Notes: a model not told the origin generated them from the sequence alone. Numbered from the stretch's first letter, positions 1-64,000 are shown. The stretch: 64,000 nt of DNA from Iodidimonas sp. SYSU 1G8 (GCF_039655775.1 NZ_JBBYXJ010000002.1:806001-870000); one strand, 5' to 3'. Numbers and translations are program-made.

Positions 1-723
1 CTCGCGGCGTCCTGGCGGATTCCTGGCAGCGGTACACGCCTGCACGGCAGCCACGGCACGGCGATCACCAATCCCGGCTTCTTCGAACTGTTCGGTTACT
101 TCCCGGATTTCTTCGTCGGCAACCCCGGCCTGAGCCCGGAACGCTCGAGCAGCTTCGACGTCGGTGTCGAGCAGAAGTTCTGGGGTGACCGGATCACCGT
201 CGACGTGACCTATTTCGACGCCAATCTGCACGACGAGATCGTCACGGTATTCGACTCCAATACCTTCCTGACCTCGGTGGAGAATCTGGTCGGCAAAAGC
301 CGCCGCAAGGGTCTCGAGCTGATGCTTTCGGCCAATCTGACGGACGAGCTGTCCATCGGCGGCAGCTATACCTACACCAGCTCCAGGCAGCCGGCCGGCG
401 GTCGTGAAGTGCGCCGTCCCAAGCATCTGGGCAATATCAACGTGAACTACGCGTTCGCGTCCGGTCGCGGCAACGTCAATCTCGACCTGTCGTATAATGG
501 CAAGCAACTCGACAATGAATTCGTCGATACGACGCCTGAATTCATGGTGACGCTCGACGATTACCTGTTGGTGACCCTGGCGGCGAGCTATCGCCTGACC
601 GAAGCCGTCGAAATCTACGGCCGGGTCGAGAATATGATCGACCAGGATTACGAGGAAGTGTTCTCCTACCGCTCCCCGGGCATTGGCGCGTTCGCCGGCC
701 TGCGGGTGAAACTGGGAGAGTAA
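1..723 (+). CDS. TonB-dependent outer-membrane receptor, C-terminal part (5' end outside window)
   Basis: The frame is open from base 1, so only the last 240 codons of the gene are present. The translation alternates short hydrophobic/aromatic stretches with polar turns, as in beta-barrel strands, and carries receptor-barrel features: a 'NPGLSPERSSSFDVG' segment followed by strands such as 'VTYFDANLHDEIV' and a closing segment with 'GRVENMIDQDYEEVFSY'. It should sit in the outer membrane and take up a metal complex or corrinoid with energy from TonB. Four bases separate it from a periplasmic-binding protein, permease and ATPase, so the whole import path is one operon. The substrate (ferric siderophore, haem or B12) cannot be decided from this fragment. 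The protein ends in Glu rather than the usual aromatic residue. Confidence 0.88.
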   Translation, partial: LAASWRIPGSGTRLHGSHGTAITNPGFFELFGYFPDFFVGNPGLSPERSSSFDVGVEQKFWGDRITVDVTYFDANLHDEIVTVFDSNTFLTSVENLVGKSRRKGLELMLSANLTDELSIGGSYTYTSSRQPAGGREVRRPKHLGNINVNYAFASGRGNVNLDLSYNGKQLDNEFVDTTPEFMVTLDDYLLVTLAASYRLTEAVEIYGRVENMIDQDYEEVFSYRSPGIGAFAGLRVKLGE

Positions 724-727
724 AGGA

Positions 728-1579
728 ATGAAGGCGGCGGGTTGGCATGGCGTTTTGTTCTGCCTGCTCGCCGCCTGTTTCTGCCTGCCCGCCGAGGCGG
801 CGCCCCGGCGCATCGTCTCCATGGGTCTGTGCACCGACCAGCTCGTGATGATGCTGGCCGATGAAGACACCATCCAGTCGGTCCACTGGGTCACGCAGGA
901 AGCGGATGACTCCGCCATGGCCGGACGGGCCGCCCGCTACACAGCCAATCATGGCCTGGCCGAGGAGGTGCTGCGCATGCGGCCGGACCTCGTCTTCGCC
1001 GATGGTACCACATCGCCCCTCGCCACCGCCCTGCTGCGGCGCCAGGGCATTCCCATCGTCACCGTGCCCGTCGCCGATACGTTCGAGGGGACACGACGTA
1101 ACATCCGGCAGGTGGCGGCCGCGCTGGGACGGCCCGCGAAGGGCGAGGCGATGGTCGCCGACTTCGACGCCGCGCTGGTTCGCACGAAGGGCGCCTTGGC
1201 CGGCGAAAACAGGCGCGCCCTGGTCTATGGCGCGAACGGCTTCTCCGCCGGCGTGCCCAGCCTGTTCAACGACGTCCTGACCCATCTCGGCTTGACGAAT
1301 ATCGCGGCCAGGCCGGGCATGGCCGGCTGGGTCAGCATGTCGGTCGAGGATGTGCTGCGGGCCGATCCGGATCTGCTGATCCTGGGCGAATATCGTCCCG
1401 AAGCGCCCTCCCAGGCCAATCTGATGCTGGAGCATCCGGCGCTGCGGGCCTTGCGGCGTGACCGTCCCGTCGTCAGCGTGGCGACCAATCTCTGGAACTG
1501 CGGCACGCCCTTCGTGGCCCGCGCGGCCGCCGTTCTTGTCGAACAGGTGCGCGGCATCGACACGGTGGCGCGGCCATGA
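728..1579 (+). CDS. Periplasmic substrate-binding protein of an iron-complex/corrinoid ABC transporter
   Basis: This 283-residue protein begins with a Sec signal peptide (hydrophobic run about residues 8-24, cleavage near AEA-A). The mature part opens with 'RRIVSMGLCTDQLVMMLAD' and continues 'MRPDLVFADG', the pattern of class III (BtuF/FhuD/HmuT-like) binding proteins. It would bind the substrate in the periplasm after the TonB receptor has brought it in. The start lies 4 bases after the receptor stop, and the end overlaps the permease by ATGA, which supports translational coupling. The exact ligand is unknown; BtuF-like and siderophore-binding assignments are both possible. Confidence 0.88.
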   Translation: MKAAGWHGVLFCLLAACFCLPAEAAPRRIVSMGLCTDQLVMMLADEDTIQSVHWVTQEADDSAMAGRAARYTANHGLAEEVLRMRPDLVFADGTTSPLATALLRRQGIPIVTVPVADTFEGTRRNIRQVAAALGRPAKGEAMVADFDAALVRTKGALAGENRRALVYGANGFSAGVPSLFNDVLTHLGLTNIAARPGMAGWVSMSVEDVLRADPDLLILGEYRPEAPSQANLMLEHPALRALRRDRPVVSVATNLWNCGTPFVARAAAVLVEQVRGIDTVARP

Positions 1580-2568
1580 CGGGGGCGCGCGTCATTCGGG
1601 GTCCGGTACTGTACGGGCTGCTGGGCGGCCTCGTCGTCGCGCTGTTCGTGCTCTCCATCATGATCGGGCGCGGCGGCGCGTGGCTTCCCGCGGGAAGCGG
1701 CCTCGATCCCGCGGTCGCCGATATCATCCTCTACGAGGTGAGGCTGCCGCGCGCCTTGCTCGGCGTGCTCGCCGGCGCGTCGCTGGGGCTTTGCGGGGCC
1801 GCGTTGCAGGGGTTGCTGCGCAACCCGTTGGCCGAACCCGGGCTGGTCGGCGCCTCGAGCGGCGCGGCGCTCGGGGCGGTGATCGTGTTCTATTTCGGCC
1901 TGTTCGGCGGCGTGCTCGCCGTGCCGCTCGGCGGGTTCATCGGCGCGCTGGGCGCCCTGCTGCTGCTGTACCTGCTGGCCGGCCGGGCGCCCGAGGCCAT
2001 GACCCTCATCCTGGCGGGCGTTGCCATCAACGCCTTTGCCGGCGCGCTGACCTCGCTGGCCCTCAATCTCGCCCCCAGTCCTTGGGCGGCGCTGGAGATC
2101 GTCTTCTGGATGCTGGGCTCCATCGCCGATCGGGGCATGGAACATGTGATGTTCGCCGCGCCCTTCGCGCTGGCGGGCATGGCACTGGTGACGACGGCGG
2201 GCGGCGCGCTCGATGCGCTGAGCCTGGGACAGGACACGGCGCGCAGCCTTGGGTTCAGCCCGCGCAATACCACCATACGGGTGATCCTCGGGACAGGACT
2301 TGCCGTGGGCGCGGTGGTTTCCGTCACCGGCATGATCGGTTTCGTCGGGTTGGTGGTCCCGCATCTGCTGCGGCCGTGGGTCGGGCACCACCCGAGCCGG
2401 CTGCTGCTGCCGAGCGCCTTGGCGGGCGCGGCGGTGCTGCTGGCCGCGGACATTCTCGTGCGGCTGCCGCTGCGGGGGCCCGAGCTGAAGCTGGGCGTGG
2501 TGACGGCCCTGATCGGCGCGCCGTTCTTTCTCCACCTCATCCTCAAGATGCGGCGGATCGATCCATGA
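1576..2568 (+). CDS. FecCD/BtuC-family ABC transporter permease
   Basis: This 330-residue, very hydrophobic protein has about nine to ten membrane segments and FecCD-family motifs: 'RLPRALLGVLAGASLGLCGAALQGLLRNPLAEPGLVGASSGAA' split over two helices, and 'GFVGLVVPHLLRPWVGHHP' near residues 255-275, the loop that docks on the ATPase. It would form the inner-membrane channel for the iron or corrinoid complex. The start overlaps the binding-protein stop by four bases and the end overlaps the ATPase start by four bases, so all three are coupled. Length is normal for the family. Confidence 0.92.
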   Translation: MTGARVIRGPVLYGLLGGLVVALFVLSIMIGRGGAWLPAGSGLDPAVADIILYEVRLPRALLGVLAGASLGLCGAALQGLLRNPLAEPGLVGASSGAALGAVIVFYFGLFGGVLAVPLGGFIGALGALLLLYLLAGRAPEAMTLILAGVAINAFAGALTSLALNLAPSPWAALEIVFWMLGSIADRGMEHVMFAAPFALAGMALVTTAGGALDALSLGQDTARSLGFSPRNTTIRVILGTGLAVGAVVSVTGMIGFVGLVVPHLLRPWVGHHPSRLLLPSALAGAAVLLAADILVRLPLRGPELKLGVVTALIGAPFFLHLILKMRRIDP

Positions 2569-3344
2569 CGTTGCTCGCCGCCCACGATCTCCATGTCTCG
2601 TTCGGTGCCTTGCCCGCGGTGCGCGGTGTCGGCTTCACGGCCGATGCCGGAACGCTCATCGGCCTGATTGGTCCCAATGGCGCGGGCAAGACCAGCCTCA
2701 TCCGCGCCCTGGCCGATCTGGTTCCGTTCACCGGCGCCGTCGAGATCGACGGCCGAGCCTCCAGCCGTTTTGGCCGTCGGGCCTTCGCGCGGCAGGTCGC
2801 CTATCTGGCGCAGAACCAGCCGGTGCATTGGCCTTTCACGGTCTCCGATCTGGTGGCGCTCGGCCGTCTACCGCACCGCGCGCCATTCCAGGGCGCCTCG
2901 CGAGATGATCGCGCGGCGGTGGAACGGGCGATCGCGCTCGCGGCCGTCGGCGACCTGTCCGCCCGCCGCGTCGATGCGCTGTCGGGCGGGGAACGGGCGC
3001 GTGTGCTGCTGGCGCGCGCGCTGGCGGTTCAGGCGCCCATCCTGCTGGTCGATGAGCCAATCGCCTCGCTGGACCCATACCACCAGATCGAGATCATGGA
3101 GGTTTTGCGCGCCTATGCCGAGGCGGGCGCGCTGGTCATCGCCGTGCTGCACGACCTGACGCTGGCGGAGCGCTTCTGCCATCGTCTGCTTCTGCTGCGG
3201 GATGGCGAGCTGCTTGCCGATGGCCCGCCCGCGACGGTCCTGGTGGATGATAACGTGCAGCGCGCCTATCGGGTCGCCGTCATCCACCACGTCCATGATG
3301 GACAGAGGATCACCGTGCCGTGGCAGCGGGTGAACGCGAAATAA
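2565..3344 (+). CDS. ABC transporter ATP-binding protein of the FecE/BtuD/HmuV type
   Basis: The start is the ATG at 2565 that overlaps the permease stop; the frame is open far upstream but that part is not coding. The 259-residue product has Walker A 'GPNGAGKTSL' near residue 35, Q-loop 'YLAQNQ', signature 'LSGGERARVLLARAL', Walker B 'ILLVDEP' and the switch histidine in 'VLHDLTLA'. It would power import through the permease. It is the last gene of the importer operon; 73 bases separate it from the next gene, which is unrelated in function. Confidence 0.93.
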   Translation: MTLLAAHDLHVSFGALPAVRGVGFTADAGTLIGLIGPNGAGKTSLIRALADLVPFTGAVEIDGRASSRFGRRAFARQVAYLAQNQPVHWPFTVSDLVALGRLPHRAPFQGASRDDRAAVERAIALAAVGDLSARRVDALSGGERARVLLARALAVQAPILLVDEPIASLDPYHQIEIMEVLRAYAEAGALVIAVLHDLTLAERFCHRLLLLRDGELLADGPPATVLVDDNVQRAYRVAVIHHVHDGQRITVPWQRVNAK

Positions 3345-3417
3345 CCGCGCCGGCAGCGCACGGCCGTTTCGGCCCGCGACGCGCGCCTGTATAACCGGAG
3401 GATCCTTCCCGCCCGTC

Positions 3418-4632
3418 ATGGCCCGCATGCGCATCCTGCACGTCTTCGATCACTCCATTCCGTTGCACAGCGGCTACACCTTCCGTAGCCTGGCCATTCT
3501 CCGCCAGCAACGGGCGTTGGGCTGGGAAACCCATCATCTCACGGGCCCCAAACAGGGCACGGATGAGGAAGCGACCGAGGCCGTCGAAGGCCTGGTCTTT
3601 CATCGCACCCGGCAGCCACCGCCATGGACCCGCTCCCTGCCGCTCATCAAGGATCAGGCCATTGTCGATGTCCTGGCGCGACGTCTCGAGGCGGTGGCGC
3701 GCCAGATCCGGCCCGATGTGATCCACGCCCATTCCCCGGTCCTCAACGCCCGCGCCGCGCTGGCGGTGGGCCGCAGACTGGGCATCCCCGTCGTGTACGA
3801 GATCCGCGCGTTCTGGGAGGACGCCGCCGCCGCCCATGGCACGTTCCGCGCCAACGGGGCGCGCTATCGTATCGCCCGCCATCTGGAAACCATGGCGGTC
3901 CGTCAGGCCGATGCCGTGACGACGATCTGCGAAGGCCTGCGCCAGGATATCGTGGCGCGCGGCGTCCCAGAGGGCAATGTGACGGTGATTCCCAATGCCG
4001 TTGACCCCGAAGAATTCGCCCATCCGCTGCCACCTGATCCGGCGCTGAAGGCGTCACTGGGTCTCTCGGACGCGGTCGTGCTCGGGTTCATCGGATCGTT
4101 CTATGGGTACGAAGGGCTCGACCTCTTGCTCGAGGCCATGCCGGCAATTGTCGCCCGCGCGCCTCAGGTGCGCTTGTTGCTGGTTGGCGGCGGCCCGGAG
4201 GAGCAGTCGCTGCGGGCGCAGGCCGCGCGCCTGTCTCTTGGTGAGTCCGTGATCTTCGCCGGTCGTGTGCCTCATCAGGACGTGGCGCGGTACTACGCGC
4301 TGGTCGACGCCTTCATCTACCCGCGCCATCCCATGCGCCTGACCGAGCTGGTCACGCCGCTGAAGCCGTTGGAGGCCATGGCGCAGCGGAAGCCCGTGCT
4401 CGCATCCGATATCGGCGGGCACCGCGAGTTGATCCAGCATGGCGCGACCGGACTGCTGTTTCCCGCAGGCCGTCCGGACGCCGTCGCCGATGCGGTCGCG
4501 GACTGGGTGGCGCATCCCGCGCGCGCGGCCGCGCTTCTCGACCAGGCCTATCGTTACGTGACCGAAGTCCGGACCTGGGCGAACAGCGTCGGCCGCTACG
4601 CGCCGGTCTATGGCCGCCTCGCCAGGCCATGA
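3418..4632 (+). CDS. Glycosyltransferase family 4, PEP-CTERM/exosortase A-associated type
   Basis: This 404-residue protein is a GT-B fold transferase. Its N-terminus 'MRILHVFDHSIPLHSGYTFR' (from a second possible ATG at 3427) and 'LGWETHHLTGPKQG' match the pattern I know for the exosortase A-system-associated GT family (Daro_2409 type). The donor-binding half has 'VTVIPNAVDPEEF', 'LLLVGGGPEE' and 'LKPLEAMAQRKPVLASDIGGHRELI'. It would build an exopolysaccharide with a nucleotide-sugar donor at the cytoplasmic face. A PEP-CTERM protein is encoded at 36179, but no exosortase gene is in the window. A GGAGG lies about 17 bases before 3418, so the exact start is uncertain. A strong hairpin follows the stop. 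Confidence 0.85.
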   Translation: MARMRILHVFDHSIPLHSGYTFRSLAILRQQRALGWETHHLTGPKQGTDEEATEAVEGLVFHRTRQPPPWTRSLPLIKDQAIVDVLARRLEAVARQIRPDVIHAHSPVLNARAALAVGRRLGIPVVYEIRAFWEDAAAAHGTFRANGARYRIARHLETMAVRQADAVTTICEGLRQDIVARGVPEGNVTVIPNAVDPEEFAHPLPPDPALKASLGLSDAVVLGFIGSFYGYEGLDLLLEAMPAIVARAPQVRLLLVGGGPEEQSLRAQAARLSLGESVIFAGRVPHQDVARYYALVDAFIYPRHPMRLTELVTPLKPLEAMAQRKPVLASDIGGHRELIQHGATGLLFPAGRPDAVADAVADWVAHPARAAALLDQAYRYVTEVRTWANSVGRYAPVYGRLARP

Positions 4633-4634
4633 AA

Positions 4635-4661
4635 AAAGGGGATGCGCGAGGCATCCCCTTT
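4635..4661. terminator. Bidirectional rho-independent terminator between convergent genes
   Basis: An 11-bp perfect stem (AAAGGGGATGC paired with GCATCCCCTTT) closes a 5-base loop, with extra A residues on the left flank. It lies between the glycosyltransferase stop and the convergent TadG-like gene stop, so it can end transcription from both sides. Only a short T run follows on the plus strand; the A run gives a better U tract for the minus-strand transcript. Confidence 0.75.
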
Positions 4662-4684
4662 GATCTCGTCGGTCGTCTTCAGGC

Positions 4685-6334
4685 CTATTGAGCGATGCGC
4701 AGATTATTGATCTCCGTCGCGATGGCGATGAAGGCCGCTTCCAGTTCGTCATTTGACGGCGTGTCGAAGTACTGGTCCGGCCGGCCGGCGCATTCCAGGA
4801 AGGTTTGCTTGGTCGCCGCGTTGGGGCTGCCGAACGTGATCGTGTAGAGCGTCACGCCATTATCGCGCAGCTTGGTGCACATGCGTTTCATCTTGTTGTT
4901 CAGCACCGTCTGCGCCTGGCTGTTGCTGGTGGTGCCCAGACGGTTCTCGGCGATCCGGCCATAGGCGCCGTAATCCGTATTGTCGGGGACGTTACCCTGG
5001 ACCACATAGGCGCTGCTGCTGGTCGAGAAGCCAGCCTTGCCGGGCAGGCCGTTGACCGGCGTCTTGCCGTCGTCGCCCTTGGTGCCATTGCCCTCCCAGT
5101 CGAACCATTCGTTGACGCCGTCGGTCAGCAGGATCAGGACCTTGTCCCAGTTCTCGGTATTGTAGTCGAGCGGGTACTCGGCCGGCGTGTCGCCGCCCCA
5201 CAGCCCGCGCCATTCGGGCGACAGGGCGCGCCAGCCCCAGGCGAGGCCCAGATTGGACATGGTGCCACCCCGGTGCCAGGGCTGCATGTTGTTGATCGCG
5301 GCGATAGCGGCGGCCTTGGACTGCTGCAGCGGCATGATCGGCGGCGGGCAACCCAAATTCGGGCCGGTGCCGTTGTTCTGCGCGCTGTTGGCCTCGTTGA
5401 TCGACGGCCAGTCATTGTCGCCCTTGATCGGGCTCCAGGTGCCGTTCTTCTTGACCTGCATCAAGGTGTTGTTCTTGTCCTTGTAGGTGACGTTCTTGGT
5501 CGAGGGCCACGACATGACTTCCCACTTCTTGGTCGAGGGCGTGTCGTCCGTTTCGTCATAGGGATCGGGACGCGCCATCACGCAGCCCTTCCAGGTGGTG
5601 CCAGCGAAATAGGTGCTGTTCGCCGCGCTGTTCCAGGTGCCGCCACCGGGCGCCTGGACCCAGTCGGTGTGAGTGTTGCCGATGTTCACCATGGCGGCGT
5701 AGGGCACCAGCGAGATGTAGAAGTTCTCGATGGTCTCCCGGTCGCCATACAGGATATCGACCAGTTTCTTGGCCGACGACTTCATGGACTCCATCATGCT
5801 GACCGACGAGCCGCTGAGATTGCTGCGCATCGAGCCCGTATTGTCCATCACGAGCACGAGCTCGACGCCGCGGCCGTTCCTGACCACGGTGGACGACGCG
5901 GACACGGTCATGGCTTCAATACCCAGCAATTGCATGAACGCGGTCGGCATGTCTGCCGAAGCGGTGACTACGACCTGCTGCGCCGTCGGCGTGACGCTGA
6001 TCGTCGGTTCGGTCATGCCGTGCACGTTGTCGGGCATGTTCGCCTTGAAGAAATTCTGCGCCGCCGTCTTGGCGGCGGTTTCGCGCACGCTGAACGTGCC
6101 GGACGTATTCTCGTAGGCGCGGCCGCCCGCGAGAGCCGCGGAATCGAGCGCGTTCTGCATCTCGACCCTTCCGGAATGCATCCGCGCGTAATCCACCGCG
6201 ACGCCGACGAATCCCAGAAGCGGCACGGCCATCAGGCCATAGATAATGGCCATGGCGCCGCGATTGTCGCTCGCCCACGACCGCACGAGTCTTGTCAGGC
6301 GCGTCGATGCCTGGCTCGCGTTGTGACCCACCAT
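4685..6334 (-). CDS. TadG-like pilus assembly protein with von Willebrand factor A domain
   Basis: The chosen ATG at 6334 has GGAGGAAG just upstream; the open frame continues further but without a good site. The 549-residue protein has a short N-terminus ending 'DNRGAMAII', then one membrane helix at about residues 27-48 (Tad-N/TadE-type anchor), and a vWA domain from about residue 157 with an intact metal site 'DNTGSM' (Asp164, Ser168). The C-terminus 'EINNLRIAQ' is typical of TadG. It would be a membrane-anchored minor component of the Tad pilus machine, possibly a tip or surface adhesin. It is divergent from a TadE-like gene, with an AT-rich shared control region. Confidence 0.88.
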   Translation of the reverse strand: MVGHNASQASTRLTRLVRSWASDNRGAMAIIYGLMAVPLLGFVGVAVDYARMHSGRVEMQNALDSAALAGGRAYENTSGTFSVRETAAKTAAQNFFKANMPDNVHGMTEPTISVTPTAQQVVVTASADMPTAFMQLLGIEAMTVSASSTVVRNGRGVELVLVMDNTGSMRSNLSGSSVSMMESMKSSAKKLVDILYGDRETIENFYISLVPYAAMVNIGNTHTDWVQAPGGGTWNSAANSTYFAGTTWKGCVMARPDPYDETDDTPSTKKWEVMSWPSTKNVTYKDKNNTLMQVKKNGTWSPIKGDNDWPSINEANSAQNNGTGPNLGCPPPIMPLQQSKAAAIAAINNMQPWHRGGTMSNLGLAWGWRALSPEWRGLWGGDTPAEYPLDYNTENWDKVLILLTDGVNEWFDWEGNGTKGDDGKTPVNGLPGKAGFSTSSSAYVVQGNVPDNTDYGAYGRIAENRLGTTSNSQAQTVLNNKMKRMCTKLRDNGVTLYTITFGSPNAATKQTFLECAGRPDQYFDTPSNDELEAAFIAIATEINNLRIAQ

Positions 6335-6489
6335 CTCACTTCCTCCATGGTATCTCGCACCGCTTTTTCCGCAGCGGTTGGAGCCGCGCCACCATCCGGC
6401 GTGACGTGCACGTCCTTTTCGCTTTGGCGGCGGAGTCATTACTATCAAAAAACTAAGTAACGGAGTAGATTTTTATGAAATTACTTAGA

Positions 6490-6504
6490 TTAAAATGAGG
6501 TTAA
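6490..6504. promoter_or_regulatory. CtrA-type box TTAA-N7-TTAA in the divergent tadG/tadE control region
   Basis: The sequence TTAA-AATGAGG-TTAA matches the full consensus of the alphaproteobacterial cell-cycle regulator CtrA, with exact 7-base spacing. It lies in a markedly AT-rich stretch (about 6435-6585) between the divergent TadG-like and TadE-like genes, where promoters for both must lie. CtrA controls pilus genes in Caulobacter, so the site makes biological sense. TTAA is common in AT-rich DNA, so chance remains possible. Confidence 0.5.
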
Positions 6505-6616
6505 ACTGTGAATATAATTTAAATAAAATTTTATCAAAAAGTTAATAACTATTTTTTACTAGAGAATTCATTAATTGCTCGGTATTGTTCGGGCTCTAAT
6601 GTTGGCGGATGCCGAG

Positions 6617-7207
6617 ATGACCCCGCGAGTTATGCAACCCTTCAGGTCCTGGTTCGGGCGTGCCGCACGTGATCGGCGCGGCTCCGTCATGGTCGAGTTC
6701 GCGCTGGTCATCGGGCCGTTCTGTATCCTCGTCATGGGGGTGATTGAACTCGGCCTTGCGTTCTGGGCCAACAGCCTGCTGGACAGCGCGACCCAGGAAA
6801 CGGCCCGCAAGATTCGCACGGGACAGATTCAGGCCGCCGCTGCCGAGGAAGATGCGCCAACGGCGGACGAGCTATTCAAGACGGAATTGTGCGGGACCCT
6901 AAAGGTGCTGCTCAAATGCGACAGCAGTCGTCTCGCCTATGACGTGCGGGAGTCCACGTCGTTCGGAACGGTGGATTTGAGCCCGCCGCCGACCGATGAG
7001 GAAGCGGGGGTGGTCATCACCCAGTTCCAGCCTGGAACCCGAGACGAGGTCATCCTCGTCCGCACCTACTACAAGTGGGGCTTGATCACGCCGGGCATGA
7101 GGCGCCTGTTGAGCAACCATACAGACGCCGATGGCAATCTTTTGTTGTCGTCGACGGTGGCGTTCCGCAACGAACCGTTCCCTGAAATCGCCAGCTCTGA
7201 GGAATAA
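6617..7207 (+). CDS. TadE-like pseudopilin of the Tad pilus system
   Basis: The product (196 residues from the ATG at 6617; an ATG at 6599 and a TTG at 6575 are also in frame and none has a strong ribosome site) carries the TadE signature 'DRRGSVMVEFALVIGPFCILVMGVIELGLAFW': a basic lead, Glu at the +5-type position and one long hydrophobic helix near residues 22-46. The soluble part ends without further membrane segments. It would be processed by the prepilin peptidase and form a minor pseudopilin. It is followed 15 bases later by a second TadE-like gene. Confidence 0.82.
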   Translation: MTPRVMQPFRSWFGRAARDRRGSVMVEFALVIGPFCILVMGVIELGLAFWANSLLDSATQETARKIRTGQIQAAAAEEDAPTADELFKTELCGTLKVLLKCDSSRLAYDVRESTSFGTVDLSPPPTDEEAGVVITQFQPGTRDEVILVRTYYKWGLITPGMRRLLSNHTDADGNLLLSSTVAFRNEPFPEIASSEE

Positions 7208-7222
7208 GGCCGGAGTCGGATA

Positions 7223-7834
7223 ATGTATCAGGTCGCACAAAAGGGCAGGAGCAGTCAGACACGGTTGCAGCGCATGGCCGTTCGTTGGCTGCGAGACCAG
7301 CAGGGCGTCGCCGCGGTCGAAATGGCGCTGATTCTGCCGATTCTGGTTCTGATGATCGTCGGAATGTCCGAGACCGTGGACATGATGATGGTCGACCAGA
7401 AAGTCACCACCATGACGAACACGACAGCGGACCTGGTGTCGCGCGTGGCGAAGATCGACAATCAGGGGCTGAACGATGTGTTCGCCGCGACCCAGGCGAT
7501 CATTCAGCCATTCCCGACGACGGGGCTGTCAATAAAACTCACCAGCATCAACAAGAATTCGAGCAACCAGGTGAAGGTCCACTGGTCCGCCGCGACGACC
7601 GGCACCACGCCTTACACCAAGGGTGCCAACTATACCAAGGCGCTGCCGACGGGTGTCCTCGGCACCAACGATTTCGTGATCATGGCCGAGATCACCTATT
7701 CCTATGCCGGCCCGTCGACCGATTTCATCATCGGTCCCAGCACGCTCACCTCGACGTACTATTCCAAGCCGCGCCGCTCCCGCAGCGTGTTGCGCTGCGA
7801 CAACCTTTCCCTGAGCGCGCCGACCTGTTACTGA
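7223..7834 (+). CDS. Second TadE/TadG-like pseudopilin
   Basis: This 203-residue protein has a basic N-terminus, 'DQQGVAAVEMALILPILVLMIVGMSE' (prepilin-like cleavage context, Glu then a hydrophobic helix at about residues 31-52) and a polar, Ser/Thr-rich C-terminal domain ending 'SAPTCY'. A GGAG sits before the ATG and the gene follows its TadE-like neighbour by 15 bases, so the two form one unit. The likely role is a minor pseudopilin that acts with the first TadE and the TadG-like protein. Confidence 0.8.
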   Translation: MYQVAQKGRSSQTRLQRMAVRWLRDQQGVAAVEMALILPILVLMIVGMSETVDMMMVDQKVTTMTNTTADLVSRVAKIDNQGLNDVFAATQAIIQPFPTTGLSIKLTSINKNSSNQVKVHWSAATTGTTPYTKGANYTKALPTGVLGTNDFVIMAEITYSYAGPSTDFIIGPSTLTSTYYSKPRRSRSVLRCDNLSLSAPTCY

Positions 7835-7931
7835 CAAATCCCGTGCACCGCCATCATGGCGCCGCGCACCCGCGTTGTTATTCCGTCAAATCCTGAGTTT
7901 ACGTAAACAGCCTGTCTGGCTGTGGTCGCGT

Positions 7932-8096
7932 CTATAACGGCGCGGCGATGACCTGTTCGTAAAGCGCCAGCGTCCTCTGGCCAAGAACCTGGATCAGGAA
8001 CGCGATGGCCAGTCCGATCAGACCGACAAGGAGCGCGTACTCGACGAGAGTCGCGCCCTGCTCGTTCTTGATAAAATGTTTTGTCACCTTGATCAC
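7932..8096 (-). CDS. Small Flp-type pilin (second copy)
   Basis: Reading the minus strand from GTG at 8096 (another GTG is at 8087) gives 54 residues: a basic lead 'KHFIKNEQ', then 'GATLVEYALLVGLIGLAIAFLIQVLG' and a short polar tail. This is the Flp pilin pattern: Gly before the cleavage point, Glu at mature +5 with Tyr next to it, and one hydrophobic helix. The prepilin peptidase at 17051 would process it. It is a different sequence from the Flp pilin at 17708, and is set apart from the main cluster between the TadE pair and TadD. The non-ATG start is the least certain point. Confidence 0.75.
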   Translation of the reverse strand: MIKVTKHFIKNEQGATLVEYALLVGLIGLAIAFLIQVLGQRTLALYEQVIAAPL

Positions 8097-8328
8097 GAAG
8101 GATCGCCCAAGCGTTACTAAATCCAGATTCTTATTACATCATGAGGTGGGGTGCGGAGCAATCGAATTACCGCCTCACCGGTCAATAATTCGCTCTGCTA
8201 ACTGACTGATATTGGTGTTTTAATCCATCATCTTCCCCATGATGCCGGGCCGGTGCCAAGCCGCCTGCTTTCTTGTTCGCGGCAGCCGTAGTACGCTGAG
8301 CAGGCATCAGGGATGGAGAACGATTCTG

Positions 8329-9435
8329 TTGGGTATCGAGGGCTTCGACTGCTCGCGCGCGACTCGCGTCGGTCGGCGATTGATCCTGTGCGGCGCCGTC
8401 GCGGCGCTATCCGCCTGTCAGCACGATCGAGCCCCGGCGGCGGTGGATTTGGGGCCGCCGCCCGACACCGGTGTTGTCGCGATGATGGTAGCCGACGCGG
8501 CTGATCGGGCAGGCGACACGGCGTCGGCCGCCGATCTCTACGGCCAGGCCATCTCCGAGGGCAAGGCCGGACCACGCGCTTATCTGCGGCGCGGCGAAAT
8601 CCTTCTATCCATGGGCCGCGCGCAGGATGCGGCGTCCGTGTTCCAGCAGGCGCTAAAGGGGGGAATCGATACGCCGGACATTCGCCGTGGGCGGGCGCGG
8701 GCGCTTCTCGCTCTTGGACAGGCGGGACCGGCCCTTCAGGAGTATGATTCGCTGCTGATAGCCGAACCGGCGGATGTCAGATCGATGAACGGGCGCGGGG
8801 TCGCGCTGGATATTCTTCAGCGCCACGCCGAGGCCCAGGCCCAGTATCGCGCGGCGGCCGACGCGGCCCCCGGAGACATGTCGGTCCAGAATAATCTGGC
8901 GCTTTCCTACGCGCTCACTGGTCGCACGGAGGAGGCCATCGATATCCTGGAAAGGATAGATGCCGCCGGCGCCTCGACCGTTCAGCACCGGCAGAATCTT
9001 GCTCTGCTGTACGGTCTGACGGGCCAGGTGCCGCGCGCCGAGGCACTGGCCACGCGCGATCTGGGCGAGGAGGCGGCGCGCAAGAATCTGGATGTCTATG
9101 CCCGCATGCGTCACCTGCTGCCTGGTCCCGTCGAGGCCGCATCCGGCAATCCCGTCGCGCCAGCGTTGCAAGACGCGAAGTCGCAGGCTTGGGTCATCGA
9201 CCTTGGCGCCTTTGCCTTGCCTCAAGCGGCGGCCGACCACTGGAATGACATGCGCCGGATCTATCCGGAGCCGTTCGCCGGACTGGCGCATTATGTCGAG
9301 AAACAGGCGGACGAGAGCCATCTGGTCGCCGGCCCCTTCTGGAACGAGGCCCGGGCCCGCGAGATATGCGGTCGGCTCGAGGCCGATGGCCGGGTGTGCG
9401 TGATCCGTCTTTCCGACGCGCCGCCGCCAGCCTAG
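8329..9435 (+). CDS. TadD-like TPR lipoprotein with C-terminal SPOR domain
   Basis: I chose the TTG at 8329 because GGAG lies 9 bases upstream and it places a lipobox ('LSAC', Cys30) at a normal distance; the frame can also start at the ATG at 8239. After the lipid anchor come several TPR-like helical repeats (about residues 50-250; e.g. 'NNLALSYALTGRTEEAIDILERI'). The last 80 residues ('WVIDLGAFALPQAAADHW...HLVAGPFWNEARAREICGRL') look like a SPOR peptidoglycan-binding fold. TadD is the outer-membrane pilotin/assembly lipoprotein of Tad systems; the SPOR domain would tie it to septal or denuded glycan. It converges on tadC with a 4-base overlap. Confidence 0.82.
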   Translation: MGIEGFDCSRATRVGRRLILCGAVAALSACQHDRAPAAVDLGPPPDTGVVAMMVADAADRAGDTASAADLYGQAISEGKAGPRAYLRRGEILLSMGRAQDAASVFQQALKGGIDTPDIRRGRARALLALGQAGPALQEYDSLLIAEPADVRSMNGRGVALDILQRHAEAQAQYRAAADAAPGDMSVQNNLALSYALTGRTEEAIDILERIDAAGASTVQHRQNLALLYGLTGQVPRAEALATRDLGEEAARKNLDVYARMRHLLPGPVEAASGNPVAPALQDAKSQAWVIDLGAFALPQAAADHWNDMRRIYPEPFAGLAHYVEKQADESHLVAGPFWNEARAREICGRLEADGRVCVIRLSDAPPPA

Positions 9436-10409
9436 AACGCGGCCATGGACTGAATGATCGCTGGCCCGAGCAGGACGCCGAACAGGCAGGGCATGATGAA
9501 CAGCACCATCGGAATGGTCAGGGTCGCGGGCAGGCGCGCCGCCTTTTCTTCCGCCTTAAGCATGCGCTGGTCGCGAAAATCGCTGGCGAGCACCCGGAAT
9601 GACTGCGACAGCGGCGTGCCGTACCGTTCGGTCTGGCTGAGCGTGCTGACGACGGACTCGATGGCGGAAACGCCGGTCCGGTTCAGGAAATTTGTCAGGG
9701 CTTCCTGACGCTGCGGCAGGATGTTCAACTCCACGGACGTCAGGGTCAGTTCATCGGACAATTCCGGATGGCTTTCGACGATTTCACCGGCAACCCGGTC
9801 GAAGGCGGAATCCAGACCCAATCCGGCCTCGGTGCACACCACCATCAGGTCGAGCGCGTCCGGCAGGCCGCGCTCCAGCTTGGTCTGGCGGCTTTTCGCG
9901 ATGCGGCCCAGGACATAGTCGGGGGCCTTGAAACCGGCGACGGTGCACAGAACGAAGACACCCAGCTTCATCAGCTGCGACTTCTCGGCGATCGCGGGGA
10001 CTGTATAGGTCAGGATGAGGGCGCCCACGACCCAGACAAGGGGCGATATGGTGCGGACCATGACGTAGACACCCAACGCCTCGTTCGAGCGCCATCCGGC
10101 TTGGGCGAGGGTGAAACGGGATTTTGCCGCCTGCGCGCCCCGCGCGCGGCGAAGATCGGCGGCCACGCGGCTGAACAAGCTCTTCTGCTGAAATGGACGC
10201 CGCGTTTTGCCGCCCACCTGCGTATGGCGTTGACGCGCCCTGATCTGATCGCGGTGGGTCGTCATCGCCTTGACGCGCGACCTCATCGGGTCGCGCTCGA
10301 TGACCGATGCCCACACCACGAAGATGACACTGACGATAATGATGCTGGCGCCGATGGGAATGAGTTCGGCGATGCTCGCCTCGGTGAAGAACTTGATGAT
10401 CTCGTTCAA
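9432..10409 (-). CDS. tadC: Tad pilus inner-membrane platform protein TadC
   Basis: This 325-residue protein of the type II secretion F family has an N-terminal helix, a second hydrophobic pair around residues 120-165, the cytoplasmic F domain ('LPDALDLMVVCTEAGLGLDSAFDRVAGE') and C-terminal membrane helices ('ATLTIPMVLFIMPCLFGVLLGPAII'). With TadB it forms the inner-membrane platform on which the TadA ATPase acts. Its start overlaps the tadB stop by 4 bases; it is the last gene of the minus-strand core operon. Confidence 0.92.
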   Translation of the reverse strand: MNEIIKFFTEASIAELIPIGASIIIVSVIFVVWASVIERDPMRSRVKAMTTHRDQIRARQRHTQVGGKTRRPFQQKSLFSRVAADLRRARGAQAAKSRFTLAQAGWRSNEALGVYVMVRTISPLVWVVGALILTYTVPAIAEKSQLMKLGVFVLCTVAGFKAPDYVLGRIAKSRQTKLERGLPDALDLMVVCTEAGLGLDSAFDRVAGEIVESHPELSDELTLTSVELNILPQRQEALTNFLNRTGVSAIESVVSTLSQTERYGTPLSQSFRVLASDFRDQRMLKAEEKAARLPATLTIPMVLFIMPCLFGVLLGPAIIQSMAAF

Positions 10410-11422
10410 AAGTCGAACCTCACCATTTTGGCCATCACCCCGAAGCCTAGCGCCATGCTGAGGCCGGAAAAGTAGAGCACAGTATGGCCGGCATCTTCCT
10501 CGAAGAGCACGTTGATGTAGTTGGGGTTGAGGACGAGCAGCGCCGCCATCACGACGAAAGGCAGGGCGCCAATGATCAGCGCCGAGGCTCGGGCCTCCGA
10601 CGACAGCGCGCGAATTTTCAGGTGCATCTGCTGGCGCGACCTCAGCAGTCGGGACAGATTGGACAGGGCCTCGCTCAGATTGCCGCCGGTTTCCTGGGTG
10701 ATGGAGAGCGATACGGCCAGGAAGCTGTAATCGGTCAGACCCAGGCGCTGAACCGATTTGCTCAACGCGGCGTTGAGTGGAACGCCGATCTGGATCTGGT
10801 CGCTGATCCGCGTGAATTCATCAGCCGCGGGACCGCTCAGATCGCGCGCGATGGCGTGGATGGCCTCCGAAATCGGGAGGCCGGACTTCACGCTGCGCAC
10901 GATCAGGTCGATGGCGTCGGGCAGGTCCTTGAGGAACAGCTTGGCCCGTCCCTTGCCTCGGGACGAGATGATCACGCTCGGCAAGGTGACGCCGATTGCC
11001 ACGCCGCTGATCAGCGAGAGCAGGAAACTGAGATGGGCGAACCACATGATGGTGAATGTGGACACCAGCGCCAGACCGCCCGCGATCAGCAGCATGGCGG
11101 TCACGCTGATATCGAAACCGGCCCGTTCCAGCTTCAGCCGAAGCAGGCCCATGTTGGGCAGGATGCGGCTAAGCCGCTTGTCGCTGGCGGCCGTGCCGCG
11201 GCGACGATTCGCCACCGCGCGCAACGCGGGCGTGCTGGTCACGCCGCCTTCTTCCTTCTTCCCGGCCGCATTGCCCCCCGCCACCATGATCTCGTCGAGC
11301 CGCTTGCGCAGGCGGCGCTCGTTCGGCGAGCCATAGGCCATCAGGAATACGGTCGTGACGATCGCGGCGACGCAGAACGCGATGGGGATGATCGGGTGCT
11401 CGATGAGAAAATCCATCATCAT
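10406..11422 (-). CDS. tadB: Tad pilus inner-membrane platform protein TadB
   Basis: A 338-residue type II secretion F-family protein with an N-terminal membrane helix, a central hydrophobic pair near residues 105-150, the F domain motif 'LPDAIDLIVRSVKSGLPISEAIHAIARDL', and two C-terminal helices. It pairs with TadC. Its start overlaps the tadA stop by four bases and its end overlaps tadC by four bases, which fits coupled translation of a complex made in fixed ratio. Confidence 0.92.
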   Translation of the reverse strand: MMMDFLIEHPIIPIAFCVAAIVTTVFLMAYGSPNERRLRKRLDEIMVAGGNAAGKKEEGGVTSTPALRAVANRRRGTAASDKRLSRILPNMGLLRLKLERAGFDISVTAMLLIAGGLALVSTFTIMWFAHLSFLLSLISGVAIGVTLPSVIISSRGKGRAKLFLKDLPDAIDLIVRSVKSGLPISEAIHAIARDLSGPAADEFTRISDQIQIGVPLNAALSKSVQRLGLTDYSFLAVSLSITQETGGNLSEALSNLSRLLRSRQQMHLKIRALSSEARASALIIGALPFVVMAALLVLNPNYINVLFEEDAGHTVLYFSGLSMALGFGVMAKMVRFDF

Positions 11423-12843
11423 GCGGCCTCGTTGAGCGCGGACAGCAGGGCGCGGTCGAGGCCAAAATAGGCGGCCTCCTTCAGAAACGCCGGCCGCAAG
11501 CCCGAATAGCGGAATTCGCCGACCAGGCGGCCATCCACGACCGCGCCGCCATATTCGTAGGTGAACAGGTCCTGCATCAGGATCACATCACCTTCCAGGC
11601 CGACCACCTCGGACACCTGGGTGATGCGGCGAATGCCGTCGCGCATGCGCTCGACCTGCACGATCATGTCGATGGCATTGGCGATCTGGGTGCGCATGCT
11701 GCGCTCGCTCAGCGAGTGGCCGCCCATGGACACCATGTTCTCGAGACGGATAAGCGCCTCGCGCGAGGAATTGGCGTGGATCGTGGACAGGGAACCGTCA
11801 TGGCCCGTGTTCATGGCCTGCAGCATGTCAATGGCTTCGGCGCTGCGGATTTCGCCCAGGATGATCCGGTCCGGACGCATACGCAGCGAGTTCTTCACCA
11901 GGTCGCGCATGGTGATTTCGCCCCGTCCCTCGATGTTCGGCGGGCGCGTCTCCAGGCGGACAACATGCGGCTGCTGCAACTGCAACTCGGCCGCGTCCTC
12001 GATGGTCACGATGCGCTCGCCCACGTCGATCATGCGCGACATGGCGTTGAGCAGCGTCGTCTTGCCGGAACCCGTACCGCCGGAAATCAGGATGTTGAGG
12101 CGCGAGGCGGCGGCGACCTTCAGCACAGTGCACATGGCGGGAGAGATGTTCTTGGTCCGCACCATCACGTCGAGCGTGATCTTCTTCTTGGAGAACTTGC
12201 GGATGGAGATGGACGTACCGTCGAGCGCCAGCGGCGGCGCGATGATGTTGACGCGGCTGCCGTCGGGCAAGCGGGCATCGACCAGCGGCACGGATTCGTC
12301 GATGCGCCGGCCGACGCGGCTGACGATGCGCTGCGCCACGTTCATCACATGGGCGTTGTTGCGGAACACCACCTCGGTCAGGGTCAGCTTGCCACCCTTC
12401 TCCACGTAGACCTTGTCCGGGCCGTTCACCATGATGTCGGTTACCGCCTCGTCCGCCAGGAGTGGCTCCAGCGGGCCGAAGCCGATCATTTCGTCGACCA
12501 GCTTCTTGGTCAGCTCCTGCTGTTCGCGCTGACCCAGCACGATGCGGCGCTCCAGCAGAATTTCGCTGACCAACCCGCCCAGTTCTCCCTGCAGTTCCTC
12601 GCGCGACATGCGCACGGCGGCCGAGGCATCGATGCGCTCTAGAACCTCGGCCAGAATCTCGTCGCGGCTGTTGTCGGCGCCCTGACGTTTGCTCGCCTTC
12701 GCGCCCAGTGCATTCAGATCGTCGGCCGTGTCGGGCAGCGCCGAGATCTGATCGGGGGCGGGACGGGCCGGCTGCGCCACGGGGACGGGCGGCGCGCTGC
12801 GGCCGTTGATGTCAACCGAGGGAGACTGCCGGCGGCCGAACAT
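11419..12843 (-). CDS. cpaF: Tad pilus assembly ATPase TadA/CpaF
   Basis: This 474-residue type II/IV secretion ATPase has an N-terminal domain ('EMIGFGPLEPLLADEAVTDIMVNGP'), Walker A 'ISGGTGSGKTTLLN' at about residues 258-271, an Asp box and His box ('GEIRSAEAIDMLQAMNTGHDGSLSTIHANS') and Walker B 'RIILGEIRS'. It would drive pilin polymerisation from the cytoplasm. Only three bases separate its start from the tadZ/cpaE stop. Length and motif order are normal for CpaF. Confidence 0.95.
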   Translation of the reverse strand: MFGRRQSPSVDINGRSAPPVPVAQPARPAPDQISALPDTADDLNALGAKASKRQGADNSRDEILAEVLERIDASAAVRMSREELQGELGGLVSEILLERRIVLGQREQQELTKKLVDEMIGFGPLEPLLADEAVTDIMVNGPDKVYVEKGGKLTLTEVVFRNNAHVMNVAQRIVSRVGRRIDESVPLVDARLPDGSRVNIIAPPLALDGTSISIRKFSKKKITLDVMVRTKNISPAMCTVLKVAAASRLNILISGGTGSGKTTLLNAMSRMIDVGERIVTIEDAAELQLQQPHVVRLETRPPNIEGRGEITMRDLVKNSLRMRPDRIILGEIRSAEAIDMLQAMNTGHDGSLSTIHANSSREALIRLENMVSMGGHSLSERSMRTQIANAIDMIVQVERMRDGIRRITQVSEVVGLEGDVILMQDLFTYEYGGAVVDGRLVGEFRYSGLRPAFLKEAAYFGLDRALLSALNEAA

Positions 12844-12846
12844 GGG

Positions 12847-14064
12847 CTATTTCCTCAGGCGGGCGAACAGGGATTTGCGGCGCGGCGCCACCGTCTTCGG
12901 CGCGGGGCCGGCGAGACGCTCGGCGACCTGCTCAATGGAGCGCGCCGTGGCGCTTCGGGTTTCGATCAGCGGCTGCCCGAGATTCGCCGCTTGAAGCACG
13001 GCGTTGGGTTCGAAGCCGATCTTGAAGTCGATCTTGCGGCCGATCCCCTTCTCGAATTCGGCGACCGGAATTTCCGCCTTTGCGTTTTCGCCCGCGCGGT
13101 TCACTGCTACGATGATCTGGCCGCCCGGATTGCTTTCGGTGACGAATTTCAGCAAGCGGACCGTGTCGCGCATGCCAGCCAGCGACAGGTCCGACACGAC
13201 GACCGTGGTCCCTGACAATTGAAGCGTCCGGTAGACCAGGTCGGACGCGGAGCGCGGCAGATCGATCAGGACAAAATGGAAGCTTCCGCGCAATTCACCC
13301 ATCAGGGCATCGACCGCGAACCGGTCGACGCCGTTGAGGCCCTGGCTCAGGCTTTCCTCGCCGCCGACCACGAACAGCCGGTCGCCGCACGGGCTCATGA
13401 CCCGCTCGAGGAACAGGCTGTCGATCCGGTCCGGCTGTTGCAACGCATCCGCCAGGCCTTCGCGGGGCTCGGCCCCCATCAGCAAGCCGAGGTTGCCGAA
13501 ATGCAGATCCATGTCGACCATCGCGACCCGCCGCTTGCCGCTTCGCGAGATGGCCCAGCCGCAATTGCCGACAAGGGTGCTGACGCCCGTGCCGCCGCGC
13601 GTGCCGATGAACGAGATGACCTTTCCCGTTCGTCCGAGGTTGGAGAGGCCGCTGGTGGGATCCTCGAGCGCATTGATGGATCGTAGCAGGCTCTCCTGCT
13701 CGACAGGCTTCACCAGATAATCGGCGACCCCCATGCTTAGCAGATCGCGGAACAACGCTACGTCGTTGTCCGTGCCGATGGCGATGAGCCGGGTACCCAG
13801 TTCGCAGACATCGGCCAGTTTCATGATCTCGTCGAGCGGGTCGGTCGCGCCATCGATATCGATGATCAGCAAGCGGGGCGAACGGACGTGTTCAAGGTGG
13901 GCGCGCGCTTCGAAGATCGACCCCTGCCGGACCAGGTCGTCGGGCAGCAACAATGATTCGGCGATCGCCCGAACAATGGACTCGCTTGAAGCATCACCCA
14001 CGAAAGCCAGGAAGGGGTCGCGCTGGGCGCTGCTTTCCTCGATGACGACGGGTTTCACCTGCAT
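12847..14064 (-). CDS. cpaE: TadZ/CpaE-like pilus localisation ATPase
   Basis: The 405-residue protein has an N-terminal atypical receiver-like domain (about residues 15-130) and a ParA/MinD-like ATPase with the deviant Walker A 'GTRGGTGVST', in which the usual signature lysine is absent, as is common in CpaE/TadZ. 'VDMDLHFGNLG' and 'FVLIDLPRS' supply the Asp motifs. The family places the Tad machine at a pole or focus. It lies in the core operon between cpaD and cpaF with 1-3-base gaps. Confidence 0.9.
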   Translation of the reverse strand: MQVKPVVIEESSAQRDPFLAFVGDASSESIVRAIAESLLLPDDLVRQGSIFEARAHLEHVRSPRLLIIDIDGATDPLDEIMKLADVCELGTRLIAIGTDNDVALFRDLLSMGVADYLVKPVEQESLLRSINALEDPTSGLSNLGRTGKVISFIGTRGGTGVSTLVGNCGWAISRSGKRRVAMVDMDLHFGNLGLLMGAEPREGLADALQQPDRIDSLFLERVMSPCGDRLFVVGGEESLSQGLNGVDRFAVDALMGELRGSFHFVLIDLPRSASDLVYRTLQLSGTTVVVSDLSLAGMRDTVRLLKFVTESNPGGQIIVAVNRAGENAKAEIPVAEFEKGIGRKIDFKIGFEPNAVLQAANLGQPLIETRSATARSIEQVAERLAGPAPKTVAPRRKSLFARLRK

Positions 14065-14065
14065 G

Positions 14066-14767
14066 CTATTTGGCCTCGCTGGTCTGATCGCGCTCGATTT
14101 CCTTGATCTTGTCGAGCCTGTAGCGCTGCACAGCGTCCGCTTCGCGATAGCCGGGACTCGGTGCCAGTTCGCGGTCGCCTGTCAGGTCGCGGGGATCGGC
14201 GATCATCAGGCCCAGGTTCCGCTCGTTGGCGCAGCCGAGGGCTCGCTCACCGACCGGTTCATCCGACCATCCCTGGATACCAGTCCGCTTCACGACCTCA
14301 TGCCCGCAGTCCGGCAAGACTACGGTGTAGCGCAGCAGGGCGACCTCGACGATATCGCGCAACTGCGGCGTCTCGACCACCCGGATGCGCGACGGCGCGT
14401 ATCCGCCGGCGACGAAACTGCGGTGCAGATCGTCCACGATCGCGCCATTGCGCTGAGGACCGGCCATCAGCGCGGTCCGGATTTCGATGTGGTCGCCTTC
14501 TTCCCTGCCCTGCATGGTCAGAAACTGGTTGAGCCGGTCGATCTGGGCGCGGCTCAGACGGGTTTGGACACGGTCCAGATCCATGCGGTGCTGTGACGTG
14601 GCCAACGACACCTCGTTTCGCGGTGTCGTGTCCACATAACCGTGACGCGGTGGAAAATAGGTGTTGGTGGTCCGATCGCAGGCGGCGAGAGCGGTGACCG
14701 TCAGGCTTGCCGCCAGGATCAGTCTCGCGGAACGGCATGCAATATCGCGGCTTGGTGTCATCGGCAT
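14066..14767 (-). CDS. cpaD: CpaD-type pilus biogenesis lipoprotein
   Basis: This 233-residue protein has a signal peptide with lipobox 'LTALAAC' (Cys at about residue 29), then a CpaD-like domain containing 'RTALMAGPQRNGAIVDDLHRSFVAGGYAPSRI' and 'CANERNLGLMIADPRDL', typical of the family. It acts at the outer membrane with the CpaC secretin. The start codon shares a base with the cpaC stop and the stop is one base from cpaE. The family is poorly characterised biochemically. Confidence 0.88.
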   Translation of the reverse strand: MPMTPSRDIACRSARLILAASLTVTALAACDRTTNTYFPPRHGYVDTTPRNEVSLATSQHRMDLDRVQTRLSRAQIDRLNQFLTMQGREEGDHIEIRTALMAGPQRNGAIVDDLHRSFVAGGYAPSRIRVVETPQLRDIVEVALLRYTVVLPDCGHEVVKRTGIQGWSDEPVGERALGCANERNLGLMIADPRDLTGDRELAPSPGYREADAVQRYRLDKIKEIERDQTSEAK

Positions 14768-16164
14768 TACTCCACCATGAACCCGACGGGCCCGGCGATC
14801 TGGCCGGTGGCGACGGGATTGGTTTCCGCTACCGGGCGCTTCATCTGGCCGATCAGCAATTTCTCGAACTGCCTGTCGGATACGGGCCGGTCCGTGGGCA
14901 GCGTCGGCTTCTTGCCCGCGCCGATCGGCCGGACGAGATAGGGGGTCGCGATGATGACCAGCTCGGTCTCGGCCGATTGATAGCGCTTTGACTGGAACAG
15001 CTTGCCCAGGATCGGAATGTCTCCCAGCGCCGGCACCTTGTTGATGTCGTTTGCCGTGCGGTTCTGCATCAACCCCGCGATGATAAAGCTCTGGCCGCTT
15101 GCCAGTTCTATGGTCGTTTCCGCCCTGCGCGTGGTCAGGCCGGGAATCTGGAAATCCTGCAGGATGATCGCGCCGGTGTCGCTCAGCTGGCTGACTTCCG
15201 GGCGCAGGCGCAGACTGATCCTGTTGCCGCTCAGCACGGTCGGGGTGAAGGAAAGGCTCACGCCATAAGGCTTGAACTCGATGCCGATGGTGTTGTCGTC
15301 GATCCCGATGGGGACCGGGAATTCACCGCCCGCGAGGAACGAGGCCGTTTCGCCGGAAATCGCCGTCAGATTCGGCTCGGCCAGCAGCGACACCAGGCCC
15401 TCTTTCTCAAGCGCCTCGATGGTCGCCTGCAGCGTGGCCGGCCCGAAGCGCTGGCCGATCGTCGCGAAATTGGATTCCGCGCCGGCGCTGGTCTGCGGCG
15501 GGCTGGCGATGATGTTGAACTGCGTGTCGCCCGTCAGATCCTGCGCCCGCCAGCTGACGCCGACGATTCGCAGCACTTCCTTGGAGATTTCCGCGAAGCG
15601 GATGCGCAGATTGACTTGGGTCGGCGCCGTGACGGATATCCGGTTGAGGACGGTTTCCTTGTCGCCTAGGAACCGTTCGGCGACGCGCTGGATTTCTTCC
15701 GCTTCCTGCGCGCTTTCGGTGACGCCCGATATCACCATGCCGCCATCCACCGATGACAGCGTGATCTCGGCATCTGGGGCGATGGCATCGATCAGCTTCT
15801 CGAGACGACTCAGATCGTGGCCGACCTTGATGGTGACGTTCACCAGCGGCTTGTCGTCGGCATCGAGGACGAAGAGCGAGGTTTCGCCGGACTTCTTGCC
15901 GTAGACGAAGACGGCCTTCTGCGAGCGGCTTTCCACATCCGCGATGCTGGGATCGGCGACGAACACCGTCGCCGCCGGTTGGGTGAGGTGCAGGACCGTG
16001 CCCTTGTGGACATCGACGTTCACCATCGTCTCGCCAGGGGAGATGGCGCGGGCCGGGACGGCGCCATAGGCCAGGACGGCGACGGCGCACGCCATGACGA
16101 GCATTGATCTGAGTTGACCGGCGAAGCGGCGCGCGGTGGGTGCCTTGGCACGTACGAAAATCAT
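14767..16164 (-). CDS. cpaC: Outer-membrane secretin CpaC/RcpA of the Tad pilus
   Basis: A 465-residue protein with a signal peptide (about residues 19-41), an N-terminal pilus-secretin domain ('VNVDVHKGTVLHLTQPAATVFVADPSIADVES'), a BON-like domain around residues 95-150, and the secretin core ('GLVSLLAEPNLTAISGETASFLAGGEFPVPI' and 'VPALGDIPILGKLF'). It should form the gated outer-membrane ring through which the Flp pilus leaves. It lies 33 bases after cpaB in the same operon. Confidence 0.94.
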   Translation of the reverse strand: MIFVRAKAPTARRFAGQLRSMLVMACAVAVLAYGAVPARAISPGETMVNVDVHKGTVLHLTQPAATVFVADPSIADVESRSQKAVFVYGKKSGETSLFVLDADDKPLVNVTIKVGHDLSRLEKLIDAIAPDAEITLSSVDGGMVISGVTESAQEAEEIQRVAERFLGDKETVLNRISVTAPTQVNLRIRFAEISKEVLRIVGVSWRAQDLTGDTQFNIIASPPQTSAGAESNFATIGQRFGPATLQATIEALEKEGLVSLLAEPNLTAISGETASFLAGGEFPVPIGIDDNTIGIEFKPYGVSLSFTPTVLSGNRISLRLRPEVSQLSDTGAIILQDFQIPGLTTRRAETTIELASGQSFIIAGLMQNRTANDINKVPALGDIPILGKLFQSKRYQSAETELVIIATPYLVRPIGAGKKPTLPTDRPVSDRQFEKLLIGQMKRPVAETNPVATGQIAGPVGFMVE

Positions 16165-16197
16165 TCAGTAGCCCCCGGTGTGAACTGTCGCCAGTTC

Positions 16198-17049
16198 CTA
16201 GTTCTTGTTGGTCGTGCCGCCGCGTATCACGGCGGGCACGCTGACCTTGCTTGTTTCCGATCCCAGGGCCATCGAGGCATTGAAGTCCCAAGTGGCCATC
16301 CGCCCGTGATGATCGTTTTCCGTCGTCTGAATGCTGCGGAGCACCAGGGACAGTTTACCCATCTCTTCGGCGAGAGCGAGCAGTTGCGCATCCCGCGGCG
16401 TTACTTCGAGCGTCGCGGTCCGGCCGACTTCCGGCGCGGCGGGATCGCTGGTGATTTTCTGGTCCAGCGCCAGCAGGCGGACGTCGGAGATAAGAATTTC
16501 GCTGGCCTTGCGCTTCAGATCCTCTTCCTCGGTTTTGATCTCGATGGTCTGGGTCAGCAGCACGTCGACCCGGTCGCCGGGCAAAATGAGGCCGGCGCCG
16601 CTGGAGGACGCCGTAACCGAAATGGCCATGGCGCGCTTGTCGGGCTCGAGAATGGCGGCGAGAAAGCCGCGTTCGCCCGGTTTCACGATAAGGCCGGCGA
16701 CGAGGGGCTGCCCCTTCGACAGGTTGAAGCGGACGACGCCGCCGACGATGGACGCTTCGGCCTCGGAGACTTTCGCCTCCTCGGTGTCCTTGGTCTTGCT
16801 GATGAACGCATCGGACAGATTGTTCTTGGGCCAGGGCGTCCACTCCACGTGGTTCGGCTTCAGCAAGGTGCCGGGAACCAGCGCTTCGGTCGCGGTCAGC
16901 ACCTCCACCATTTCTGGCGGCGGCGGCATGTTGGCGTTCGCGTCGGTCTGCGTCTTGCTGTTCCTCGCCATCCAGGACTGGGTGAACAGAAGCACGCCCA
17001 CCACCAGCGCGATGTTGATGGCAAGCAGGATGATGAAGCGCGCTTTCAT
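16198..17049 (-). CDS. cpaB: CpaB/RcpC-type pilus assembly protein with SAF domain
   Basis: This 283-residue protein starts with an N-terminal membrane anchor or signal helix ('FIILLAINIALVVGVLLF', residues 4-22), followed by a SAF-like domain ('EVLTATEALVPGTLLKPNHVEWTPW') and the RcpC/CpaB domain with 'GRTATLEVTPRDAQLLALAEEMGKLSLVLR'. It works in the periplasm with the secretin, perhaps stabilising it or binding glycan. One base separates its start from the cpaA stop. Confidence 0.92.
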   Translation of the reverse strand: MKARFIILLAINIALVVGVLLFTQSWMARNSKTQTDANANMPPPPEMVEVLTATEALVPGTLLKPNHVEWTPWPKNNLSDAFISKTKDTEEAKVSEAEASIVGGVVRFNLSKGQPLVAGLIVKPGERGFLAAILEPDKRAMAISVTASSSGAGLILPGDRVDVLLTQTIEIKTEEEDLKRKASEILISDVRLLALDQKITSDPAAPEVGRTATLEVTPRDAQLLALAEEMGKLSLVLRSIQTTENDHHGRMATWDFNASMALGSETSKVSVPAVIRGGTTNKN

Positions 17050-17050
17050 C

Positions 17051-17539
17051 TCAGTTGGCCTTTTCCAGAACTGTTTGACCCACGGCTACCACGCTTCCGA
17101 AGGCGATGGCGATGCCGTATGGCACGGTGCGCGCGGTTTCGGGGACGGCGCTGGCGCTTTGCGTCGGCAAGCCGAGGCGAAGTGCCGCGAGGATGGTCAC
17201 GGCGACGGCCGCTCCCGCGATCGCTGTGTAGAACACGAAGACATCGATCTGTCCCGTGCCGACCCACAGGCCCACGGCCGCGATCATCTTCGAATCGCCG
17301 CCGCCCATGACCTTGAGGCCGAAAAAGACAAAGCCGGCGACCAGAAAGATGGCCCCGGCGATCAGACCGCTCTGCCAGGACGCGAAGCCGGCGGCGGCAT
17401 AGGGAATATACAAGGCGGCGATGGACAGGATTGCCCAGTGCGAGATGTTTCGCGACCGGCAATCCTCGATGGCGCAGCAGACCAGCACACCGAGAAATGC
17501 TGTCAGCAAGACGAGTTGTGCGCTACCGATGCCCGACAT
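17051..17539 (-). CDS. cpaA: Prepilin peptidase CpaA/TadV
   Basis: This 162-residue polytopic membrane protein belongs to the A24 aspartic prepilin peptidases. The first catalytic Asp is in 'AIEDCRSRNISHW' near residue 26 and the second in the 'GGGDSKMIAAVG' motif near residue 80. The domain lacks the N-methylase part, as expected for the short TadV/CpaA form. It should cleave the leader of both Flp pilins and of the TadE-like pseudopilins encoded here. A 168-base gap separates it from the flp gene upstream. Confidence 0.92.
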   Translation of the reverse strand: MSGIGSAQLVLLTAFLGVLVCCAIEDCRSRNISHWAILSIAALYIPYAAAGFASWQSGLIAGAIFLVAGFVFFGLKVMGGGDSKMIAAVGLWVGTGQIDVFVFYTAIAGAAVAVTILAALRLGLPTQSASAVPETARTVPYGIAIAFGSVVAVGQTVLEKAN

Positions 17540-17707
17540 GAATGCGCCACCCTTCGACGGGGGTCTTGAACGTCACGTCGGACGGCAGCGGGTCGGGGAG
17601 AGCGCCAATTGTCAATGGGAGATGACCAAATTGACGCGTCCCGATCCGGTCTGCCGTCCGATCCTGATCTCCGAGAACTGGAATGCCAGGATGAGTGACG
17701 TCGATTA

Positions 17708-17875
17708 TTAGAGCGCGACCTGGTTGCCGACTTCGTCGAACAGAAGATCGAGGTTGGTGCCGACGGTCTGCAGCGCCACGACGAGAACGACGGCGATCAG
17801 GGCGGCGATCAGTCCGTATTCGATCATGGTCGCGCCTTTGGTGTCGCCGATATAGGTCTTGATGAGATTGATCAT
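17708..17875 (-). CDS. flp: Flp-family type IVb pilin (major copy)
   Basis: From the ATG at 17875, which has GGAGG just upstream, the product is 55 residues: a basic lead 'LIKTYIGDTKG', then 'ATMIEYGLIAALIAVVLVVALQTVG' and a polar tail. Gly precedes the cleavage point and Glu-Tyr stand at mature +5/+6, the hallmark of Flp pilins. It is the first gene of the cpa/tad run and probably the main structural subunit. The AT-rich upstream region likely carries its own strong promoter, as pilin must be made in excess. Confidence 0.92.
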   Translation of the reverse strand: MINLIKTYIGDTKGATMIEYGLIAALIAVVLVVALQTVGTNLDLLFDEVGNQVAL

Positions 17876-18463
17876 TGTATAGTCCTCCAGTCCTTGGTTG
17901 CTTGTCCGTTTCGGCTGGTGCGTGTTCGCCTTGGTTCCGCCGAGACAAGTAATAAAAGCCACATCCAAAAGTACTTCGCAAAATATTTTTATTAATAAAA
18001 ACAAATATAAAAATTGAAACAAATTATTGTCTTTGGATTGTTAAAGTATAGTTGGCGCCAGCGGTTCTGCAGGGGCGCCTGGGCCGGCTTTCGCCCCATT
18101 TGGCCGCGATCTGGTGCCAAATGTGGCCTGCTATATCCGCGATTATGACACAGGATCGCCACAATATATGGCGGAAAACCCCGGTTCTGACGGCGTCTCG
18201 GCGCGCGATGGAGGACTGCTCGCGGCAGCGGTAACGCCAGCCCGAAAGGCATAGGCCGAGGGGATGGGGCGAGGCGAAACAGGGGAGGCCGAGGGGAGAT
18301 GGGCGGCGCCGCTACGAGGGCCGATCACCCGGGGTGACGGACTTCAGGTCATCATAAATGCGCCGAAAGCGGATTGCGGCGCGAATCGGGCGATGATCGC
18401 CTTCGATTCGCCCGAATCGGCGAATCGATCAACGGGAGATGGGACGTGATCGGGAAGGGCCGC
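17876..18463. other. Intergenic region upstream of flp, AT-rich near the gene, with inverted repeats at the far end
   Basis: No gene is supported in these 588 bases. The half nearest flp (about 17950-18050) is strongly AT-rich and holds a 16-bp perfect palindrome at 17986-18001 (TTTTTATTAATAAAAA), which probably marks the flp promoter area. The rest is GC-rich and ends in a hairpin at 18403-18428. Short open frames here lack ribosome sites and family signals. Confidence 0.5.
18403..18428. repeat. Perfect 10-bp inverted repeat downstream of the MarR gene
   Basis: TCGATTCGCC and GGCGAATCGA flank a 6-base CGAATC spacer. A related GCGAATCGGGCGA lies just to the left at 18380-18393, so the 50-base block can fold in more than one way. 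It is 36 bases past the MarR stop on the minus strand; it may act as a terminator, but there is no T run. A REP-like element or protein site is an alternative. Confidence 0.4.
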
Positions 18464-18922
18464 TTAGCGGACGGGCATGGTGTGCCGCGAGGAAGACCAG
18501 AAGCTTTCCAGTTTCAGAAGAGATTCCCGCGTCTGGGTCAATTCCGCTTCCATCTGCATGCCATCGAAGAGTTGAGAGGAATGCCATTCGAACAGTTTTT
18601 CCAGGCGCAGGCAAATCTCGCGGCCGCGTTCCGAACTGCGGACGTGAAAGGAGCGTCTGTCATAGGGAGAACGCGTCTGGATGACGTAGCCGTTCTCGAC
18701 CATCTTCTTGATGTTGTAGGAAACATTCGAGCCGAGATAGTAGCCGCGCTCGATCAACTCGCCCATCGGCAGCTCGCGCTCGCCGATGTTGAACAGGATC
18801 ATGGCCTGCGCCGCGTTGAGGTCCCGGATTTCGTGGCGGTCGATTTCCGCCTTGATGACGTCCAGGCAGCGGCGATGCAGGCGTTCGATCAGTCCGATCA
18901 GATCAGCATAGGCGTCGGTCAC
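18464..18922 (-). CDS. MarR-family winged-helix regulator, LdtR-like
   Basis: This 152-residue protein has the MarR layout: dimerising N-terminal helices, 'LNAAQAMILFNIGERELPMGELIERGYYLGSNVSYNIKKMVENGYV' as the helix-turn-helix (about residues 37-82), then the wing 'RSPYDRRSFHVRSSERG'. The 'RGYYLGSNVSYN' recognition helix is the form I associate with alphaproteobacterial LdtR-type regulators, linked to L,D-transpeptidase and stress genes. That link is inference from family memory. It stands alone next to the pilus and c-di-GMP genes. Confidence 0.8.
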   Translation of the reverse strand: MTDAYADLIGLIERLHRRCLDVIKAEIDRHEIRDLNAAQAMILFNIGERELPMGELIERGYYLGSNVSYNIKKMVENGYVIQTRSPYDRRSFHVRSSERGREICLRLEKLFEWHSSQLFDGMQMEAELTQTRESLLKLESFWSSSRHTMPVR

Positions 18923-19057
18923 GAAGCATTCCCTAGATGGCCTCCATTCAGGAGCAATGAGAATGCAGTTTTTGGCACGTTCCGCGCAAGTCTACAAGCG
19001 CTCGCGCCAGATATAACCGGCCAGTGATAAGGTAATAGCCGCTTCTCGCGGCCATGA

Positions 19058-19978
19058 TCAGGATACGCGCTGGCGAATTTCCGGCATGAGTGTTTCGACC
19101 CGGCTCGGGCCGGTGCGCTTGGCCTGGTACAGAAGCGTGTCGGCCGACCGCAGGATCTCGCGCAAATCGGTTTCGGGCGTCATCGCCGAAATGCCGGCGC
19201 TGAAGGTCAGGCAGATAGTCAGGTTGTCCCGGTCCATGGTCAGGGTGCGGCTAAGCGAGGCAATCCGCTCCAGAGGCCGGGTTGCTTCGTCCACCGTGGT
19301 CTCGGGCATCAGGATCGCGAACTCGTCGCCGCCGATGCGGGCGACCACGTCCACCTCCCGCAGGGTGTTCGTCATCGTCCTCACGAATTTGCGCAGCACC
19401 TCGTCGCCGACGGGATGACCGAACGTATCGTTGATGCCCTTGAAGCCATCGATGTCGATGATCGCCAGCGACGCCGGCTTGCCGAAACGGGCGCTGCGCC
19501 GTAGTTCCGCGGTCGCGATGGCCTCGAAGCGGCGGACGTTCACCGCGCCGGTCAACGGGTCGGTCTCGGCGAGGCGCCGCAGCTTGTTCTCGGTGCGCTT
19601 GAATTCGGTGATATCGATCAGGATGCCCAGGACATCCCGGGTGCCGGTGCGGCCGTCGAACGGGCGCGCCGCCATCTTGACGTAACGGACGCTGCCATCG
19701 GCGCGAACGATGCGCGCGTCCAGCTGAAACTCCTCGCCGCGCAGGGCGGCCGCGAGCAGACAGTCCTCGACCAGGCCGCGGTCATCGGCATGCAGATCGC
19801 TCAACGCTTCCGCCCGGGGGATGTCGGTCTGCCGGCTCCGGCGTCCGTGGATCCGATAAACCTGCGGCGACCAGCTGAACGTGTCGTCCGCGGTGTGGAA
19901 CTGCCAGTAGCCGACCTGACCGGCATCTTCGATCATGGCGATCAGGCCTGCGAGCTTATCCCTGTCCAGTTCGATCAA
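19058..19978 (-). CDS. PAS-GGDEF diguanylate cyclase
   Basis: I chose TTG at 19978, which has GAGAG upstream; an open frame extends to 20134 without a good site. The 306-residue product has a PAS/PAC sensor (about residues 15-120, ending 'GILIDITEFKRTENKLRRLAETDPLTG') and a GGDEF domain with an intact 'RIGGDEFAIL' active site and an RxxD inhibitory site ('REVD') five residues before it. It should make c-di-GMP in the cytoplasm and be product-inhibited. It is divergent from an EAL gene, so synthesis and breakdown enzymes share a control region. Confidence 0.9.
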   Translation of the reverse strand: MIELDRDKLAGLIAMIEDAGQVGYWQFHTADDTFSWSPQVYRIHGRRSRQTDIPRAEALSDLHADDRGLVEDCLLAAALRGEEFQLDARIVRADGSVRYVKMAARPFDGRTGTRDVLGILIDITEFKRTENKLRRLAETDPLTGAVNVRRFEAIATAELRRSARFGKPASLAIIDIDGFKGINDTFGHPVGDEVLRKFVRTMTNTLREVDVVARIGGDEFAILMPETTVDEATRPLERIASLSRTLTMDRDNLTICLTFSAGISAMTPETDLREILRSADTLLYQAKRTGPSRVETLMPEIRQRVS

Positions 19979-20482
19979 GGTGGTTCTCTCTAGCGTCCCG
20001 TATGCGGCGGCCCGGGGCTGCCGCGTCCATTGCTCAAGGTCCCCATTTTGGGGGGCGCCGCGTCCTCCGGGGAGGGCGGCGATGCGTGCCGAAGTCTCTG
20101 GTTGTCGCCTAAATTGTACTAGTCCGCAGATCAATTGCCCCCGCGTGCGTCCGGTTGCGTCTGATGCGGGCGGCGCGGGAGAGGTGACGCCCGCTTACCC
20201 ATGCCAGACTATCGATTCCTGTATTCAGTACAAATCAATTTATTTGATCCAAATTTGACCGACAGAGCGGCCACTATTACTGACACGCAAGTAATATTGC
20301 GGATTTGAAATATTTCTCGTCTTTGACCGTAATAACCCGCGGTTTGCCTCATGCCGGCGGCGGAATTTCATGTTTTGCAAAATCAGTCGCAGCGGTTACG
20401 ATGAGCCCGGATTAACACGCTTGCCGAGAATTTCTGACGTAAGTCGGGGCCGGTAGAACAATTGGCAAGGGGGGCCGTCCGG
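19979..20482. other. Divergent control region between cyclase and phosphodiesterase genes
   Basis: No gene is supported in these 504 bases. The left part is GC-rich and the middle (about 20205-20345) is AT-rich, where promoters for both genes probably lie. A TTTTGCAAAA palindrome is at 20373-20382, about 100 bases before the EAL gene. A weak sigma70-like pair (TTGAAA, 17 bases, CGTAAT) can be read at about 20305-20334, but I would not rely on it. Confidence 0.35.
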
Positions 20483-21712
20483 GTGGGCGACAAAACGCTC
20501 GTAGTTATCGACGATGACGATCTTGTGGGCCAACTCGTGGTCGAGGCGGCGCAGCAGGTCGGCTTTTCCGCGTCCGCGGTGCAGGATTTCGAAGCGCTGA
20601 AGCTCGTCGTCGATGCCAGCGAACCCGATGTCATGGTGCTTGATCTCGTGCTGCCCAATGTGGATGGCATCCAGGTGTTGCGGTTCCTGGCGGATCGCGG
20701 CTGCAAGGCCAAGATCTGGTTGCTCAGCGGTTTCGATCCCAAGGTGGTGCAGACGGCCGAACGGCTTGGCGTCTCGCTCGGCCTCACCATCGTCGGCGCG
20801 CTCAACAAGCCGGTCTCGGTGACCACGCTGAAGGACGAGCTGCGCAAGCACCTGCGCGAGTCCGGGGATTTCACCGTTCACGATCTGGAACAGGCGATCA
20901 CCGACGATCACCTGTTCGTGCATTACCAGCCCAAGGTCCGGCTCGCCGGCGACCGGACGGGCGATTCCGGCGGCGACCTGCTGACGCTGACCGTCGACGA
21001 TGCTCCTTACGAGGTGATGGGCTTCGAGGCGCTGGCCCGCTGGCGCAATCCGCACGGGGCCATGGTGTCGCCGGTCAAGTTCATTCCCGTGGCCGAGCAC
21101 TCCCGCATGATCGAGCCGCTGACCCAGTCGGTCTTCCGCCAGGTCATCGAGGCGCTGGCCCACTGGAAGTCGCGCGGTGTCCGGCTCAATGTCGCCGTCA
21201 ACATTTCGCCATCGACCCTCGCCGATCTAGACCTGCCCGACCGTCTGGCCGAGAAGGCCTATGCGGTCGGCGTCTCGCCCGACCAGATGATCCTGGAGAT
21301 CACGGAAAATTCGGCGGTGACAGAAGACCCGCACTTCATGGATGTGCTCAGCCGTTTCCGCCTGAAGGGTTTCGGCCTGTCGCTCGATGATTTCGGCACC
21401 GGTTTTTCCTCGCTGATCCAGATCTACCGCATGCCGTTCACCGAACTGAAAATCGACCGGTCGTTCGTCAGCGAGATGGATCAGAACGACGAAGCCTTTA
21501 CCATCGTCCGGTCGATCATCGATCTGGGCCATAATCTGGGCATGCGCGTCTGCGCCGAAGGCGTCGAAACCCTGTCGGCGGCCAACAGATTGATCGAACT
21601 GGGGTGCGACTATGCCCAAGGCTTCTATTTCAGCCGGCCTGTCGGGTTGCCGGACATCATGCGCCGGATCGGTACGGCGTCCGCGTTGGATGGCACCCGC
21701 AGGATATCATAA
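20483..21712 (+). CDS. Receiver-EAL c-di-GMP phosphodiesterase
   Basis: GTG at 20483 is chosen because AAGGGGGG lies about 9 bases before it. The 409-residue protein has an N-terminal receiver domain (acid pocket 'IDDDD', phospho-acceptor Asp in 'VMVLDLVLPN', Ser in 'LLSGFD', Lys in 'ALNKPV') and an EAL domain from about residue 135 with 'GFEALARW', 'ITENS', 'DDFGTGFSS', 'KIDRSFV' and 'AEGVET', all needed for activity. It would hydrolyse c-di-GMP under control of a kinase; the hybrid kinase 51 bases downstream is the obvious candidate partner. Confidence 0.92.
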   Translation: MGDKTLVVIDDDDLVGQLVVEAAQQVGFSASAVQDFEALKLVVDASEPDVMVLDLVLPNVDGIQVLRFLADRGCKAKIWLLSGFDPKVVQTAERLGVSLGLTIVGALNKPVSVTTLKDELRKHLRESGDFTVHDLEQAITDDHLFVHYQPKVRLAGDRTGDSGGDLLTLTVDDAPYEVMGFEALARWRNPHGAMVSPVKFIPVAEHSRMIEPLTQSVFRQVIEALAHWKSRGVRLNVAVNISPSTLADLDLPDRLAEKAYAVGVSPDQMILEITENSAVTEDPHFMDVLSRFRLKGFGLSLDDFGTGFSSLIQIYRMPFTELKIDRSFVSEMDQNDEAFTIVRSIIDLGHNLGMRVCAEGVETLSAANRLIELGCDYAQGFYFSRPVGLPDIMRRIGTASALDGTRRIS

Positions 21713-21763
21713 CAGGCTCTGCCGGGACTCGTCCGGCGGCCTGGTCGCGCAGCGCCCCGCGCC

Positions 21764-24517
21764 ATGAGGCGCCGAGGGGTTCTGGAACGGATCCTGCCGT
21801 CCATGGCCGCCAGCCAGCGACGTGAAAAGGAAGCGGCTGCGCTTCGCACCCTGTCGCACGCCCTGATCCGGCACGTTCCCGCCGCCATCGCCATTCTTGA
21901 CCGTGAGCTGTGCTTCCTCGGCCTCAGTGACCGGTGGCGGGAGGAATATGGCCTTGGCGACGAGGATCTGACCGGCCGGCGCTTTTACGATGTCATGCCC
22001 GATTCCGAGGCGTTGTGGCGCGACACGCATGCCCGCTGCCTCAAGGGCGAAACTCTCTCGTCCGAAGACGTCTTCCTTCGCGCCGATGACCGCAAGGAAC
22101 GGGTGCACTGGGAAGTGCGGCCGCTGCGCGACGAGACGGGGGAAGTGGCCGGGCTGGTCATGATGACGGAAGTCGTCACCCGCCGGCGTCGGACCGAGGA
22201 AGAGGCGCGTATCCGCCATGCCGCCATGGCGGCGGCGCTCACGCCTCTGGCGATGTTCGACCTCGATGGTGTTGTCAGCTATGCCAATGGCGCGTTCGCC
22301 GACATGCTGGGCTATGACAGGGCCGAGGACCTGGAAGGCCAGCGGACCGAGGCGCTCTGGGGCCAGCCCGGGGAAGCCGCGCGAATCTGGCAGACGCTGA
22401 TGGATACGGGACGCTGGATCGGTGTCACCAGTGCCACCCGGCTCGACTCCAGCGTCCGCGTCGCCCAGGTTTCGGCCAGCCTGGTGCGCGGCCCGCAGGG
22501 CGAGGCCATCGGCGCCATCGCCTCCTGCGTCGATATCACCGCCCAGCGCGAAACCGAGAAGGCGCTGGGCGAGAGCCAGCGGCGTCTGGTCACGCTGATG
22601 GACAACCTGCCCGGCGGCTTCGCCTTCCGGTGCCGCAACGATTCGTTCTGGACCATGGAGATCATCTCCAAGGGCTGTTTCGAAGTGCTCGGCTATTCCC
22701 CCGAGGCGCTGATCGACAATCGACTGGTCGCCTTCGCCAGCCTGATCCACCCCGAGGACGACAAGCGCGTCCGCCGCGAGGTGCTCGAGGCCATCAATCT
22801 GGCGCGGCCGTTCCAAGTGAGCTTCCGCGTCGTCACCCGCAAGGGCGACGTGAAATGGCTGATGCAGCAGGGCACCCCGCAATTCTCCGGCAAGACCGAG
22901 GTCCAGGCGCTCGAGGGCGTCGTGATCGATATCACCGACCGGATCATCGCCACCGAGGACCTGCACCGGGAAAAGGCGCGGGCGGAGCAGTATCTCGACG
23001 TGGCCGCCTCGATCATCGTGGCGTTCGACCGGCAGGGCAAGGTGACCCGCTTCAACCGCAAGGGGTCGGAAGTCACCGGCTACGCGGAAGAGGAACTGGT
23101 GGGGCAGAACTGGTTCGACCTGCTGGTCGACGCGGCCGACCGCCAGGAGGCCAAGCGGGCCTTCGCCGAGATCGTCGCCGGCGACGGCGAGGAATTGCCC
23201 TATCTGGAAAACGAGATCCGGGCCCGCAACGGTCAGCGGCGCGTCATCGGCTGGAACCTGGCGCGGATCCGCGACCAGAGCGGGTACGTGATCAGCGTGC
23301 TCGGCTCCGGCGAGGATCTGACCGAACAGCGCGAGATCGAGCGGCAGTTGCTGCAGGCGCAGAAGATGCAGGCCGTCGGCGAGCTGACAGGCGGCCTCGC
23401 CCATGATTTCAACAATCTGCTGATGGCCGTGCAGGGCAACATCGAGTTCCTGCGCGAGGTGGTGGCCAGCGATCCTTCCGTCGATCGCTATGTCGCCGCG
23501 GCGCTGAAAGCGGTCGGCCGCGGCGCCGAGCTGACCCAGCGCCTGCTGGCGTTCTCGCGCAAGCAGCTGCTGAGGCCCGAGCCGACCTCGATCAACAAGC
23601 TGGTCGCCGACATGACCGAGCTGCTGACCCGCACGCTGGGGCCGCACATCCAGATTCGGAACGATCTGGCGGAAGACGTCTGGGATGCGCTGGTCGATCC
23701 GGCCCAGTTGGAGAACGCGTTGCTCAATCTGGCGATCAACGCGCGCGACGCCATGAAAGAGGGCGGCTCGCTGACCATCGAGACCTCGAACGAGACCATC
23801 AGCGAAATGGCCGCCATGCGGCATCCGACCCTGCCGCCGGGCCCTTATGTGGTGATCGCCGTCCGGGATACCGGGACAGGCATGACGCAGGATGTGCTCG
23901 ACCGGGCGTTCGAGCCCTTCTTCAGTACCAAGGACTCGACGCGCGGCGGCGGCCTGGGCCTGAGCATGGTCTATGGTTTCGTCAAGCAGTCCGGCGGACA
24001 CATCGAGATTCAGAGCGAGATCAACCAGGGCACCATGGTCCTGCTGCGCCTTCCCCGCGCCTTCCGGGCTGCATCGGCGGCGCTGGAGGAAGAGGATTCC
24101 ATGGCCACCATCCTGGGCGATGGCGAAACCGTGCTGGTCGTCGAGGATGACGAGGAAGTGCGCAGCGTCATCGTCGGCGCGCTCAAGTCCCTCGGCTATG
24201 TCGTCCGGCAGGCGCCGGGCGCCGCCGAGGCGCAGACCATGCTCGATGAAGGGTTGCGCCCGCATTTGCTGCTGACGGATGTGCTGCAGCCCAATGGCAA
24301 GGACGGCATCCAGTTCGCGCAGGAGGTCAACGAGGCGTTCCCACAGTGCGCCATCCTGCTCATGTCCGGCTACACCGAGGACGCCATGGACCGGAATCGA
24401 AAGCTGGCCAAGCCCTTTGCCTTGCTGCGCAAGCCGTTCGGCAAGGCCGAGCTGTCGCGCCAGCTTCGCACCCAGCTGGACGCACGGGTCGAGAATATCC
24501 ATCAGGCGACGGTTTAA
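21764..24517 (+). CDS. Multi-PAS hybrid histidine kinase with C-terminal receiver
   Basis: This 917-residue cytoplasmic kinase has no membrane helix. It has about four PAS/PAC units (around residues 25-140, 145-265, 265-400 and 400-525), a HisKA box '[15 protein letters not shown]' with the phospho-acceptor His, an HATPase domain ('[14 protein letters not shown]', 'VRDTGTGM', '[18 protein letters not shown]') and a receiver ('[10 protein letters not shown]', acceptor Asp in 'LLLTDVLQP', Lys in 'LLRKPF'). It probably phosphorylates itself, its own receiver and the neighbouring receiver-EAL protein. The start at 21764 lacks a clear ribosome site; 21803 is an alternative. Confidence 0.92.
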
Positions 24518-24563
24518 CGCGCGCGCGGCGGCGGTGGGTCGGTTATTCGAAGCGGGGAGCAAG

Positions 24564-24803
24564 ATGCGTGAGAAAGTTTTTGTTCTCTACCACGTTCGTC
24601 CGGACGATGAATACGCAGACGACTTCAAGCTGATTGGCATATACAAAACGAAGCGCGGTGCGACGGCCGCGATCAAGCGCGTAGCAGATCAACCCGGCTT
24701 CCGAGACTACCCTCTCGGTTTCGAAATTCACCCTTACGAGCTCGGCAAGGATCATTGGACCGAGGGGTTTGGCTTTGTGTCGGACGACGAAATTTCAAAC
24801 TGA
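24564..24803 (+). CDS. Small conserved protein of the DUF7336 type
   Basis: This 79-residue protein starts at an ATG with GGGGAG upstream. It has 'YHVRPDDEYADDFKLIGIYKTKRGATAAIKRV' followed by 'QPGFRDYPLGFEI' and 'LGKDHWTEGF', a pattern I recognise from short uncharacterised bacterial proteins (DUF7336). It looks soluble and cytosolic. The function is unknown. It follows the hybrid kinase by 46 bases, with no evidence of a joint role. Confidence 0.7.
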   Translation: MREKVFVLYHVRPDDEYADDFKLIGIYKTKRGATAAIKRVADQPGFRDYPLGFEIHPYELGKDHWTEGFGFVSDDEISN

Positions 24804-24894
24804 CCCACTACCTGTGCGGCGTTTTGGTTTGAAGCTTTCCGTGCGGCACCGTTAAGCTGCGTTCCCAGTCGGGAACAAGGGGAGGACTTACCGC

Positions 24895-26349
24895 ATGGCG
24901 GGGATCACGTCGTTCGGCGCTTATATTCCAAGGCTGCGCCTGAACCGGGCCAGCATCGCGGCCGCTCACAAGTGGGCGATGCCCGGCCTGCGCGCGCTGG
25001 CGAAGGGCGAACGGGCCATGTGCAACTGGGACGAGGACGCCATCACCATGGCGGTCGAGGCGGCGCGGGACTGCCTGACGGACCGGCCGCGCGAGGACAT
25101 CGACGGCGTGTACTTCGCTTCGACCACCCTGCCGTTCCTCGACCGGCAAAACGCCGGCGTGATCGCGGCGGCGCTCAATCTGGGCCATGGCATTTCATCT
25201 CTCGATGTCGCCGGCTCCCAGCGCGCCGGGACATCGGCGCTGATCGCCGCGCTGCGCGGCGCGAGCGAGGGCGAGACGCTGCTCGCGGCCGCCGACGCGC
25301 GGAAGGCGCGGCCGGCCAGCGCCAGCGAGATGCAGTTTGGCCACGGCGCGGCGGCGCTGACGGTCGGCAGCCAGAACGAGATCGCCGTGCTGCGCGGCAG
25401 CCACACGGTCACGACGGATTTCGTCGATCATTTCCGCGGTGAAGGCCAGGATTTCGATTATGGCTGGGAGGAACGCTGGGTCCGCGAAGAAGGCTATTCC
25501 AAGATCGTGCCGCAGGCGATCAAGGCGGTGCTCGACAAGACAGGCGTGCCGGCCAGCGGCATCGCCCGTTTCGTCATGCCCTGCACCATGAAGGGCATCC
25601 CGGACAAGATCGCCAAGGATTTCGGCATTCCCGCCGCCGCCGTCGCCGACACGCTGGGCGAGGTGTGCGGAGACACGGGCGCGGCTCATGCGCTGCTGAT
25701 GCTGGTCGCGGCGCTGGAAACGGCGGCGCCCGGCGATCTCATCCTGGTGGCGTCGTTCGGCCAGGGCGCCGACGCGATCCTGCTCGAGGTCACGGATGCC
25801 ATCACCGCGCTGTCCAAGCGGCAGGGCGTCTCCGGCGCGTTGGCGCGGGGCCGACGGGAAGACGACTACATGAAGTTCCTGTCGTTCCAGGACAATGTGC
25901 GCCTCGACTGGGGCATGCGCGGCGAAATGGACAACAAGACGGCGCTGACCAGCGAATACCGCAACAAGGACATGGTCACGGGCTTCACCGGCGGCAAATG
26001 CACGGTCTGCGGCACGGTGCAGTTCCCGCGCGGCCACTACTGCGTCAACCCGAACTGCCAGGCGCTGGATTCGCAGGAGCCCTATTCGTTCGCGGACTCG
26101 CCGGCCCGGGTCATGTCGTTCACGGCCGACTGGCTGTCCTACAATCCGAGCCCGCCCTTCTTCTACGGCCAGGTGCAGTTCGAAACCGGCGGGCGCGTTC
26201 TCATGGGCTTCACCGATACCGACGCTGGTCAGATCGAGGTCGGATCGGGCCTCAAGATGATGTTCCGCATCAAGGATTTCGACAAGGACCGGGGATATCG
26301 CCGCTATTTCTGGAAAGCGGCACCGCTTTCAACAGGCAAGGAGGCCTGA
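24895..26349 (+). CDS. HMG-CoA-synthase-like thiolase-fold protein fused to a DUF35 zinc-ribbon/OB domain
   Basis: The 484-residue protein has a thiolase-like HMG-CoA synthase domain (residues 1 to about 330; 'GITSFGAYIPRLRLNR') and a C-terminal DUF35 part with a four-Cys rubredoxin-like ribbon ('CTVCGTVQFPRGHYCVNPNC' region) followed by an OB fold. Archaeal HMG-CoA synthase works in a complex with acetoacetyl-CoA thiolase and a separate DUF35 protein; here DUF35 is fused and a thiolase gene follows directly. At the position where archaeal HMG-CoA synthase has the nucleophile (Cys in 'CKAGT') this protein has Gln109 ('QRAGT'). The reaction is therefore open: a condensation, a decarboxylation or an accessory role. 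Confidence 0.82.
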   Translation: MAGITSFGAYIPRLRLNRASIAAAHKWAMPGLRALAKGERAMCNWDEDAITMAVEAARDCLTDRPREDIDGVYFASTTLPFLDRQNAGVIAAALNLGHGISSLDVAGSQRAGTSALIAALRGASEGETLLAAADARKARPASASEMQFGHGAAALTVGSQNEIAVLRGSHTVTTDFVDHFRGEGQDFDYGWEERWVREEGYSKIVPQAIKAVLDKTGVPASGIARFVMPCTMKGIPDKIAKDFGIPAAAVADTLGEVCGDTGAAHALLMLVAALETAAPGDLILVASFGQGADAILLEVTDAITALSKRQGVSGALARGRREDDYMKFLSFQDNVRLDWGMRGEMDNKTALTSEYRNKDMVTGFTGGKCTVCGTVQFPRGHYCVNPNCQALDSQEPYSFADSPARVMSFTADWLSYNPSPPFFYGQVQFETGGRVLMGFTDTDAGQIEVGSGLKMMFRIKDFDKDRGYRRYFWKAAPLSTGKEA

Positions 26350-26351
26350 TC

Positions 26352-27551
26352 ATGGCACGGGGAATTCGCGACAAGGTCGCCATCATTGGCATGGGTTGCA
26401 GCAAGTTCGGCGAGCGCTGGGACGCGAACGCCGAGGATCTGATGGTCGAGGCGTTCAATGAGGCGCTGACCGACGCCGGCATCGAGAAGCGACAGATCGA
26501 GGCGGCATGGTTCGGCACCGCCTTCGACCGGGTGCATGTGGGCGCGTCGGCGTTGCCGCTGTCGACGACGCTGCGCCTGTCGAGCATTCCGGTGACGCGC
26601 GTCGAAAACATGTGCGCCACGGGCACCGAAGCCCTGCGCGGCGCGACCTATGCCGTCGCCTCGGGCGCCTGCGACATCGCGCTGGCGCTGGGCGTCGAGA
26701 AGCTGAAGGACACGGGCTATGGCGGCCTGCCGGCCGGCTCGCGCGGTCCGCTGCCCGATCTGTGGGTGCCGAACGGGTCGGCGCCGGGCAATTTCGCCCA
26801 GCTCGCCACCGCCTATTCGGCCAAGCACGGCGTCAGCGCCCAGGACCTGAAGGAGGCCATCGGCCACGTCTCGTGGAAGAGCCACCAGAACGGCGCCAAG
26901 AACGCCAAGGCGCACCTGCAGAAGGCCGTGCCCATGGAGACGATCCTGAATGCCCCGATGATCGCCGAACCGCTCGGCCTGTTCGACTGCTGCGGCGTCA
27001 GCGACGGGTCCGCCTGCGCCATCGTCACCACGCCCGATATCGCCAAGGGTCTCGGCAAGCACGACATCGTCACCATCAAGGCGCTTCAGCTGTGCCTGTC
27101 GGACGGCGTCGAGAGCGCGTTCAACACGTGGGACGGCAGCCATTTCGCCACCACGCGGGTCGCGGCCAAGAAGGCCTATGAGGAAGCGGGGATCAAGAAT
27201 CCGCGCGAGGAACTCAGCATGATCGAGGTGCATGACTGCTTCTCCGTCACCGAGCTGGTGACCATGGAGGACCTCTACATTTCGGCGGAAGGCCAGGCGG
27301 TGAAGGACGTCATGGACGGCTTCTACGACGCGGACGGCCCGGTGCCGTGCCAGATCGATGGCGGCCTGAAGTGTTTCGGCCATCCCATCGGCGCGTCCGG
27401 CCTGCGCATGGTCTACGAGGTCTATCTGCAGCTGCTGGGCCGCGCCGGGCCGCGCCAGCTGAAGAACCCGAACTTCGGCCTCACCCACAATCTGGGCGGC
27501 GCGCCGCACCAGAACGTGTCGGCCATCTCGGTGATCGGCCGGTACAGCTGA
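26352..27551 (+). CDS. Thiolase (acetyl-CoA acetyltransferase/SCP2-thiolase type)
   Basis: This 399-residue thiolase begins at ATG 26352, two bases after the previous stop. The nucleophile Cys88 is intact in 'VENMCATGTEAL', and the C-terminal His is in 'GHPIGASG'. The closing 'HNLGGAPHQNVSAISVIGR' is of the lipid-transfer/SCP2 type rather than classical FadA. It would condense or cleave acyl-CoA chains, with the upstream HMG-CoA-synthase-like/DUF35 protein as the likely partner, as in archaeal thiolase complexes. The natural substrate is unknown. Confidence 0.88.
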   Translation: MARGIRDKVAIIGMGCSKFGERWDANAEDLMVEAFNEALTDAGIEKRQIEAAWFGTAFDRVHVGASALPLSTTLRLSSIPVTRVENMCATGTEALRGATYAVASGACDIALALGVEKLKDTGYGGLPAGSRGPLPDLWVPNGSAPGNFAQLATAYSAKHGVSAQDLKEAIGHVSWKSHQNGAKNAKAHLQKAVPMETILNAPMIAEPLGLFDCCGVSDGSACAIVTTPDIAKGLGKHDIVTIKALQLCLSDGVESAFNTWDGSHFATTRVAAKKAYEEAGIKNPREELSMIEVHDCFSVTELVTMEDLYISAEGQAVKDVMDGFYDADGPVPCQIDGGLKCFGHPIGASGLRMVYEVYLQLLGRAGPRQLKNPNFGLTHNLGGAPHQNVSAISVIGRYS

Positions 27552-27664
27552 ACGTGCGCCGGGCCTGCGGCATGGTGCCGGGGGCCCGGATCTGAAGACC
27601 GTTCATGGAGCGAAGGGCCGATCGGCATCGAGGGCGTTGCCGCGGCAACTCTGGAGAAGATGGC

Positions 27665-28846
27665 ATGACCGATCAGGCCTGCGACGCAGCCCAACTCGAC
27701 TTCCTGGGGCGGGAGGAAATGGCCGATCCTGGCGTCGCCATCCAGCGCCTTTACGCCGGGGACCGCTGCCGCCTCTATGGGAAGTTCCGGCCGCCCTTTT
27801 ATGTCGTCTCACGCTTCGAGGATGTGAACCACGTGCTCATGAACCCCACGCGGTTCCTGAGCGGTCATGGCCAGGGGCCGAACTTCGTGCCGCCCAGCGG
27901 CATCGTCTCCGACGCGCCGATGCACACCTTCTTTCGCCGCCTGGTGCAGGACGATTTCAAACCCGGCGCGATCGCCAGACTGCGCCCCCGGCTCGAGGGC
28001 ATCGCCGATGAGCTGCTCGACGCGGTCGAAGGCAAGGAGACCTGGGACCTTCACGACGATTTCGCCTTCCCCTTGCCGGTCACGATCATCTGCGAGATTT
28101 TCGGCGTGCCGACCGACGATCTCCGGCAGTTCAAGAAATGGTCCGATACCTCGGTCGCGGCGCTCTCGGCGCAGGACCCGTCCGCTTACGCGGAAGAACT
28201 CATGCGCATGCGCGATTACCTCATCGACCTGATGCATCAAAGGCATGACGATCTCGGCGATCAAGGTCTGCTTGCCCGCATTGCCCGAGCCCGCCGGGAC
28301 GGGGAGGAGCTGAGCGACGCGGAGGCGGTATCGCTGGTTCTGCAGCTGTTCGTGGCAGGCAACGAAACGACCACCTCGCTGATCACCAACGTGATGATGC
28401 GTCTGCTGGGCGACGGTTACCAATGGGCGGATTTCTGCGCCGGCAAGATCGATATCAAAAATCTGATCAACGAGAGCTTGCGGTATGACCCGCCGCTGCT
28501 CGCCATGTTCCGCACCACGGCCGATGACGAGACGATCGCGGGAACACGAATCCCCGCCGGCACCAAAATCATGATCCACTATGCGGCGGCCAATCGGGAT
28601 CCCGAAATGTTCGAGAACCCCGACACATTCGATGTGTACCGTCCGATCCGAAAGATCATGTCCTTTGCCCTGGGTATCCACTTCTGCATTGGCGCGGAGC
28701 TGGCCAAGCTGGAGGCCGAGGTAATGCTGGAGGCGTTGCGGAAACGTTGCCCGACCCTGGAGATGATCGACGAGGGGGAACGGATCGGACCGTTCCTGTT
28801 CTGGGGACGGCGCAAGCTACCCGTCAAGGCCGCCCGCCCGCGCTAG
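27665..28846 (+). CDS. Cytochrome P450
   Basis: From ATG 27665 the product has 393 residues, typical for a soluble bacterial P450. The I-helix has 'VAGNETTTS', the K-helix 'ESLR' (ExxR), and the haem loop 'FALGIHFCIGAELAKLE' with the thiolate Cys. It would hydroxylate a hydrophobic substrate using electrons from a ferredoxin not encoded nearby. The position between a thiolase and an SDR suggests oxidation of a lipid, terpenoid or steroid-like compound ahead of acyl-CoA breakdown, but this is inference. Confidence 0.92.
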   Translation: MTDQACDAAQLDFLGREEMADPGVAIQRLYAGDRCRLYGKFRPPFYVVSRFEDVNHVLMNPTRFLSGHGQGPNFVPPSGIVSDAPMHTFFRRLVQDDFKPGAIARLRPRLEGIADELLDAVEGKETWDLHDDFAFPLPVTIICEIFGVPTDDLRQFKKWSDTSVAALSAQDPSAYAEELMRMRDYLIDLMHQRHDDLGDQGLLARIARARRDGEELSDAEAVSLVLQLFVAGNETTTSLITNVMMRLLGDGYQWADFCAGKIDIKNLINESLRYDPPLLAMFRTTADDETIAGTRIPAGTKIMIHYAAANRDPEMFENPDTFDVYRPIRKIMSFALGIHFCIGAELAKLEAEVMLEALRKRCPTLEMIDEGERIGPFLFWGRRKLPVKAARPR

Positions 28847-28915
28847 TCATGTCAGGACCAAGCGCGAGGGATTGAGTCAACAGCCCGTTCGATACCGAGA
28901 CAAATTGGGGAGGAC

Positions 28916-29695
28916 ATGATGGACCTGCGCAACAAGAGAATTATCGTGACCGGTGCGGCCCGCGGCATGGGCGCGGCCACCGTTCGAGCCTATGTGGGCG
29001 CCGGCGCCCACGTCATCGGCATGGATGTGAGGGACGACGCCGGCGTCGCCGTCGCCGAGGAGGCCAACGCCAGGGGTCCGGGCACGGCGGGCTATCTGCA
29101 CGTCGACGTCTCCGACGAGCACAGCGTGACGACGGCGTTCGCCGAAGCGGTGAAACGTCTGGGCGGGCTCGACGCGCTGGCGCATCCGGCGGCGATTCAG
29201 CGCTCGTCCTCGGCCAGCGATGTCAGCGTGGAGGACTGGGACCTCATGTTCGCCGTCAACGTGCGCGGCACCGTGCTGACCAATCAGGCCGCGCATGGCT
29301 ACATCAAGGCGGCGGGCGGCGGCGCCATCATCAATTTCGGCTCCATCTCGGGATTGCGGCCCGAACCGTCGGCGGCGGCCTATTCCGCCTCCAAGGGCGC
29401 GGTACACTCCTGGACGCGGACGGCGGCAGGCACCTGGGGCGCCGACAACATCCGGGTCAACGCCATCCTGCCGGCGATCGCGACCCCCATGTTCGAGGAA
29501 GCCGCGGCCCGCGCCACGGAAGACCAGAAGGCCGCCGGCTATTGGCTGAATGTGAGCACCATCGCCATGGGGCAGCAATATGGCGACCCGGACCGTGATC
29601 TGGGACCGGTGATGGTCTTCCTGGCCTCGGATGCCTCGCGCTTCATCACCGGTCAGCTGATTCCGGTCGATGGCGGCCAGACCAACGTCCGCTGA
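28916..29695 (+). CDS. Short-chain dehydrogenase/reductase
   Basis: This 259-residue classical SDR has 'TGAARGMGAAT' for NAD(P) binding, catalytic Ser in 'FGSISGLR', and 'YSASK' with Tyr/Lys. Asp in 'GMDVRD' at the end of the second strand suggests NAD preference. The usual NNAG motif is replaced by 'HPAA'. The start is 'ATGATG', preceded by GGGGAGGAC. It may oxidise the alcohol made by the neighbouring P450. Confidence 0.9.
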   Translation: MMDLRNKRIIVTGAARGMGAATVRAYVGAGAHVIGMDVRDDAGVAVAEEANARGPGTAGYLHVDVSDEHSVTTAFAEAVKRLGGLDALAHPAAIQRSSSASDVSVEDWDLMFAVNVRGTVLTNQAAHGYIKAAGGGAIINFGSISGLRPEPSAAAYSASKGAVHSWTRTAAGTWGADNIRVNAILPAIATPMFEEAAARATEDQKAAGYWLNVSTIAMGQQYGDPDRDLGPVMVFLASDASRFITGQLIPVDGGQTNVR

Positions 29696-29811
29696 TCCCG
29701 ATCCTCGCGGTGCGTCCCTCTGGAATTTGATCCCGCGCAACCCATTATCAGAACCATGGGAATACGGTGCGCGTTGACGGAGATGGGACGAGCGGAAACG
29801 GGAGAGTGCGC

Positions 29812-30882
29812 ATGACGGGTGATTGCCAGGGATATTCTCCGCCGCCCGTCATTGCGTATCTCGACAAGGCCGGCGCCGTTCTCGACTCCATTCCGGCCGA
29901 ACTCGATGATCGGGACGTTCTCATCGGTCTATACCGGGCGATGGTGCTGACGCGGACCTTCGACCAGAAGGCGGTCTCGCTGCAGCGCACCGGGCGTCTC
30001 GGCACCTATGCGTCGTCGCTGGGCCAGGAAGCGGTTTCGGTCGGTCTCGGCGCGGCGATGCAGGCCTCGGACGTGCTGTTGCCCGCGTTCCGGGACCATG
30101 GGGCGATGCTGTGGCGCGGCGTCACCATGGTCGAGATCCTGCAATACTGGAGTGGCGACGAGCGCGGCAGCGACTTCAAGGGGCCGCGCGAGGATTTTCC
30201 CGTCGCCATTCCCGTCGCCAGCCAGACCACCCACGCCGTCGGCGTCGCCATGGCGTTCCAGTTGCGCGGCGAGGCGCGGGCGGCGGTGTGCGTGCTGGGC
30301 GACGGCGCGACCTCGAAGGGCGATTTCTACGAGGCGATCAATGCCTGCGGCGTCTGGAAGCTGCCGGCCGTCTTCGTCATCAACAACAATCAATGGGCCA
30401 TCTCCGAGCCGGTCAGCATGCAGACGGCGGCGCCGACGTTGGCCCAGAAGGCGGTCGCCGCCGGCATCGACGGCATCAGGGTGGACGGCAACGACGTGAT
30501 CGCCGTCCGGCATGTGATGGAGCGCGCGCTGGAGCAGGCCCGGCAGGGACGCCCGCAGGTGATCGAGGCGCTGACCTACCGGCTGGGCGATCACACCACC
30601 GCTGACGACGCACGCCGCTATCGCGACGACGCCGAGGTCAGCACCCGCTGGCAGGAGGAGCCGGTTCTGCGTCTGCGCCACTATCTGGTCGGCCGCCAGT
30701 GGTGGGCCAAGACGGACGAGGAAGCGCTGATCCGCGAAGTACGCGCGCAGGTGGACGAGGCCGCCGAGGCCTATCTCGCCCTGCCGCCGCAGCCCGCGAC
30801 CGACATGTTCGATTACCTCTACGCGGCGCTGCCGCCCTCGCTCGCCGGACAGCGCGCGCTGCTGGAGGACGCCCATGGCTGA
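29812..30882 (+). CDS. 2-oxoacid dehydrogenase E1 alpha subunit (pyruvate or branched-chain type)
   Basis: ATG 29812 with GGAGAG upstream gives 356 residues. The thiamine pyrophosphate motif 'GDGATSKGDFYEAINACGVWKLPAVFVINNNQW' is complete, and 'RLGTYASSLGQEAVSVG' and 'FRDHGAMLWRG' are typical of E1 alpha. It decarboxylates a 2-oxoacid with E1 beta. The E1 beta gene overlaps its end by 8 bases and E2 follows; no E3 gene is present, so a shared lipoamide dehydrogenase must be used. Pyruvate versus branched-chain 2-oxoacid cannot be settled by eye. Confidence 0.9.
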   Translation: MTGDCQGYSPPPVIAYLDKAGAVLDSIPAELDDRDVLIGLYRAMVLTRTFDQKAVSLQRTGRLGTYASSLGQEAVSVGLGAAMQASDVLLPAFRDHGAMLWRGVTMVEILQYWSGDERGSDFKGPREDFPVAIPVASQTTHAVGVAMAFQLRGEARAAVCVLGDGATSKGDFYEAINACGVWKLPAVFVINNNQWAISEPVSMQTAAPTLAQKAVAAGIDGIRVDGNDVIAVRHVMERALEQARQGRPQVIEALTYRLGDHTTADDARRYRDDAEVSTRWQEEPVLRLRHYLVGRQWWAKTDEEALIREVRAQVDEAAEAYLALPPQPATDMFDYLYAALPPSLAGQRALLEDAHG

Positions 30883-31855
30883 GATCACCCTGGTCGAGGC
30901 GGTGGCGCTCGCGCAGGCCCGCGCCATGCGGGACGATCCCTCGGTACTGGCCCTGGGCGAGGACGTGGGCAAGGATGGCGGCGTGTTCCGGGCCACCGAT
31001 GGCCTGCTGGCGGAGTTCGGTCCCGCGCGCGTGCGCGATACGCCGTTGGCGGAGGGGCTGATCGCGGGCATGGCGGTGGGGCTGGCGGCGCAGGGGTTCC
31101 GGCCCGTCGCCGAGATTCAGTTCATGGGGTTCGTCTATCCGGCCGTCGACCAGATCGTGAACCATGCCTCCCGGCTTAGGAACCGGACGCGGGGGCGGCT
31201 GACCTGTCCCATGGTGCTGCGCATGCCGACCGGCGCGGGCATCAAGGCGCCGGAGCATCATTCGGAAAGCATGGAGGCCATGTTCGCGCACATGCCGGGC
31301 CTGCGGGTGGTGATCCCGTCCTCGCCGGCGCGCGCCTATGGCCTGCTGCTCGCGGCGATCCGCGATCCCGACCCGGTCATCTTCCTCGAGCCCACGCGAC
31401 TCTACCGGGCGGTGAAGGAGGAGGTCGCCGACAATGGCGAGGCGGCGGCGCTGGACCAGTGCTTCACCCTGCGCGGCGGATCGGACCTGACCTTCGTGAC
31501 CTGGGGCGCGATGACGCGAGAGACGCTCGCGGCCGCCGAGGCGCTCGCCGGGGACGGCATCGAGGCCGAGGTGATCGATGTCGCCACGCTAAAGCCCTTG
31601 GACGAGGCGAGCATCCTCGAGTCCGTCGCGCGCACCGGACGCTGCGTCATCGTCCACGAGGCGGCGCTGACCGGCGGGTTCGGCGGCGAGATCGCCGCGC
31701 TGATCGGCGAGAAGGCGCTGCTGTCGCTGGCCGCGCCGGTGCGCCGTGTGGCCGGTTTCGATACGGTCGTGCCGTTGCCGCGCATGGAGGATCTCTATCT
31801 GCCCAGCGTCGAGCGTATCCTGGCGGTGGCGCGCGAGACGGTGAGGTTCCAATGA
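30875..31855 (+). CDS. 2-oxoacid dehydrogenase E1 beta subunit
   Basis: A 326-residue transketolase-like beta subunit with 'LGEDVGKDGGVFRATDGL', 'DTPLAEGLIAGMAVGLAAQGFRPVAEIQFMGF' and the C-terminal 'EVIDVATLKPLDEASILESVARTGRCVIVHEA'. It forms the E1 heterotetramer with the alpha subunit upstream (8-base overlap) and overlaps the E2 gene by four bases. All signs point to a coupled operon. Confidence 0.93.
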   Translation: MAEITLVEAVALAQARAMRDDPSVLALGEDVGKDGGVFRATDGLLAEFGPARVRDTPLAEGLIAGMAVGLAAQGFRPVAEIQFMGFVYPAVDQIVNHASRLRNRTRGRLTCPMVLRMPTGAGIKAPEHHSESMEAMFAHMPGLRVVIPSSPARAYGLLLAAIRDPDPVIFLEPTRLYRAVKEEVADNGEAAALDQCFTLRGGSDLTFVTWGAMTRETLAAAEALAGDGIEAEVIDVATLKPLDEASILESVARTGRCVIVHEAALTGGFGGEIAALIGEKALLSLAAPVRRVAGFDTVVPLPRMEDLYLPSVERILAVARETVRFQ

Positions 31856-32967
31856 GCCTGTTCAAGCTCCCCGATCTGGGCGAAGGGCTGCAGGAGGCGG
31901 AGATCGTCACCTGGCATGTGGGCGAGGGCGATCATGTGGTCGCCGACCAGCCGCTGGTGTCGGTGGAAACCGAGAAGGCGGTCGTCGAAGTGCCGTCGCC
32001 CTGGTCGGGCCGGGTGGCGCGCCTGCTGGCGGCAAGCGGTGACACGGTCGCCGTCGGCGCCGATCTGGTCGAGATCGAACGCGAGGCGGGCGCGGATACG
32101 GGAACGGTGGTCGGCCAGGTATCCGCCGCGCCCGCGCCACAGGCCGCGCCGGCGAGAACCGAGGCGCCGGTCGCTTCGGCCTCGGGGATCAAGGCGCTGC
32201 CCGCCGTGCGCGCGCTGGCCCGCGACCTGGGCGTCGATCTGGCGTCGGTCGTGCCGACCGGCGCGGAGGGGCACGTCACCCGCGCCGATGTGGAGGCCGC
32301 GGCAGGCGGGAGCGCGCCGACAGGCGCCGGTCCGGACTGGCGGCCGGTGCGCGGCGTGCGCCGGGCGATGGCCCGGAACATGGCGGCGTCGGGGCGCGCG
32401 GTCGTGCCCGCGACGCTGATGGACGAGGCGGACATCGAATGCTGGGCCGACGACGCGGACATCATGATGCGGCTCGTGCGCGCCATGGCGGCGGGCGTGG
32501 CGGCCTCGCCCGGTCTCAACGCCTGGTTCGACGGCGCGGGCGAGCGGCTCGCCGTGCACGACAAGATCCATCTGGGCATCGCCGTCGATACGGAGGACGG
32601 CCTGTTCGTGCCGGTGCTCAACGATATCGCGGGACGCTCGGGCGACGATCTGAAGGCCGGGCTGGAGGCGCTCAAGGCGGCCGTGCGCTCGCGCCAGATC
32701 CCGCTCGAGCATCTGCGCGGCCAGACCATCACCCTGTCCAATTTCGGAACGCTGGGCGGCCGGCATGCCCATCTGGTCATCGTCCCGCCGCAGGTGGCGA
32801 TCGTCGGCAGCGGCCGGGTCGTGCACAAGGTGGTGCCCGCCGGTTACGCGCCGGCGGTGCACAGAATCCTGCCGCTGTCGCTGACGTTCGATCACCGTGT
32901 CGTCACCGGGGGCGAGGCCGCGCGCTTCATGCGCGGCGCCATCGAGGACTTGGAGAAGGAGGGCTGA
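31852..32967 (+). CDS. 2-oxoacid dehydrogenase E2, lipoyl acyltransferase
   Basis: From ATG 31852 the 371-residue protein has one lipoyl domain (lipoyl Lys in 'VETEKAVVEVPSP', near residue 43), an E1/E3-binding domain around residues 115-155 ('LPAVRALARDLGVDLASVVPTGAEGHVTRADV') and the catalytic domain to the end. The active-site motif reads 'FDHRVVTGGEA': His348 is present, but the usual Asp four residues later is Thr352. I recall such TGG variants in other E2 sequences, so it need not be inactive. It transfers the acyl group from E1 to CoA. Confidence 0.92.
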   Translation: MSLFKLPDLGEGLQEAEIVTWHVGEGDHVVADQPLVSVETEKAVVEVPSPWSGRVARLLAASGDTVAVGADLVEIEREAGADTGTVVGQVSAAPAPQAAPARTEAPVASASGIKALPAVRALARDLGVDLASVVPTGAEGHVTRADVEAAAGGSAPTGAGPDWRPVRGVRRAMARNMAASGRAVVPATLMDEADIECWADDADIMMRLVRAMAAGVAASPGLNAWFDGAGERLAVHDKIHLGIAVDTEDGLFVPVLNDIAGRSGDDLKAGLEALKAAVRSRQIPLEHLRGQTITLSNFGTLGGRHAHLVIVPPQVAIVGSGRVVHKVVPAGYAPAVHRILPLSLTFDHRVVTGGEAARFMRGAIEDLEKEG

Positions 32968-33065
32968 CAGGCGCATGATGAGACCGCCGACTTTCGGTCA
33001 CAAGCAAAGCGGCGCGGGGAGGTGGATAAAGTTTTTTCAAGGTTGGCATGAAGGAGAGACGCATC

Positions 33066-33629
33066 ATGGAAACACCGCTGGAGATCGCCTTTGAAGGCCT
33101 GGAGCCTTCCGAAACCGTGGCGGCCCGTATCCGACAGGAGGCGGCCAAGCTGGAGCACTTCTACCATCGCATCACATCGTGCCGCGTCGTCGTCGACAAA
33201 CCCCATCAGCATCACGAGGGCAACGCCTTCAACGTCCGCATCCACGTGACCCTGCCCGGCGACAAGGATGTCGTCGTCAGCCGCGAGCCCGGCAACCGCA
33301 AGGCGCATACGGACGTCTACCTCGCCATCCATGACGCGTTCGCGGCGGCCAAGCGCCAGTTGCAGGACGCCATGCGCCGGCGCAAGAGCCGCATCAAGCA
33401 CCACGAACCGGCGCCTCCCGGCATCATCGCCAAGCTGTATCCTTATGAAGGTTACGGCTACATCGCCGTGCCCGGCGGACGCGACCTGTATTTCGACCGG
33501 GCGAGCGTCTCCGACGACGCCTTCGACTCGCTGGAGGCCGGGCAGGCCGTCATGTTCGTCGAGGGTCAGGGCGAGAAGGGTGCCCTCGCGGTCTCCGTCC
33601 GCCCGCTCGCGCGCCAGCGACTCCACTGA
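33066..33629 (+). CDS. HPF/RaiA-like ribosome-associated protein with C-terminal cold-shock-like domain
   Basis: ATG 33066 is chosen because AAGGAG lies 11 bases upstream and contains the rival ATG at 33048. The 187-residue protein has an S30AE/HPF-like domain (residues 1-110) and, after a linker, a small domain ('GIIAKLYPYEGYGYIAVPGGRDLYFDRASV') that copies the RNP1 layout of cold-shock proteins. It may bind the ribosome and RNA under stress or slow growth. It differs from long HPF proteins, which end in a dimerising domain instead. It stands alone, 98 bases after the E2 gene. Confidence 0.78.
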   Translation: METPLEIAFEGLEPSETVAARIRQEAAKLEHFYHRITSCRVVVDKPHQHHEGNAFNVRIHVTLPGDKDVVVSREPGNRKAHTDVYLAIHDAFAAAKRQLQDAMRRRKSRIKHHEPAPPGIIAKLYPYEGYGYIAVPGGRDLYFDRASVSDDAFDSLEAGQAVMFVEGQGEKGALAVSVRPLARQRLH

Positions 33630-33657
33630 TCCAGGCGCGGCCTTTTCCCATGGCCAA

Positions 33658-33687
33658 CGGGCGGCGAAGCCACTAGCCTGCCGCCCG
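33658..33687. terminator. Possible terminator hairpin after the HPF-like gene
   Basis: CGGGCGGC and GCCGCCCG can pair over a 14-base loop, 29 bases after the stop. There is no T run, so it may be a weak terminator or an RNA-end-protecting hairpin only. Confidence 0.3.
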
Positions 33688-33713
33688 ATTGACCATGATG
33701 GCAGGAGAGGGCA

Positions 33714-34715
33714 ATGGCGCTGAAGCAACGCATCGCGGTGACGCTTCCGGGCGGACCGAAGATACAGGATACGGTGGACCGTGTCCTCTGGGCCGAAGCC
33801 AACGGCTACGACGATGGCTGGTTCGGCGATGGCGGCGCGCCTGACGCGCTGACGACGCTGGCGGCGATCGCGCATCATACCACCCGTCTTCGGCTCGGCG
33901 TCGCGGTCACGCCGGTCTTCACCCGGACGCCCGCGGTGCTGGCGGCGACGGCCAACGCCATCGGGCAGGTGCTGCCCGGCCGTTTCGTCATGGGGCTCGG
34001 CGCGTCGAGCCAGAACATGATGGATGGCTGGCACGGCGTGCCGCTGCAGAAGCCGGTCACGCGGGTCAAGGAAACGGCGATCATGGTGAAGTCCATGCTG
34101 GCCGGCGAGAAGTCCAATTTCGACCTCGAGACGCTGCGCAGCCATGGATACAGCCAGCCGAAGCTCGATGTGCCGGTTCCCGTCTACATGGCGGCGCTGC
34201 GCTCGGGAATGATCGAGACGGCGGCCGAGGTGAGCGACGGGGTGATCTTCAATCTGTGGCCCAAGCGCGCTCTGCCGAAGATGATCGAGCATGTGAAGAT
34301 CGGCGCCCGCAACGGCGGCAAGGATCCCGAGACGGTCGAGGTGGTGAACCGGCACATGGTGCTGGTGACCGACGACAAGGCCATGGCCCGCGACCGTTTC
34401 CGCGCCGCCTTCGCGCCCTATTACGCGACGCCGGTGTACAACAATTTCCTCGCCTGGGCCGGTTATGAAGACGCTGCCGCCGTCATCCGCGAGGGATGGG
34501 CGCAGAAGGACCGGGGCAAGACCACCGGCGCGATCTCGGACGAGATGGTCGACGAGATCGCCATAATCGGCTCGGAAGAGGAATGCCGCGAGCGTCTGCA
34601 ATGGTGCGCCGAGACCGGCATCCATACCCATATCATCGCGCCGCTCGCCGGTTCGTCGGACGAGGAGAGCGCGCGGACCTTCGCCGCCTTCACGCCGGAC
34701 AAGCTGAAGCTTTAG
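33714..34715 (+). CDS. Luciferase-like (LLM-class) flavin/F420-dependent oxidoreductase
   Basis: This 333-residue TIM-barrel protein has the LLM family layout: 'DTVDRVLWAEANGYDDGWFGDGG' in the first helix-strand unit, 'RLRLGVAVTPVFTRTPAVLAATANAIGQVLPGRFVMGLG', and 'PVPVYMAALRSGMIETAAEVSDGVIF'. Such proteins use FMN or F420; which one cannot be told here. AGGAGAGGG precedes the ATG. Neighbours suggest oxidation of organic substrates. Confidence 0.87.
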   Translation: MALKQRIAVTLPGGPKIQDTVDRVLWAEANGYDDGWFGDGGAPDALTTLAAIAHHTTRLRLGVAVTPVFTRTPAVLAATANAIGQVLPGRFVMGLGASSQNMMDGWHGVPLQKPVTRVKETAIMVKSMLAGEKSNFDLETLRSHGYSQPKLDVPVPVYMAALRSGMIETAAEVSDGVIFNLWPKRALPKMIEHVKIGARNGGKDPETVEVVNRHMVLVTDDKAMARDRFRAAFAPYYATPVYNNFLAWAGYEDAAAVIREGWAQKDRGKTTGAISDEMVDEIAIIGSEEECRERLQWCAETGIHTHIIAPLAGSSDEESARTFAAFTPDKLKL

Positions 34716-34779
34716 GAAACTGCCGGAACTTGTCGGCGGCAATACCGTTCGCGCAGGCATGACCGGGGACCGGACCAGC

Positions 34780-36000
34780 ATGAAGGCAGTACTGCTTTCC
34801 ATCACACCGCTCCTGCTGGCGGTGTTTCTGCTGGCGCTCGGTTCGGGTCTTCTGGGAACCTTGCTCAGCGTGCGCCTCGCCGTGGCGGCGGTCGATCCGA
34901 TGACCGCCGGCGCCGTGATGTCGGCCTATTTCGTCGGCCTGTTCGCCGGGTCGATGATCATGCAGCGCTGGATCGTGTCGGTGGGCTATATCCGCACCTA
35001 CGCGGCGTTCTCGGCGATTCTCTCGGCCGCCCTGCTGCTGCATCCGTTCGGGCTCGACCCGTTGGTCTGGTCGGCCCTGCGGCTCGTCGAGGGGTTCTGC
35101 ATGGCCGGGCTGCTGCTGTGCGTCGAGAGCTGGCTCAACGTACGCTCGACACGGGAGAGCCGGGGCCAGATCCTCGCGCTCTATATGGTCGTTTTCTATG
35201 CCGCCAATGGCCTCGGGCAGCTGTTCCTGGCGCTCGACGACAGCGGCTTCGGCCTGTTCGTGATCGCGTCCATGATCGTCTCGGTCGCCGCCGTTCCGGT
35301 CGCGCTGACGCGGGTCGAAGCGCCGGCCACGGCCGCCTCCGGCAATTTCGGCATCCGGAAGCTCTACGATGTGTCCCCGACCGGGATCGTCGGCAGCCTG
35401 ATGTCGGGTGTCGTGGTCGGCGCGTTCTATGCGCTAGGGCCGTTCTTTGCGATCGCGGTCGGCTTTTCCCCGACTCAGGCCGCCGGTTTCATGAGCGCCG
35501 CCATCTTTGGTGGGCTGGTGGCCCAGTGGCCGATCGGCCGGCTGTCCGACAAGTTCGACCGCAGACGGGTTATCATCTTCGTCAATCTGGCCACGGCGGC
35601 CGTCGCCGTGCCCATGGCCGTGCTCGGACCAGCCCACTACGTGTTGCTGCTGGTGCTGGTCGGCGCGTTTGGGGGTCTGGCGTTCACGCTCTATCCCCTC
35701 AGCGTGGCCAATGCCAATGACAATGTCGATCCGGCCGACGTGGTCGCGACGGGCCGAGGGCTTCTGGTCGCCTACAGCGTCGGCGCGTTTCTCGGGCCGC
35801 TGATATCGGCCGTCGCCATGTACAGCGTCGCACCGGGCGCCCTGTTTCTGTTCATGGCCGGAATCTGCGCCACGACATCGATCTATGTCTGGTGGCGAAT
35901 CACCCGCAAGGCGCCTGTGCCCGACGACCAGCGCGTGCCCTATCAGATGCTGCCGCGCATGACGCCCGAGGCGATGGAAATGGACCCGCGCGCGGGTTGA
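34780..36000 (+). CDS. Major facilitator superfamily transporter (YcaD-like)
   Basis: I place the start at ATG 34780, directly before the first membrane helix as usual in this family; 34759 is in frame too. The roughly 406-residue protein has twelve predicted helices, with 'ALRLVEGFCMAGLLLCVESWLN' in helix 4 and 'GRLSDKFDRRRVI' in the central MFS loop position. It would export or import a small molecule. Substrate unknown. Confidence 0.87.
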   Translation: MKAVLLSITPLLLAVFLLALGSGLLGTLLSVRLAVAAVDPMTAGAVMSAYFVGLFAGSMIMQRWIVSVGYIRTYAAFSAILSAALLLHPFGLDPLVWSALRLVEGFCMAGLLLCVESWLNVRSTRESRGQILALYMVVFYAANGLGQLFLALDDSGFGLFVIASMIVSVAAVPVALTRVEAPATAASGNFGIRKLYDVSPTGIVGSLMSGVVVGAFYALGPFFAIAVGFSPTQAAGFMSAAIFGGLVAQWPIGRLSDKFDRRRVIIFVNLATAAVAVPMAVLGPAHYVLLLVLVGAFGGLAFTLYPLSVANANDNVDPADVVATGRGLLVAYSVGAFLGPLISAVAMYSVAPGALFLFMAGICATTSIYVWWRITRKAPVPDDQRVPYQMLPRMTPEAMEMDPRAG

Positions 36001-36107
36001 CGCCCACGGGTTGGATCAAGGCACAAGGCAAGTCGCGCGTCGGTTGTGCCATATCTGCCACACTACGCGCGGTGGTGGCGCTTAATTTCAATCATGGCGA
36101 AATCCAG

Positions 36108-36152
36108 TTGGAATTCTGTCCGCGAATCGGTATTTTAATTTCAAATTTGAAA
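36108..36152 (+). promoter_or_regulatory. Sigma70-like promoter with a palindrome at the expected start site, upstream of the PEP-CTERM gene
   Basis: TTGGAA (36108-36113) and TATTTT (36131-36136) are 17 bases apart. Three bases after the -10, a perfect 14-bp palindrome TTTCAAATTTGAAA spans 36139-36152, over the likely transcription start. A repressor bound there would block initiation. The AT-rich patch stands out against GC-rich surroundings. Confidence 0.45.
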
Positions 36153-36178
36153 CGAAATTCCGTTCGGAAAGAGAGTTC

Positions 36179-36934
36179 ATGCGCCCGTTCATCATCTCCA
36201 GTCGGGTCGTTCAGGCAGTCGCGGTCGCCGCCGCGATGCTCGTTTCTCTGCCGGCGTCGGCGGCCTACTTCCAGACGGATTTCGAAAGCGGCCTACCCAG
36301 CGAGATTACCGGCGCTGGCGTGATCGAGGGAACCCAAGGCTATAGCGCTTACGGGTTCGGCAACAATTTCCTGCGCAACACCACCGCGCCGGGGCAGCCG
36401 ATCACGCTGACCCTGACCAACCTGCCCGCGCATACCAGCTTCAACCTGGATTTCCTTCTCGCCATCATCGACTCGTGGGACGGCAACGGCGACGGCGTCA
36501 ATACGGTCGCGCCGGATTACCTGAACATTACCGTGGATGGCACGCCGATCTTCTCGCAGACCTTCGAGAACTCCTCGGCCGGCGGTTTCGGCACCGTCCA
36601 GTCCTATGTTCCGCCGTCGGGCGTCACGCTCGCGCGCTACGAGGATCTGGGCTTCACCACGGGGAATTACTGGGTCGACTCGGCCTATGACATGGGCCTC
36701 GATTCGCTGTTCGACAACATCGCGCACACCGCCTCGACCCTGACCATCCAGTTCTTCGCCAATGGCAGCGGCTGGCAGGGCGGCGCGAATGACGAGAGCT
36801 TCGCGCTCGATAATATCGCGATCACGCTGAACGGCCTTGCGACCGAGGTGCCCGAGCCGGCCGCCGCGGCGCTGTTCATGGGAATGGCCATGCTCGCCAT
36901 GGGACAATATCGACGCCGCCGACGCATCAGCTAA
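36179..36934 (+). CDS. Secreted PEP-CTERM protein, likely exosortase substrate
   Basis: This 251-residue protein has a signal peptide (residues about 10-29, cleavage ASA-A) and a C-terminal sorting tail: 'EVPEP', a hydrophobic helix 'AAAALFMGMAMLAMGQY', then 'RRRRR'. That tripartite tail is the PEP-CTERM signal cut by exosortases in EPS-producing Gram-negatives. The body is Asn/Thr/Asp-rich with jelly-roll-like strands ('FNLDFLLAIIDSWDGNGDGVN') and no Cys. It would be an outer surface or matrix protein. GGAAAGAGAG precedes the ATG; a strong terminator follows. Confidence 0.88.
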   Translation: MRPFIISSRVVQAVAVAAAMLVSLPASAAYFQTDFESGLPSEITGAGVIEGTQGYSAYGFGNNFLRNTTAPGQPITLTLTNLPAHTSFNLDFLLAIIDSWDGNGDGVNTVAPDYLNITVDGTPIFSQTFENSSAGGFGTVQSYVPPSGVTLARYEDLGFTTGNYWVDSAYDMGLDSLFDNIAHTASTLTIQFFANGSGWQGGANDESFALDNIAITLNGLATEVPEPAAAALFMGMAMLAMGQYRRRRRIS

Positions 36935-36983
36935 GGCGGTAGATGGGGGCGCGGGGCCGGGCCCGCCTTAAACAATCCGGAAA

Positions 36984-37009
36984 AAAGGGGCGCCTCGCGG
37001 CGCCCCTTT
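36984..37009. terminator. Strong bidirectional rho-independent terminator
   Basis: AAAGGGGCGCC pairs with GGCGCCCCTTT around a TCGC tetraloop, flanked by an A run on the left and TTTC-TTT on the right. It lies between the convergent PEP-CTERM and UDP-xylose synthase genes and can serve both. Confidence 0.88.
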
Positions 37010-37037
37010 CTTTATGGCCCTGCACCCTCGCAGGGGG

Positions 37038-38036
37038 CTAGGAAACGGCGCGGATCTCGGGTTCCGCAATGTCCGGCGAGCCGGCGGACAGCAGGGTGTC
37101 GAAATAGTCGATGGTGCGCTTCAACCCCTCGGCCAGCGGGACACCCGGCGTCCAGCCAAGGGTGGACTGGGCGCGGCTGATATCGGGCCGGCGTTGGCGG
37201 GGATCGTCCTCGGGCAGTGGCTGGAAGACCAGCCTGGAGCGCGATCCGGTCAGCGCCAGCACCAGATCGGCCAGCTCCAGCATGGTATTCTCGACGGGAT
37301 TACCCAGATTGATCGGCCCGGTCACGCCGTCCGGCGTTTCCGCGAGACTCACCAGCCCCTCCACGAGGTCATCGACATAGCAGAACGACCGGGTTTGCCG
37401 GCCGTCGCCGAACACGGTCAGGTCTTCACCGCGCAGCGCCTGGACCACGAAGGTCGAGACGACGCGGCCGTCATTGATCTGCATGCGCGGACCGTAAGTG
37501 TTGAAGATGCGGGCAACCTTGATGTCGAGGCCGTATTGCCGCCGGTAGTCGAAGAACAGGGTTTCCGCGCAGCGCTTGCCCTCGTCATAGCATGCGCGCG
37601 GTCCGAGAGGATTGACGTTGCCCCAGTAATCCTCGGTCTGCGGATGAACCTGGGCGTCACCATAGACTTCGCTGGTCGATGCCTGGAGGATCGTGCACTT
37701 CAGCCGCTTGGCAAGCCCGAGCATGTTGATGGCCCCGTGCACCGACGTCTTGGTCGTGGCGACGGGATCACGCTGGTACTGCACCGGGGAAGCCGGACAG
37801 GCCAGGTTGAAGATGCGGTCCACTTCGATATACAGCGGAAACGTGACGTCATGCCGCATGAACTCGAAGCGCGGCTCACCGTGCAGATGGTCGATGTTGC
37901 GTTTGCTGCCGGTCAGAAGGTTATCGACGCAGACCACGTCGTGGCCCTTGCCGATCAGTCGGTCGATCAGGTGCGACCCCACGAAACCGGCGCCGCCGGT
38001 CACCAGAATCCGCTCCCTGCCCAGATCCACGCCCAT
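37038..38036 (-). CDS. UDP-glucuronate decarboxylase (UDP-xylose synthase)
   Basis: ATG 38036 has GGGGGA upstream and gives 332 residues. It is an extended SDR: '[14 protein letters not shown]' for NAD, 'STSEVYGD', 'CYDEGKR' (catalytic Tyr and Lys), '[11 protein letters not shown]', and '[19 protein letters not shown]', which marks the UXS family. It makes UDP-xylose from UDP-glucuronate for polysaccharide synthesis. It lies next to the PEP-CTERM gene in convergent orientation, in keeping with an EPS role. Confidence 0.92.
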
Positions 38037-38419
38037 TGATATCCCCCAAAGCCCCAGACACCGCGCCCCGGGGACCGCGGCATCCTGAATGTGATGCGTT
38101 AGAAATCGTCCGGACCGGCACGGAATATGGTGACGCCGAACGGTGGCCCTCGTGTCCGCCAGCTGACAAAGGTCTGGCTGGGACCGCATGCCGTGATCGC
38201 TACGCCATGCCCGGCAAGTCTACCGGTTTCCTTCTCCCGCGTCATCTCGCCCGTGAGTCCGAGCGGGCTTGCATGGGGTGCTTCCCGGTGTCACCTCCGG
38301 GGCCAGGGGCGCGTGATTGCGCTAACCAGCGCAAGGAGGCGGTGATAGTCTAGGTATTGAGGTACCATTGTTCTTGGGGAAGCAGATGGTGCCGCGTGGA
38401 CCTTTGAGGGGGGACTTTC
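38037..38419. other. Divergent intergenic region, no gene seen
   Basis: These 383 bases separate the UDP-xylose synthase and aquaporin starts. I see no convincing coding region: two overlapping open frames at 38036-38353 have Pro/Arg/Cys-rich translations without family signals. Promoters for both flanking genes must lie here, but no clear -35/-10 pair stands out. GAGGGGGGA just before 38420 is the aquaporin ribosome site. Confidence 0.4.
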
Positions 38420-39112
38420 ATGTTCAGGAAAATGGCTGCCGAGTTTTTCGGCACGTTCTGGCTCGTCTTCGGTGGCTGTGGATCAGCCGTGCTGGCGGCG
38501 AGCTTTCTCGATCTCGGCATCGGACTGGCCGGCGTGTCGCTGGCGTTCGGCCTGACGGTCGTGACCATGGCCTATGCGGTGGGACACATTTCCGGCGGGC
38601 ATTTCAATCCGGCGGTCACCATCGGCCTCTGGGTGGGCGGCCGCTGTCCGACAGGTGATGTCGCGCCCTATATGGTCTCGCAAGTGCTCGGCGCCATCGC
38701 GGCCGCCGGGGTGCTTTACGTCATCGCCAGCGGTGCCGCCGGGTTCGACCTCGTCCAAGGCGGTTTCGCCAGCAACGGCTATGCCGAACATTCGCCGGGC
38801 GGCTATGGCCTGATCGCCTGCCTCGTGGCGGAGGTGGTGCTGACCGCGGGATTTCTCATGGTCATCATGGGGGTGACGGACACGCGGGCCCCTGCCGGTT
38901 TCGCCCCGCTTGCCATCGGCCTGGCGCTGACCCTGATCCACCTGATCAGCATCCCGGTGACCAACACATCGGTCAATCCGGCGCGCAGCACCGGTCAGGC
39001 ACTTTTCGTAGGCGGCTGGGCGCTGCATCAATTGTGGCTGTTCTGGGTCGCGCCCATCGTGGGCGGGGCGCTGGGCGCGGGTCTCTACCGCGTGCTGTTC
39101 GCCAGCAGGTAG
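38420..39112 (+). CDS. aqpZ: Aquaporin Z-type water channel
   Basis: This 230-residue protein has six helices and both pore loops with NPA: '[11 protein letters not shown]' and '[12 protein letters not shown]'. 'NTSVNPARS' with Arg after the second NPA and His in helix 5 ('[11 protein letters not shown]') fit a narrow water-selective filter like AqpZ. Inner-membrane location. A very strong ribosome site precedes it. Confidence 0.95.
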
Positions 39113-39142
39113 GCAGGCGGGCGGCGTTCCGGCCGCCCCTTG

Positions 39143-39796
39143 TCAGAACTCGACGTCCAGTTCTTCCAGTTCCTCGGGCTCGGCCTTGGCCGAGTCGAGC
39201 CATTCGACCATCAGCGGCCAGGCCAGGATGCGCTGGGCGTAGGCGGCGCATGCTTCGTCCAGCTTCACGTCATAGGTCTTGAAGCGCGTGCAGACCGGCG
39301 CGTACATGGCGTCGGCCACCGAGAGCTCGCCATAGAGATACGGGCCGCCATGGGTCAGCAGGCACTCGCGCCAGATGGTGACGATGCGCTCGATGTCCGC
39401 CTGGGCGCCGGCCCAAACCTTGAACCCGGGATAATGGGCCTTCAGGTTCATCGGCAGCGCCGCGCGGAGATTGGCGAAGCCCGAATGCATTTCGCCGCAG
39501 ATGGAGCGGCAATGGGCGCGGGCGACGGGATCGGCGGGGAACAGCCCCGCCTCGGGATTGATCTCATGCAGATATTCGGCGATGGCCAGGGTATCCCACA
39601 CGGAAATGCCCTTGTGGGTCAGCCGCGGAACCTGAAAGGAGGGAGACAGCAGCAGGAGCTCGGCCCGTGTGGACGGATCGTCGGCGGGCAGGATTTCTTC
39701 CTTGAACTCCAGACCGCCCATCTTGGCAAGCAGCCAACCTCGCAACGACCACGAGGAGTAGTTCTTGCTGCTGATCGTCAGTGTGGCTTTGCTCAT
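39143..39796 (-). CDS. Glutathione S-transferase family protein
   Basis: ATG 39796 gives 217 residues, the normal GST size; the longer frame to 39928 has no ribosome site. The thioredoxin-like N-domain starts 'LTISSKNYSSWSLRGWLLAK', where a Ser is the likely catalytic residue, and has 'VPRLTHKGISVWDTLAIAEYL' (cis-Pro and the Ser/Asp glutathione site). The all-helical C-domain follows and the protein ends in an acidic tail. Likely detoxification; substrate unknown. Confidence 0.88.
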   Translation of the reverse strand: MSKATLTISSKNYSSWSLRGWLLAKMGGLEFKEEILPADDPSTRAELLLLSPSFQVPRLTHKGISVWDTLAIAEYLHEINPEAGLFPADPVARAHCRSICGEMHSGFANLRAALPMNLKAHYPGFKVWAGAQADIERIVTIWRECLLTHGGPYLYGELSVADAMYAPVCTRFKTYDVKLDEACAAYAQRILAWPLMVEWLDSAKAEPEELEELDVEF

Positions 39797-40029
39797 CGCA
39801 CTGCTCCGGGGCGTCACCGCCCGCCTGTTTTCCGCCGACTGATTCTGAGCGGTTCCGATGTCTTGTGCAAGTGCGAAAAGAAGGCAATCAATTACGGCTA
39901 AATATTGAGCGCCATTGCTTAAATTCAAAGCAATCCGAGCTTTGTTCCGGTGTGCAGAAGTCTCTCGCAGCGCAGCAAAAAATACATTAGCCTCGTCGGT
40001 GACGGTTCGCTTTTCGCAGGGCGTCCGTA

Positions 40030-41277
40030 ATGATATCTCACCGGATCGGCTTCTCGCCCATGATCTATCTCGCCTACCAGACGTCCAGCGACCTCATGGC
40101 GCCGTTCCGTGCCGTGGCCCAGATGGCCAGCGCGGTGCTGAACCATCCGCCGGCGGGTCTGTCGCAGAACATGTTCTTCCGCACCATGGCGGCGTCGTTC
40201 GAGATGCTGGGCAGGACCCAGCTGACCCATGGCCGCCCCCCTTACGGAATCGACAGAGTCACGGTCGGCAACCGGGAGGTCGAGGTGGTGGAGGAAGCGG
40301 CGTTCAGCACGCCCTTCGGCACGCTGCTGCGCTTCAGGAAGGACGTGGATACGGCGCAACCGAGGGTTCTCGTCGTCGCGCCGCTCTCGGGGCATTTCGC
40401 GACGCTGCTGCGCAATACGGTGGAGACCCTGCTGCCGGAGAACGATGTCTACATCACCGACTGGCATAATGCCCGGGACGTACCGCTGTCGGCCGGCACC
40501 TTCGGCTTCGATGATTACGTCGACCATGTGATCCGGTTTCTCGAGGAAATGGGCGAAGGGTCCCACGTCATCGCCGTGTGCCAGCCCTGCGTTCAGGTTC
40601 TGGTCGCGGCGGCGGTGATGGCGCAGACGAATAATCCGGCCCAGCCGCGCAGCATGACGCTGATGGCCGGCCCGATCGACACGCGGATCAATCCGACGAC
40701 CGTCAACGACCTGGCCACCACCAAGCCGATCGAGTGGTTCGAGCAGAAACTGATTTCGAAGGTGCCCTACGGCTTCGCCGGCGCCGGCCGCCGGGTCTAT
40801 CCGGGATTCGTCCAGCTGACCGCGTTCATGAGCATGAACATGGACCGCCACGTGAAGGCCCATGTGGAGCTGTTCGAGAATCTGGTGAAGGGCGATCTGG
40901 ACAAGGCCGGGGCGACCAAGACCTTCTATGACGAATACTTCGCGGTGCTCGACCTGCCCGCCGAGTTCTATATCGAGACCGTGCAGCGCGTGTTTCAGGA
41001 AGCCCTGCTGGCGCGCGGCCTGCTCGAATGGCGCGGGCAGAAGGTGGACCCCTCGGCGATCCGGCGGACGTCGTTGCTGACGGTCGAAGGCGAGCGGGAC
41101 GATATCTGTGCCGTCGGGCAGACCATGGCGGCGCAGGACCTGTGCAGCGGGCTGCGTCCGTATCGCAAGCGGCACCACATGCAGGCCGGCGTCGGTCATT
41201 ACGGCGTCTTCAGCGGCAAGCGCTGGCAGAACCAGATTTATCCGCTGGTGCGCAACACCATCCTGTCCTCCGAATAG
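40030..41277 (+). CDS. phaZ: Intracellular polyhydroxyalkanoate depolymerase
   Basis: This 415-residue alpha/beta hydrolase matches intracellular PhaZ: N-terminal 'MIYLAYQTSSDLMAPFRAVAQ', nucleophile box 'AVCQPCVQ' with Cys in place of Ser, oxyanion region 'VAPLSGHFATLLRNTVETLL', 'VYITDWHNARDVPL', and His in 'GVGHYGVFSGKRW'. It breaks down native PHA granules, so the organism probably stores PHA. The ATG at 40030 follows AGGG at 8 bases; ATG 40060 is an alternative. No PHA synthase is in the window. Confidence 0.93.
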   Translation: MISHRIGFSPMIYLAYQTSSDLMAPFRAVAQMASAVLNHPPAGLSQNMFFRTMAASFEMLGRTQLTHGRPPYGIDRVTVGNREVEVVEEAAFSTPFGTLLRFRKDVDTAQPRVLVVAPLSGHFATLLRNTVETLLPENDVYITDWHNARDVPLSAGTFGFDDYVDHVIRFLEEMGEGSHVIAVCQPCVQVLVAAAVMAQTNNPAQPRSMTLMAGPIDTRINPTTVNDLATTKPIEWFEQKLISKVPYGFAGAGRRVYPGFVQLTAFMSMNMDRHVKAHVELFENLVKGDLDKAGATKTFYDEYFAVLDLPAEFYIETVQRVFQEALLARGLLEWRGQKVDPSAIRRTSLLTVEGERDDICAVGQTMAAQDLCSGLRPYRKRHHMQAGVGHYGVFSGKRWQNQIYPLVRNTILSSE

Positions 41278-41893
41278 TCAGAGGACGTCACACTCGTTGT
41301 CGGGCGCGACTCTCGTTTTCGGTTGATGTGGCGTGGGCCCGAAATAAGTGGGGCGGCACAGCTAGAAAATTAACTGTGCCGCCCCGCAACCCCAGTACTG
41401 GACCCGGCTATGGGCCGATAGCTCTCCGAGTCCTCACCGCAATAGTGCTTGGGCCGGCAAAACAGCGGTTTGGGTACAGGGGCTGACCAAATTCCTTAAC
41501 TCCTGATACAGACCCCGCCGGTGTTCGCACCTGCCGGTAACCGGCGCTCAAGCGCCTGGCGTATCCTCGGTATCTTCCTGACGCGGGAGGTCCGTTGGCA
41601 TCGCCCCTACCAGCAAGACGCGCTCTTGACGCGGTCTATACCCAATCCAAACATGCCGCGATTCCCCCGGTATCGCAAGAGGAGACACGTTCGCCGATGT
41701 CAAAAAAGGGCAAAGATAGGGCCGGGCGATGTCGACGAGGGTGCTTTTGCCAGGCGAAAGCGGCGGGCTGTCATGCGCAGCCTGACAATTCCGACAGGTT
41801 TCTTGTTCCTAATGACCAGCCATGATCTGCGGGATGTCTTGGCCCGACTGATTCGCCAACGGCGACGGAGAGCCGAAGCCTTGCCGCAGGCCG
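41278..41893. other. Long intergenic region with a 12-bp inverted repeat
   Basis: No gene can be supported in these 616 bases. Overlapping open frames (41521-41922 and 41595-41825, plus strand) give Arg-rich translations with no family pattern. The clearest structure is the perfect inverted repeat near 41350-41384. It may be a worn-out gene remnant. Confidence 0.4.
41350..41384. repeat. 12-bp perfect inverted repeat, possible terminator of phaZ
   Basis: GGGGCGGCACAG (41350-41361) pairs with CTGTGCCGCCCC (41373-41384) across an AT-rich loop of 11 bases. It is 73 bases past the phaZ stop. There is no T run after it, so it is not a textbook terminator; an attenuator, protein site or transposon-end relic is possible. 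Confidence 0.45.
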
Positions 41894-42031
41894 TCAGTCG
41901 CGAAGCATCACGCTGGCGGTAAGCAAATTGTCGTCGAGTGTTTCGTCATCAAGCGACTGGGCCAAAGGCACAGCCCAGAACCCCAGCATGAAGCCGGCCA
42001 GCAAGATGAGACCGATCGATTTGAATGGCAT
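41894..42031 (-). CDS. Possible 45-residue single-pass membrane or secreted peptide
   Basis: From ATG 42031, with AGGGGG upstream, the frame reads a Lys-containing start, a hydrophobic helix 'IGLILLAGFMLGFWAVPLA' (residues 6-24) and an acidic tail 'SLDDETLDDNLL'. The helix may be a signal peptide cut after ALAQ-type residues. The good ribosome site and signal layout favour a real gene, but there is no family match I know. Confidence 0.4.
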   Translation of the reverse strand: MPFKSIGLILLAGFMLGFWAVPLAQSLDDETLDDNLLTASVMLRD

Positions 42032-42255
42032 CCGTGACCCCCTAGCCCGCGAATAGCCTGTCTTGGCACGAAGCCCATGCTGGCCCGAAGCCCTTGCCCG
42101 GATCAACACAAAATAATCGCTTTCGAGGCCGGGCCGTCCGACATCCACTAAGATAAAGGGTGCAAAGAGGAAATCTGCCTGAATGACGGCCTGGGCGATG
42201 TCCGGGCGGCGCGGTCCTGACGCGCGCGCCTCGGACGGACGCGAATCGCCGGGAC

Positions 42256-43107
42256 TCAGTCGCCGTGCGGCCGCCGGTTCCTTTCGACGGGAAACAGATT
42301 GTCATAGGCGGCATCGCGCTTTTCCCGGAATGCCGTCACGCCCTCGCGCAGGTCGCGCCCGCCGGGGAGGGTCGCGGCTGTCCAGATCGCCACGTAGTTG
42401 AGGCTGTCCGCCACGCTGTGGTCGCGGGCATAGTTCATCAGTTCCTTGGAGCCGTGGACGGCCAGCGGCGACTTGGCGGCGATGCCGCGCGCGATCTCCA
42501 TCACGGCCGCGAGCAGCTCTTCCTGGGTGTCGAAGACGTTGTTGACGTAACCGACCTGCCGCGCTTCCTCGCCATACATGCGCCGACCCGTGAAGGCGAG
42601 CTCGCGGGCGATTCCGGCCGGAATCAGACGGGGCAGCCGCTGCAACGTCCCCAGATCAGGCGCCATGCCGATGTTCACTTCCTGGACGACGAAGAACGCG
42701 TCCCTGGTGCAATAGCGCATGTCGGCGCACACGGTCATGTCGAGACCGCCGCCGACGCAAGCCCCCTGGATGGCCGCGAGTACCGGATAGCGGCATTTCT
42801 CCAGGCGGCCGATGCGGTCGTGCAGGTCCAGCAGGTGGCGGCGGAAGGCCTCGCGCTTGCGTCCCTCGTCTTGGGTGCTCGGCGCGTTCAGGCTTTTGAA
42901 GGAGTTCAGGTCCAGCCCGGCGCAGAAGTGCTTTCCGGTCGACGAGAGCACGACGACGCGCACATCGTCCCGGGCCTCGATCTCGTCGAAGACGGCGGGA
43001 AATTCCACCCAGAAATCCGGGTTCAGGCTGTTGAATTCGTCCGGCCTGTTCAGGATCACGTGCGCGATCTGATCGGCGACTTCCAGTTTGACGGCCTTGC
43101 CTGTCAT
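42256..43107 (-). CDS. Enoyl-CoA hydratase/isomerase, dienoyl-CoA isomerase-like
   Basis: ATG 43107 with GGAGGAACG upstream gives 283 residues. Crotonase motifs are clear: 'GKHFCAGLDL' (oxyanion hole), 'GACVGGGLDMTVCADMRYC' and 'VVQEVNIGMAPDLGTLQRLPRLI'. Glu and Asp in the last motif match the catalytic pair of delta3,5-delta2,4-dienoyl-CoA isomerase (ECH1), needed for unsaturated fatty acids. It is the last gene of the beta-oxidation run, 62 bases after the FadJ-like gene. Confidence 0.88.
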   Translation of the reverse strand: MTGKAVKLEVADQIAHVILNRPDEFNSLNPDFWVEFPAVFDEIEARDDVRVVVLSSTGKHFCAGLDLNSFKSLNAPSTQDEGRKREAFRRHLLDLHDRIGRLEKCRYPVLAAIQGACVGGGLDMTVCADMRYCTRDAFFVVQEVNIGMAPDLGTLQRLPRLIPAGIARELAFTGRRMYGEEARQVGYVNNVFDTQEELLAAVMEIARGIAAKSPLAVHGSKELMNYARDHSVADSLNYVAIWTAATLPGGRDLREGVTAFREKRDAAYDNLFPVERNRRPHGD

Positions 43108-43169
43108 GGGGCGTTCCTCCAAGGGAAGGGCCGGCGCTTGGCGCCGGCCCCTGACGTTTCCGCGGTGGT

Positions 43170-45335
43170 TTATTCGGCGGCCTGACGGGCCGTGCGGCCG
43201 TAGAAGCTTTCGCCTTTCGCCGCCATGTCGCGCAGCAGTTTCGGCGGTGCGAAGCGGGCGCCATATTGCTGCGCCAGCCGGTCGCATTCGCGCACGAAGG
43301 CGTCGGCGCCGACGCTGTCGATCAGGCTGAACGGGCCGCCGGTAAAGGGCGCGAAACCCCAGCCGAAGATGGCGCCGATGTCGCCATCGACGGGATCGGT
43401 CAGCACGCCCTCCTCAAGACAGCGGGCGGCCTCGACGGCCTGGCGATACAGGAAGCGCTTCCTGACTTCCTCGACCGGCGGTTGCTCGGCGGCGGACGGC
43501 CAGTTCTCGGTGAGGCCCGGCCAGAGGTATTTCTTGCCGCCTTCGGGATATTCGTAATAGCCCTTGCCGGCCTTCTTGCCGAGGCGACCCAGTTCCATGA
43601 GCTTGTCGACAATGTGATCGCCAGGGGCGGGCTTGTAGGCGTCGCCCAGATCCTTCTTCGTCTGCTCGCGGACCTTGTAGCCCAGTTCGATGGACACGGC
43701 GTCGCCCACGTCCAGCGGGCCGACCGGCATGCCGGCCTGCTTGCCGCCATTCTCGATCAGCGCCGGGACGATGCCATCGGCCAGCATGGCGAGGCCTTCG
43801 GCTACATAGGTGCCGAAGCAGCGCGAGGTGTAGAAGCCCCGGCTGTCATTGACCACGATCGGCGTCTTGCGGATCTGGCCGACATAGTCCATGGCGCGGG
43901 CCAGCGTCTCCTGCGAGGTGTCCTTGCCCATGATGATCTCGACCAGCGGCATGCGGTCGACGGGCGAGAAGAAATGCAGCCCGATGAAGTCCTGGGGACG
44001 CGAGAAGCTTTTCGCCAGGCCCGAGATCGGCAGGGTCGAGGTGTTGGACGCGAAGACGGGCAGGGCGGGTATGGCGGCCTCGGTCTTGCGGGTGACGTCG
44101 TCCTTGATCTCGCGGTTCTCGAAGACCGCCTCGATGACGAGGTCGCACGCCTTCAGATCGTCATAGGCGGTGGTCGGCACGATCCGGTCGAGCAGCGCCT
44201 GTCCCTTCTCGGCGGTGACCTTGCCGCGCTGGACGCCCTTGTCGACCAGACCCTGCGAATAGGCCTTGCCCTTCTCGGCGGCGTCCATGGTGGTGTCGAG
44301 CAGGATCACCTTCATCCCGGCCTGAGCCGAGACATAGGCGATGCCGGCGCCCATCATGCCGGCGCCGAGCACGCCGAGTGTTTTCACCTGGAACTTGTCG
44401 ACGCCCTGCGGCCGGCGGGCCAGCTTGTCGGCGGCCTGCTTGTTCATGAACAGCGAGCGGATCATGGCCTTTGAGGTCGGATCCAGCATGAGCTGGGCGA
44501 AATAGCGGCTCTCGATGCGCAGGCCGGCGTCGATGGGAACCTGATGGCCTTCATAGACCGCAGACAGGATGGCGCGGGGCGCGGGATAATTGCCCAGCGT
44601 TTCCTTCTGCACCATGGCGGTGGCGGCGGTGAAGGTCTGCACGATGCCCGGATTGTAGGCGCCTTCGCCGCCGGGAACCTTGAAGCCCTTCTTGTCCCAG
44701 GGCTGGACCGGATCGCCCTTTTCCCTGATCCATGCCTTGGCGCGGGCGACCACCTCGGCGACAGGCGCCAATTCGTTGACCACGCCCAGCTTCAGCGCCT
44801 GCTGCGGCGTCATGGAATCGCCCTTGATCATGTATTGCAGGGCGTTCTGGACGCCGATCAGGCGCGGCAGTCGCTGGGTGCCGCCGCCGCCTGGCAACAG
44901 GCCGACCTTCACTTCCGGCAGGGACAGCTGGATCTTCGGGTCGTCGGCGCAGACGCGGTAGTGACAGGCGAGGGTGATCTCCAGCCCGCCGCCCATGGCG
45001 AGGCCGTTGATCGCCGCCGCGAAGGGCTTGCCGCAGGTTTCCTGGCGGCGGCGCTGGCCGTTGCGCACGAACGCGGTATCGAACATGCCCGAGGCGTCGC
45101 TGCTGCTGCCGGCGAGCGCGCCGAGGGTGCCGAGGTCGGCGCCGGCGAGGAAAGCGGGCTTGCCCGAGGTGATCACGGCGCCCTTGATCGCGGGATCGCT
45201 GGCGACCCGTTCCACGAGGGTGTCGAGGTCCTTGCCCATCTGCGGCGTAATGACGTTCATGGAACGGTCGGGCAGGTCGATGGTCAGCAGGGCGATGCCG
45301 TCGGCGTCGACTTCGAACTTGATGGTCTCCGTCAT
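43170..45335 (-). CDS. FadJ/FadB-like fused enoyl-CoA hydratase / 3-hydroxyacyl-CoA dehydrogenase
   Basis: ATG 45335 with AGGAG upstream gives 721 residues. The N-terminal crotonase half has 'INGLAMGGGLEITLACHYRV' and 'LPEVKVGLLPGGGGTQRLPRL' (two catalytic Glu). The dehydrogenase half has 'VLGAGMMGAGIAYVSAQAG' for NAD and 'GLHFFSPVDRMPLVEII'. It performs steps two and three of beta-oxidation and pairs with the thiolase 11 bases upstream in the operon. Confidence 0.94.
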   Translation of the reverse strand: MTETIKFEVDADGIALLTIDLPDRSMNVITPQMGKDLDTLVERVASDPAIKGAVITSGKPAFLAGADLGTLGALAGSSSDASGMFDTAFVRNGQRRRQETCGKPFAAAINGLAMGGGLEITLACHYRVCADDPKIQLSLPEVKVGLLPGGGGTQRLPRLIGVQNALQYMIKGDSMTPQQALKLGVVNELAPVAEVVARAKAWIREKGDPVQPWDKKGFKVPGGEGAYNPGIVQTFTAATAMVQKETLGNYPAPRAILSAVYEGHQVPIDAGLRIESRYFAQLMLDPTSKAMIRSLFMNKQAADKLARRPQGVDKFQVKTLGVLGAGMMGAGIAYVSAQAGMKVILLDTTMDAAEKGKAYSQGLVDKGVQRGKVTAEKGQALLDRIVPTTAYDDLKACDLVIEAVFENREIKDDVTRKTEAAIPALPVFASNTSTLPISGLAKSFSRPQDFIGLHFFSPVDRMPLVEIIMGKDTSQETLARAMDYVGQIRKTPIVVNDSRGFYTSRCFGTYVAEGLAMLADGIVPALIENGGKQAGMPVGPLDVGDAVSIELGYKVREQTKKDLGDAYKPAPGDHIVDKLMELGRLGKKAGKGYYEYPEGGKKYLWPGLTENWPSAAEQPPVEEVRKRFLYRQAVEAARCLEEGVLTDPVDGDIGAIFGWGFAPFTGGPFSLIDSVGADAFVRECDRLAQQYGARFAPPKLLRDMAAKGESFYGRTARQAAE

Positions 45336-45346
45336 GGTCCGGCTCC

Positions 45347-46552
45347 TCAGACGCGTTCGATGATGGTGGCGGTGCCCATGCCCGCGCCGATGCACAGGGT
45401 GATGAGCGCGGTGTTCAGGTCGCGGCGCTCCAGCTCGTCGAGCACGGTGCCGAGGATCATGGCGCCGGTCGCGCCGAGCGGATGGCCCATGGCGATGGCG
45501 CCGCCATTGACGTTGATCTTGTCATGGGGGATGTCGAGCACCTGCATGAAGCGCAGCACGACCGAGGCGAAGGCCTCGTTCAACTCCCACAGATCGATGT
45601 CTTCCTTGTTCATGCCGGCGCGCTTGAGCGCCTTTTCGGCGGAGAAGGAAGGACCCGTCAGCATGATGGTGGGCTCCGAGCCGACATCGGCGAAGGCGCG
45701 GATGCGGGCGCGCGGCTTCATGCCGGTGGAGGCCGCGATGCCGCCATTGCCGATCAGCACGGCGGCCGAGCCGTCGACGATGCCCGAGCTGTTGCCGCCA
45801 TGATGGACATGGATGATCTTCTCCACCTCCGGATAGCGCAGCTGGGCCACGGCATCGAAGCCGAGCTCGCCCATATCGACGAAGGACGGCTTCAGCGAGG
45901 CCAGCGACTGCATGCTGGTGTCGGGCCGCATGTGCTCGTCGCGGTCCAGCAGGACGGCGCCGAGCTGGTCTTTCACCGGCATGATCGAGCGGGCGAAATA
46001 GCCGTTCTCCCAGGCGCGGGCCGCGCGCTTCTGGCTTTCCACCGCGTAGGCATCCACGTCGTCGCGGCTGAAGCCGTATTTGGTGGCGATCAGGTCGGCG
46101 CCGATTCCCTGCGGCGCGAAGTGCACCTTGGCGGCGACGGCCGGGTCCATGCTCCAGGCACCGCCCGACGAGCCCATGGGCACGCGCGACATGCATTCGG
46201 TGCCGCCGCCCAGGACCAGATCGGACTGGCCCGACATCACCTTCGCCGCGGCGAAATTGGTGGCGACGAGGCCCGAGGCGCAGAAGCGGTTGAGCTGGAC
46301 GCCGGCGACGTCCTCGGAATAGTCGGCGTTGAGCGCGGCGACACGGGGGAGCACGGCGCCCTGTTCGGCGACCGGATCGACCACGCCCCAGATCACGTCG
46401 TCGACCAGCGCGGTGTCCAGATTGTTGCGGTCGCGCACGGCCTGCAGCACCTGGGTGGTCAGCGCGATCGGGGTGATCTCGTGCAGGCTGCCGTCCTTCT
46501 TGCCGCGGCCTCGCGGGGTGCGGACGGTGTCATAGATGAATGCGTCTGCCAT
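45347..46552 (-). CDS. Acetyl-CoA C-acyltransferase (beta-oxidation thiolase, FadA/FadI-like)
   Basis: A 401-residue thiolase with the nucleophile Cys in '[16 protein letters not shown]', His in '[11 protein letters not shown]' and the second Cys in '[12 protein letters not shown]'. It catalyses the thiolytic last step of beta-oxidation as partner of the FadJ-like protein. All key residues are present and length is normal. Confidence 0.94.
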
Positions 46553-46579
46553 GGGTCTATCCTCTGGAGATGAATGCGG

Positions 46580-48370
46580 TCAGAAGGCGTCGGCGGGGAT
46601 CGCCATCAGGGAGTCGCTGCCAGCCTCGATCTTCTTCAGCAGGCTGCCGGTGTCGGGCAGCATGCGCTCGAAGAAGAAGCGGGCGGTCGCCAGCTTGTGT
46701 TCATAGAAGGCGGGGTTGTCGGCGCCGCTGGCGAGCCGGGCCTGCGCGGCCCTGGCCATGAGGCCCCAGACATGGCCCATGACGACCAGCGCCATCAGCC
46801 GCAGATAGTCGGCGGCGGCGGCACCGGCGTTATCCGGCTTGGTCATGCCGTTCTGCATCAGCCACATGGTGGCTTGCTGCTGGCGGCCCAGCGCCTTTTC
46901 GAGTTCGGCGGCCATCGGGCCGAGCACCGCGTCGGACTTGTTCGCGGCGACGAACTGGCCGACCTCGGCGAAGAATGCCTGGATGGCGCGGCCGCCATTC
47001 ATGGCGAGCTTGCGGCCGACCAGATCCATGGCCTGGATGCCGTTGGTGCCCTCGTAGATGGGGGCGATGCGGCTGTCGCGCAGGAACTGCTCGACGCCAT
47101 TGTCCTGGATGAAGCCGTGTCCGCCCCAAATCTGCACCGCCAGGCTGGCCACTTCAACGCCCATGTCGGTCATGTAGGCCTTGATGACCGGGGTCATGAG
47201 CGCGACGAAATCATCGGCCTTCTGGCGCACCTTTTCGTCGGGGTGGCGGTGCAGCAGATCGACCTGCAGGCCGGTGATCGCCGCCAGCGCGCGGGCGCCC
47301 TCGGTGAAGGCGCGGCCGGTCATCAGCATGCGGCGCACGTCCGGGTGGACGATGATCGGATCGGCCGGGCCATCGGCGTTCTTGGCGCCGCTGATGGCGC
47401 GGCCCTGCAGGCGGTCGCGGGCATAGGAGACGGCGTTCTGGTGGGCGACCTCGGCGATGCCCAGGCCCTGGATGCCGACCCACAGCCGCGCCTCGTTCAT
47501 CATGGTGAACATGGCGGGCATGCCCTTGTTCACTTCGCCGACGAGCCAGCCGGTGGCGTCGTCATAGTTCATGACGCAGGTGGCGTTGGAATGGATGCCC
47601 ATCTTGTGTTCGATGGAGCCGCACATCACGCCGTTGCGGGCGCCGAGCGAGCCGTCCTCGTTGACCAGGAACTTGGGCACCAGGAACAGGCTGATGCCCT
47701 TGGTGCCGGCCGGTCCGCCCGGGATCTTGGCCAGCACCAGATGGATGATGTTCTCGCTCAGATCGTGCTCGCCGGCCGAGATGAAGATCTTGGTGCCGCT
47801 GATCCGGTAGCTGCCGTCGGCCCGCGGTTCGGCGCGGGTGCGGATCATTCCCAGATCGGTGCCGCAATGGGGCTCGGTCAGGTTCATGGTGCCGCTCCAT
47901 TTACCGGACACCATGTTGTGCAGATATTTCTGCTTCAGTGCGTCGGACGCGTGCGCGTCGATCGCCTCGACCGCGCTCTTGGTCAGGCCGGGATACATGG
48001 TAAAGCCCCAATTGGCGGCGATCATCATCTCCGACACCATGATGGCCAGCGTCTGCGGCAGGCCCTGTCCGCCATATTCCGGCTTGGCGGTCAGGCTTCC
48101 CCAGCCGCTTTCCACGTAGAGGTCATAGGCTTCCTTGAAGCCTTTCGGCGTCGTCACCACGCCATTGTCCCAGTGGCAGCCTTCCTGATCGCCGCTCTGG
48201 TTGATCGGGTGCAGTACCTCGGACGCGACCTTGCCGGCTTCTTCCAGAATGGCGTCGACCAGATCGGGCGTCACTTCCTCGAAGCCGGGGAGGTTGGCGT
48301 ACCTGTCGAGGCCGAGCACATCGTTGAGCACGAATTTGAAATCGGCGATCGGGGCGGTGTAGGTGGTCAT
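46580..48370 (-). CDS. Acyl-CoA dehydrogenase, long DmdC-type
   Basis: ATG 48370 overlaps the MerR stop by four bases. The 596-residue flavoprotein has a family-specific N-terminus ('YTAPIADFKFVLNDVLGLDRY'), the acyl-CoA dehydrogenase core ('NLTEPHCGTDLGMIRTRAE' and 'ISAGEHDLSENIIHLVLAKI'), and a C-terminal extension with 'FLRDSRIAPIYEGTNGIQAMDLVGRK'. This layout is that of DmdC-like enzymes and relatives acting on fatty acyl-CoA. Here the beta-oxidation neighbours favour fatty acids over methylmercaptopropionate. Confidence 0.92.
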   Translation of the reverse strand: MTTYTAPIADFKFVLNDVLGLDRYANLPGFEEVTPDLVDAILEEAGKVASEVLHPINQSGDQEGCHWDNGVVTTPKGFKEAYDLYVESGWGSLTAKPEYGGQGLPQTLAIMVSEMMIAANWGFTMYPGLTKSAVEAIDAHASDALKQKYLHNMVSGKWSGTMNLTEPHCGTDLGMIRTRAEPRADGSYRISGTKIFISAGEHDLSENIIHLVLAKIPGGPAGTKGISLFLVPKFLVNEDGSLGARNGVMCGSIEHKMGIHSNATCVMNYDDATGWLVGEVNKGMPAMFTMMNEARLWVGIQGLGIAEVAHQNAVSYARDRLQGRAISGAKNADGPADPIIVHPDVRRMLMTGRAFTEGARALAAITGLQVDLLHRHPDEKVRQKADDFVALMTPVIKAYMTDMGVEVASLAVQIWGGHGFIQDNGVEQFLRDSRIAPIYEGTNGIQAMDLVGRKLAMNGGRAIQAFFAEVGQFVAANKSDAVLGPMAAELEKALGRQQQATMWLMQNGMTKPDNAGAAAADYLRLMALVVMGHVWGLMARAAQARLASGADNPAFYEHKLATARFFFERMLPDTGSLLKKIEAGSDSLMAIPADAF

Positions 48371-48795
48371 TTGGTGACGCTCCTCAGCTTGTCGTTGTGC
48401 CTGCGCCGGAGTTCGTCCAGCGGCATGCCGGCCTTCCATTCCTCCAGAAGGCGGCAGAAATTCCTCAGTTCGTCGATGGTGGCGTCGAGATCGTCGCGCT
48501 GGGCTTCCAGCGCGGCCAGCCGCTCGCGGCATTTCTCCAGGGTCACAACCCGCTGGGTCTCGCGCTCGTCGCCCAAATCGTAGAGGTCGAGCATCTCGGT
48601 GATCTCGGCGAGCGAAAAGCCGACGCGCCGGCCGCGCAGGATCCAGGCGAGACGGGCGCGATCGCGGGCCTCGTAGACGCGATTCTGTCCGTCGCGCTGC
48701 GGCGTCAGCAGGTTCTGGTCCTCGTAGAAGCGGATCGTCCGGGGCGTGACCCCGAATTCCTTGGCGAGTTCCGATATGGTCCAGGTCTGCGACAC
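48367..48795 (-). CDS. MerR-family regulator of the beta-oxidation operon
   Basis: GTG 48795 starts the MerR domain directly ('QTWTISELAKEFGVTPRTIRFYEDQNLLTPQRDGQNRVY') and gives 142 residues; the frame is open further upstream, but the promoter lies there. The C-terminal half is a coiled-coil dimerisation helix without the Cys cluster of metal sensors, so an acyl-CoA or similar effector is more likely, as in LiuR-type regulators. It is the first gene of the operon with the acyl-CoA dehydrogenase and probably controls itself. Confidence 0.88.
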   Translation of the reverse strand: MSQTWTISELAKEFGVTPRTIRFYEDQNLLTPQRDGQNRVYEARDRARLAWILRGRRVGFSLAEITEMLDLYDLGDERETQRVVTLEKCRERLAALEAQRDDLDATIDELRNFCRLLEEWKAGMPLDELRRRHNDKLRSVTK

Positions 48796-48831
48796 GAAGA
48801 GGTTCCCGTTTCGATTCGGTCGGTGCTGACT

Positions 48832-48860
48832 GTTATAGTTTACCTTTACGTAAACGTCAA
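48832..48860 (-). promoter_or_regulatory. Promoter of the MerR/beta-oxidation operon with an embedded operator palindrome
   Basis: On the minus strand, TTGACG (48860-48855) and TATAAC (48837-48832) are separated by exactly 17 bases. Almost the whole spacer is an inverted repeat, GTTTAC-N6-GTAAAC (48838-48855), with an inner TTTACGTAAA. A MerR protein binding between -35 and -10 is the family norm; the normal 17-bp spacing suggests repression rather than the spacer-twisting activation seen with 19-20-bp spacers. Confidence 0.75.
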
Positions 48861-48898
48861 CTTTTGAGTCCCGCTTTCGTCCGAGGCGCGGCGCTGAC

Positions 48899-49786
48899 AT
48901 GATGCGCGACGGACCCGACACCGCCAGGCACCGCATGACCCGCTGTTCGCTCGCCATATTCGCTCACAATGAAGAGCGCGGCATCCTGACATGCCTTGAA
49001 CATGTACCGGCCGGGCCGGGCGGCAACGACATTGCCGTTCACGTCCTCGTCAACGGCTCCACGGACGGAACGGCCGAGAAGGCACGCGCCTTCGCCGCGG
49101 GCCGCCCTGGGGTTCACGTCCACGAGATCGCCGAAGGCGGCAAGGCCAATGCCTGGAACCTGTTCGTGCACGAGCTGGCGGGCGAGGCGGATTTTTACGT
49201 CTTCCATGACGGCGATTGCTGGATGGCGCCCGAGGCCATCGACCGTCTCGGCGAGGCGCTGTCGGGGCCGCATGCGCCGAACGCCGCCGCCGCCTATCCG
49301 GCGACCGGCCGCAGCGCGGCGGCGTGGCACGCGAACCGTCATGGCGTCGCCGGCAACCTCTACGCCTTGTCGGGCCGCTTCGTCCGCCGCCTGCGCGACC
49401 GGAGCGTGCGCATGCCCAAGGGCTGGATCGGCGATGACGACTTCGTCGATGCGCTGGCCCAGTGGGACGCCGATCCGCCGGGTGAGATGCGGCGCGAGCG
49501 GGTGGTGCAATGCGTGGAGGCGGGTTTCGGTTTCGAATCGCTCAACCCGTTGTCGCCGGCGGACCTCGATCTCTACCGCAAGCGGCTGATCGCCTACAGC
49601 CTGCGCCGCTTTCAGGACCGCATGCTGTTCGCGGCCATGCGCGAAGACGGGCTGGCGGCGATTCCGCCGGATGTGGCGACGCTGTACCGGCGCGAGTTGG
49701 CGCGCTGCCGTTTGCAGTGGCGGGGGTCGGCGACGTTGTTCGACTGGATCGCGCTGCGGCGCATCAGGCGGATCGCGGCGGCGTGA
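48899..49786 (+). CDS. Family 2-like glycosyltransferase
   Basis: This 295-residue protein has a GT-A start 'CSLAIFAHNEERGILTCLEHV', 'VNGSTDGTAEKARAFA' and 'YVFHDGDCWMAP' (DxD-like acid motif), so it resembles glycosyltransferase family 2, though it lacks the usual C-terminal membrane part. Starts at 48902 and 48935 are possible; none has a strong site. It may act on a polysaccharide. It is divergent from the MerR gene and may share the control region. Confidence 0.7.
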   Translation: MMRDGPDTARHRMTRCSLAIFAHNEERGILTCLEHVPAGPGGNDIAVHVLVNGSTDGTAEKARAFAAGRPGVHVHEIAEGGKANAWNLFVHELAGEADFYVFHDGDCWMAPEAIDRLGEALSGPHAPNAAAAYPATGRSAAAWHANRHGVAGNLYALSGRFVRRLRDRSVRMPKGWIGDDDFVDALAQWDADPPGEMRRERVVQCVEAGFGFESLNPLSPADLDLYRKRLIAYSLRRFQDRMLFAAMREDGLAAIPPDVATLYRRELARCRLQWRGSATLFDWIALRRIRRIAAA

Positions 49787-50005
49787 TCAGGTCTTGCGCA
49801 GCCTGAAACGCCAGACGCCGGCGGTCTCGGCGGACTCGATCAGCTGGTGGCCGGTCTGCTCGCAGAAGGCGGGAAATTCCGTCGCCGAGGCCTTGTCTGT
49901 GGCGAGCACCTCGAGAAGGTCGCCGGCCATCATGTCGCGCAGGGCTTTCTGCGCCTTCAGCACGGGCATGGGACACAGGAGGCCGGTGGCGTCGATGGTC
50001 TTCAC
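49787..50005 (-). CDS. TusA/SirA-family sulfur carrier protein
   Basis: A 72-residue protein with the family start 'IDATGLLCPMPVLKAQKAL', in which CPMP holds the sulfur-carrying Cys. It would pass persulfide sulfur for tRNA thiolation or cofactor synthesis. Its stop abuts the convergent glycosyltransferase stop. A flavin reductase gene lies 12 bases upstream on the same strand. Confidence 0.9.
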   Translation of the reverse strand: MKTIDATGLLCPMPVLKAQKALRDMMAGDLLEVLATDKASATEFPAFCEQTGHQLIESAETAGVWRFRLRKT

Positions 50006-50017
50006 GCGCAGGCTTTC

Positions 50018-50521
50018 CTACGCGCCGACCGGCGGCTCCAGCCGGACATAGGCGCTGCGGTGAAACAGCAGCGGCGGCACGTCGGGACCGGCGCCGGTGC
50101 GCAGGACCCGGCACAAGAAGATGACATGGTCGCCCGCTTCGACGCGCTCCTCGACGCGGCAGTCGAATACCGACAGCGCGCCGGGGATCACTGGTGCGCC
50201 GGTTTCCCAGACGTCGAAGGGAATATCCCCGAAGCTCTTGTCGCCCTGTTTCGAGAAGCGGTTGGAAAGACCGATCTGCTCTTCGGCCAGCACGTTCACC
50301 GTGAAGTTGGCGGCCTCCATGAAGTCCTCGTACTGTTCGGACTGTTTGCCGAGACTGAACAGGATCAGCGGCGGGTCGAGCGACACCGAGGTGAAGGAGT
50401 TCATGGTCAGGCCGATGGCCGCGCCCTGCCGGTTGAGGGTGCCCACGACCGTGACGCCGGTCGCGAAACAGGCGAATGCGCGCCGCAGCGCCCTAGGATC
50501 GATACCGTCGGTGTCGTGCAT
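50018..50521 (-). CDS. Flavin reductase domain protein
   Basis: A 167-residue protein of the flavin-reductase-like family: 'RRAFACFATGVTVVGTLNRQGAAIGLTMNSFTSVSLDPPLILFSLGKQSEQYE' is the FMN-binding pattern of small reductase components of two-component monooxygenases. It would supply reduced FMN or FAD. A possible client is the luciferase-like oxidoreductase at 33714, but that is speculation. Confidence 0.88.
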   Translation of the reverse strand: MHDTDGIDPRALRRAFACFATGVTVVGTLNRQGAAIGLTMNSFTSVSLDPPLILFSLGKQSEQYEDFMEAANFTVNVLAEEQIGLSNRFSKQGDKSFGDIPFDVWETGAPVIPGALSVFDCRVEERVEAGDHVIFLCRVLRTGAGPDVPPLLFHRSAYVRLEPPVGA

Positions 50522-50649
50522 GTCTCTCCGCCCGGGATTCTCGTCAACGAGCCATTGATTTCAGAACTCGGCGGCAAGCGCAAGGCTTGCGGCGGTTGCG
50601 CACGCGCGGCGGCCTGCGCATATTGCAGCGCAAAGCAGGAGAAGAGCCG

Positions 50650-51216
50650 ATGCCGCTGTCAGAGCCGAAACCCGGGCGCAAGCACCTTCACACCCGCACC
50701 ATCCGCATGGACGCATTCTATCGCGAGGATGGCCTGTGGGACATCGAGGGCGAGGTGACGGACGTCAAGAACTATGCCTATGCCAGTCCGACGCGCGGCA
50801 ACGTGGAACCGGGCGACCGGGTGCACGACATGTTCGTGCGCATGACGCTGGATGACCGCTTCACGGTGGTGGAGATCGAGGTGAAGATGGACATCTTTCC
50901 GTTCTCCATCTGCAATCAGGTCGAGCCCAATTTCCAGGATCTGGTCGGCCTCAAGGTCGGCTCGGGCTGGATGAAGGCGGTGCGCGAGCGGGTCGGCGGC
51001 AAGCATGGCTGCACCCATGTGGTGGAACTGTTCGGCCCCATGGCGACCGTGGCGTTCCAGTCCATTCCCAGCTACACGCGCATCCGCGACGCCGACAAGC
51101 CGAAGGATCCCGGCAAGCCGAAGCGCAAGCCCTTTGCCATCGGCGGCTGTTATTCCTGGGCCTATGACAGCCCGGTCACCAAGGAACTGGCGCCCGACTG
51201 GTACCGGCCCGACTAA
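50650..51216 (+). CDS. DUF2889 family protein
   Basis: This 188-residue protein from ATG 50650 (GAGAAGAG upstream) has 'HTRTIRMDAFYREDGLWDIEGEVTDVK' and 'FPFSICNQVEPNFQDLVGLKVGSGW', the DUF2889 pattern. It includes 'CTHVVELFGPMATVAFQ' with conserved Cys and His. The family occurs near benzoate and acyl-CoA pathways in some bacteria; its function is unknown. The C-terminus is Lys-rich and then ends 'PDWYRPD'. Confidence 0.85.
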   Translation: MPLSEPKPGRKHLHTRTIRMDAFYREDGLWDIEGEVTDVKNYAYASPTRGNVEPGDRVHDMFVRMTLDDRFTVVEIEVKMDIFPFSICNQVEPNFQDLVGLKVGSGWMKAVRERVGGKHGCTHVVELFGPMATVAFQSIPSYTRIRDADKPKDPGKPKRKPFAIGGCYSWAYDSPVTKELAPDWYRPD

Positions 51217-51217
51217 A

Positions 51218-51880
51218 TCAGGCGATCAGCGGCGTCAGGTCGGGCGCGTCGGTCCAGCTGGCGACGCGTGGCAGGCAGACAATCGGGATCGGTCCGGTGA
51301 AGCGCGCCATGCTGGCCTGGGTTTCCTGCAGAGGCACGGGGCTGTCCTCGGATTCCGAGATGACGATGCCGCTGACCGTGACGCGGCGGGTGGCGAGCGC
51401 GGCCACGGTCGCGATGGTGTGGCTGAGGGTTCCCAGATAGGAACCGCACACCAGAAGCGTGGGTATGCCCAGTTCGGCGATCCAGTCGGCGACCACATGG
51501 CCCTCGTTCAAGGGGACGAAAGCGCCGCCCACACCTTCGATCAGGACGTGATCGGCCGCGCGCGGCAGTTCGCAGAAGTCGATCAGTTTCAGGAAATCCA
51601 CCGACCGTCCCTCCCGGATCGCGGCCATGTCCGGCGACAGCGGCGCCTCGAATCGCCACGGCGACACCCGGGCGATGTTCTCCGGTGTCACGGGGTCGCC
51701 CAAGGCGTCAAGGATGCGGGCGGTGTCGCTGTCGGCCAATGTCGCGTCGCTGATGCCGCTGATCAGGGGTTTGAGGGCCCGTACCGACTTCTTCTGGCGG
51801 CGAAGCTGACGAATCAGCACTTCGGTCAGCAGGGTCTTGCCGATCCCGGTACCCGTCGCCGTGATGAAGGTCCGGTTCAT
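51218..51880 (-). CDS. bioD: Dethiobiotin synthetase BioD
   Basis: ATG 51880 overlaps the bioF stop by four bases; the longer open frame upstream is the bioF shadow. The 220-residue protein has the P-loop 'TATGTGIGKTLLTEVLI' and 'LIEGVGGAFVPLNEGHVVADW', the BioD signature. It carboxylates 7,8-diaminopelargonate to dethiobiotin with ATP. The bioF-bioD pair forms an operon. Confidence 0.94.
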   Translation of the reverse strand: MNRTFITATGTGIGKTLLTEVLIRQLRRQKKSVRALKPLISGISDATLADSDTARILDALGDPVTPENIARVSPWRFEAPLSPDMAAIREGRSVDFLKLIDFCELPRAADHVLIEGVGGAFVPLNEGHVVADWIAELGIPTLLVCGSYLGTLSHTIATVAALATRRVTVSGIVISESEDSPVPLQETQASMARFTGPIPIVCLPRVASWTDAPDLTPLIA

Positions 51881-53031
51881 CCCGCCAGTCCCAACTCCCG
51901 CATGGCGGCGACCAAGCCGTCGATGTCCGCTGCCGTGTGCGCCGCCGAGAATGTCACCCGCAACCGGGCCGTGCCCTCCGGAACCGTGGGCGGCCGGATG
52001 CCCGTCACCAGAAAACCGCGTTCCTGGAGCGCGGTCGATGCCTCCATCACCCGGCGCGCCTCGCCCAGGATGACTGGGACGATCGGGCTGACAGGGACGG
52101 CGAGACCCAAGGCCGCGCAGAAGCGGGCGGCGTTCTCGATGGGCCGGGCGCACATGGCTGGATCGCGCTCGATGATCTCCAGCGCCTTGATCGCGGCGGC
52201 CAGCGTGCCGGGGGGCAGTCCGGTCGAATAGACGAAGCTGCGGCCCCGGTTGCGAATCAGGTCGATGACCGGCTGGCTGGCGCACAGATAGCCGCCATAC
52301 GCGCCAATGGCCTTGGACAAGGTGCCCATCTGCAGGGGAACATCGGACTTCGCGGCGCCGAGAAAGCTGCTGCCGCGGCCGCCACCGACCACGCCGAGGC
52401 CATGGGCGTCGTCGGTCATGAGCCAGGCTTCGTATTCACGGGCGAGCGCCGCCAGTTCGTCGATGGGGGCGATGTCGCCATCCATGCTGAAGACGCCGTC
52501 GACGGCGATGACGCAGGTGCCGTGCGCGGCGCGGTGCTGGCGCAGGATCTGGCGCGCGTGGTCCACGTCGTTGTGGCGGAAGGTGTGCACCGCCGCGCCG
52601 CTGATGCGGCCACCGGCGAACAGGCAGGAGTGATTGAGTTCGTCCTGCATAATGAGGTCACCCTTGCCGGCAAGGCAGGGAATGACACCCAGATTGGTGA
52701 GGTAGCCGCTGCCGAAGACCATGCAGTCCTCGGTCTGCTTCCAGCGTGCCAGCGTTGCTTCCAGCGTGTCATAGAGCGGCGTGTTGCCCGAGATGAGGCG
52801 CGATCCGCCCGATCCGGTGCCATAGCGGGACGTGGCCTCGCGCGCCGCCTCGATCACCTCCGGGTGATGCGACAGGCTGAGATAGTCGTTGCAGCAGAAC
52901 GAAACCAGGTCCCGTCCGCCGCGCCTCGCGCCGGTCTCGCTGAAGCGGTCGGTCAGGATCATGCGGCGGCGGAGGCCTTCGGTCTCCAGCCGGTCCAGTT
53001 TGGTGCGGGCAAAGTCGTCGAGCGATGTCAT
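51877..53031 (-). CDS. bioF: 8-amino-7-oxononanoate synthase BioF
   Basis: A 384-residue PLP enzyme of the alpha-oxoamine synthase family: 'FCCNDYLSLSHHPEV', 'GSGGSRLISGNTPLYDTLE', 'MTDDAHGLGVVGGGRG' and the PLP-Lys region 'MGTLSKAIGAYGGY'. It condenses pimeloyl thioester with alanine in the first committed biotin step. Length and motifs are complete. Confidence 0.93.
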   Translation of the reverse strand: MTSLDDFARTKLDRLETEGLRRRMILTDRFSETGARRGGRDLVSFCCNDYLSLSHHPEVIEAAREATSRYGTGSGGSRLISGNTPLYDTLEATLARWKQTEDCMVFGSGYLTNLGVIPCLAGKGDLIMQDELNHSCLFAGGRISGAAVHTFRHNDVDHARQILRQHRAAHGTCVIAVDGVFSMDGDIAPIDELAALAREYEAWLMTDDAHGLGVVGGGRGSSFLGAAKSDVPLQMGTLSKAIGAYGGYLCASQPVIDLIRNRGRSFVYSTGLPPGTLAAAIKALEIIERDPAMCARPIENAARFCAALGLAVPVSPIVPVILGEARRVMEASTALQERGFLVTGIRPPTVPEGTARLRVTFSAAHTAADIDGLVAAMRELGLAG

Positions 53032-53064
53032 GGCGGCTGATGTATCACAGCCGGTCGGCGGGGC

Positions 53065-53223
53065 CTAGTCGCTGCCGGTGCAGGGCTTTTTCTGCTGGCG
53101 GCAGACCGATTCTATCCAGTTCTTGCCTGTGGCGCCCCAGTTCCAGTTGGTGCAGCCGCCCAGCACGGCAAGCACGACGATCATGGCGGCGGCCTTTGGC
53201 ACGATGGTTGTTATCTTTGTCAT
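53065..53223 (-). CDS. Small secreted lipoprotein (52 residues)
   Basis: The minus strand from ATG 53223 has GGAGATA upstream. The signal peptide 'AAAMIVVLAVLGGC' ends in a lipobox with Cys about 24 residues in; the mature part is about 29 residues, Trp/Lys-rich, with two more Cys ('VCRQQKKPC') that could form a disulfide. It would be lipid-anchored in the envelope. No family is recognised. It lies 33 bases upstream of bioF on the same strand, and a palindrome separates it from the DUF2975 gene. Confidence 0.65.
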   Translation of the reverse strand: MTKITTIVPKAAAMIVVLAVLGGCTNWNWGATGKNWIESVCRQQKKPCTGSD

Positions 53224-53266
53224 GAAGTATCTCCGCGGCAGATTTTGACCCTGTAGCGCAGAAAAT

Positions 53267-53287
53267 AATTATTGTACAACAATAATT
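53267..53287. repeat. AT-rich inverted repeat between lipoprotein and DUF2975 genes, candidate operator
   Basis: AATTATTGT and ACAATAATT are perfect 9-bp arms around ACA. The site lies 43 bases upstream of the lipoprotein start and 37 bases upstream of the DUF2975 start, so it could control both. The XRE protein encoded at 53905 is the natural candidate to bind it. Confidence 0.5.
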
Positions 53288-53324
53288 TTATGGTAATGTC
53301 TCGTCATCACGACAGAGGTGAGTC

Positions 53325-53894
53325 ATGCGAAACACATCCGCCGGATCAGAGGGCGATCCGCATCGAGAGGGTCGGATCAGCCGTATCCGGGTTCTTGCCA
53401 AGTGCATGTCGGCTTTGTGCATGGTGACGGCGATGTTGCTCGCCGCCGGCATGCTTGCTTACTGGTTCGCCACGCCCGCCGGTACATTGCTGGCGCAAAT
53501 GGGTGTGCGGTTCGAGAGGGCCGGCGGCCTGGGCCTGGGTGTGCGGCTGATGGGGTTCGCCGTCTGCTTGATACCACTCGGGGTGTTGATTCACGGGCTC
53601 TTCGGCGCCCGCCGCTGTTTCCGGGCCTTTGCCTCCGGCCGCATCTTTTCGCCCGAGGCTGTGAGCGGGCTGAGGACGCTAGCGATCGCGGTGGCTGTCT
53701 CGACGATCCTGAAGCCGCTGGCCGGCGCCGCCCTTTCCATGGTTCTCAGCGGCGGTCCGGGCGGCAGGGTGCTCTCGTTCAACGTCGGCTCGGACACTCT
53801 TGTGGCGCTGATATTCGCCGGCACGGTCGCTGTCATCGCCTGGGTAATGGCCGAGGCGATCGAGATCGCCGACGAGAATGCACAGTTCGTTTGA
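53325..53894 (+). CDS. DUF2975 membrane protein
   Basis: This 189-residue protein has four membrane helices (about residues 25-48, 65-88, 112-138, 158-178), with the DUF2975-like 'RRCFRAFASGRIFSPEAVSGLRTLAIAVAVSTILKP' between helices 2 and 3. DUF2975 genes are usually followed by a small XRE regulator, as here. The pair behaves as a module of unknown function, often thought to sense the membrane state. AGAGGTGAG precedes the ATG. Confidence 0.82.
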   Translation: MRNTSAGSEGDPHREGRISRIRVLAKCMSALCMVTAMLLAAGMLAYWFATPAGTLLAQMGVRFERAGGLGLGVRLMGFAVCLIPLGVLIHGLFGARRCFRAFASGRIFSPEAVSGLRTLAIAVAVSTILKPLAGAALSMVLSGGPGGRVLSFNVGSDTLVALIFAGTVAVIAWVMAEAIEIADENAQFV

Positions 53895-53904
53895 GGCAGG
53901 CGAG

Positions 53905-54120
53905 ATGACGATCAGGGTCAGGCTCGCCGTCATGTTGGCCGAGCGCAACGTGAAGTCGAAGGACCTCGCCGAATTCGTCGGCATCACCGAGGCGAATCTG
54001 TCGCTGCTCAAGCAGGAGAAAGTGAAGGGCGTGCGCTTCGACACGATCGACCGGATATGCCAGTTCCTCAATTGCCAACCCGGCGATCTCCTGCGCTATG
54101 AACCCGAAGAGGACGACTAG
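53905..54120 (+). CDS. Small XRE-family helix-turn-helix regulator
   Basis: ATG 53905, preceded by GAGGCAGGCGAG, gives 71 residues. The helix-turn-helix reads 'RNVKSKDLAEFVGITEANLSLLKQEKVKGVRFDTIDRICQFLNCQPGDLLRYEP', a Cro/CI-type fold with no other domain. It follows DUF2975 by 10 bases and probably regulates that gene through the palindrome at 53267. Confidence 0.87.
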   Translation: MTIRVRLAVMLAERNVKSKDLAEFVGITEANLSLLKQEKVKGVRFDTIDRICQFLNCQPGDLLRYEPEEDD

Positions 54121-54244
54121 GCGGGCCATTGCCCATGCGGCATTTGTCACTGGACGGCCAAACTGAGAGACTGACATGTGGCGGCGCGGCTTGACAGAGA
54201 TGGCGGCTGCGTGGAGGGTAGCCGCGAAATCCGGAGATATGCCG

Positions 54245-55231
54245 ATGACCGACACCGCCATCCGTCACGACTGGACCCTGGACCAGATCAAGGCGCTTTT
54301 CGACCTGCCGTTCAGCGACCTGATTTTCCGCGCCCAGACGGTTCACCGGCAGAACTTCGACCCCAACAAGGTCCAGCTCAGCACCCTGCTGTCGATCAAG
54401 ACCGGTGGCTGCGCCGAGGACTGCTCCTATTGCCCGCAGGCCGCGCGCTACAACACCGGCGTCGATGCCGGCAAGCTGTTGCCGCTAGAAGAGGTCCTGT
54501 CCGACGCGCGCCAGGCGCGCGACGCGGGCGCCTCGCGCTATTGCATGGGCGCGGCGTGGCGCTCGCCCAAAGACAAGGATCTGGACAAGGTGATCGAGAT
54601 GGTGCGCGGCGTGCGCGCCATGGGCCTGGAAACCTGCGTCACTCTGGGCATGCTGAAGGCGGAACAGGCCAAGCGTCTCAAGGATGCCGGGCTCGACTAT
54701 TACAATCACAACATCGACACCTCGGAAGAGTTCTACGGCGAGATCATCACCACCCGCGAGTATGATGACCGGCTGGAGACGCTGGGCCATGTCCGCGACG
54801 CCGGGCTCAATGTCTGCAGCGGCGGCATCGTCGGCATGGGCGAGTCGCGCGAGGACCGCGCCAGCATGCTGCTGACCCTGGCGAACATGCCCAAGCATCC
54901 GGAAAGCGTGCCGATCAACATGCTGGTGCAGGTGGAAGGCACGCCGCTGTTCGGGACCGAAAAGCTCGATCATTTCGAGTTCGTGCGCACCATCGCCGTC
55001 GCGCGCATCATGATGCCGGAGAGCTTCGTGCGCCTGTCGGCGGGCCGGGAGACCATGGACGACGCGCTGCAGGCGCTCTGCTTCCTGGCCGGCGCCAATT
55101 CCATGTTCTATGGCGAGAAGCTGCTGACCACGCCCAATCCCGAGAGCAACCGCGACGCCCGGCTGTTCCAGCGTCTCGGCATCTCGCCGCTGGGCACGGA
55201 AGACCTTGCGGCGCGCCACGCGGCGGAATGA
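54245..55231 (+). CDS. bioB: Biotin synthase BioB
   Basis: I use ATG 54245, eight bases after GGAG, rather than 54239. The 328-residue radical-SAM enzyme has '[17 protein letters not shown]' (4Fe-4S CxxxCxxC), '[10 protein letters not shown]', 'YNHNIDTS', and the second-cluster ligands including the Arg in 'FVRLSAGRE'. It inserts sulfur into dethiobiotin. The bioA gene overlaps its end by four bases. Confidence 0.95.
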
Positions 55232-56523
55232 CCGCAACCTTGCCCCGATTGCCCAACACGGCGCCCGAATGGCAGCGTGACGGGTACCAGAACATCTGGA
55301 TGCCCTATACCCAGATGCAGACCACGCCGCCGCCGATTCCGGTGACGAAGACCGATGGCGTGCGCATCACGCTGGCCGATGGACGCGAGCTGATCGACGG
55401 CACCGCGTCGTGGTGGACGGCGTGCCATGGTTACAATCATCCGCACATCGTCGCCGCCATGCAGAAGCAGGTGGCCGAGATGCCGCATGTCATGTTCGGT
55501 GGCCTGGCGCACGAACCGGCCTTCCGGCTGGCGACACGGCTGGCGGCGCTGACGCCGGGCGACCTGAACCGGGTGTTTTTCGCCGAAGGCGGCTCGGTGG
55601 CCGTCGAGGTCGCCATGAAGATGGCGCTGCAGTACTTCATCAACAAAGGCGAGCCGGGGCGGACCAAGTTCGTCAGCTTCCTGGGCGGCTATCACGGCGA
55701 CACCTTCGCGGCCATGTCGGTCTGCGATCCCAATGACGGCATGCACACCCTGTTCAAGGACGCCATGCCCCGCAACTACGCCATGCCCTTGCCCGAGACG
55801 GCGGCGGCCATGGCCGAATTCCAGGACTTTCTCCGGGAAAATCGCGGGCATGTCGCGGCGGTGATGATCGAGCCGCTGGTGCAGGGCGCGGGCGGCATGA
55901 AGTTCCATGGCGCGGACTTGCTGCAAGGCATTCGCGCCGCCTGCGACGCGTCGGGCGTGCTGCTGATCTTCGACGAGATCTTCACCGGGTTCGGCCGGAC
56001 GGGCGCGCTGTTCGCCGCCGGCGCGGCCGATGTGCTGCCCGACATCATGTGCGTCGGCAAGGCGCTGACCGGCGGCACGACGCCGCTGTCGGCGGCGATC
56101 GCCCGCGAGCATGTGTTCGAGGCGTTCCTGAGCGACGATCCGCAGGCCGCGCTGATGCATGGGCCGACCTTCATGGCCAATCCGCTGGCGTGCGCGGCGG
56201 CCAACGCGGCGCTCGACCTGTTCGAGGAGGAGCCGTGGGCTGAGAGCGTGGCGCGGATCGAAGCGCAGATGCGGCGGGAGTTGGAGCCATGCCGGGCGCT
56301 GCCCGGCGTGATCGATGTAAGGGTGATGGGCGCCATCGCGGCGATCCAGCTCGATGATCTGAGCGACAAGGAAATCCTGAAGGCCCGTTTCATGGAGGCA
56401 GGGGTGTGGCTGCGTCCCTTCGCCGACATCGTCTACCTGACGCCGCCCTTCATCATCGGCGAGGATGATCTTCGCCGGTTGACCTCGGCCATTGTCGCGG
56501 TACTCTCGGGGCGGGGCTACTAG
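55228..56523 (+). CDS. bioA: Adenosylmethionine-8-amino-7-oxononanoate aminotransferase BioA
   Basis: A 431-residue class III aminotransferase with '[17 protein letters not shown]', '[18 protein letters not shown]', '[17 protein letters not shown]' and the PLP Lys in 'CVGKALTGG'. The N-terminal 'WMPYTQM' is specific for BioA. It makes diaminopelargonate using SAM as amino donor. bioB-bioA form the plus-strand half of the biotin locus. bioC and bioH/bioZ are not seen here. Confidence 0.94.
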
Positions 56524-56593
56524 GGCGCCGGAAAACCCTTTTCCGTTGCGCCCTCGAACCAATATAAATTGCGCAGTACCGGAAGGCGCCCCG

Positions 56594-58582
56594 ATGGACA
56601 TTCACGCCGACACTCAGCCCAGTCTCGAGGGGCATCTGCCCGCCGACCTGATCGATCGCGCCAAGGCGGTGGCGGCGGCGCCCGTCAGTCTCGTGACCGG
56701 CGTGGATGTCGCGCTGGTGACGGGAGAAGGCGGCGACGCGGCCGGCGTGAACGATTTCGTCATCCGCGCGGCGGACCTGTTCGACCGGCAGATCGGCACA
56801 CGGCACGGCGCCGCACGGGTCGCGGCGCTGCGGGCGGAGCTGGCCCGCCGCGGCATCGACGGCTTCGTCGTGCCCATGGCGGACGAGTACCAGAACGAAT
56901 TCGTGCCGCGCCATGCGCAGCGCCTGGCCTGGCTGAGCGGCTTCCTGGGTTCGGCCGGGACCATCATCGTGCTGCGCGACAAGGCGGCGATCTTCGTGGA
57001 TGGCCGCTACACGCTGCAGGTCCGCGACCAGGTCGATCTGGCGGTGTTCGAGCCGTGCTCCTATCTGGAGGTCACGGCCTGGCTGGTCGAGAATTTGGGC
57101 GCCGGCCGGACGCTGGGCTACGATCCCTGGCTGCACACGGAAGCCGGTGTCGAGGCTCTCAAGGACGCCTGCGAGAAGGCGGGCGGGCTTCTGCAGCCGC
57201 TGGACAGCAACCCGGTGGACGCTGTGTGGGAGAACCGGCCGCCGCGCCCGCTGGCGCGCATCGTGCCCCATGATCTGCGCTATGCCGGCGAGCCGGCCGC
57301 CGAAAAACGGGCCCGCATGGCCACTTCGGTCAGGAACGCGGGCGCCAGCGCGCTGGCGCTCTCGACGACGGATTCCATCGCCTGGCTGCTGAATATCCGG
57401 GGCGCGGACGTGTCGCGCACGCCGCTGGCGCTGGCCTACGCGCTGCTGCATGAGGATGCGTCGGTCGATCTGTTCGTCGACGAGCGCAAGGTGGATGGCG
57501 CGCTGCGCGGGCATCTCGGCAATCAGGTCCGGGTCGAGCCGGAAGAGGCGCTGGCCGGCGCTCTGGCCGCGCTGGGCGGTGCCGGCAAGACGGTGATGAT
57601 CGATCCCACATCCGCGCCGGCGTGGTTCGTCGCCCGTCTGACCGAAGGCGGCGCGGGTATCGTGCGCAAGACCAACCCGATCCAGAAGGCCAAGGCGCTC
57701 AAGAACCCGGCGGAGCTCAACGGCACGCGGGCCGCGCACAAGCGCGATGGCGCGGCGCTGGCCAAATTCTTCCGCTGGCTGGCCGAGAACGCCCCGAACG
57801 GCACGGTCGACGAGCTATCCGCCGTGGACCAGTTGCAGGCGTTCCGGCAGGAAGGCGACCTGTTCCGCGACCTGAGCTTCGATACCATCTCGGGCGCCGG
57901 ACCGAATGGCGCCATCGTTCATTACCGGTCCAGCGAAGAGACGAACCGTGTACTCGGTAGGGGAGAGCTCTATCTGGTGGATTCCGGCGGGCAGTATCTC
58001 GACGGCACTACCGACGTGACGCGGACCATCGCCATCGGCACGCCCAGCGCGGAACACCGCGACCGTTTCACCCGTGTGCTGCGCGGGCATATCGCCCTGG
58101 CCATGGCCCGCTTTCCCAAGGGGACCACGGGACACCAGCTCGACGTGCTGGCGCGCATGCCGCTCTGGCAGGCGGGCCTGGATTTCAAGCATGGCACCGG
58201 GCACGGAGTCGGGTCGTATCTGGGCGTGCATGAAGGGCCGCACAGCATCTCGCCGCGGCCGTCCAGCGTGGCGCTCGAGGCCGGGATGATCGTCTCCAAC
58301 GAGCCGGGCTACTATCTGGAAGGCGCCTATGGCATCCGGATGGAGAACCTGGTCGCCGTGGTGCCGGCCGAGCCGGGCGAGGATGACTCGCCCTTCTATG
58401 AATTCGAGACGCTGACACTGGCGCCCATCGACCGGGCGCTGATCGATCCGGCGGCGATGAGCCCGCGGGAGCTGCAGTGGCTCAATGATTATCACGCGCG
58501 GGTGTACCGCGAGGTGGGGCCGCAGCTGGACGACGCCACGCGCGCCTGGCTCGCCGAGGCGACGGCGCCGCTGCACGCTTAG
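56594..58582 (+). CDS. Aminopeptidase P (Xaa-Pro aminopeptidase, M24B) with N-terminal extension
   Basis: ATG 56594 follows GGAAGG by 9 bases and gives 662 residues. From about residue 70 the sequence is typical M24B ('RVAALRAELARRGIDGFVVPMADEYQNEFVP', 'WLSGFLGSAG'). Metal ligands are present: 'LVDSGGQYLDGTTDVTRT' (two Asp), 'HGTGHGVGSYLGVHEGP' (His), 'ISNEPGYY'-type 'VSNEPGYYLEGAYGIRMEN' (two Glu). The first 70 residues are unlike the family and have no signal peptide. It cleaves X-Pro dipeptides in the cytoplasm. Confidence 0.9.
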   Translation: MDIHADTQPSLEGHLPADLIDRAKAVAAAPVSLVTGVDVALVTGEGGDAAGVNDFVIRAADLFDRQIGTRHGAARVAALRAELARRGIDGFVVPMADEYQNEFVPRHAQRLAWLSGFLGSAGTIIVLRDKAAIFVDGRYTLQVRDQVDLAVFEPCSYLEVTAWLVENLGAGRTLGYDPWLHTEAGVEALKDACEKAGGLLQPLDSNPVDAVWENRPPRPLARIVPHDLRYAGEPAAEKRARMATSVRNAGASALALSTTDSIAWLLNIRGADVSRTPLALAYALLHEDASVDLFVDERKVDGALRGHLGNQVRVEPEEALAGALAALGGAGKTVMIDPTSAPAWFVARLTEGGAGIVRKTNPIQKAKALKNPAELNGTRAAHKRDGAALAKFFRWLAENAPNGTVDELSAVDQLQAFRQEGDLFRDLSFDTISGAGPNGAIVHYRSSEETNRVLGRGELYLVDSGGQYLDGTTDVTRTIAIGTPSAEHRDRFTRVLRGHIALAMARFPKGTTGHQLDVLARMPLWQAGLDFKHGTGHGVGSYLGVHEGPHSISPRPSSVALEAGMIVSNEPGYYLEGAYGIRMENLVAVVPAEPGEDDSPFYEFETLTLAPIDRALIDPAAMSPRELQWLNDYHARVYREVGPQLDDATRAWLAEATAPLHA

Positions 58583-59343
58583 TCCAGGGCGCTGGCGCGC
58601 CGCAGCGCGCGCCGTCCTTTCCGGATCAGGACCGCCGCGAGCATGCCGCCGAGGACGATCGCGCCGGCCAGGAACGGCCAGGTCGCGCGGAAGGGCCAGA
58701 GCAGGTCGAGATAGACCGTCATCAGGCCCAGCCAGAAGAACGCCAGACCCCAGAAAGCGATGCCGCCGACGCGCAGCAGCACGCCCAGCTTGCCGATCCA
58801 GAACGCGGCGACGCAGAAGACGATGCGGTAGACGACCGCGAGCGCGGGCCATGGCAGCAACGCGGCCATGGCGATGAGCTGCAGGCTGATCAGGATCACG
58901 AACAGCGCCGCGCCGGTGGCGGCGAATCTGGGCATGGCAACGAACATCTCGTCTTCCTGCGTGCGCTGCGAACGGCGAACGAGCAGGACGCAGCCCAGCA
59001 CCACGATGGCGCCGAACAGGAAACCGAACCAGCGCGCCGCGGCGGGGTAGGCGGTCCACGCCCGCTCGATGGCGTAAGCGTCCGAGGCGATGTAGACCGC
59101 CGCCAGGCCCAGCAGCACCGCATAGCTCTTGCCTGTCCGCGCGAAGAGCCGCGTGGCGCGCCGACCCGCGAGCCGGGCCATCAGTTCGTAAAGAGCGGCG
59201 GCGCCGACCAGATAGACGCCCATCAGGGACAGCAGGTTGGGATATCCCGTGCGCCAGGCCGCGTGGATCGCCAGAGCGAGCAGGGGCGCCAGCAGCACAT
59301 GTGCGGCGACCTGCGGGCCGCTCAGCCGGTTCCGCGATCTCAT
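58579..59343 (-). CDS. Polytopic membrane protein of unknown function
   Basis: ATG 59343 overlaps the stop of the M48-like gene by four bases. The 254-residue protein has about eight hydrophobic helices, a basic cytoplasmic linker 'VRRSQRTQEDEMF' and a basic C-terminus 'IRKGRRALRRASALD'. I do not recognise a family. It is the last gene of the five-gene minus-strand operon, which is otherwise secreted or envelope-directed. Confidence 0.75.
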   Translation of the reverse strand: MRSRNRLSGPQVAAHVLLAPLLALAIHAAWRTGYPNLLSLMGVYLVGAAALYELMARLAGRRATRLFARTGKSYAVLLGLAAVYIASDAYAIERAWTAYPAAARWFGFLFGAIVVLGCVLLVRRSQRTQEDEMFVAMPRFAATGAALFVILISLQLIAMAALLPWPALAVVYRIVFCVAAFWIGKLGVLLRVGGIAFWGLAFFWLGLMTVYLDLLWPFRATWPFLAGAIVLGGMLAAVLIRKGRRALRRASALD

Positions 59344-60254
59344 GGCGTGCCGCCCTCCGGCGTCGGCCGATAGTGGCGCCGGGTCGGGAACGCCAGTTTC
59401 AGTGAATCGAAGCCGGGATTGGCGGGCCATTCACCAGTGCCGGACGCGCTGGCGCGCAAGGCGGACACCCGCGCGTCGGTCTGGTCATGTCCGAGAAACA
59501 GGCAGGTGGTCCGCCGCGCCTGCGCCGGCGCGAGGGACGCGACCGAGACGAAGATCGACGCGCCGCGCGCGACATCGTGCCCCGTCACGGCGAACAGACG
59601 GGCGATCGCGGCGTCGGCGTCGGCCTCCCGTTGCGGGCCGTAGCCAGCGCGCACCGTGTCGAACACCGCCGACTCCAGGGCGCGGGCGATGACGGGGTCG
59701 AGCGGGCTGGCGCCGGACTCGCCGTCGAGGCGCGAGAGGATCGCCGCGACCTCGCGCGGGCCGAGCCGCTCGGCGAAGGCCGGCTCCCGCATCATCTGGT
59801 CGAGGTGACCGTTTTCGGCGTGTCCCATGCAGTGCGCCACGACGGCGGCCAGTTCATCGGCGGTGTCGATATAGCGTATCAGGCCCTTGTAGAGCGCGAG
59901 CCGTCCGCCGGGGAGAATCCACGCGCCGGGCATGTCGTTGTCGATGACCGTCGCCTTCCAGGGCAGCGATGGCCGCGCCGAGGCGGCGAAGAAGGGCTGC
60001 ACGAACTCGGTGATGGCGGTCTGGACGAAATTGTTTGGATAGGCGCCGCCGGCCCGGGCGAAGAGGGAACGCTCAAGCTGTTCGCCGAAGGCTGCCTGGT
60101 CATGAAAGGACATATCGGGCCGCCGGAGCAGCCAGTCGTGGACACGGGCTCTTGCGCTCGCGGTCTCGGCGCGAAGGCCGCCGCTCGCCAGCAGCAGGCC
60201 GACGCAGGCCGCGCCCGTCATCACGCCGCGCCGCGTCGGACAGGCGAGGGTCAT
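59340..60254 (-). CDS. M48-like metalloprotease homologue lacking the catalytic glutamate
   Basis: This 304-residue protein has a signal peptide (about residues 11-29) and an M48-type body: 'DNDMPGAWILPGGRLALYKGLIRYIDTADELAAVVAH', then a motif that should read HEMGH but is 'HCMGH' (His141, Cys142, His145), then 'GPQREADADAAIARLFAVTGHD', which supplies the third zinc ligand. The two His and the distal Glu remain, but the general-base Glu is Cys. It may still bind metal but is unlikely to hydrolyse peptides. It overlaps both neighbours by four bases. Other M48-like proteins assemble or inspect the outer membrane. Confidence 0.82.
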   Translation of the reverse strand: MTLACPTRRGVMTGAACVGLLLASGGLRAETASARARVHDWLLRRPDMSFHDQAAFGEQLERSLFARAGGAYPNNFVQTAITEFVQPFFAASARPSLPWKATVIDNDMPGAWILPGGRLALYKGLIRYIDTADELAAVVAHCMGHAENGHLDQMMREPAFAERLGPREVAAILSRLDGESGASPLDPVIARALESAVFDTVRAGYGPQREADADAAIARLFAVTGHDVARGASIFVSVASLAPAQARRTTCLFLGHDQTDARVSALRASASGTGEWPANPGFDSLKLAFPTRRHYRPTPEGGTP

Positions 60255-61042
60255 GGCGATCCGTCTCCGGCGGCGTGGAGCAGCACCAGGCCGTTGATCG
60301 GCGCGTTGGAATAGGTCAGGTCGGGGTCGAACGAGAAGACGGCTTCATAGATGGCGCCGTTATCGGGCACGGCGCGGATCAGATAAGGCCGCCCCTGCTG
60401 CAAGGGCGGCGCATCCTCGGGATAGCGCGCCGCGCCGCTGTAGATCTTCGCGGCCCAGACTTCGCGGGGCTCGGCATCGTCCAGCTCCGTCAGGCTCAAC
60501 CGGGCGGCATCCCCGAGGCCGGCGGGCCAGCGGAACACGGGCTCGGCCGCGTTGACGGCGGTTTCCGCCCAGAGCGTCCGGTCGAACGGGCCTTCATCCG
60601 CGACGCTGCTGACCGGCGCGTCCGGCAGCAACTGGGGGAGCGGCCGGCATGACAGGGCGCGGCTGCGGACGCTCGATCCACGCCCGGCCTGCGGGCCCGA
60701 CGGCATGACGCGCAGAACGCCGCCGGCGATGGTCTCCTCGCGGCAGGGCGTCAGGTAGGTCAGGGTGATTTCCCCCTGGCCGCCCAGATCGATCGTCTGC
60801 CCGGCACTGACGTAGCTGTAGAGGATGGCCGAGGGGTCGACAACGCCGCGCAGGCCGCTGATCCAGGCCACGGGGCCGTCCGAGGTCACGGTCTCGGCGG
60901 CCGGCGGTGGCGGGAGCTGTCGGAGGGACTCGCTTTCCCCGGCGAACAGGCCCAGCAAGCCCCGCGAGGACGCCGCCGTCGCGGGAAGCAGGAGAAGGGC
61001 CGCCGCCAGCAGAACGTACAGACCCTGCGACCGACGTTTCAT
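60251..61042 (-). CDS. Secreted protein of unknown function, FecR-like pattern
   Basis: A 263-residue protein with a signal peptide (residues 5-24). Residues about 55-115 ('VDPSAILYSYVSAGQTIDLGGQGEITLTYLTPCREETIAGG') have the glycine-rich alternation seen in FecR-like periplasmic domains. The rest is unassigned, with a Cys pair ('TPCREE' and 'LSCRPL') that may form a disulfide. It lies 4 bases into the M48-like gene and 15 bases after a small secreted protein gene. The function is unknown. Confidence 0.7.
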   Translation of the reverse strand: MKRRSQGLYVLLAAALLLLPATAASSRGLLGLFAGESESLRQLPPPPAAETVTSDGPVAWISGLRGVVDPSAILYSYVSAGQTIDLGGQGEITLTYLTPCREETIAGGVLRVMPSGPQAGRGSSVRSRALSCRPLPQLLPDAPVSSVADEGPFDRTLWAETAVNAAEPVFRWPAGLGDAARLSLTELDDAEPREVWAAKIYSGAARYPEDAPPLQQGRPYLIRAVPDNGAIYEAVFSFDPDLTYSNAPINGLVLLHAAGDGSP

Positions 61043-61057
61043 GCCTCGGTTCCGGCG

Positions 61058-61318
61058 CTAAGGCCGCGTGATGAGAACGGAGTGGTACGGGGTGCCCAGC
61101 ACCATGGGATCGTCGGTCCTGTAGCAGTCCGCGCGCATGGATTCCCCCTCCGCGAAGCCCTTCCGGACATCCGCGCCAAAGCCCTCGTCCTCGATCAGCC
61201 TCTCGCAGGCCAGCGTGGCCGGAATTTTCGCCTCACGCTGGAACGCGGTGTAGTCGCTCACGGTGTAGCTGACCAGATCACCATGCAGCAGGTAGAAGAA
61301 CGCGATCACGATTTTCAT
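61058..61318 (-). CDS. Small protein of unknown function with hydrophobic start
   Basis: An 86-residue product from ATG 61318 with GAGG upstream. It has a hydrophobic start 'IVIAFFYLLHG' that may be a short signal or anchor, then a soluble region with two Cys ('LACERLIEDEG' and 'RADCYRTDD') that could form a disulfide. No family is recognised. Gene spacing puts it in the operon with the FecR-like, M48-like and membrane proteins. Confidence 0.6.
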   Translation of the reverse strand: MKIVIAFFYLLHGDLVSYTVSDYTAFQREAKIPATLACERLIEDEGFGADVRKGFAEGESMRADCYRTDDPMVLGTPYHSVLITRP

Positions 61319-61366
61319 TGGCGCCTCATTATGCCGCCATGGCGGCGCGCTGGCCAGACGCCAGCA

Positions 61367-61531
61367 TCAGGTCGCGTTGGCGGCGACGCGGCGTCCCGGA
61401 AGTTGCGCCAGCACCGCCCGCTTCTCGTCGTCGGAATAGCTCGACCAGCCGCCGATTTCGCGAATGGTGCGAAAGCAGCCGATACAATGACGGTCGCCGA
61501 TCCGGCACACGCCGATACAAGGGGATTCCAT
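61367..61531 (-). CDS. DUF1289 small cysteine-motif protein
   Basis: ATG 61531 with AGGATCG upstream gives 54 residues; a GTG at 61552 would add seven. The sequence 'MESPCIGVCRIGDRHCIGCFRTIREIGGWSSYSDDEKRAVLAQL' is the DUF1289 pattern, with four Cys (CxxxC and CxxC) that may bind iron or zinc. The function is unknown. It is the first gene of the minus-strand operon, 48 bases before the next. Confidence 0.85.
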   Translation of the reverse strand: MESPCIGVCRIGDRHCIGCFRTIREIGGWSSYSDDEKRAVLAQLPGRRVAANAT

Positions 61532-61741
61532 GCTCACGATCCTGCCCTTCACAGGCGTACTGGCTTAACATAGCCGGCAGCGGGTGCAAGCGGGAATCCC
61601 GATTCGCCGGCTGGCAGCGGCGCGCGGCGCGGCGCCGCCCAGACCCATCTCACGGGAAAAATGCACTATTTCGGCCAGACGCCATAAGTTCGCCGGGATT
61701 GTTCATTTGCGGTTTAGGTCCGTCTCGGTACAATCCGGCCC

Positions 61742-62044
61742 ATGCGGTGGATGATCATGACAGTGGCGGTCGTAATGCTCTCGGGCGCGGCGCAAGCCCA
61801 TGCCTTCAGTGAGCAGGACAGTGCGCGCGACGCCTATCAGCGCGGCGAGATCATGTCGCTGGCGGACATTCGCCGCAATGTGCAGCGCGATTTCAACGGC
61901 CAGATCATCGGCACGCAATTCAGGTCGTCCGACAGTCGCGGATACGTCTACAAGTTTCGCGTGCTGTCGCCCGATGGCACCATGATGAGCATCGATGTGG
62001 ACGCCCGGACATCGAAAGTCATCGGCGTAAAGGGGCAACGATAA
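61742..62044 (+). CDS. PepSY-domain periplasmic protein
   Basis: A 100-residue protein with a signal peptide (residues 1-21, AQA-H) and a PepSY-type domain ('ISLADIRRNVQRDF'-like opening, 'GYVYKFRVLSPDGTMMSIDVDARTSKVIGVKGQ'). PepSY proteins often accompany a two-component pair and may tune its sensor. The stop overlaps the regulator start by one base, so the three form an operon. Confidence 0.85.
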   Translation: MRWMIMTVAVVMLSGAAQAHAFSEQDSARDAYQRGEIMSLADIRRNVQRDFNGQIIGTQFRSSDSRGYVYKFRVLSPDGTMMSIDVDARTSKVIGVKGQR

Positions 62045-62715
62045 TGCGCGCGCTCGTGGTCGAGGACGATCCGGATCTGATCCGCCAGCTTTCCGCGACG
62101 CTGCGGGATGAAGGCTATGCCGTCGATGAAGCGACGGATGGCGAGGAAGCGACATATCTGGGCGATGTGGAGCCTTATGACATCGTCGTTCTCGATCTCG
62201 GGCTGCCGGTCATCGACGGCGTATCGGTCCTCAAGTCGTGGCGGGCCAAGGGCCGCACCATGCCAGTGCTGATCCTGACCGCGCGCGGGCAGTGGAGCGA
62301 GAAGGTGGCGGGTTTCGATGCCGGCGCCGACGACTATCTGACCAAGCCGTTCCAGATGGAGGAGCTGCTGGCGCGCATCCGGGCGCTGATCCGCCGGGCT
62401 GCCGGCCACGCCTCGCCGGTCATGCGATGCGGCCCGGTCGAGGTCGACACCAACAGCGCGACGGTCCTCGTGAATGGCGAGTCCATCAAGCTGACCGGCC
62501 ATGAATACAAGCTGCTGTCCTATCTGATCCACCACATGAACAAGATCGTCTCCCGCACCGAGCTGACGGAACATATCTACGATCAGGACTTCGACCGTGA
62601 TTCCAACACGATCGAGGTCTTCGTCGGCCGGCTGCGCAAGAAGCTGGGCGTGGACGTGATCAAGACCGTGCGGGGTTTGGGCTACCGCATGGAGCCGGAT
62701 GGTGAGGCGGCCTAG
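62044..62715 (+). CDS. OmpR/PhoP-type response regulator
   Basis: A 223-residue regulator. The receiver has acid residues in 'LVVEDDPDL', phospho-acceptor Asp in 'IVVLDLGLPV', Thr in 'LILTARG' and Lys in 'YLTKPF'. The winged-helix DNA-binding domain covers about residues 130-220 ('LTGHEYKLLSYLIHHMNKIVSRTELTEHIYD', 'VFVGRLRKKLG', 'TVRGLGYRM'). It pairs with the kinase whose GTG start lies inside its 3' end. PhoP- or QseB-like roles (envelope, cation or polymyxin response) are common in this family. Confidence 0.94.
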   Translation: MRALVVEDDPDLIRQLSATLRDEGYAVDEATDGEEATYLGDVEPYDIVVLDLGLPVIDGVSVLKSWRAKGRTMPVLILTARGQWSEKVAGFDAGADDYLTKPFQMEELLARIRALIRRAAGHASPVMRCGPVEVDTNSATVLVNGESIKLTGHEYKLLSYLIHHMNKIVSRTELTEHIYDQDFDRDSNTIEVFVGRLRKKLGVDVIKTVRGLGYRMEPDGEAA

Positions 62716-64000
62716 TTCCCTTACCCTTCGCCTCATCGTCGGCGCCGGTCTCTGGACAGTCTTCGCCCTCATCGTCGTCGGCGTGGTGCTGGTCTTCCTG
62801 TTTCGCCAGACCGTCGAGCGCAGCTTCGACGCGCGCCTCGACGTGCTCCTGGAAAGTCTGATCGTCTCGGCGGAATTTGACCGCAATCAGGGTGTCTATC
62901 TCAGCGGCCCGATGGCCGAGCCGCGCTTCGAGCAGCCCTATTCCGGCTGGTACTGGCAGATCACGCCGCGCCAGGGCCAGGTGCTGATTTCGCGATCGCT
63001 CTGGGACCGGGAACTGCGCCAGAACCTGGCGATTCCGGTGCCGCAGCCGCATCATTACTACACCATGGGACCGGACGATCAGGAAGTCCGGGTGGTCGAG
63101 CGCGACATCATCTTCCCCGATGCCGAGTCCAGCGTGCGCTTTGCCGTCGCGGCCGTGACCACCGAGAACAAGCTGGAAGTCACGCGCTTCGTGCGGGCGA
63201 TCGTCATCGCGCTGGGGCTGATGGGGCTGGGCCTGATCGGCGCGGTGATCGTGCAGGTCCGCTACGGCCTGCGGCCGCTGCGCACGCTGCAGCACGAACT
63301 GGGCCGCGTGCGCTCGGGCGAGGTCGACCGGCTGGAGGGCCGCTATCCGGCGGAAATCTCGCCCGTCGTCGGCGAACTCAACAAGCTGGTCGAGCATAAT
63401 TCGGAAGTGCTGGCGCGCGCGCGCACGCATGTGGGCAATCTGGCTCACGCGCTGAAGACGCCGCTCTCGGTGCTGATGAACGACAGCGCGTCGGAGGCGA
63501 CGCCGCTGGCCATTTCCATCCGCCGCCAGCTCGAGGTCATGCGCCGGCTGGTCGATCATTATCTGGTCCGCGCCCGCACGGCGGCGGCGGGCCAGGTGAT
63601 CGGCACCCGCACGCCGGTGCAGCCGGCGGTGCACAGCCTGAAATCGACGCTGGAGAAGATCCATGCGGGGCGCGGGCTCGCCATCTCCGTCACCGGCGGC
63701 GAGCGCCTCAACTTCCGGGGCGAACGGCAGGATTTCGACGAGATGCTGGGCAATCTCATGGACAATGCCTGCAAGTGGGCGGCGCATCAGGTGCGCGTGT
63801 CGATCGACAAGCAGGATTTCGAGCTGGTCTTTCTGGTCGAGGACGACGGTCCGGGTATCAGCGACGAGCAGATCGAAACCGTGTTCAGCCGGGGACAGCG
63901 TCTCGACGAGGCGATACCGGGCAGCGGCCTCGGCCTCAGCATCGTCCGCGACATTTCGGGCCTGTACGGCGGTGCCGTCACCCTGGGCCGCTCGGACCTC
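62702..64000 (+). CDS. Sensor histidine kinase, PhoQ-like (3' end outside window)
   Basis: The frame from GTG 62702 runs without stop to the last base (433 codons), so the C-terminus is missing. It has two membrane helices (about residues 11-33 and 162-182) flanking a periplasmic domain with acidic patches ('MGPDDQEVRVVERDIIFPDAESS'), a HAMP-like stretch, the H-box 'VGNLAHALKTPLSVL' with phospho-acceptor His, N-box 'GNLMDNACKWAA', G1 'EDDGPGI' and G2 'GSGLGLSIVRDI'. The 'HALKTP' H-box is of the PhoQ-like subgroup. The start overlaps the regulator by 14 bases. Confidence 0.93.
   Translation, partial: MRRPSSLTLRLIVGAGLWTVFALIVVGVVLVFLFRQTVERSFDARLDVLLESLIVSAEFDRNQGVYLSGPMAEPRFEQPYSGWYWQITPRQGQVLISRSLWDRELRQNLAIPVPQPHHYYTMGPDDQEVRVVERDIIFPDAESSVRFAVAAVTTENKLEVTRFVRAIVIALGLMGLGLIGAVIVQVRYGLRPLRTLQHELGRVRSGEVDRLEGRYPAEISPVVGELNKLVEHNSEVLARARTHVGNLAHALKTPLSVLMNDSASEATPLAISIRRQLEVMRRLVDHYLVRARTAAAGQVIGTRTPVQPAVHSLKSTLEKIHAGRGLAISVTGGERLNFRGERQDFDEMLGNLMDNACKWAAHQVRVSIDKQDFELVFLVEDDGPGISDEQIETVFSRGQRLDEAIPGSGLGLSIVRDISGLYGGAVTLGRSDL

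Follow-up and report, generated by a model that had tools for sequence, protein, structure and literature searches.

The window, i.e. the whole stretch of 64,000 nucleotides analysed here, carries five genes on its minus strand between positions 58579 and 61531. They encode a DUF1289 protein, an 86-aa protein, an exported beta protein, an M48-like protein and a membrane protein with eight transmembrane (TM) segments. The genes and the sites of the M48-like protein are the following:

61367..61531, minus strand: DUF1289 protein of 54 aa (PF06945, 73.1 bits)
61058..61318, minus strand: 86-aa protein with two conserved cysteines, C38 and C65 (alignment of relatives)
60251..61042, minus strand: exported two-domain beta protein with an N-terminal hydrophobic segment (AlphaFold2 pLDDT 82)
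59340..60254, minus strand: M48-like protein of 304 aa with a twin-arginine-like N-terminus and the site HCMGH (PF01435; AlphaFold2 pLDDT 90)
59820..59834, minus strand: H141-C142-M-G-H145, zinc histidines retained and catalytic Glu replaced by Cys (sequence; C142 codon TGC at 59829-59831)
59625..59627, minus strand: E210, the third zinc ligand (ExxAD), retained (alignment)
59502..59504, minus strand: C251, Ser in 37 intact relatives and Cys in 5/5 Glu-less proteins (alignment)
59469..59489, minus strand: active-site plug HDQTDAR (H256 to R262), i.e. HPx4R with Pro changed to Asp and with His and Arg retained (alignment)
58579..59343, minus strand: multi-pass membrane protein of 254 aa with about eight TM segments (hydropathy)

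The junctions beta protein/M48 and M48/membrane protein are 4-bp ATGA overlaps, and the other two are gaps of 48 and 15 bp. This gene order with its overlaps and short gaps had been described in the earlier note and was reproduced when the coordinates were re-read from the sequence. The start of the membrane protein is most likely 59343 and not 59430, where a longer open reading frame (ORF) begins, and its comparison with Pfam, NCBIfam and the PDB gave no match worth naming. The GC3 of the M48 gene (0.86) is similar to that of the adjacent operon genes. Downstream, a gene for an M24 Xaa-Pro aminopeptidase-like protein (56492-58582, plus strand) faces the operon in convergent orientation and shares 4 bp with the last operon gene; this neighbour is also present in the loci L031 and L032. 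Upstream of the operon, the genes for a secreted protein of 100 aa and a response regulator of the PhoP type are oriented divergently (61742-62715 and beyond, plus strand) and hold this position in L031 and L032 as well; the response regulator is a possible candidate for a regulator of the operon. The DUF1289 gene occupies the equivalent position in L031, L032 and L069-L071.

The M48-like protein reaches 53.4 bits against PF01435 (cut-off 20.3), and its predicted M48 fold is confident. The model matches 3c37 (Z 21.6, rmsd 3.1, 216 residues aligned) and BepA 6ait (Z 21.4). Against the BepA equivalog NF052400 the score is only 30.2 bits (cut-off 570), and the 304 aa comprise an M48 domain alone. 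The N-terminus (TRRGVMTG...) resembles a twin-arginine signal with 13.4 bits in NCBIfam, which is under the cut-off of 16.7; most of the intact M48 relatives begin with RR-type signals, and export of the window protein is predicted from its sequence. The HxxxH codons are CAC TGC ATG GGA CAC, so that HCMGH stands in place of HExxH, and the TGC of C142 is three base changes away from either Glu codon. H141, H145 and E210 as well as D214 are retained, in agreement with the earlier note, which had claimed a loss of the catalytic Glu with both zinc histidines and the distal Glu kept. Like BepA/YfgC and Geobacter Q74D82 (PDB 6ait, 6sar, 3c37), the window M48 thus has the fold (Z 21 over 207-216 residues), the zinc ligands H, H and E, the plug position and, by prediction, export. 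Unlike them, it lacks the C-terminal TPR domain and the catalytic Glu, and the Pro of its plug is altered. The family motif of the plug is HPx4R (PMC7950410); in BepA the plug occupies the substrate site, and its His, H246, supplies the fourth ligand of the zinc and acts as an on/off switch (PMC7950410; PMC8423444). BepA has a chaperone-like role in addition to proteolysis (PMC8423444). Furthermore, the window M48 differs from a BAM-linked protease in that its operon partners include a beta protein and an 8-TM protein.

The exported beta protein had been called FecR-like, a label which neither Pfam nor profile comparison supports. The FecR profile PF04773 matches neither the window protein nor its relatives, and in the window genome it hits another locus only. 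Comparison with the FecR domains of related genomes by hhalign gave a probability of 0.5%, and a FecR identity was rejected at the sequence level on these two grounds. The AlphaFold2 model consists of two confident beta domains. A fold search returned generic Ig/FnIII-like matches for the C-terminal domain only (Z up to 6.6), while the N-terminal domain was barely tested. C100 and C132 are invariant across 17 relatives.

The operon was compared within the window's order (10 genomes) and in the wider class (385 genomes). It is present with M48 in G006 and G007 and without M48 in three congeners, G001, G003 and G005, from which the gene is cleanly absent. In G001 and G003 the stop of the beta protein and the start of the membrane protein share 4 bp, exactly the overlap that the M48 genes show elsewhere. 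In G004 the beta protein and the membrane protein are on separate contigs, and neither of the two was found in G002, G008 and G009. The 86-aa protein occurs in 5 of the 385 class genomes, all in the window's family, to which the membrane protein is also confined. The new envelope gene set proposed in the earlier note does recur, but it is restricted to one family, and M48 is dispensable to it since G001, G003 and G005 keep the operon without the gene. Within the family, the M48 site reads HCMGH in the window, HAAGH in G006 and HEMAH, with a broken plug, in G007. Between the window and G006 the identity is 52% for M48, 55% for the beta protein, 58% for the 86-aa protein and 60% for the membrane protein, M48 having drifted not much faster than its operon partners.

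A query of genome contigs with the single M48 protein gave no match, and relatives were obtained with an alignment as query. The wider module was found from a search with the beta protein, then from named genomes and the Inquilinus group. At the loci of other families the beta-protein gene adjoins the gene of a protein of about 700 aa with CHASE2 and class III cyclase domains, which is followed by M48. This adenylate/guanylate cyclase module, to which the beta protein and an intact M48 belong elsewhere, had been overlooked in the earlier note, and one of the partners named there is not detectably a FecR protein. Both HExxH and HPx4R are present in the M48s of all 24 distinct beta protein–CHASE2 cyclase–M48 loci. 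A beta protein and an M48 without a cyclase were found at seven loci, namely the window, G006, G007, G044, G156, L120/G398 and L111. Six of these have broken sites, and the same inactivation as in the window thereby appears in two other families, at loci likewise without cyclase (HALAH in G044, HQMGH in G156 and L120/G398); the exception is L111 with an intact HEIGH. For 20 cyclase loci versus the seven cyclase-less loci the Fisher p is 2.4e-5, uncorrected for kinship. The window locus joins a beta protein to an M48 from the same clade, with no CHASE2 cyclase between the two, and no CHASE2 domain was found anywhere in its genome (G000, 100% complete) or in G001, G005, G006 and G007. G044 and G156 possess other CHASE2 genes elsewhere in the genome. 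Both arrangements exist in family f16, where the genus g278 (Inquilinus and relatives) has the cyclase and an intact M48, and G156/G398 have no cyclase at the locus and the site HQMGH.

The M48 of L120 (JANQQD010000125.1, the same contig as G398) and that of G156 share 90% identity and the same gene neighbours. The record is titled Anaerolineae (Chloroflexota), but in view of this similarity and of its assignment to the alphaproteobacterial family f16 in the genome collection the title looks wrong. At L111 the beta protein and M48 are followed by an exported DUF1194/VWA-looking protein. Three loci of family f42 (L078, L083 and L084 in G050, G272 and G176) comprise a beta protein and a CHASE2 cyclase with no nearby M48.

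With 37 intact rows as alignment reference, 38 columns are near-invariant, and 87% of them are retained in the window M48. H141, H145, E210, A213, D214 and R262 are kept in 6/6 degenerate proteins, across long branches. In the order window, G006, G007, G156, L120 and G044, the residues are C, A, E, Q, Q and A at Glu142, H, R, R, A, A and A at the plug His256, and D, D, A, V, A and A at the plug Pro257; Glu142 is thus lost in 5/6 and the plug Pro in 6/6. At the start of the plug, Ser251 has become Cys in exactly the five Glu-less proteins and is still Ser in G007, which keeps the Glu. It is the sole near-invariant column in which these five agree on a new residue, and the mature domain of G006, G156, L120 and G044 contains no Cys other than Cys251.

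On balance we incline to the view that the window M48 is a non-hydrolytic, probably zinc-holding scaffold whose ancestor was the protease in an envelope module with a CHASE2 cyclase. This module would have had three genes, those of an exported beta protein, a CHASE2-class III cyclase receptor and a periplasmic Tat-type M48 protease. The cyclase would have been lost in the window's family, and the beta protein and M48 would then have been grouped with the 8-TM protein, the 86-aa protein and DUF1289. Released from its role with the cyclase, M48 may have lost the catalytic Glu and the plug. The present-day protein would most likely bind the beta protein or its substrate in a zinc-stabilised cleft but not cut it; the gene order suggests the beta protein as a partner. 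Zinc occupancy, lack of activity, the binding role and the direction of change are predictions from sequence comparison. Several findings count against this explanation: M48 is dispensable in the three congeners, L111 has no cyclase at the locus and an intact M48, G007 is without cyclase yet keeps the Glu, and G044 and G156 carry CHASE2 elsewhere.

A serious rival, because sister species are without the gene, is decay, although we consider it rather less than probable. M48 would then be a relic that became useless after the loss of the cyclase, with its active site gone, no selected function now and the gene already deleted in sister species. The series within the family, from G007 (Glu kept, plug lost) over HAAGH and HCMGH to absence in G001, G003 and G005, would fit such a course, with the operon coupling retained throughout, and the beta-protein tree nests the window beside species that have no M48 gene. 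However, the 304-aa ORF is intact with most of its near-invariant columns. Moreover, a neutral relic should lose metal ligands as readily as the Glu, but all ligands are retained in every degenerate lineage, and the divergence of M48 is not much above that of the operon partners. Conserved ligands and a divergence of ordinary size speak against decay alone.

A special form of the scaffold explanation is that the metal site has been re-used, with Cys251 replacing the plug His as fourth ligand (H-H-E-C) in a permanently closed, zinc-stabilised binding protein. The other four Cys251 proteins have R, A, A and A in place of the plug His, the Ser/Cys distribution at this column follows the presence of the Glu, and the plug His that would be replaced is itself a zinc ligand in BepA (PMC7950410). 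But the window M48 has the plug His as well as Cys251, and if the Glu-less proteins share an ancestor the Cys is possibly one event; we regard this form as unlikely. Very improbable is a site that is still catalytic with altered chemistry, Cys142 or Cys251 acting as general base or nucleophile. Cys251 is available for this in all Glu-less proteins, four of which have no other Cys in the mature domain. However, the relatives have A or Q at position 142 and hence no base in common there, and an M48 that works in the absence of its catalytic Glu is not known to us. Furthermore, the Glu to Gln exchange at the equivalent site, E137Q, renders E. coli BepA protease-dead (PMC7950410). A sequencing error or lone mutation, finally, can be dismissed with near certainty, since E to C takes three base changes and the Glu is also absent from the nearest orthologue (HAAGH) and from other families (HQMGH, HALAH).

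Many protease families include non-peptidase homologues (PMC8621943), and the loss of the Glu alone is therefore not novel. The pseudoproteases CspC, iRhoms and MamO retained the protease fold and lost a catalytic residue, and in MamO the fold is re-used for transition-metal binding (PMC6636752; PMC3149277; PMC4794232). The window M48 resembles them in keeping the fold without a catalytic residue; unlike them, it does not belong to their protease families and it keeps the original ligands of the catalytic metal. FecR and CHASE2 are associated in S. meliloti, where the FecR-domain protein SMc02177 is encoded near CyaD1 (SMc02176) (PMC5498481), and in Burkholderia, where BiofilmReg is a FecR-CHASE2 histidine kinase operon (PMC5192318). 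The parent module likewise pairs an exported protein with a CHASE2 receptor. In contrast to these operons, its beta protein is not detectably FecR and an M48 is added, and the window operon has no CHASE2 receptor. No paper on CHASE2 and M48 together was found in the literature searched, in which the module, the association between cyclase and site and the Ser-to-Cys change appear to be novel. An alphaproteobacterial clade of M48 proteases is thereby linked to CHASE2 receptor cyclases. What CHASE2 domains recognise was stated to be unknown (PMC5192318); a dedicated periplasmic protease and an exported beta protein are concrete leads on this recognition. In addition, intact protease, plug-less protease, Glu-less protein and absence of the gene form a natural series, partly within one family and operon, in which the role of a non-cutting M48 can be asked.

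The number of independent losses of the cyclase is small and uncertain. In the M48 tree the degenerate proteins are on one side of a branch (93/96), but these proteins sit on long branches, and when the active-site columns are masked the program warns that long branches meet. In the masked tree G044 pairs weakly with the intact G403 of the same family, and a position of G156/L120 beside Inquilinus, which belongs to the same family as they do, is not rejected (AU p 0.27). In the beta-protein tree the presence of the cyclase has to change four times, G156/L120 group with Inquilinus (95/95), and one clade of all cyclase-less loci is disfavoured (AU p 0.042). A single origin of the degenerate M48s is thus backed by one M48 tree, a support that masking weakens, and is disfavoured by the beta-protein tree. 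We lean towards three independent losses with degeneration (the window's family, G156/L120 and G044) plus L111 without; at so few losses significance is out of reach of an independent-pairs test. It is a tentative and rather doubtful extension that loss of the cyclase repeatedly and convergently turns the M48 protease associated with it into a metal site that carries a Cys and does not cut (H-H-E plus C251). If true, such a switch from protease to zinc scaffold would show that the M48 protease does work within a module for cAMP signalling at the envelope.

Magnetospirillum-type M48s of the same clade are present at L103, L107, L109, L112, L113, L115-L119, L121 and L123. No beta protein or CHASE2 cyclase was found near them; all of them are intact, and some adjoin a second M48 gene.
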